Source: Candidatus Fermentibacterota bacterium (GTDB lineage: Bacteria; JAFGKV01). Taken from it: a stretch of DNA of 23,549 nt. The position numbers and the translations under genes were made by a program. Below are positions 1 to 23,549 of the stretch, in pieces. Numbering within the stretch: the first letter of the stretch is position 1; the number at the start of each line of letters is the position of its first letter. The notes under the pieces are model-generated. The model did not search any database, was not told where the DNA came from, and saw nothing but the letters and a program-made list of their open reading frames with translations. The stretch covers positions 1-23,549 of the forward strand of contig JAUXFG010000051.1 in the NCBI GenBank assembly GCA_030620115.1. Direction: 5' to 3'.

Positions 1-27
1 TGTCGCTACTCTCCTCGCAATGACGAG

Positions 28-204
28 CCCGGATTTCTCACCGGGTTTCGTCGCGAGAGGGTCGAGATGGTTGTAGACGCGAGGCTTGCGACCGAGGACC
101 CCGCAGTCGTATTCGCTGTAATACGTCGAGGAGTCCGAGGGAGCGTAACGAAGGAGACATAGGCATTTCGACCCTCGCAGCAGATAGTTGGTGAGAAGTC
201 CGGG
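28..204. repeat. Type A palindromic intergenic element, copy A1
   Basis: About 177 bp bounded by imperfect inverted ends: CCCGGATTTCTCACC at 28-42 and GGTGAGAAGTCCGGG at 190-204. Inside are an inner stem (GAGGGTCGA at 57-65 pairing with TCGACCCTC at 168-176) and a core (GACCGAGGACCCCGCAG, then ATACGTCGAGG, then GAGCGTAACGAAG) that is shared with copy A2 at 2773-2963 and in part with A3 at 12300-12479. It contains no convincing gene. The rest of 1-327 shows nothing else I recognise. It lies downstream of the glycosyltransferase stop codon. It looks like a MITE or REP-type non-autonomous element. Confidence 0.8.
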
Positions 205-327
205 CCAATGGTGGCGCCACGGTTCCCGGATCTCTCTACAGGGTTTTGTATTTCTATCGTGAGCCGTAGCGTCAGGCCGAGACCGTAAAACGAGAAAATG
301 GAACATCCCTTTTTTTCAGAGCGAAGT

Positions 328-1980
328 CTAGGAAGAAGCGTAGATCCTTTCCAGAAAGACCTCTACCGGGGGTGGGTTGGGATTATCCATCTCCAGAAAG
401 TAGACCGGGCATACGAAAGTCGTGTCCTGAAGGATGCCCTTGAATGCGATATCGTGTTTTTCCATGGGTCCGCGGTAGCCGCGCGCTTCGAGCCAATGTC
501 GCCAACTGGCAACATCCTCCTGGCAGGAAATCACGAGCCGCACATGTGACGCCTCGGTGGGCGAGTAGGGCCTGAGCCAATAGGTGCTCGAGTAGATCGT
601 CTCCCGGCTTCCTCCCACATACCTGACGCCTGTCTCATACTCCGCACGCAACGGAACGTGATCCCAGAAGAGGCCGGGCAGCACAACGAGGCTCGCTTTT
701 CGTCCATGTTGGGCTTCTCGCAATGCGTCGATCAAACTGCTTTCAGAAAAGAGGGGGCCCTTCCTCCACCAGCGGAAGCCGTTATGGGCGGCTTTTTGGG
801 CGTGTGGCGTGGTCACGATTCCACTGAAAAGCGCATAGGCGACAACAAAGAGGGCGCTCAATCTGAGCACTCGCCTGCGGGAGTTCCACATTGCAGACAG
901 AACAACGCCAGCCATGACACAGGCGGGGAGCAGAGTAATAGAGAAACGATAGATTCGAAATCGAAGATCTATGATCAGGAATAGGGCCATGGTGCACCAA
1001 AAGGGAATCAAAGCCAACCTCACTTCGCGCTTTTTGCGAAATGGCGGCAAGAGGCAGAGACCCGCGGCTGAAAGCAAAACCACTCCCATGATCGGATCAC
1101 TGTGATTCAATTCGACACGCGGCCACCGCGTGCTCATATCAGCGAGGCCCCCTGTCACAAAGAACTCGAGAAACCTAAAATTGAAGCCTCGCTGCGAAAC
1201 CATGGTTGCGAGGAGATGCTGTTGAGCCAAGGACATGCCTCCGAAATGAGCGAATTTTTCTCGCATCATCATGTTCCAGACGAAGTAGGGTGCGACCATG
1301 AGGAGCCACATCCCTGTCGCCCCCCATGGGGCCGGTGTGCGAAGCCAGGCACGCGAAGAGGGGCCATCCACCAGCAGGTAAAAGCCGGCCATGGGAAAGA
1401 GAAGCAGCGCGAATTCGTGGCTCCAGAAAGCAAGAGCCAGAAAGAAGGCTGAGACCAATGCATGTCCGAAAGATTCCTTCCGCCTTGCCTTCTCGAGAAA
1501 AAGAAACCCCAAGAGCCCGAAGAATAGATACGTCATTTCTTGCATGAAGTACGCGGACCAGCAAATGAGGAAGTTGTGCGTCGCGACCAGCAAGCCGGCC
1601 ATGATGGCCACGTGCCGATTTGTTATTCGCCACAGGCCCAAGGCGAGAAGCACGGGGAGAAGCGCACCAAGCACCACAGAGGGGATCCTCAGCGCCCATG
1701 GGGAAAACGGTGCGCAACGGAAGAAGAACCAAGAGAAAAGAACAGAAAGACTCGTGTGGTCACCGACCTTGGGTGGGATGTAGAGCTGACCCGGTTGGAT
1801 TGATATGTCCCGAAGCCCGGTCACAATATCCCGTTCTTCCCATCTCAAGGGTCCTGCGATGTGCGGGACGCGGACCGCGAGAGAGAAGAGGAAAAGGAGG
1901 AGAAGCAGGCGTTTCAATCGAGAATCACCGGCCCTTCTCTGGCGGCCTCCACCGAGGAAAACTCCTGCTGTGCTCGCCAT
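328..1980 (-). CDS. GT-C family membrane glycosyltransferase (GT39/ArnT/PMT-like)
   Basis: A 550-residue multi-pass membrane protein. A short basic N-terminus (RLKR) is followed by a first membrane helix (about residues 24-42), then a luminal/periplasmic loop with an acidic motif (WEERD). That is the place where GT-C transferases such as ArnT and PMT carry their catalytic acidic residue. About nine to ten further hydrophobic helices follow, separated by short basic loops, and the last ~140 residues are soluble. The family moves a sugar from a polyprenyl-phosphate carrier onto lipid or protein at the outer face of the inner membrane; acceptor and sugar cannot be told here. It overlaps the end of the upstream hydrolase gene by 67 bases if the ATG at 1978-1980 is used. 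An in-frame TTG at 1915-1917, overlapping that gene's TGA and preceded by GGTGA, is a credible alternative (529 residues). Family assignment fairly sure, role unknown. Confidence 0.72.
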   Translation of the reverse strand: MASTAGVFLGGGRQRRAGDSRLKRLLLLLFLFSLAVRVPHIAGPLRWEERDIVTGLRDISIQPGQLYIPPKVGDHTSLSVLFSWFFFRCAPFSPWALRIPSVVLGALLPVLLALGLWRITNRHVAIMAGLLVATHNFLICWSAYFMQEMTYLFFGLLGFLFLEKARRKESFGHALVSAFFLALAFWSHEFALLLFPMAGFYLLVDGPSSRAWLRTPAPWGATGMWLLMVAPYFVWNMMMREKFAHFGGMSLAQQHLLATMVSQRGFNFRFLEFFVTGGLADMSTRWPRVELNHSDPIMGVVLLSAAGLCLLPPFRKKREVRLALIPFWCTMALFLIIDLRFRIYRFSITLLPACVMAGVVLSAMWNSRRRVLRLSALFVVAYALFSGIVTTPHAQKAAHNGFRWWRKGPLFSESSLIDALREAQHGRKASLVVLPGLFWDHVPLRAEYETGVRYVGGSRETIYSSTYWLRPYSPTEASHVRLVISCQEDVASWRHWLEARGYRGPMEKHDIAFKGILQDTTFVCPVYFLEMDNPNPPPVEVFLERIYASS

Positions 1981-2735
1981 TCCATTTCCGCCAAGGATTC
2001 GTCATCATGGGAAGGATCATGATGGAAGAGCAAGAGACGACGCACCGATGCGGCCCGTGCTAGCGCTATGCCATGCTGCCACGTGCTGTGCCCCCATCCC
2101 TCGCGCGCTGGATACTCGTCTGGAAAGAATGTGGCATCATATAGGAGAAGATCGGCGTTCCGGGCGAGACAGAACAGTCCCTCATCCACGCCGGAAGCCG
2201 GATGTTCGGTATCCGTGGCATAGACAAAGATCTTATGGTCGCAACAGATGCGGTAGGAGTATCCTCCTCCAGGATGATTCGTCAGGGTTCTCGATACGGT
2301 GAAGGGACCGAGAGCCATGGGTCCTTCATCCGGCCATCCCTGAAAAGTGATATCTGCGCCAAGAGAGGAGAACGGCAAAGGGAAATAGGGATCATCCATC
2401 TGTCCTTTCAGCGCCTGTTCCCACGTACCACCTTGTGGGGGGCCTCCGTAGATCAAGAGCTTGACCTCGGGAGAGTTTGCCGGAGAGAATAACGGGAAGC
2501 CTTGGATGTGATCCCAATGAACATGTGAAAAGAGCATCCTGATGAGTTTGCTTTCTTCTTTCCGGGATTCGAGTTTTTTCCCGAGATGATAGATGCCGGT
2601 TCCGGCATCCAAGACCAAGAGAGCTCCGTCCGACGCGATGCATGAGACACATGGGGTGTTCCCGCCATAGACTGTTGGCGATCCCCCCATGGGAAGTGTT
2701 CCTCTGGAACCCCAGATTTCAATCTGCACTGCCAC
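1914..2735 (-). CDS. Metallo-beta-lactamase fold hydrolase (PhnP/phosphodiesterase-like)
   Basis: 273 residues. The opening WGSRGT-P motif and the metal site typical of the MBL fold are visible: H71-x-H73-x-D75-H76, H154 (NHPGG), D175 (ATDTEH), and later D200 (YDATF), H216 (GHST) and H238-H239 (FHHDPSH). These are the ligands for two zinc or manganese ions in cyclic phosphodiesterases such as PhnP and the related COG1235 proteins, which cleave phosphodiester bonds of small cyclic nucleotides or sugar phosphates. No signal peptide, so it should be cytoplasmic. It is followed at once by the glycosyltransferase, so the two are probably co-transcribed; a functional link is not evident. Fold certain from the ligand set, substrate unknown. 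Confidence 0.85.
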   Translation of the reverse strand: MAVQIEIWGSRGTLPMGGSPTVYGGNTPCVSCIASDGALLVLDAGTGIYHLGKKLESRKEESKLIRMLFSHVHWDHIQGFPLFSPANSPEVKLLIYGGPPQGGTWEQALKGQMDDPYFPLPFSSLGADITFQGWPDEGPMALGPFTVSRTLTNHPGGGYSYRICCDHKIFVYATDTEHPASGVDEGLFCLARNADLLLYDATFFPDEYPAREGWGHSTWQHGIALARAASVRRLLLFHHDPSHDDESLAEMEWRAQQEFSSVEAAREGPVILD

Positions 2736-2772
2736 CGCCTTGCGGAGTAGAACACGAACGTGAGTTGGCTAG

Positions 2773-2963
2773 CCTGGACTTCTCACCGGCCTTCGTCGCG
2801 AAATGGTCCCGCGCCGACGCGGGACAAGGCTTGTGACCGAGGCCGGCCGAAGGCGTATCCTCTGCGATACGTCGAGGGCGACCGACAGAGCGTAACGAAG
2901 TCCCGCGTCCGACGCGGGATGCTATATCTGCCGTTGTAGCAGAAGGCTGGTGAGAAATCCGGG
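2773..2963. repeat. Type A palindromic intergenic element, copy A2
   Basis: About 191 bp in the 516-base gap between the hydrolase and exbB. Left end CCTGGACTTCTCACC (2773-2787), right end GGTGAGAAATCCGGG (2949-2963). It has two inner hairpins made of the same unit: GTCCCGCG-ccga-CGCGGGAC at 2806-2825 and GTCCCGCG-tccga-CGCGGGA at 2900-2919. The core between them (GACCGAGG, GATACGTCGAGG, GAGCGTAACGAAG) matches copy A1. After the right end the bases ATGATTCCCG also recur after copy A4. Apart from this element the gap 2736-3251 shows only a possible TTGACA box at 3113-3118. Confidence 0.82.
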
Positions 2964-3237
2964 CTATGATTCCCGACAGAGGATGCCACGCTTCTTGGCG
3001 ATGATGACGACACCCGTACTGTCGCAGATGACTGGCAGTGATACACAGGCAATGCTTCCTCGTCAAGAGGTGTCTTCTCCCGAGCATCCAAGCCATCATG
3101 CGAGAAAAAGGGTTGACATCAGAGCACAGGGTGTGCAAATCTGCGGCGTTGCCATAGTGATTTTTTCCGTTGATCCCAAATTATCCATTCTAAGGTGAAG
3201 CAGGGGTCAATCGGTCGGTTCGTTCTGCTCCCTACAG

Positions 3238-3244
3238 AAGGAGG
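3238..3244 (+). promoter_or_regulatory. Shine-Dalgarno site that fixes the exbB start
   Basis: AAGGAGG ends seven bases before the GTG at 3252-3254. The longer in-frame opening at GTG 3195 has no such site. Confidence 0.7.
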
Positions 3245-3251
3245 CAATGGC

Positions 3252-3890
3252 GTGGTCAAATTGTTCCATGACGGTGGCGATATGATGTGGCCGCTTCTCG
3301 CTTTCTCGATTGCGGGAATTGCAATCATCATCTGGCGGCTGATTGTGCTCACGCGAGCCGGTGCTGCATCGCGCAGTGTGGTCAAGAAGCTTCGCAAGGC
3401 CATAACTGGAGGTGATATCGAAGGAGCCATCAGTGTGTGTGAACGGGCGAGCGGCCCCATTGCGGTGATCATGCTGGCCGGTCTCCGCCGGGTACATCGT
3501 GGTCCGGAATCAGTCGCCAAAGCGATTGAAAGTGCTGGAACGCTGGAGATGGCCTTCTTGGAGAGAGGGCTGATCTGGCTCTCCACCATTGGCACCATCG
3601 CCCCGCTGGTAGGATTCCTCGGTACGGTTATTGGTATGATCCAAGCATTTGCCGCCATCGAGGTTGCCGGAGAAGTCGAAGCAACACTGGTGGCTGGTGG
3701 TATCAAGGTCGCCCTGATCACCACTGCAACCGGGCTTGCCGTGGCTATTCCCATGAACATATTTCATAACTACTTCGTGACGAGGATCGATTCCTTGATT
3801 CTCGACATGGAAGAAAGCTCTGCCCATCTCATGGATGTTATTGAGAAGGGTCAATCAGTGGCGACAGAAGGCGGCGGTGTTCTCATATAG
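3252..3890 (+). CDS. exbB: ExbB/TolQ/MotA-family proton channel protein
   Basis: 212 residues from the GTG at 3252, chosen for its strong ribosome-binding site; an in-frame GTG at 3195 would add 19 residues with no support. Three membrane segments are visible: about residues 13-32, 108-133 and 150-172, the usual ExbB pattern with a long cytoplasmic loop between the first two. The motif APLVGFLGTVIGMI (117-130) and the third-helix ITTATGLAVAIP stretch are hallmarks of the family; the third-helix threonines line the proton path. Together with ExbD it turns the proton motive force into mechanical work on TonB. First gene of exbB-exbD-exbD-tonB. Confidence 0.95.
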   Translation: MVKLFHDGGDMMWPLLAFSIAGIAIIIWRLIVLTRAGAASRSVVKKLRKAITGGDIEGAISVCERASGPIAVIMLAGLRRVHRGPESVAKAIESAGTLEMAFLERGLIWLSTIGTIAPLVGFLGTVIGMIQAFAAIEVAGEVEATLVAGGIKVALITTATGLAVAIPMNIFHNYFVTRIDSLILDMEESSAHLMDVIEKGQSVATEGGGVLI

Positions 3891-3902
3891 GAGCAGTGGG
3901 TC

Positions 3903-4334
3903 ATGCTGAAGCGTAGGATAAAGACGTCGGATGAGATCCCGACCTCCTCCATGGCGGATATTGCTTTTCTGCTCCTTGTATTCTTTCTGGTCACGACTCA
4001 CTTTCTTGAAGAAAAGGGTCTCGGATTGGTGCTCCCCGAGCCCAATCCTTCGAAGGATCAGATCGCCAAGGTCCGCAAGAGCAATATGATGTACTTTGTG
4101 GTCCATGGAAGCAATCATATCGTGATGAAACACCAGGATGAGGAGCGTGTCATGGCCGTGCCGGAGATACGAAGCTTCGTGCATGCCAGATTGCAGGCCA
4201 ATGATCAGCTGATTGTGAGCATCAAACCTGCGCCTGATGCGCCGTACGGTGCCATGATCGATGTACTTGATGAGCTTCGTGCGGCGGATGCTCGGAAGAT
4301 CACACTAGGCCAGTTGAAGCCGGGTGAGGGATAG
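3903..4334 (+). CDS. exbD: ExbD/TolR-family biopolymer transport protein, first copy
   Basis: 143 residues, one membrane helix at about 17-34 carrying the conserved proton-binding aspartate (D19, in SSMADIAFLLLVFF), followed by a periplasmic domain. The start ATG lies 12 bases after the exbB stop. Residues 1-30 are close to those of the next gene, but the periplasmic parts differ (about 45-143), so the two are old paralogues, not a recent duplication. In the ExbB5-ExbD2 motor the ExbD helices sit in the ExbB pore; two different ExbD proteins could form a heterodimer. Confidence 0.93.
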   Translation: MLKRRIKTSDEIPTSSMADIAFLLLVFFLVTTHFLEEKGLGLVLPEPNPSKDQIAKVRKSNMMYFVVHGSNHIVMKHQDEERVMAVPEIRSFVHARLQANDQLIVSIKPAPDAPYGAMIDVLDELRAADARKITLGQLKPGEG

Positions 4335-4343
4335 GAGGCGGTC

Positions 4344-4754
4344 ATGGGAACCTTCAAGAAGAAGACAAGAGTCGACACGGAAATCCCGGCATCTTCCATG
4401 GCGGATTTGGCCTTCCTTCTTCTGATCTTTTTTATGGTGAGCACGGTATTCAAGACCGAGCAAGGCCTAAAGATCATCCTGCCGGAAGCTGAGATGACCG
4501 TCAAGATTCAGAAACGGCGCGATGTCCGACACGTGTGGGTCAACCGGGCGGGAACCATCAATGTTGATGATCTGCCGATGTCATCATTCAAGATGGCCCA
4601 GATCCTCAATGGGGATCTCCAGAAGAACCCGGGCATGATCGTGGGTATCAGGGCGGACGCGTTGGCGCCTTACACGGTGGTGAATGACGTGTTGGCGGGA
4701 TGTCAGCTGGCCGGTGCGTTCAGGGTTCAGTTTGCCACTACTACGGAGAAGTAA
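4344..4754 (+). CDS. exbD: ExbD/TolR-family biopolymer transport protein, second copy
   Basis: 136 residues with the same plan as its upstream paralogue: a basic N-terminus, D21 in SSMADLAFLLLIFF, one membrane helix (about 18-36) and a periplasmic domain. AGGAGG lies five bases before the ATG, and the spacing from the first exbD stop is nine bases. The periplasmic domain is clearly diverged from copy one, which suggests different jobs (for example one contacting TonB, one the peptidoglycan). That division of labour is inference. Confidence 0.92.
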   Translation: MGTFKKKTRVDTEIPASSMADLAFLLLIFFMVSTVFKTEQGLKIILPEAEMTVKIQKRRDVRHVWVNRAGTINVDDLPMSSFKMAQILNGDLQKNPGMIVGIRADALAPYTVVNDVLAGCQLAGAFRVQFATTTEK

Positions 4755-4775
4755 GACTATCTGAGGGAGCGTGCC

Positions 4776-5405
4776 ATGGCTGCTATCAAGACATATCTCC
4801 TCCGTGAGCAAGCGGCGCTTTTCTTCAAGAGAAGCGTGCTGCTGGCTCTGCTGATCCATCTGTTCGGTCTCGTGGCGGTGCCCGAATACAAGATCAAGGT
4901 CCGTTCCTACTCGAAGAAGGACGTCGAGGCCATCGAACTGCCTGTGGACATGAAGGTCCCGGAGAAGGAAAAAGCCACGGTGCCCCGGCCTACTATTCCC
5001 GTAGAGGCGGAGGAAGATGAGGACGTACCGGAAGACAGCACCATCGAGGAGACTGTTCTCGACGAGGATATGGCCGCTCCCGATGAGCCGCCGCCGGTGT
5101 TGCCGAAATTCGGGACATTCGTTGCCTACGATTCCAGGCCTGAGCCTATCAAGTTCGTGGCCCCCGATTATCCGGAGCTTGCCAAACAAGCGGGTATCGA
5201 AGGCACGGTGGTTACACAGCTTCTTATTGGAACAGATGGCAGAGTCTACGATGTAAAAGTGATGAATGGGCCGGAGATCTTCCATGCGGTCGTGAGGGCG
5301 GCTGCACGGAAATGTTTATTCACACCTGCGAAACAGCGGGACAAACCAGTGGCGGTGTGGGTTGGAGTTCCGTTTATCTTCAGCCTCAAGGAGGGGCGAG
5401 GTTAG
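4776..5405 (+). CDS. tonB: TonB energy transducer
   Basis: 209 residues. N-terminal membrane anchor at about 19-35, a periplasmic linker (about 40-112) and a TonB C-terminal domain at about 122-204 (APDYPELAKQAGIEGTVVTQ, then GRVYDVKV, then AVRAAARKCLFTPAKQRDK in outline). The linker is unusual: the Pro-Lys-rich stretch of enterobacterial TonB is replaced by a mainly acidic, Pro-containing one (for example VEAEEDEDVPED at 76-87). It should couple the ExbBD motor to outer-membrane TonB-dependent receptors. No receptor gene is present in this window, so the cargo is unknown. Last gene of the operon, 21 bases after exbD. Confidence 0.92.
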   Translation: MAAIKTYLLREQAALFFKRSVLLALLIHLFGLVAVPEYKIKVRSYSKKDVEAIELPVDMKVPEKEKATVPRPTIPVEAEEDEDVPEDSTIEETVLDEDMAAPDEPPPVLPKFGTFVAYDSRPEPIKFVAPDYPELAKQAGIEGTVVTQLLIGTDGRVYDVKVMNGPEIFHAVVRAAARKCLFTPAKQRDKPVAVWVGVPFIFSLKEGRG

Positions 5406-5499
5406 GCCGAGTCGGGCGCAGCACGAGCATGTACACAGTTCCGGCCCAGTACTCATAAGATTTGCAGCAGAGTCATCAGAGTGCAGGGGAACTCACATT

Positions 5500-5530
5500 G
5501 GGCAGGCTCCAAGCCTGCCCTCTTGTTACT
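5500..5530 (+). terminator. Probable terminator of the exbB-exbD-exbD-tonB operon
   Basis: Perfect 9-bp inverted repeat GGGCAGGCT-cca-AGCCTGCCC (5500-5520) followed by the moderately T-rich TCTTGTTACT. It lies 95 bases after the tonB stop. The T tract is weak, and a triplet loop with 'caggct/agcctg' arms could also be a stray palindromic repeat. Confidence 0.5.
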
Positions 5531-5625
5531 AGAAACAATGCGATATCCGAATGTGAAGTTATTCTTGCGCAAACCCTAAGGATGGATCCGTCTTTCTGAC
5601 TGATCCGCAAGCGGTGTCAACCGAA

Positions 5626-5633
5626 GGAGGTGA
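5626..5633 (+). promoter_or_regulatory. Shine-Dalgarno site favouring a TTG start
   Basis: GGAGGTGA, fully complementary to the 16S 3' end; its GGAGG core lies six bases before TTG 5637 but 15 before the next in-frame ATG (5646). This makes the TTG the better start for the propeller gene. Confidence 0.6.
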
Positions 5634-5636
5634 CCC

Positions 5637-7910
5637 TTGAGAAGAATGGACTGGATGGTTTGGCTGGGAATGGTTGTGCTCTTGGTGAGCACCGCCAGTG
5701 CCGATCTTTACCATCAGGCCAAGGCTCCATTGAAGACGGGACGGATTTCTGTTCCCGCAACGCTCGAGATGGCCGAAGCCGGTCTCACTGAAGGAGGGAT
5801 CGATACCCCATCTTCAGTTCAGGGTACGACGAACTCGGCGCAGTCCCCGAACGAGCCTCCGGACGCGGGGCGTGTGTACACACTCGCCCGGGATATCCAG
5901 TATCCCGGTGCGAGCTTCAAGGCCGGAGGCCCGCTCTGCTATCATAACAACCGCAAGGTAGTGGCCGGGAGCGATGAGTTTTTCGTGGCCGGTTGGGAGA
6001 CGGGGCCCGAGAGCGGCAATGAAGTGATGGCCACCGCATGGGATATCTTCTTCGGCTTGTGGAGCAATCCGGTGCCGGTGAGCCAATCGGCAAGCGACGC
6101 GGGGAGGATCGATCTGGCAGCCGACATGAATGGCGCCATTCATGCCGCTTGGCATCAGGATCATGATTTGGGCGGCGACGCGTACGAGATCTTCTACTCG
6201 AAACTTCCTTCAGGTGCGTTTGCCTGGACAGACCCCGTATTGGTTTCTTCGCTCGACGCAGTGGAATCAAACTTCCCTACCATTGCGGTGGACAATGCGG
6301 GGAATGTTACGGTACGCTGGTCTGAGCTGCTGAGAAGTCCCAGCGCCATCCTGGAGTACCAGGGCTACCGTGTGATTACCTCCACCGATTGGGGCGATAC
6401 CTGGGATCCTTCTGACATGGAGTGGGCCACAGAGGACACGCTTCGTCTGTGGGGTTCCGGCTGTTGCGATCCGGTGAGCGGTGACATCTATCTTGTGGAC
6501 ACCGAGGCGGAGACAGACCAGTCGGATGAGTACGATGAACTTGTGGTCTACCATTATGACAAGGCCAATGACCTCTGGGGGAGCGCGGAAATAGCCGCAT
6601 ATGGCGGCGGTCTTCAGGACCCATTCCGTGCCATCACTCATACCTCTTGTGTGGCGGGTCCTGATGGGATGATTCATATTCTCTACGCGCAGACGAGCAA
6701 TGCGGATCCCGGCTACATCTGGATCGACACCCAGGTGGGCGCCCCCGTGGCGGCGGAGCTGTACCACATTTTTGGCGCCTCCGGGAACTGGTCTGAGCCC
6801 GTGGCCATCCATCCGGGGACCGATGGCATGTACGAGGGTTTCGAAGGCGTGTTTCCTGACTCGACTTCCCAGGTGTTCTGCAGCTATGCCCAGATCGGCG
6901 TGGATGCCCAGAACAGGCTCTATGTGAGCACCAGGTCATACGAGTATTGCAACGGATCGTATCTCACCGGCTATGGGGACATGCATTCCGATATCGGCGG
7001 GAGCAATCTCCAGCCTGAAGCATGGATCGCGAGCAAGGATTTCGCCAGAGGCACTGAGTGGGTGTGGACCCGGGCCTCCGATATCAACCTCCGACCGGAC
7101 AGCATTGGGGTCAAGTATACCAAGTTGACCGAGCATGTGCCCACCACCGGTCCCGCCGTGGTCTGGGATGAGACCTACAACGGCGCCATGCCGGAGAAGG
7201 TCATGTTCACCAGGCTCACCGACTTCACGTCGCCGGGCTCGGTTGCCAATCTCGTGGCCCAGCGGCCCGTGGAGAACGGTCCCATCACGATTACGTGGGA
7301 GAATCCACTGGACGAGGATCTTGCCGGTATTCGTATTGTGAGAAGCACCGTAGGTATGGCCTCTCTTGTGGGAATCCGGCGAGGGAGTGTGCCCATTGAC
7401 GCGGACGGACTATACATATACGCGGAAGAGGACATCTGGGTCGTAGAGCCGGATACCAGCACCGGAGAGATGGACACGGAGTTTTACGACGAGAATCCTC
7501 CCGCGGGTATTGTCTTCTACACATTTGTGCCGTTTGACGAGAATCTGCATCACTACTATCCAATCGTGGAGGTGGATGCAGTCATAGAGGTGCCGCCCTC
7601 TGTTTGGGGTGAGAACGCTGATGTGTTTCCTCGTGGGCTTTTCCTCGAGGCAGCAAGGCCGAATCCTATCGTGTCGGACGCGGAGATCCGTTTTTCCGTG
7701 CCAACCGAGGGTCAGGCGCGGATCGCGGTGTATGACCTCTCGGGCCGTTTCGTGAGAACGCTCCTTGACGGCACGGTGAGCGCCGGCTCCGATGTGGTGC
7801 ACTGGGATGTGAGGAACGAGGATGGCGCTCGTGTGAGCAATGGCGTGTATCTCTGTCGTCTGGAGCAGGAGGGCAGGGCGGCCACTCGGAACTTGGTGGT
7901 TCTGCGCTAG
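5637..7910 (+). CDS. Secreted beta-propeller (sialidase/BNR-like) and FN3 protein with type IX-like C-terminal sorting domain
   Basis: 757 residues. A signal peptide is clear (hydrophobic core at about 7-18, likely cut after STASA near residue 22). Residues ~85-520 hold repeated beta-propeller-like units in which a 'xAADxxGxIHAAWH' or 'IAVDNAGNVTVRW' strand alternates with '…YSK…WTDPV' strands; this is the pattern of BNR/sialidase-fold exo-proteins, but I see no complete Asp-box set, so enzyme activity is doubtful. About 525-610 looks like a fibronectin type III domain (VANLVAQRPVENGPITITWENP). About 665-757 is a FlgD-Ig/T9SS-A-like tail with PNP, YDLSGRFVRTL and NGVYLCRL, ending VVLR. Exported, probably cell-surface attached. 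Monocistronic: own Shine-Dalgarno, own terminator. Function unknown. Confidence 0.8.
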   Translation: MRRMDWMVWLGMVVLLVSTASADLYHQAKAPLKTGRISVPATLEMAEAGLTEGGIDTPSSVQGTTNSAQSPNEPPDAGRVYTLARDIQYPGASFKAGGPLCYHNNRKVVAGSDEFFVAGWETGPESGNEVMATAWDIFFGLWSNPVPVSQSASDAGRIDLAADMNGAIHAAWHQDHDLGGDAYEIFYSKLPSGAFAWTDPVLVSSLDAVESNFPTIAVDNAGNVTVRWSELLRSPSAILEYQGYRVITSTDWGDTWDPSDMEWATEDTLRLWGSGCCDPVSGDIYLVDTEAETDQSDEYDELVVYHYDKANDLWGSAEIAAYGGGLQDPFRAITHTSCVAGPDGMIHILYAQTSNADPGYIWIDTQVGAPVAAELYHIFGASGNWSEPVAIHPGTDGMYEGFEGVFPDSTSQVFCSYAQIGVDAQNRLYVSTRSYEYCNGSYLTGYGDMHSDIGGSNLQPEAWIASKDFARGTEWVWTRASDINLRPDSIGVKYTKLTEHVPTTGPAVVWDETYNGAMPEKVMFTRLTDFTSPGSVANLVAQRPVENGPITITWENPLDEDLAGIRIVRSTVGMASLVGIRRGSVPIDADGLYIYAEEDIWVVEPDTSTGEMDTEFYDENPPAGIVFYTFVPFDENLHHYYPIVEVDAVIEVPPSVWGENADVFPRGLFLEAARPNPIVSDAEIRFSVPTEGQARIAVYDLSGRFVRTLLDGTVSAGSDVVHWDVRNEDGARVSNGVYLCRLEQEGRAATRNLVVLR

Positions 7911-7940
7911 CTCACCGACATTCGTCTTTGGTTTTCCTAT

Positions 7941-7980
7941 GGCCTCCGGCTTTGGACATAGCCGGAGGCCTCTTTCGTTT
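7941..7980 (+). terminator. Strong intrinsic terminator after the beta-propeller gene
   Basis: Perfect 11-bp GC-rich stem GGCCTCCGGCT (7941-7951) with AGCCGGAGGCC (7960-7970), 8-base loop, followed by TCTTTCGTTT. It begins 30 bases after the stop codon. Confidence 0.85.
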
Positions 7981-7990
7981 GGTGGGCACG

Positions 7991-8111
7991 GTCCGCATTC
8001 CTCACCGCGTCTCATTGCCTGTTCTGGGCGCCGGCGAAGTAACTGGATGGCCGAAGGAGCGTAATGCCGCATCCGGCGTCGGATTTGAGCAGGAGGTTGG
8101 TGAGATGTTGG
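7991..8111. repeat. Type A element, short degenerate copy (A6)
   Basis: Left end CCGCATTCCTCACCGCGTCTC, right part GGCCGAAGGAGCGTAATGCC…AGGAGGTTGGTGAGATG. The ends and the GAGCGTAA core match copies A1-A3, but the element is about 60 bp shorter and more diverged, so it is probably an old copy. Confidence 0.5.
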
Positions 8112-8120
8112 GGTCAATTA

Positions 8121-8257
8121 CAAGCGTGAATTCATCCGCTGGAGGGCCACGCTCCGTCGTGGCCGCCTATGCCGCACACCGCGGACGCGATGAAACGCGT
8201 CCCTCCATCATACAAAAGGGGGAGAAGGTTGGATGCACGGACTTTTTGAGAAGTTAC
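8121..8257. repeat. Type B palindromic repeat, copy B1
   Basis: About 137 bp nearly identical to 16071-16212 and in the same orientation. It has outer inverted ends TGGAGGG (8140-8146) and CCCTCCA, an inner stem GGCCACG-ctccgt-CGTGGCC and a second stem GGACGCG-atgaaa-CGCGTCC. These look like REP/MITE-type ends. No gene is seen in the 409-base gap 7911-8319 other than terminator, A6 and B1. Confidence 0.85.
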
Positions 8258-8319
8258 GGATTTCTTCGATATCGCCCGCACTTATTGAGATGTTGCGACA
8301 AGACTGAGCGGAACCACAC

Positions 8320-9135
8320 ATGCATGGGGGAAATGTGGGATTTGAAGACTTCCTGAGAACCACCCTTCCATTTCTTGGCTTCAATTGGACTCGTTTCAGG
8401 AAACGGATGATCCGTCGAAGACTTGCCAAGAGGATGGGGGCGCTTGCGCTTCGATCATGGGACTCATACAGAGAGGAACTTCTCTCGAACCCGCGAGAGG
8501 CAGCCCATGTGCATACCCTTCTGACCGTTTCTATCAGCCGTTTTTGGCGAAACCGTGCACTGTTTGATCAGTTGAGAAAGTTTCATTTTCCGGCACTAAT
8601 GAACTGTCTGGGCGAAGACGAACCGGTGGTGGTCTGGTCGGCGGGCGCCGCATCGGGCCAGGAAGCATTCAGCCTATCTATGCTCTATCATAGCCTTCCA
8701 GAGAGAATTCGCGGGGGCAGAAAGCTTACTCTCGTCGCAAGCGATATCGATTTCCACCTGCTGCGGAGAGGTCAGGAAAACAAATGGACGGCAGGGGAAG
8801 TTCGAGAGGTGCCGTGCGGAGTAGCTGAACAGTTCCTGTGGATCGATGAGTTGGGTGCGCACCTATCCGGGGTGGTGAGAACAGAAGTGCTGTTCGTCTG
8901 CCACGACCTCTTCGAGCCGCCGCCGCTGCGACAGGCCCACGTGGTATTCTGCCGGAATTCAGTCATGACCTACTTCCACGGTCCTTCGCGGGAGCAGGCC
9001 ATGGCACGGATCTCGCAAATGATTCCCCGTGGAGGGTATCTAATCCTCGGCAGAAAGGAAACGCTGCCAAAACGTTGGGCGGCCCGGTGGAGTTTTTTCC
9101 ACACGGGCCACCGCATCTATCAGAAAATCACCTAA
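8320..9135 (+). CDS. cheR: CheR-type SAM-dependent methyltransferase (orphan)
   Basis: 271 residues, full length for CheR. An N-terminal helical domain (about 6-75) with many Arg/Lys (RFRKRMIRRRLAKRM) leads to the linker motif TVSISRFWRN (69-78; TxxxTxFFRD in classical CheR). The methyltransferase domain follows: VWSAGAASGQEAFSLSML (105-122, SAM-binding loop), ASDID (140-144), then VVFCRNSVMTYF (208-219) with the conserved CRN, and GGYLILGRKE. CheR methylates glutamates of chemoreceptors. No receptor, CheB or CheA gene lies nearby and the genes on both sides are unrelated, so it may serve a non-flagellar signalling array or be remote from its cluster. No strong ribosome site before ATG 8320; GAGCGGA lies 7 bases upstream. 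Confidence 0.85.
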   Translation: MHGGNVGFEDFLRTTLPFLGFNWTRFRKRMIRRRLAKRMGALALRSWDSYREELLSNPREAAHVHTLLTVSISRFWRNRALFDQLRKFHFPALMNCLGEDEPVVVWSAGAASGQEAFSLSMLYHSLPERIRGGRKLTLVASDIDFHLLRRGQENKWTAGEVREVPCGVAEQFLWIDELGAHLSGVVRTEVLFVCHDLFEPPPLRQAHVVFCRNSVMTYFHGPSREQAMARISQMIPRGGYLILGRKETLPKRWAARWSFFHTGHRIYQKIT

Positions 9136-9136
9136 T

Positions 9137-9387
9137 CCTTCGGTCGCTCCGCTCAAAGACCCGCATTCACACACCGACATAGGCACTATCACTGTCATTC
9201 TGAGCGACCGCAGGGAGCGAAGAATCTCTCTTCACTCTTCCTCCATCATCTGAACGCTGAACGTTTTCTCCTTTTCCCCTCCCAACTCTTCCATTCGATG
9301 TTGAATGTTGAATGTTGGATGTTCGGCGTTCATTCCCCCTCCTCTCTCCCAGATTTCAGATTTGAGATTGTCAGATTCCAGATTCCA
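9137..9387. repeat. Type C repeat cluster (minus-oriented relative to 16213-16546)
   Basis: The whole gap between the convergent cheR and saccharopine dehydrogenase genes consists of repeat units. They are: CCTTCGGTCGCTCCGCTC (9138-9155); TGTCATTCTGAG…GAAGAATCTC (9193-9228); a CATTCGATGTTGAATGTTGA unit (9294-9343); and AGATTTCAGATTTGAGATTG (about 9350-9387). The same units reappear in another order and orientation at 16213-16546. No terminator hairpin is evident for either flanking gene. Confidence 0.7.
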
Positions 9388-9388
9388 A

Positions 9389-10714
9389 TTACTCCGCCCA
9401 GTACTCTCTTACCTCAATGCCGAGTCTTCCAAGCTCGGCCAGGATCGGATCATAGAGCGGCTGCACCGTGGGGATATGGACACCGGTGAGGTCAATGGTT
9501 CCATCGATGAGTAGCCTGGTTCCTACCGCTGCGGGGAGGCTTACCGTTCTCGCCATGGCGGAATCGCCTTCAGGCTCTCCGAATGCGACTATGGAGGCCT
9601 TGATGGAACGGGGTTTCTCCCTCCCAGGGTACGTGGCAAGGAATTCGTGGAGAAGGACAATCATGTCCTTCTCGCCGCTCTTGTACGGCATGAGCTCACC
9701 AAGACGGGCGGAAAGGGCATCCACCAATGAATTCGAATTTTCTGCAATGGGAATCGTATCGAACAGGCCAATCCAGGCGAGATTCCTCATCTCTCTGCTA
9801 TCCGGATGGATGGAGAGTCGCTGGGCAACGGTTTTCCGCAAGGTCTGGCCTTCAGCCGGGGGAACGAGTTCGGCCGTGATGTCGGCCAAGGTCTTGGAGC
9901 CCAAGTCAGAGCGTTCGTCGGTGCAGAGGATACCGAGTTCAACAAGCTTCTGCCACGTGGGACACCATCCGTAATTCCGAAGCGTGCCGCGTAGCATGGT
10001 CTTTGTGCCTTGCAGGCCGTAGATCTCCACATAGCCGGTGGAATCCCTATTGAGATATGCGTCGAACTCGCCCACGCCCGGCGCGAAAACGGGCCAGTGA
10101 GTCGAAAAAAGCTTGGAATTGGGAACGTAAATGACCTCTCCATGGTCGATATATTTCGCATCGTTGCGGCCAGCGAGAATGACACCTTTTGGGCTCCATG
10201 AGAACTTGTAGCCAAGTGGATTGTTGTCATCGTCCGGTGCGGGGAGGCCTCCGCAGTAGGAGCGGAATGAAACAATCTCACCGCCCCCGGCCTTGACTGC
10301 TTCGATGACTTGCATTGCGGACATATGGTCGATACCGGGATCAAGGCCGAGTTCATTAAGCAGAAGCACGCCCGCGTCCTTTGCCGATTGATCCAGTGCC
10401 TTCATGTCTGCGCTCACATAACTCGTGGTAATGAGGTGACGCTTGAGCCGTATGCATCGTTTTGCGATGTCGACATGAAATGCATAGGGGAGGAGGCTGA
10501 TCACGACAGTGGATGCCTCGATGAGCTCATCCAGCCCTTCTGGGGCGTTGATGTTCAATGACAGGCTCTTTCCCTTGGGATGGTCACCGATGATGGCCTC
10601 GGCCTTGGACACGGTTCTCGAAGCCATGGTGACTGAGACATTTTCCTGATCGAGCAGATAGCGAACCAAAGGTTTCGATACGAGGCCCGCTCCCAATACG
10701 AGAACATTTTTCAT
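9389..10714 (-). CDS. Saccharopine dehydrogenase, glutamate-forming (LYS9/SDH type)
   Basis: 441 residues from the ATG at 10712-10714, which has AAGGAG 11 bases upstream; the open frame reaches 10756 but adds only 14 unlikely residues. The Rossmann NAD(P) loop is at residues 5-13 (VLVLGAGLV), with NELGLDPGIDHM, GYKFSWSP, NRDSTGYVEIYGL and TMLRGTLR further on. These are hallmarks of the saccharopine reductase/dehydrogenase family and of the C-terminal half of animal and plant bifunctional LKR/SDH. Reaction: saccharopine + NAD(P)+ to glutamate + 2-aminoadipate semialdehyde. Its gene follows the reductase gene by 65 bases, so the pair very likely degrades lysine (established for LKR-SDH pairs; direction here is inferred). 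Cytoplasmic. Confidence 0.9.
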   Translation of the reverse strand: MKNVLVLGAGLVSKPLVRYLLDQENVSVTMASRTVSKAEAIIGDHPKGKSLSLNINAPEGLDELIEASTVVISLLPYAFHVDIAKRCIRLKRHLITTSYVSADMKALDQSAKDAGVLLLNELGLDPGIDHMSAMQVIEAVKAGGGEIVSFRSYCGGLPAPDDDNNPLGYKFSWSPKGVILAGRNDAKYIDHGEVIYVPNSKLFSTHWPVFAPGVGEFDAYLNRDSTGYVEIYGLQGTKTMLRGTLRNYGWCPTWQKLVELGILCTDERSDLGSKTLADITAELVPPAEGQTLRKTVAQRLSIHPDSREMRNLAWIGLFDTIPIAENSNSLVDALSARLGELMPYKSGEKDMIVLLHEFLATYPGREKPRSIKASIVAFGEPEGDSAMARTVSLPAAVGTRLLIDGTIDLTGVHIPTVQPLYDPILAELGRLGIEVREYWAE

Positions 10715-10779
10715 TACAGCTGTTTCTCCTTTTCCGAGGTCAGTGAACACATCCAAAGAACGATAGGGGAGTGAAGACT

Positions 10780-12087
10780 TCAGTCGAAGTGCTTCTCCAG
10801 ATACTTGTAGTCCGGCGCGAGAGTTCCCTTCCAGACAATAACTGCTCTTTTCAACTCAGGCGGCAGGCCGCTTTCCTGCAGGGCGCTCCCATAGTCGGCT
10901 GCCGCCATGTGGGGCATGAACCGCGTCAGCGCGTGGCTGAAGTCCTTCGAAGCTTCGATGGGGAACTCACAAGGTAGATTGTACACAGTCATCATCACGG
11001 GGCCGCACCCCGCAATCCCCGTGATTGTGGAATCGTGAATTGGATCATAGACGTACAGGGGCTCATCTGAATCCGTGGCCCGATCCGTGAATTCGATGGC
11101 GCCGCCAATATCGCAGCTGATGTCGCCGATGGCCTTGAGCCGGGGTCGCACGGGGCTGGTTGTCTGTGCGCGCAGTTGCTCTTTGGTGATGAGCCGGGGG
11201 TATCGATGATCCCAATATATGGCGTTTATCAGCACATTCATGTGAGGCCAATAGCGGTGAAATGTCGACCGGTACTTCTCGGGAGAATCATAGTAGTCCT
11301 GAAGCTCGAATCTGCTTTGCTCATCAACAGGTTCCACGAGATGTTCTTCTTTGAATACGGCCTTGTAGAGCCGGTCGCGGGCGCCACCGGAAGCACGCAG
11401 TTCCGGGATGTCACCAGGGAAGATCTCTTCCACGGGAAGCACGGCAAGCATCTCCTGGGCGCCGGAAGAGACGTGGCCGTAGCCCGTAATGCCTATGATG
11501 AACGGGCAGATTACCTCGGGCAATCCTTGAGCGAGAGGCGAGGCCAATTCAGAGAGAGCCTGCTTCGCATTATCCGTTGTGCGGTAGTGATGCGCAGGCA
11601 ATATTCCGGAGAACGGCGTATCGCATCCCTCCCATTTCAACCTCTGACCCACGGCCCAGAGTGTATCTACCATGCCTGCCGCACCGGCAAAGCGCCCGAA
11701 GAAGATCAAGCGCCTTCCCGAAGCATCTACCATCTTCTCATAATCGATCAACGTGCAGCCAAGCTCCATCAGCCTCTGGAGCATTGGCATGTTGTGTTCC
11801 TGGCCCTTGATCACATGGGAGAAGAAGACATAGGTCTTCTCTCGTTGGATCAGATGCAAAGGTATCTCTTTGACGGCGAGCACGACTGAACATGCGGACA
11901 AGTCATCATTGATGAGGGCGCCTGCGCGTTCGTACTCGTCCGCCGGAATGGCGCGCAATTCCGAAGGTTGCACCACGAACGAGAGATCGTGATGGCGAAT
12001 GAGATTTTCGATGTCCGCTGGTACCAAAGGGGCACGTCCCTCCCAGCGATTGATATCCTCCCCCCGTATTCCAATAGTTGCCTTCAC
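10780..12087 (-). CDS. Lysine-ketoglutarate reductase (LKR domain protein, saccharopine-forming)
   Basis: 435 residues from a GTG at 12085-12087. The open frame continues to 12201, but the extra 38 residues do not resemble the family, and GGAGG (12095-12099) sits exactly seven bases before the GTG. Motifs match the N-terminal half of eukaryotic AASS/LKR-SDH: IRGEDINRWEGRAPL (7-21), VVQPS (38-42), YVFFSHVIKGQEHNMPML (86-103), LIDYEKM, RRLIFFGRFAGAAGMVDTL (125-143) and the nucleotide loop TGYGHVSSGAQEML (201-214). It belongs to the alanine dehydrogenase/transhydrogenase-like fold. Reaction: lysine + 2-oxoglutarate + NAD(P)H to saccharopine. First gene of a two-gene operon with the saccharopine dehydrogenase. 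The semialdehyde dehydrogenase needed next is not in this window. Confidence 0.9.
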   Translation of the reverse strand: MKATIGIRGEDINRWEGRAPLVPADIENLIRHHDLSFVVQPSELRAIPADEYERAGALINDDLSACSVVLAVKEIPLHLIQREKTYVFFSHVIKGQEHNMPMLQRLMELGCTLIDYEKMVDASGRRLIFFGRFAGAAGMVDTLWAVGQRLKWEGCDTPFSGILPAHHYRTTDNAKQALSELASPLAQGLPEVICPFIIGITGYGHVSSGAQEMLAVLPVEEIFPGDIPELRASGGARDRLYKAVFKEEHLVEPVDEQSRFELQDYYDSPEKYRSTFHRYWPHMNVLINAIYWDHRYPRLITKEQLRAQTTSPVRPRLKAIGDISCDIGGAIEFTDRATDSDEPLYVYDPIHDSTITGIAGCGPVMMTVYNLPCEFPIEASKDFSHALTRFMPHMAAADYGSALQESGLPPELKRAVIVWKGTLAPDYKYLEKHFD

Positions 12088-12094
12088 TTCCAGT

Positions 12095-12099
12095 CCTCC
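12095..12099 (-). promoter_or_regulatory. Shine-Dalgarno site that fixes the LKR start
   Basis: GGAGG on the minus strand, seven bases before the GTG start at 12087. Further upstream (about 12229-12238) an AT-rich ATATATATTC stretch on the minus strand could hold a -10 box, but no good -35 accompanies it. Confidence 0.6.
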
Positions 12100-12299
12100 A
12101 CGCACCAGCCACGCTGCTAGTCCTGATGCGAAACATAGAAATAGGGCAGTGGCGCATCTGCCCCAAAGGGGAGCCCGCTTCTCATCCAGCGCCGAGTGCA
12201 ATGGCCTCAGGTGCCAAATGAGGGCTCACGAATATATATGCTGATGAAGCATCCCAAGTTCTGCACGCGGATTTGCGCGTCAAGATGATTCGGCATTAG

Positions 12300-12479
12300 C
12301 CCGCATTTCTCACCAGCTTTCGTCGCGAAGCGATGTAGTTGGCTGTGGCTGTCCCGCACCCAATGCTTTGGGTGCGGGACGACCGAGGACCCCGCAGGCG
12401 TATCCTCTGTCCGCCAGCTGGCGGACAGCAGGCGCAGTCAAATGCGACGCTCCAGCAGAAAGTTGGTGAGAAGTGCGGG
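12300..12479. repeat. Type A palindromic intergenic element, copy A3
   Basis: About 180 bp between CCCGCATTTCTCACC (12300-12314) and GGTGAGAAGTGCGGG (12465-12479). It carries two perfect inner palindromes. One is a hairpin GTCCCGCACCCA-atgctt-TGGGTGCGGGAC (12351-12380). The other is a 22-bp perfect palindrome at 12407-12428 centred on CCAGCTGG. The core GACCGAGGACCCCGCAGGCGTAT matches copies A1 and A2. It sits upstream of the LKR gene. Confidence 0.82.
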
Positions 12480-12621
12480 TTAGCTGATATGAGCCAAGGT
12501 TCGGGACAGATGAAAGGCAACGTGTGCGTTCTTTTGTATTAAGGGTTCGCGCAGAAATAACTTCACATTCTAGCATCCCATCTTCACCGCATCTAGAGCG
12601 CGGATCTCTCGCCAATATTCA

Positions 12622-12856
12622 GCTTTCCTCCTTTGGACTGCGGTAGCCATGCTACCGCCTTTCCCGAGCAAGCCATGCTTGCGCAGACTGTTGGCTATCG
12701 AAGAGTCTGCAATGAGGATTTATCCGTGTAGGGGCATCCGCCAGCTGGCGGACCGTGCCCGGTGGGCGGGAGCTTGGCTCCCGCAGAACAAAGCGCAAGC
12801 CTCGCAGCCAGAACCATTTCTTTTGTCTCATGACGAAAGCCGGTGAGAAGTCCGGG
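12622..12856. repeat. Type A-related composite element, copy A4
   Basis: The left part contains hairpins GCGGTAGC-cat-GCTACCGC and GCAAGC-cat-GCTTGC and is shared with copy A5 (13738-13800). The middle contains TCCGCCAGCTGGCGGA (12738-12753), the same inner palindrome as in A3. The right part has GCAAGCCTCGCAG and the standard right end GGTGAGAAGTCCGGG (12842-12856), followed by TATGATTCCCG as after A2. The element is therefore a mosaic of modules found in other copies. Confidence 0.65.
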
Positions 12857-12862
12857 TTATGA

Positions 12863-13737
12863 TTCCCGGCAAACCTCTCTGTCCTTGAATCTCTGGACCC
12901 GCAACCCGTCGAAACATAAATCTCTAGTAAATCCATAGGTTTACTAGAGATTCAGTATCGGGCCGATTCTGAAGTAACGAGCGCGGAAACGAAAGAGCTT
13001 GGCGCATTGCACGATTGGAATCTACGATTGCATATCGCACGATGATGTACGATGAGATCCTTGCAGCATTCGACTTGCGGCCGGTATACAAGTTGCATAA
13101 CTTCGTAGATCCAGTCGCTCATGTGCTTGCTTTTACAATCTAGCCGAAGAACGAAGAAAGGATCATGAACCTCCAGCAATCCTCTCTGAGAATCGGCCCT
13201 GTGTACGCCCGCCTTATCCACGACGTAGGTGTCGATTCGCTTTGTTTCCTGAGCCAGCAAGATCCTATCGAATTCCATTCGCAACTTTTCGCCCAATCCA
13301 TCAAGACCAGGTGCATTCCACCGACACTCTCCAGGGTACAGTTTTGGATACGGGAGGCCAAGAAAGCAAGCGTCTTGGAAAAAATGGCGGTGTAGGCCGC
13401 TCTCGCCCGAACTCGCGAGGAGCTGGCGAAGCTGCGCCTCAAAACGACGAGGGGTGATGCCGTGGCGCATTGATTGAGGCGCAGCGATACTGGTTACTGG
13501 ATGCTGGTCTCTGGATACTGAATGAAACCCTGAGTCGTTCCTTTCTCCTTCCAGCATCAAGCATCCAGAAACCAGCATCACCTCGCAGCCAACCCACATA
13601 TAGCGTTACAAAACTTGACTCGAATGTGAAGTCTCCAACCTATTAAAGAGGCCTAGTGGCAATCCCGCGCAGTATACGGGACTACGCAAGAAATGAAGAT
13701 GTGAGGGATGAGGGCTCTACTCGGTGAGATTACACCG
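12863..13737. other. Intergenic stretch with degenerate sequence and short repeats; no gene supported
   Basis: The longest open frame (12952-13599, minus, up to 215 codons) overlaps obvious low-order repeats: GATTGGAATCTACGATTGCA and CGCACGATGATGTACGAT around 13013-13054, and TACTGGTTACTGGATGCTGG / CCAGCATCAAGCATCCAG around 13486-13580. Its middle (about 13060-13470; for example GITPRRFEAQLRQLLASS and GLGEKLRMEF) has no family that I recognise and may be a decayed gene. A plus-strand frame at 13165-13395 (76 codons) is no more convincing. No Shine-Dalgarno or terminator supports either strand. Confidence 0.4.
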
Positions 13738-13880
13738 CTTTTCCCCTTTGGAGTGCGGTAGCCATGCTACCGCTTTGCCCGAGCAAGCCATGCTTGCGGA
13801 ATCCTTGGTCGCAAGCCTCGCATTCAGAACTCCACGTCGGCCGTGGGCCGTTTGGCTTCGAACGCCGGTGACAAGTGCGG
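13738..13880. repeat. Type A-related element, copy A5
   Basis: Starts with the same module as A4 (CCTTTGGAGTGCGGTAGCC, then GAGCAAGCCATGCTTGCGGA), continues with TCGCAAGCCTCGCA, and ends with GGTGACAAGTGCGG at 13867-13880. It stops one base before the stop codon (13882-13884) of the M1 peptidase on the minus strand, so the element was placed exactly at that gene's 3' end. Confidence 0.65.
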
Positions 13881-13881
13881 C

Positions 13882-15825
13882 TCAATTAAGGAGAATAACC
13901 GGGGAAAACCTGTGTTTTTCCCCGGCGGTGGCGCGGATGAGATAGAAGCCGGAAGGCGTCCTTCGGCCGTTGGCTTGGATGCCTGGCCACTCCAGAGTGC
14001 TCCACCCCGCAGGGAGCATTCTCTGCTGATCGGACCACACGCTTCTTCCCAAAAGATCAAAGACCTTCAACTGTGCCCACGTCTGCTCGGGGAGATCGAA
14101 CCCAATGGCGACCTTGTCCGAGGATGGGTTCGGACGGGGCGCGTAGATGGTCAGTGGTGGGTAGCTCTCCTCTGGATCGCCAGGACCGCTGTCTATCCAT
14201 AGGAGGACGCTCTCACGTGGATCTACTTCCCACGTGTTGATCCGGAAGGGAAAGAAGAACCGGAAGGTCTCGACTTCGTCGGAAACCTCCACTGCAACGA
14301 GGCTGTCACCGCTGAAGCACTTGAACAGGAGATCCAACGGGAGCCGGTATGGAAGATCATCCTGGACTTGGGCGATGGTTGCGATGACGGAATCCCCCGC
14401 ATAGGTTTCCACACGCTCCCAGGATAGTTCCAGGTGGGGCCTGCCCTCGCGGACGAGCCACTGATCGAAGAACCATTGGAGGTCTGAAGCCGTGTGTTCC
14501 TCAAAGACCGATAGGAGATCTTCTGTCACTGCAGTACCGTGGGCATGCCTCTGCCCGTAGTCGAGAAGGGCTTCCCAGAAGATCTCCTCGCCCACGAGAC
14601 GCCGGAGCATATGGACGATCCACGCACCCTTGTCATAGACTGTAATACTGAACGTATACTCGGGGTTCAAGACCGTGCCTGGGAACTCGTGTCCCGAGGT
14701 TCGTAAGTAATCCTGCCCCTGCATATACTCCCGATAGGCCTCCTCGCCGCCAATGGACTCGAACCATACGGCTTCCGAGAACGATGCGAATCCCTCGTTG
14801 AGCCAGATGTGGCCCCATGAACGGCATGTGACCCAGTCTCCCCACCACTGGTGGGCCAGCTCATGGGCCACGATCCAATCAAAATGGTGATCGCCCCGGA
14901 TATGCGTGTCCCCATAAGAGGTCACGGTCTGATGCTCCATAGCGCCACCTCGTCTCACCAGCGCCATGGCGTACTTCTCTCCCTGGAAAGGATATGGGCC
15001 ATAGCGTTCCTCAAAGGCGGCAATCATTTCCGGGGTCTTCGAGAAGTCCTCGCTTGCCTCCTGCTGTAGCTCAGGATAGATGTAGTATTCCACAGGGATC
15101 GAATCGCCGGACAAAGAGCGGAGGCCCGCATGAACAGTGATGTAGTTCGTTCCCGCCAAGGAGACAAGATACGGAGAAATGGGATAGAGCTCATTCCAGA
15201 AGTACGTGGTCCATCCATCCCGGTATTGGACATCTTCGAGGATGCCGTTACTGGCCACAAAGAAGCTCTCCGGAGGATAGGGCACGGTGACAGACATGGT
15301 AACCAGGGCTTTGTCGTTGGGCGAATCGTGGCATGGCCACCATGTGTGGGCAAAGTCTGTTTGGCTCAATGTCCAGAACTGGGGAGTTCCGTCTCGTTCG
15401 GTGCAGATGAATGATCCGAAGCCCTCAGGGTAAGGGTTGCCGTGATAGCTGATCTCAACGCAGAGCGTATCGCCTGGAGTGGCAGGAGGGCGAAGCGGGA
15501 TATGGATCCTGTCGTCCGCGTGCGCAAAGCTCTTCGGTTCTCCGGCAAGGAACACGGAATCCACGACAAGCGTTGTCGACAAGTCGATCACCAGGCTGTC
15601 GAGTGCTTGTTCCACGAGAAGACTCATTGAAACCATACCCGAGACCGAACAGGAGTCGGGTATGACCGCGAGGTGAATGTCGTAGGTCAGGAAGTCCGTT
15701 CCTTCCTGGGCTTCCCATGACCGCACGACGGGCTCTGACCACGAACGTAGCAGTGCATGCCGCTCCGCCGGGTCTGGAAGTGGGGAGCCAGGGAGAAGAA
15801 GAAGCAATTGCAGCAGGAATAGCAT
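13882..15825 (-). CDS. Secreted M1-family zinc aminopeptidase with C-terminal sorting domain
   Basis: 647 residues from the ATG at 15823-15825, chosen because AGGAG (15832-15836) lies six bases upstream and a signal peptide (LFLLQLLLLLPGSP) follows at once; the open frame reaches 15942. M1 hallmarks: exopeptidase motif GGAMEH (293-298; GAMEN in most relatives, so Asn is replaced by His), the zinc site HELAHQWWGDW with H321, E322, H325 and the third ligand E344 in NEGFA (HEXXH-18-E), and the transition-state tyrosine Y397 (VYDKGAW). The final ~85 residues carry APRPNPSSDKVAIGFDLPEQ, VFDLLGRSVW and SGFYLIRA, ending VILLN, as in the FlgD-Ig/T9SS-like tail of the propeller protein. It probably trims amino acids from peptides outside the cell. 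Monocistronic. Confidence 0.93.
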   Translation of the reverse strand: MLFLLQLLLLLPGSPLPDPAERHALLRSWSEPVVRSWEAQEGTDFLTYDIHLAVIPDSCSVSGMVSMSLLVEQALDSLVIDLSTTLVVDSVFLAGEPKSFAHADDRIHIPLRPPATPGDTLCVEISYHGNPYPEGFGSFICTERDGTPQFWTLSQTDFAHTWWPCHDSPNDKALVTMSVTVPYPPESFFVASNGILEDVQYRDGWTTYFWNELYPISPYLVSLAGTNYITVHAGLRSLSGDSIPVEYYIYPELQQEASEDFSKTPEMIAAFEERYGPYPFQGEKYAMALVRRGGAMEHQTVTSYGDTHIRGDHHFDWIVAHELAHQWWGDWVTCRSWGHIWLNEGFASFSEAVWFESIGGEEAYREYMQGQDYLRTSGHEFPGTVLNPEYTFSITVYDKGAWIVHMLRRLVGEEIFWEALLDYGQRHAHGTAVTEDLLSVFEEHTASDLQWFFDQWLVREGRPHLELSWERVETYAGDSVIATIAQVQDDLPYRLPLDLLFKCFSGDSLVAVEVSDEVETFRFFFPFRINTWEVDPRESVLLWIDSGPGDPEESYPPLTIYAPRPNPSSDKVAIGFDLPEQTWAQLKVFDLLGRSVWSDQQRMLPAGWSTLEWPGIQANGRRTPSGFYLIRATAGEKHRFSPVILLN

Positions 15826-16070
15826 GGAGGACTCCTTTTGGAATGCAATGTAACCAGCGTGGCCAACCACCGTCAATGGGGCGCCTGCATTGGTCGAGAA
15901 TCTATACCGCATGCCAGGTTGACAGGGTTCGTCAATCAGCATATTTTCACGAAACTTGGTTTTTGGCTCTGTGGACCTTGCTCTTGCAGCGCCTCACGGG
16001 TTCACCTCATAGATGTGAACTGTGCAACCATTCGAGGTTTTATCGTGAAGGTTGTCTTGATACCGCATCA

Positions 16071-16212
16071 CAACCGTGAATTCATGCCCTGGAGGGCCAC
16101 GCTCCGTCGTGGCCGCCTATGCCGCACACCGCGGACGCCATGAAACGCGTCCCTCCATCATGCAAAGCAGAAGGGGGAGAAGGCTGGATGCACGGACCTA
16201 TTGAGAAATTAC
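16071..16212. repeat. Type B palindromic repeat, copy B2
   Basis: About 142 bp, in the same orientation as B1 (8121-8257). It differs by a few substitutions and about five extra bases after CATGCAAA. The first inner stem GGCCACG/CGTGGCC is unchanged; the second has one mismatch (GGACGCC against CGCGTCC). It runs straight into a type C cluster at 16213. Confidence 0.85.
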
Positions 16213-16546
16213 TTCTGAGGAAGCGGAGCGACCGAAGGATCTGGGCGGGGAGTGCGGAATCTCGAATCTGACAATCTCTAATCTGAAATCTGGAGCAGAT
16301 GAAGAGAGATTCTTCGCTTCCTGTGGTCGCTCAGAATGACAGTGGCAATTGGCATTGGTTGAGAGAATGTGTGTCATTCTGAGGGAGCAGCGCGACCGAA
16401 GAATCTGGGGGAGAGGAGGGGGAATGAACGTCGAACATTCAACATCCAACATCGAATGGGAGAAGGGGAGTGGGGGAGAGAAGGTGGTTGGCATTGGGCG
16501 TGACAACACGTGTCATTCTGAGGGAGCAGCGCGACCGAAGAATCTG
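16213..16546. repeat. Type C repeat cluster upstream of the respiratory operon
   Basis: Units in order: GGAGCGACCGAAGGATCTGG (16223-16242); GAATCTGACAATCTCTAATC (16264-16283); a reversed TGTCATTCTGAG…GAATCTC unit (16304-16341); a forward one (16372-16407); a GAACATTCAACATCCAACAT unit (16433-16452) running into the 35-bp unit at 16448-16482; and another forward TGTCATTCTGAG…GAAGAATCTG unit (16511-16546). The 850-base gap 15826-16675 holds B2, this cluster and nothing else recognisable. Confidence 0.75.
16448..16482. repeat. 35-bp unit, perfect direct repeat of 23515-23549
   Basis: Begins AACATCGAATGGGAGAAGGG and ends GTGGGGGAGAGAA. It is identical base for base to the last 35 bases of the window, in the same orientation. 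The identity may extend beyond the window edge. A related inverted unit is at 9280-9330. Confidence 0.95.
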
Positions 16547-16675
16547 TGTGTGTGGTGATTGCCTGCTTGAGTAGTGAGCTATGACGATGAGGATTCTGTT
16601 CTTAGGGTTGGCGCAAGAATCAACTCTTTCCGAGATCCTTCCGCCATTCCCCCAGCATCCGATCTGAGGTGTAAG

Positions 16676-17173
16676 GTGGGCAAGGTGGGCGCTGTTCTCT
16701 CTTCCGTCATCCTCCTCTTCCTTCTATGGCTCGCGCTCACCATGAGCCAGGATCCCCAGGAGTTGATCCTGGGAGGCGTACTGTGTGTGCTCATCGCGGT
16801 GGCCACACATGGCGTCTTCACAGGTAATATGTTCAGGCTCCTGCGGCCCAGGCGTTTCGCGGCGCTCCTCGAATATATGGGATACTTGCTCTATCAGATG
16901 GCAAGAGCCAATATCGATGTGGCGAGCAGGGTGCTTCGGTTGAGGCCCGTCGTGAATCCGGGGATCGTGAAGGCGGATGCCCGACTCTCCAGCAGTCGCG
17001 CCCGGGCGATTCTTGCGAACTCCATCACGTTGACACCGGGGACCCTGTCGGTGGATCTACGCGATTCCTCACTGTACGTGCACTGGATCTCCCTGCCCGA
17101 AGGCGATGTCTCTGCAGAGACGCAACATATGGTGGACGGGTTTGCCAGGAGATTGGAGAAGATCTTTGAGTAA
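16676..17173 (+). CDS. mnhE: MnhE/MrpE-family subunit (MbhA/MbsA-like)
   Basis: 165 residues from the GTG at 16676, which has GAGG six bases upstream and gives the usual family length; the open frame starts at GTG 16574, but those 34 hydrophilic residues are unlike the family and have no ribosome site. Two or three N-terminal membrane segments (LSSVILLFLLWLALTM, then LILGGVLCVLIAVATHGVF) precede the conserved cytoplasmic part with RARAILANSITLTPGTLSVD, the MnhE signature. In Mrp antiporters and in MBH/MBS this subunit belongs to the Na+/H+ translocation module. First gene of a nine-gene operon in which most genes overlap. Confidence 0.9.
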   Translation: MGKVGAVLSSVILLFLLWLALTMSQDPQELILGGVLCVLIAVATHGVFTGNMFRLLRPRRFAALLEYMGYLLYQMARANIDVASRVLRLRPVVNPGIVKADARLSSSRARAILANSITLTPGTLSVDLRDSSLYVHWISLPEGDVSAETQHMVDGFARRLEKIFE

Positions 17174-17426
17174 TACCTTCTCACTGATACTCCTTGTCCT
17201 GTTGGGGGCAGGCTTTGCCATGGCGTTTATTCGCTTGGTAATAGCCCGAACAGCCGGTGATCGCGCGGTGGCGCTGGATGGTGCAACCCTCATCTCCGTA
17301 GATCTCATGGTTTTGATGGCATTCCTTATGGGCAGAAGCATGCTCCTGGATGTAGTTCTGGTCTATGCGCTTCTGTCATTTCTCGGGGTGCTGGCCATCG
17401 CACGATATCTGGAAGGCGGGCTGTAG
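17166..17426 (+). CDS. mnhF: MnhF/MrpF-family subunit (MbhB/MbsB-like)
   Basis: 86 residues from TTG 17166, with GGAG upstream; overlaps the mnhE stop by eight bases. Three membrane helices with the family features RTAGDRAVALD and the final IARYLEGG. The open frame begins at 17106, but the first 20 codons read through the mnhE 3' end and are not family-like. Small membrane subunit of the antiporter module. Confidence 0.88.
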   Translation: MSNTFSLILLVLLGAGFAMAFIRLVIARTAGDRAVALDGATLISVDLMVLMAFLMGRSMLLDVVLVYALLSFLGVLAIARYLEGGL

Positions 17427-17753
17427 ATGATTCTCTTATCCGCTCTCGGCCACGTGCTTCTTCTTATCGGAGCCATCTTCCTATGCATCAGCGGGTTGGG
17501 AATCCTTCGCATGCCCGACGTATGGAACAGGATGCATGCGGGGACCAAGGCCACCACACTAGGGTCCATCGCCTTCATGTTAGGGTTGGGGCTCATCAGG
17601 CCCGAATGGCTGCCAAAGCTCCTGGTTATTGCCCTGTTCATTGTTCTGACGAATCCCGTGTCGAGTCATGCGCTTGCCCGGGCAGTGCATGGCGTTCCAG
17701 AGGAGAAACCGGACAATCTGCAGCGGGACGATCTTCAGGAAGCGGATTCATGA
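17427..17753 (+). CDS. mnhG: MnhG/MrpG-family subunit (MbhC/MbsC-like)
   Basis: 108 residues; ATG follows the mnhF stop with no gap. Three membrane helices; the motif GLGILRMPDVWNRMHAGTKA (24-43) is the MnhG signature (RxPDxYxRxHA). A hydrophilic tail of about 25 residues follows the last helix. Its stop overlaps the next start (ATGA). Confidence 0.92.
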   Translation: MILLSALGHVLLLIGAIFLCISGLGILRMPDVWNRMHAGTKATTLGSIAFMLGLGLIRPEWLPKLLVIALFIVLTNPVSSHALARAVHGVPEEKPDNLQRDDLQEADS

Positions 17754-17998
17754 ACCCGGATTTTCTTCTGGGTATCGCCTCTGTGGCCGGTGTTTCCATG
17801 ATTATCGCTGCAGTGCGGGCAATATTCGTGAGAGATCTCCTCTCAGCTATCATACTCGTGGGCTTCGTCAGCTTGACGGCCTCGGTGCTTTTTTTCCTCA
17901 TGGACGCACCGGACGTCGCCATCACTGAGGCGAGTATTGGCGCCGGGATTTCGACGGTCATCTTCCTCTGGGGCCGCTCCAAGGTGCGTGAAGAGTGA
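17750..17998 (+). CDS. DUF4040/MbhD-like subunit (corresponds to part of the MrpA C-terminus)
   Basis: 82 residues, three membrane helices. RDLLSAIILVG…SLTASVLFFLMDAPDVAITEA is the MbhD/DUF4040 signature, which in Mrp antiporters is fused to MrpA. The glutamate in DVAITEA is conserved in the family and lies in the proton/sodium path. Start at ATG 17750 overlaps the mnhG stop by four bases; a longer frame (from 17483) only reads through mnhG. Confidence 0.9.
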   Translation: MNPDFLLGIASVAGVSMIIAAVRAIFVRDLLSAIILVGFVSLTASVLFFLMDAPDVAITEASIGAGISTVIFLWGRSKVREE

Positions 17999-18681
17999 GA
18001 ACCTTTATCGCATTCCTTCTGGCCCTATATCTCGTGTTCTTCGCGGCTGCCGCTTTTGAGTCTTTTGGAGAACCTCAGGGGTTGGGGCGCATTGCCGAGC
18101 ACTATGCTGCCGAAGGATTTGAAGAGGTCGGCGCGATCAATTTGGTGACTGCCGTGGTGGTGACGTATCGGGGATTGGATACCTTGGGAGAGGTGAGTGT
18201 TCTTTTCACCGCGGCATCGGCAGTCATCCTTCTGCTCTCCGTGTTCCCTCTCGGCAAACCAGCCAACAAGCCAAGCAGCATTGTTCTTCTGACGATGAAA
18301 GTACTCCCTGGGCCGATTCTGCTCTTCGGCGGCTATATCATCGCCCACGGCCATCTGACTCCAGGGGGCGGTTTCCCAGGGGGCGCCGTGGTTGCATCAG
18401 CGGCACTCTTGGTCCTCCTGGGCTGTACCCAAGAGGTTGGGTTCGCGAAGTGGCTTACCTTTGCAGAATCCATGGCAGGTTTCTCCTTCGCCATGTTGGG
18501 TTTCTGGGGATTGCTGAAATTGGGGCAATTCCTGAACAACTCAGTTTTGTTTCTTGGGATTCCAGGACAACTCCTTTCTGCGGGGATCATTCCCCTGATC
18601 TCGGCTGCCATAGGAGTGAAGGTTGCCAGTGAGCTCTCGGGAATTCTCGTGGCCTATCGATGTGGAGGAGGCAAGGAATGA
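17995..18681 (+). CDS. mnhB: MbhE-MnhB (MbhF) fusion subunit
   Basis: 228 residues from GTG 17995, which overlaps the previous stop (GTGA). Residues 1-85 match MbhE: one N-terminal helix, a short loop, then the conserved NLVTAVVVTYRGLDTLGE (49-66) and a second helix. Residues 95-225 match MnhB/MbhF with four helices and GHLTPGGGFPGGAVVASA (119-136). In archaeal MBH these are two genes, mbhE and mbhF; here they are one. Part of the Na+ translocation module. Confidence 0.88.
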   Translation: MRTFIAFLLALYLVFFAAAAFESFGEPQGLGRIAEHYAAEGFEEVGAINLVTAVVVTYRGLDTLGEVSVLFTAASAVILLLSVFPLGKPANKPSSIVLLTMKVLPGPILLFGGYIIAHGHLTPGGGFPGGAVVASAALLVLLGCTQEVGFAKWLTFAESMAGFSFAMLGFWGLLKLGQFLNNSVLFLGIPGQLLSAGIIPLISAAIGVKVASELSGILVAYRCGGGKE

Positions 18682-19037
18682 GCCTATCACTGGTGCTCCT
18701 TCTTTCTTCCATGGGGCTTTTACTCACCGGCCTCGTGGGCATCATGGCGAAGAAACATCTTCTGCGGATTGCCCTGGCGTTCACCCTGGCCTCCACCGGC
18801 GTGAATATCCTTCTGGTATGGACTGGGTATCTCGCGGGGCGGAAGGCTCCCATCATCGACGCAAGTATCGAAGAAATCGCTACCGTGGCAGTGGTTGATC
18901 CCGTGCCGCAGGCGCTTGTTCTGACTTCCATCGTGATAGGTGTCGCCGTGTCCGCGCTTCTCGTCGTAGTGGCAGTACTCACCAGTCGGGAGTTAGGCAC
19001 CGCGGACGTACGTCGGATGAGGAATCTCAAGTGGTAA
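18678..19037 (+). CDS. mnhC: MnhC/NuoK-family subunit (MbhG/MbsG-like)
   Basis: 119 residues from ATG 18678, with GGAGGAG seven bases before it; overlaps the previous stop by four bases. Three membrane helices, with NILLVW in the second and DPVPQALVLTSIVIGVAVSA in the third, typical of MnhC and NuoK. Bridges the Na+ module and the large antiporter-like subunit. Confidence 0.92.
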   Translation: MSLSLVLLLSSMGLLLTGLVGIMAKKHLLRIALAFTLASTGVNILLVWTGYLAGRKAPIIDASIEEIATVAVVDPVPQALVLTSIVIGVAVSALLVVVAVLTSRELGTADVRRMRNLKW

Positions 19038-21991
19038 CAATTGCCGCGTTCTCCATCTTCCTGCCTCTTGCGGGCGCATTTATCACGGCGTTTCTGGCCA
19101 AAGCGGCTCCTCGCGCGGCAGAGCTTCTGGGAAAGGCGGTCTTGGCGGCAGGGCTGGTACTGACCGCCAAAGTCGCGTCGAATCTCGGGGCATGGGATCT
19201 ATGGGGGCTTTCCCAGGCGATTCTTATCCCAACAGGTGTCGGGATACCCCCATTCAGCATAGATCTTGTGGTGACGGCAGGTGCGTCTCTCGTGGCCGTA
19301 GTCATCTACGGAGTCGCCCTCCTCTCTCTTGGAAGGATTGTGGGAGAGGGAGGGCAGAAACGGCTTCCGTTGAGCCTATCGCTCGTCACCGCTTCGTTGG
19401 GACTCCTCTATGCCACCGATCTATTCAATTCGTTTGTTTTTCTGGAGATCGGAAGCATCGTCACTATTGGATTGGCTGCATCGCGGGGCGGGCCGAGACG
19501 ATGGGAGGCGGCGGTGAAGCTGGCCTTGATATCGGGTCTTGTGACGATCCTCTTCCTCATCGTAGTTGCCCTTGTGTATCGGTCCACCGGTGAACTGAGG
19601 CTTGTTGCCCTGGGAAGGACCGGCGGTCTTGTTGCCGTGGTGACATCAGTGCTCATGTTGGCGATCATCATGGCCGAGACAAAAGCCTTTCCACTCTTGG
19701 GATGGGGAGTTGACTACTACCACGGGATCTGGCCTCCCTTCGCGGCATTGTACAGCGGTACATGGAGCCTGGCCATGCTTCTGTGGGGGGTAAAGGTCTT
19801 GCCTCTTCTCCCGGTGGCCCAAGACCCGAGGATCTATGCCTGGCTTGGGGCTGGCGGACTCGTGGCCAGCCAGGTGGCGGGGCTGCGGCAGAGGAGTCCC
19901 TCGAGGCCCCTGGGCTATTCAACATCCGCGTTTGCGTCCCTGCTGCTTCTCCTGGTTGCCTTTGTATACGACCCTGATCAGCTTCTCCGGCTGGCGGTCC
20001 TTCTTTTTGGAGGGCAAGCCCTGGCAAAGTTCGGCCTTTTTATGTTGGCTGGTCGAGAAGCTCATGGCGACCGATGGGAAAAAGCCGGCGCCCGCTGGAG
20101 GGTTTTGCTGGTTTTTGCGCTGATCGGTCTTCCGCCTTTCCCCGTCTTCTGGGCCAAGTTCGAGCTCTTGTCCGAGATGGCCCGGTTCTGGCCCGCCATG
20201 CTCGGACCGGTGCTTCTGGGGCTTTTCTTGGAGGCGGTGTACGTGCTCCGGTTCTGGGCCCAACGATCCGGAGGAGAGCCGGAGGGTGATGCGCTCTGGC
20301 CGTCACGACTCGGGGTCCTCGGTCTTCTTGCCGGGGGATATCTTGCCGCGCGCTTCATGTGGCCGGACATGAGCTGGTCAATGCCCGCGTATCTGCCCCC
20401 TTTTATGTCGTTGATCTTTGGCGTCATGTTTGTTGCCGGAGCCGTGGCGGTGCTTCCCGGCGCCCTTCTCAGGTGGCGTCAGGATGCAGGTCACGGCCTG
20501 TGGTTGGGGCTCGCCGCGGTTTCCCTTTTAGGCATATTCTTCGCCACAAGCGGCCTGTCCCTCTATGTTGCCTGGGAGATATCGGCCTTTGCCTCGGTGA
20601 TGGCAGTAAGCAAGGGCGGATTCAGGGGGAGAGGCTCTGCATTCTGGTTCGCTGCCTTTGCCGCTTTCTCAGGTTATCTCGTGCTGGGAGCCGTCCTGCT
20701 GAGCGGCGGTTCTATTCGCGGTCTCGGCCTCTTCCCCGCGGTACTTCTCATCGCGCTGGCGGTGGTGGTGAAGCTGGGGCAGGCGGGGGCACATCTTTGG
20801 TCGGTAAGGGCGTATCGTTCCGCACCGGGTACGGTGAGCGCCTTTCTTGCCGGCGTCTCGTCCAAGGGCGTGATCTATCTGTTGATGCTTGGTCTTGTGG
20901 GTCTCGTGGGGCTCCCAGGAAAGGACCATAATCTGGGCCTGATCCTGGCATGGATTGGCGTCTTCACCGCCTTGGGAGGTGCGATCCTCGCATCGCTTTC
21001 GGGCACGCCCAAGAAACTGCTTGCGTACTCGAGCGTGTCGCAGCTGGGATACGTGCTGGTTGGTCTCGGCCTCATGACGCCGCTGGGATGGACGGCGGCG
21101 GTGTATCACACGGTCCACCACTTCTTATTCAAGACGGTTCTCTTCTTGGGGATCGCCGGCGTGCTCTATCGGACAGGAGGTCGCTTTTTCACCGATCTTG
21201 GCGGTCTCATCAAGAAGATGCCCTTTACCTTTCTATTCACCCTGATCGCCGTGATTTCTTATGCCGGCGTGCCGCCTTTGGCGGGATTCGGGGGAAAATG
21301 GCTCCTGTACCAGGGGCTCTTGGATGCCGGCCGGCTTCCCCTTGCGGCGGTGGCGATGTGCGCTTCTGTGGTGGCCTTTCTCTACAGCTTCCGCCTATTA
21401 CACGGTGTATTCCTTGGGCAGCTTTCGTCAAAGAACAAGTCGGTTCGGGAAGCACCTTTAGCCCTGATTCTCCCACAGTTTGTGCTTGTGTGCGGCATCT
21501 TCGTGATGAGTTTTCGGCCCACCCTCTTCTTGGAGAGGCTTTTGCCGGAAATGACGCAGCTATTTGGCTGGCCGATGTCTTTGAAGGGATTCTCCATCAA
21601 TGGGTTCTCCGTCCTTGGGCCGTTTGGGCACTGGAATGCCTGGGCAGTTGGGATGATGGTATTCCTTCTATTCGGCGTGGCATTTGTCTTCTACTGGGTG
21701 AGTGGCCCCAAGCCGAAGCATGTGGGCCAGCTTGATATCGGCTACTCAGGAGAGCTGCCCCCATCGCCCGAGGAAGTTCATTTTTCGTTTGAGTTCTACC
21801 GGCACTATGAACGGGCGTTGGTCTTTCTCCCGTCCTGGGGAGCAGAGAGGATCTTTGCTTGGTTCGTCTCTTTGGTGAACGGGGCAGGCGACCTGACGCG
21901 CATCCTGGTGAGCGGCGACGGGAGGACCTACCTGATCCACATCGTGCTGTTCGTGGTTTGTGGATTCATGCTTCTCTGGGGGATGCCGTAA
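19031..21991 (+). CDS. mnhD: Fused double antiporter-like subunit (MbsH-MbsH'; MnhD/NuoL-M-N family)
   Basis: 986 residues from GTG 19031 (overlaps mnhC by seven bases), about twice the usual length. Two antiporter-like halves are visible. Half 1 (about 1-440): E139 in FLEIGS, K218 in AETKAFPLLGW, K333 in ALAKFGLFMLAGR, and GLPPFPVFWAKFELL (366-380). Half 2 (about 455-840): E516 in YVAWEISAF, K581 with H588 in KLGQAGAHLW, KKLLAYSSVSQLGY (661-674), YHTVHHFLFKTVLF (692-705) and GVPPLAGFGGKW (746-757). These charged residues form the proton channels of NuoL/M/N and MrpD. After half 2 comes a ~100-residue tail with two hydrophobic stretches and an amphipathic segment. Half 1 is diverged: the loop-8 lysine pair is replaced (SRPLGYSTSA) and the paired histidines are missing. 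MBS is reported to have two such pumps as separate subunits H and H'. Confidence 0.9.
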   Translation: MVTIAAFSIFLPLAGAFITAFLAKAAPRAAELLGKAVLAAGLVLTAKVASNLGAWDLWGLSQAILIPTGVGIPPFSIDLVVTAGASLVAVVIYGVALLSLGRIVGEGGQKRLPLSLSLVTASLGLLYATDLFNSFVFLEIGSIVTIGLAASRGGPRRWEAAVKLALISGLVTILFLIVVALVYRSTGELRLVALGRTGGLVAVVTSVLMLAIIMAETKAFPLLGWGVDYYHGIWPPFAALYSGTWSLAMLLWGVKVLPLLPVAQDPRIYAWLGAGGLVASQVAGLRQRSPSRPLGYSTSAFASLLLLLVAFVYDPDQLLRLAVLLFGGQALAKFGLFMLAGREAHGDRWEKAGARWRVLLVFALIGLPPFPVFWAKFELLSEMARFWPAMLGPVLLGLFLEAVYVLRFWAQRSGGEPEGDALWPSRLGVLGLLAGGYLAARFMWPDMSWSMPAYLPPFMSLIFGVMFVAGAVAVLPGALLRWRQDAGHGLWLGLAAVSLLGIFFATSGLSLYVAWEISAFASVMAVSKGGFRGRGSAFWFAAFAAFSGYLVLGAVLLSGGSIRGLGLFPAVLLIALAVVVKLGQAGAHLWSVRAYRSAPGTVSAFLAGVSSKGVIYLLMLGLVGLVGLPGKDHNLGLILAWIGVFTALGGAILASLSGTPKKLLAYSSVSQLGYVLVGLGLMTPLGWTAAVYHTVHHFLFKTVLFLGIAGVLYRTGGRFFTDLGGLIKKMPFTFLFTLIAVISYAGVPPLAGFGGKWLLYQGLLDAGRLPLAAVAMCASVVAFLYSFRLLHGVFLGQLSSKNKSVREAPLALILPQFVLVCGIFVMSFRPTLFLERLLPEMTQLFGWPMSLKGFSINGFSVLGPFGHWNAWAVGMMVFLLFGVAFVFYWVSGPKPKHVGQLDIGYSGELPPSPEEVHFSFEFYRHYERALVFLPSWGAERIFAWFVSLVNGAGDLTRILVSGDGRTYLIHIVLFVVCGFMLLWGMP

Positions 21992-22897
21992 ATGCTTGCG
22001 CAGGTAGTACTTGGTCTCGCCACCGCGGTGGGAGGATTGGCGTACGGGCTTTTTCTTGGGGGGTTCTCCAGGAAGATGATTGCGCGGATCCACGGACGCA
22101 TCGGGCCCCCGGTCACTCAGAACTATGTGGATCTTCTGAAGCTCTTTGTGAAAAGAACATCCATCGAGCATGGAACCATGTTTTGGCTGGCGCCCATGTT
22201 CAGAATCACCGGCGGCCTCGGCGTTCTTTTCCTTGTCCCTCTCATCGTGGGCCGCGTAGCGGTGGTGAACTTCTCATTCGCTGGTGACCTGCTGCTGGTT
22301 ATTTACTTCATGTTCTTCGGGTGTCTCGGCATGGCACTGGGAGCAGGAAACTCGGGGCATCCCCACGCCGTGATGGCAGTCACACGCGGATTGGCCCAGA
22401 TGTCATCCTATGAGCTGTCTTTCTCCGTGGTGATCCTTATTCTTGCGGCTGGATTGGGGACGCTTTCCATAGACGGGATCGTCGCGGCGCAACAGGGAGG
22501 GATCGGTCATTGGAACATGGTCCGCTATCCCTTTGCCACGCTGGCGGCGATGATCGCCTTTCTCGGCATGATGATGGCCTATCCCTTCAGTGTGGTGATT
22601 GCGCCGCAGGAGATCCCCATAGGTCCCCCCACTGAGTACAGCAGCAGGTTCCTCTCCTTGATGATGGCGGGGCGCACGGTGTTCGGCGTAGCCAAGCTTC
22701 TGCTCTATATGAATCTCTTCTTTGGTGGTGCGGCGAACTGGGTCGATTTCTTCGTCAAGACTTTCCTGCTGTACATGTATCCGATTTTTGTGAGCACGGT
22801 ATTCCCGCGGTTCCGGGTGGAGCAGAGCGTGCGTTTCTTCATACTTGTTCCCACCGCTATTGCCGCGATTGATCTGATTCGGATCATGGTTCTGTGA
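21992..22897 (+). CDS. nuoH: NuoH/HycD/MbhM-family membrane anchor subunit
   Basis: 301 residues; ATG follows the previous stop without a gap. Eight or so membrane helices. ARIHGRIGPPVTQNYVDLLK (31-50) is the NuoH signature loop, followed later by TRGLAQMSSYELSF and QEIPIGPPTEYSSRF, which carry the conserved acidic residues near the quinone or electron-transfer interface. In complex I, MBH and MBS this subunit joins the peripheral redox arm to the proton pumps. The position directly after the H subunits and before the NuoB-like gene is that of mbsM/mbxM (in MBH, mbhM comes after mbhL). Confidence 0.93.
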   Translation: MLAQVVLGLATAVGGLAYGLFLGGFSRKMIARIHGRIGPPVTQNYVDLLKLFVKRTSIEHGTMFWLAPMFRITGGLGVLFLVPLIVGRVAVVNFSFAGDLLLVIYFMFFGCLGMALGAGNSGHPHAVMAVTRGLAQMSSYELSFSVVILILAAGLGTLSIDGIVAAQQGGIGHWNMVRYPFATLAAMIAFLGMMMAYPFSVVIAPQEIPIGPPTEYSSRFLSLMMAGRTVFGVAKLLLYMNLFFGGAANWVDFFVKTFLLYMYPIFVSTVFPRFRVEQSVRFFILVPTAIAAIDLIRIMVL

Positions 22898-22906
22898 GGA
22901 TGCAAG

Positions 22907-23467
22907 GTGTACTGTAGCGAACGACCGTCCGTTCCCGGAACACGGGGGATCGGCAAGAGGATTGCTGATATCGCGCGGGCGAACTCCCTCTGGGTCGTGG
23001 CGTACGGAACCGGGTGTGGCGCCATCGAGCTTCGGCCGCTTCAAACTGCTCGGTTTGATATGGAACGTTTCGGCATATCAATGCGCGTAACCCCACGTCA
23101 GGCCGACATCATCATCATATCCGGATACCTGGCAGTGAAGACACTGAAGCGTGTTTTGCGCGTTTATGAGCAGATGCAGTCGCCCAAGTACGTGATGGGG
23201 CTTGGCTCCTGTACCATCAACGGAGGGATGTACTACGATTCCTATAATACCATCAACAAGCTCGATCTCTATCTCCCCGTGGATGTATACGTTGCGGGGT
23301 GTATGCCGCGGCCCGAATCGATCATCCAGGGCTTCCAACTGCTCATGAAACAGATCAAGGAGGGAAAGGCCGAGGGATGGCGGCACTATGTGGAGAACTT
23401 GGAATGGTATCGCGAGAACCAGAAACGAGTCATCAAGAACTGGGATCTCCCGGATTACAACTGGTAG
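22907..23467 (+). CDS. nuoB: NuoB/MbhJ/MbsJ-like 4Fe-4S subunit with three cysteine ligands
   Basis: 186 residues from GTG 22907, with GAGGA six bases upstream. It is the small subunit that holds the proximal 4Fe-4S cluster (N2 in complex I). Ligand positions: complex I has CCAIE, this protein has C37-G38-AIE, so one of the paired cysteines is glycine; the other two, C102 (GLGSCTINGG) and C132 (VAGCMPRPE), are present. MBH hydrogenase J subunits have CxxC-D-I-E, which is also absent. A further cysteine, C3, is close to the N-terminus and probably not a ligand. Three ligands fit the site-differentiated cluster described for MBS. The C-terminal ~40 residues (GWRHYVENLEWYRENQKR…) are longer than in MBH. 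Whether K, L and N subunits follow is beyond the window. Confidence 0.9.
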   Translation: MYCSERPSVPGTRGIGKRIADIARANSLWVVAYGTGCGAIELRPLQTARFDMERFGISMRVTPRQADIIIISGYLAVKTLKRVLRVYEQMQSPKYVMGLGSCTINGGMYYDSYNTINKLDLYLPVDVYVAGCMPRPESIIQGFQLLMKQIKEGKAEGWRHYVENLEWYRENQKRVIKNWDLPDYNW

Positions 23468-23510
23468 GGGGGATGGGGGACTGGGGTGATGGGGGAAGGG
23501 GGGGATGGGG
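23467..23510 (+). other. G-rich tract with six G runs
   Basis: Runs of 6, 5, 4, 5, 7 and 4 guanines separated by two to four bases begin at the last base of the NuoB-like stop codon. On the plus strand (and in the mRNA) this could fold into G-quadruplexes. It looks like a degenerate type C repeat end (compare GGGGGAGAGGAGGGGG at 16407-16422). Confidence 0.6.
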
Positions 23511-23514
23511 AGGA

Positions 23515-23549
23515 AACATCGAATGGGAGAAGGGGAGTGGGGGAGAGAA
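23515..23549. repeat. 35-bp unit, perfect direct repeat of 16448-16482
   Basis: Runs to the end of the window, so the true length of identity is unknown. Same orientation as the upstream copy, which places the nine-gene respiratory operon between two direct repeats. Confidence 0.95.

Follow-up and report, generated by a model that had tools for sequence, protein, structure and literature searches.

The window analysed here, a stretch of 23,549 nucleotides corresponding to contig C183 of a Candidatus Fermentibacterota genome, carries nine genes of an operon whose last three genes lie on a second contig, C210. By gene content and phylogeny, the encoded complex is a member of the complex I superfamily that falls in the MBS/Mbx clade, and its N subunit forms a single protein with an FAD/NAD(P)H oxidoreductase of the NfnL/GltD type. 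We give a probability of about 55% to the reading that the product of the operon is a complete respiratory complex of the membrane in which this added module would serve as an NAD(P)H-oxidising entry, while the MBS-type core would reduce polysulfide or another S-S bond and pump ions. Genome-wide presence and absence were established by a family-by-family search, in which neither complex I nor a second enzyme of the complex I superfamily was found. Rnf is also encoded in the genome, as is a cytosolic [NiFe] hydrogenase that includes a flavin subunit.

Gene content and order of the operon

The nine genes of the window run on the forward strand from 16676 to 23467, with overlaps or gaps of at most 9 bases, and their subunit families were assigned by Pfam profiles. 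The first encodes a MnhE/MbsA-like subunit of 165 aa (16676..17173; PF01899, 1.9e-36) with an in-frame GTG start at 16676. It is followed by a MrpF/MbsB-like subunit (17166..17426, the start being approximate, about 17160-17178; PF04066, 4.3e-14), a MnhG/MbsC-like subunit (17427..17753; PF03334, 1.9e-26), a MbhD/DUF4040 subunit (17750..17998; PF13244, 1.1e-20), a fused MbhE and MnhB subunit (17995..18681; PF20501, 1.5e-7, and PF04039, 1.1e-15) and a MnhC/NuoK-like subunit (18660..19037; PF00420, Oxidored_q2, 2.9e-20). An H-H' antiporter-like fusion, the NuoH-like M subunit and the NuoB-like J subunit complete the run. The Pfam matches and the in-frame MnhE start bear out the run and the families named in the sequence-only reading.

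The K, L and N genes sought beyond position 23549 were found on contig C210, the first 32 bases of which are identical to the last 32 of the window (23518..23549, forward strand). There, K (NuoC-like) ends at 1200, L (NuoD-like) extends from 1239 to 2351 and N from 2355 to 4127. It must be noted that the join rests on a repeat with a third exact copy at C183:16451, the two contig ends being its only other exact copies in the genome, and that about 700 bases with dispersed repeats separate J from K. A false join that brought foreign K-L-N genes to the operon is nevertheless very improbable, since K-L-N come after J wherever the stretch from a relative reaches that far, as it does in the nearest one (L010), and the genome holds a single NuoB, a single NuoH and a single NuoD-like gene.

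Across both contigs the order is E-F-G-D-EB-C-HH'-M-J-K-L-N, that is, the archaeal mbx/mbs order with M before J. The locus table of P. furiosus gives M before J and two H genes for mbx, and one H, an I gene and M after L for mbh (PMC2678158), in agreement with the orders given in the sequence-only reading. The MbhE/MnhB position is likewise a single gene in mbx (PF1449) and two genes in mbh (PMC2678158). The proposed match to MBS therefore stands, with the refinement that the archaeal H and H' genes are here one fused gene, and the presence of NuoB-, NuoC-, NuoD-, NuoH- and NuoI-like redox subunits confirms that this is not a plain Mrp antiporter. Gene order and subunit set are common to this operon and MBS of P. 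furiosus (PDB 6U8Y; mbx operon PF1453-PF1441). Complex I has homologous B, C, D, H and I subunits and antiporter-like subunits, and probably shares NAD(P)H entry with the present complex, which differs from it in that no NuoEFG is seen in the operon, the quinone ligands are absent and the clade is separate.

Redox and membrane subunits of the core

For J, L, M and the H' half, MBS ranked first among PDB structures. For J (22907..23467; Oxidored_q6, 1.5e-23), the best PDB chain was MBS J with 215 bits, against 134 for NDH-1 and 102 for MBH. Its motif GTGC..GSC..AGC contains only three conserved cysteines, corresponding to C28, C93 and C123 in MBS numbering; the position of the fourth (C25) is occupied by Gly in 33/33 aligned relatives, and the tandem cysteines of complex I NuoB are missing. 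Judged from these residues, the proximal [4Fe-4S] cluster is held by three cysteines, as in MBS, whose structure and mutants showed that C25 does not bind the cluster and that activity depends on the open Fe (PMC7684303).

The downstream large subunit was checked for the two CxxC [NiFe] motifs, and in both pairs of L the second Cys is missing (CVPE and CPPEIDR). At most one Cys per pair is kept in the family, as is the case for MBS L, which is also missing two of the four [NiFe] cysteines (PMC7684303). Among PDB chains, L matched MBS (6U8Y) better than complex I or MBH, and the L tree unites this L and its family with P. furiosus MBS at 100/99, to the exclusion of complex I and hydrogenases. 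Support is weaker in the J tree, where the NuoB-like protein, whose phylogeny had been proposed as a check in the sequence-only reading, groups with MBS at 89/82. Both tests that had been named as able to refute the MBS reading came out in its favour. Both trees were built with no unfused bacterial Mbx, that of Thermotoga being absent.

The M gene (21992..22897; PF00146, NADHdh, 5.6e-47) is the sole NuoH of the genome, and its best PDB chain was MBS M (115 bits, with 60 for complex I and 52 for MBH). Unlike MbsM, the whole family lacks two carboxylates of the charged axis, E104 and E193, and coupling may therefore differ from that of MBS. In the H-H' fusion (19031..21991; 986 aa; Proton_antipo_M, 5e-51, in two stretches), the first half aligns to MBS H, and the H' half had MBS H' as best PDB chain (6u8y_X, 175 bits; MBH H, 135). 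E138, E219 and K393 of MBS are kept in the H half of all 23 full-length members; the H' half keeps E128, K217, K248 and K/R399.

The N fusion and the electron route

N is not the free-standing, ferredoxin-accepting subunit of MBS sensu stricto but makes up the first ~150 residues of a 590-aa protein that also contains a GltD-like domain, and the complex is for this reason classed as a variant. The GltD-like half comprises Fer4_20 (PF14691, 1.7e-29) and PF07992 (5.7e-35), with FAD and NAD(P) Rossmann domains and the motifs GxGxxG and GGGN, and the nucleotide motif in this genome is the NADPH-type YRR. Both cluster motifs are retained in the NuoI-like domain, and the 16 Fe-S cysteines of the fusion are invariant in 39 sequences, with the exception of one truncated end. 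Over its full length the fusion matches NF010590/PRK13984 with 575.7 bits, below the curated cut-off of 946; this "putative oxidoreductase" is an annotation family without a described function. An AlphaFold model was built from the L010 homologue, whose GltD half was good and closest to NfnL (Foldseek, 5jca_L, 6.1e-40; 34% identity), while its NuoI half was poor, with pLDDT under 50, and the electron path between the two domains is accordingly putative. NfnL and GltD (5JCA chain L; glutamate synthase small subunit) have the same Fer4_20 and FAD/NAD(P) domains as separate soluble proteins, whereas here they share one polypeptide with a NuoI subunit of the complex I type. Because of this fusion, a plain ferredoxin-to-sulfur reading is probably incomplete with respect to the electron donor.

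In the working cycle that we propose, NADPH would reduce the FAD of the GltD/NfnL-like domain, and electrons would travel by way of the two predicted [4Fe-4S] clusters of this domain, and then of the pair in the NuoI-like domain, to the proximal cluster of J, whose fourth iron would not be held by Cys. As has been proposed for P. furiosus MBS, the hydrophobic J/L chamber would be the place where polysulfide or another disulfide is split, and the energy released would drive ions through M, through the pumps of the H-H' fusion and through the Mrp-like Na+/H+ module. The NuoI domain may also be fed by reduced ferredoxin. We infer the direction of electron flow, NADPH as donor, sulfane sulfur as acceptor, the ion pumped and the stoichiometry. 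The redox span from NADPH to polysulfide is small, and coupling would therefore be weak unless ferredoxin were the main donor.

In this regard, ferredoxin could be the true donor, as it is for MBS (PMC7684303), with the GltD module as a side branch making or using NADPH, that is, exchanging electrons between ferredoxin and NADP beside sulfur reduction. The cluster motifs kept in the NuoI-like domain and the ferredoxin-linked Rnf encoded in the genome agree with this arrangement, which we consider possible though unlikely; the fusion in every relative judged suggests a central rather than an optional route, but the fusion was itself the query of the scan. The module could instead be the exit of an ion-pumping ferredoxin:NADP+ oxidoreductase, as Mbx was long described (PMC4596419, PMC3608648), and an NADP-type module is actually attached here. 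This is rather improbable, given that electrons moving from the clusters of NuoI to the flavin would not reach the membrane-adjacent J/L chamber, the seat of complex I-type coupling, and that no member has lost the open J cluster.

A complex I analogue that has another entry module and works as an NAD(P)H:quinone oxidoreductase would suit the NAD(P)H-oxidising appearance of this module, and a MenA-like prenyltransferase above the TIGR00751 cut-off makes a quinone possible. It is decidedly unlikely, since 36/36 members, like MBS, have Thr and Val in place of the quinone ligands H38 and Y87 of Nqo4, J is devoid of the complex I tandem cysteines, and the genome encodes neither MqnA nor a COX1-type oxidase. 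Finally, an MBH/Ech-type membrane-bound [NiFe] hydrogenase, which would have Mrp and Nuo-like subunits in common with this complex and of which a true group 4 L occurs in the related genomes G001 and G002, is refuted by the incomplete CxxC pairs of L, the position of hydrogenases outside its clade (100/100) and the place of M before J.

Distribution and significance

The same gene order and strand, with the NuoI-GltD fusion, were found in 38/38 relatives judged, and 22 of them had all 12 genes on the fetched stretch; chance is thus excluded as the source of the arrangement. These relatives, which were collected with the fusion as query and hence sample fused sets, belong to nine named bacterial lineages (about nine phyla), mostly uncultured, among them Cloacimonadota, Spirochaetota, Neomarinimicrobiota and Delongbacteria, and also Celeribacter. 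A search for the fusion on plasmids returned only a gltA in Ilyobacter. The closest named relative is Sabulitectum (Fermentibacterota), placed in the Fibrobacteres-Chlorobi-Bacteroidetes superphylum (PMC5763382), which fits the FCB-type bacterium suspected beforehand. The other two of the three genomes found for the phylum (G001 and G002) have a group 4 hydrogenase and not this complex. No dedicated sulfur gene was found beside the operon within the window, and the neighbours that recur among the relatives are rubrerythrin-like and CBS proteins rather than sulfur enzymes, which counts against the proposed reading.

Compared with P. furiosus MBS, the gene set is bacterial, with mostly uncultured hosts, and what is new is the joining of N to an NfnL/GltD-type oxidoreductase and of H to H'. 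The Mbx of Thermotoga and Thermoanaerobacter, bacterial MBS homologues compared here by description only, are said to resemble the cluster of P. furiosus and to have 13 genes or subunits, with no mention of a fused NAD(P)H module (PMC9431562, PMC3608648, PMC4596419). Ehr complexes are group 4 hydrogenase-related and, as here, have Mrp-like subunits and no Ni ligands; in place of a fused GltD, the partner proposed for them is a formate dehydrogenase accompanied by NuoE/F-like genes (PMC6349859). Searches of CC-licensed PMC literature found no Mbx with fused GltD, and the set may represent an undescribed variant of MBS/Mbx, such absence being weak evidence.

In the current view, complex I arose when an MBH/MBS-like core acquired an NADH entry module. 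An MBS-type core with another NAD(P)H flavoprotein is apparently an independent addition of this kind. More speculatively, and with low confidence, the gene set could define a distinct, unnamed branch of the superfamily in about nine phyla, in which an NfnL/GltD flavoprotein replaces NuoEFG as NAD(P)H entry on the MBS-type core and its NfnL-like flavin might split electrons between ferredoxin and sulfur, making the complex an electron-bifurcating ion pump. Operons of this type can easily receive the label "NADH dehydrogenase" or "Mrp antiporter", and metabolic models of the host lineages would then be misled. Celeribacter, a culturable genus with the fused set, complete in the cultured C. persicus and C. 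litoreus (L040/L041), is open to genetic testing. The complex proposed here, in one gene order across the nine lineages, would extend sulfur chemistry by an open Fe-S cluster from hyperthermophiles to lineages such as the four named above and to Celeribacter.

Operon organization and its continuation beyond the window

The genome that contains the window is 4.10 Mb in size, 98.3% complete and distributed over 296 contigs, the window being the whole of contig C183 (23,549 bases). Nine genes were located at 16676-23467 on the plus strand, with overlaps or gaps of at most 9 bases, and each of them gave a Pfam family match. This bears out the nine genes described in the sequence-only reading, which was also right both in assigning them to an operon like that of the Pyrococcus furiosus membrane-bound sulfane reductase (MBS/MBX-like) and in rejecting a simple Mrp antiporter. 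Family searches of the assembly revealed one copy each of NuoH, NuoB and a NuoD-like gene, so that complex I and a second superfamily enzyme are absent from the assembly.

The NuoD-like gene was found near the start of contig C210 (locus L006, 7,851 bases). The search past the window end for the K, L and N genes located all three on this contig, encoding a NuoC-like protein (K), a protein of 370 aa (L) and a fusion of 590 aa (N), which begins with ~150 NuoI-like residues and continues as a GltD/NfnL-like oxidoreductase. C210 opens with the same 32 bases that close the window; apart from these two, the genome has a single exact copy, at C183:16451, a short way upstream of the operon. The join between both contigs is supported by synteny, since the genes present had one order and strand in 38/38 relatives judged; in 22 of the 38, all twelve genes (E-F-G-D-EB-C-HH'-M-J-K-L-N/GltD) were on the fetched stretch. 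The P. furiosus mbx locus has the identical order, but with H, H' and N as separate genes, and the mbh locus differs from it; the orders given for archaeal mbx and mbh in the sequence-only reading agree with these published loci (PMC2678158). The spacing between J and K is ~700 bases, filled with dispersed repeats. These repeats (gtcattctgagggagcagcgcgaccgaagaatctggg and a GGGGAG-rich 32-mer; window 16213-16557 and 23518-23549, L006 1-560) border mnhE and occupy the space between J and K, and they probably broke the assembly within the operon.

Relationship to MBS and the redox site

When the operon proteins were compared by phmmer with solved structures, P. furiosus MBS (6U8Y) scored highest for L (356 bits; complex I 235, membrane-bound hydrogenase MBH 145), J (215 bits; NDH-1 134, MBH 102), M (115 bits vs. 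60 for complex I and 52 for MBH) and the H' half (175 bits vs. 135 for MBH H). The grouping of J and L was also tested against complex I and hydrogenases, and both proteins grouped with MBS. In the maximum-likelihood L tree, the window and its relatives joined MBS at 100/99, complex I formed its own clade and the hydrogenases fell outside (100/100); the program warned of long reference branches in this tree, of which the motif evidence is independent. The J tree was in agreement, with a weaker support of 89/82. The reference sequences of both trees were taken from HMMER alignments, in which a few end residues are absent and one chloroplast NdhK row is short of a residue.

In MBS J, three cysteines (C28, C93 and C123) coordinate the proximal [4Fe-4S] cluster, C25 not being a ligand, and polysulfide reduction needs the open iron of this cluster (PMC7684303). 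The window J carries the same three cysteines (in GTGC, GSC and AGC) and a Gly at the C25 position, where Gly was also present in 33/33 relatives aligned. The window J has neither the CNNC of the hydrogenase J of sister genomes nor the CC of cyanobacterial NDH-1. MBS L holds two of the four [NiFe] cysteines, C85 and C385 (PMC7684303), which are those held by the window L. Checked for two CxxC [NiFe] motifs, this downstream subunit lacked the second Cys of both pairs, which is gone from every L member aligned. In many members, Ala or Tyr stands in the place of C85 or C385 as well, consistent with the report that mutation of C85/C385 in MBS did not abolish activity (PMC7684303).

At the positions of Nqo4 H38 and Y87, Thr and Val were found in 36/36 members with sequence there, and likewise in MBS. 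Both Nqo4 residues are the quinone ligands of complex I, and their replacement argues against quinone chemistry, despite the MenA-like enzyme encoded in the window's genome. At the sequence level, the composition, clade and motifs of the complex are established by these analyses.

N subunit fused to an NAD(P)H module, and its distribution

The full length of the fusion matched NF010590/PRK13984, an annotation family to which no function is attached. Sixteen cysteines, assigned to two clusters of the NuoI type and two of the GltD type, were invariant across 39 sequences bar one truncated end. The AlphaFold model of the homologue in the nearest relative (L010) was good in the GltD half, with P. 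furiosus NfnL (5jca_L) as Foldseek neighbour, and unreliable in the NuoI half. The second Rossmann fold of the window fusion has an NADPH-type YRR motif. Two subtypes of the NAD(P)-binding loop were distinguished, YRR in 11 sequences and an insertion with a TxLE-like (Thr-x-Leu-Glu-like) motif in 28/39. Given that one change separates them on a fusion tree computed without the nucleotide-motif region, we infer that the nucleotide preference may have switched once, possibly from NADPH to NADH.

The relatives were collected by a contig scan with the fusion as query and hence are a sample of fused loci, not of unfused bacterial Mbx. They belong to Fermentibacterota (Sabulitectum, 58% identity), Cloacimonadota, Spirochaetota, Neomarinimicrobiota/Fidelibacterota, Delongbacteria, Bacteroidota and Krumholzibacteriota, together with a record named Aminicenantes and three Celeribacter. 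Judging by their one NuoD-like gene, the complex appears to be the sole superfamily enzyme in several of their genomes. In place of the complex, of which they have no close relative, two genomes of the same family as that of the window (G001 and G002; loci L008 and L009) carry a true [NiFe] hydrogenase of group 4. In Sabulitectum silens, an "NADH-oxidoreductase (ndh)" is listed among the transcribed sodium-translocating complexes, and Mbx is unnamed in that section (PMC5763382). The genes of L028 (Candidatus Fermentibacteraceae isolate AUK191) sit inside the Cloacimonadota clade and, therefore, this contig may be misbinned or transferred. As for the neighbouring genes, a rubrerythrin-like protein recurs in 8 relatives and a CBS-domain protein in 7, in each case immediately downstream of the fusion (e.g., L032 11773-12715). 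TetR-type genes lie near the operon in 5 loci, and two Spirochaetia have ArsR-type genes there.

Ion translocation, metabolic setting and proposed function

H and H' are joined in one protein. In 23/23 full-length members, its H half keeps MBS E138, E219 and K393, and its H' half keeps E128, K217, K248 and K/R399. In M (window 21992-22897 and relatives), MbsM E203 and E211 are kept and E104 and E193 are lost in the whole family. Thus, the charged axis that leads from the redox site differs from the one in MBS, and the coupling path may do so too.

Rnf and an [FeFe]-hydrogenase-domain protein are encoded in the window's genome, along with a cytosolic [NiFe] hydrogenase that has flavin and Fe-S subunits; neither a COX1-type oxidase nor MqnA was found in it, and this combination fits an anaerobic fermenter. 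The operon of the cytosolic [NiFe] hydrogenase, which has the appearance of group 3b and includes a maturation protease, is located at L056 3243-7922 (G000:C272). Elsewhere in the window, a saccharopine dehydrogenase gene adjoins that of an AlaDh/PNT-domain protein (9389-12201, minus strand), resembling a split LKR/SDH-like lysine pair, and TolQ/ExbB-, ExbD-, ExbD- and TonB-like genes, recognized from translations only, lie in a row at 3195-5405.

With respect to donor, acceptor, direction and ion, we infer that electrons would enter from NADPH, and possibly also from ferredoxin, and reach the J cluster, whose open iron would reduce polysulfide or another disulfide, and that M, H-H' and the Mrp-like module would transport ions, the predicted cargo being protons, sodium or both. 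MBS sensu stricto has a free-standing N subunit whereas here N is fused to a GltD-like part, and the complex is therefore a variant. What this analysis adds to the sequence-only reading is the fusion of N to an NAD(P)H module and the occurrence of this arrangement in many phyla. The complex is best interpreted as an ion pump of the MBS type that carries an NAD(P)H dehydrogenase.
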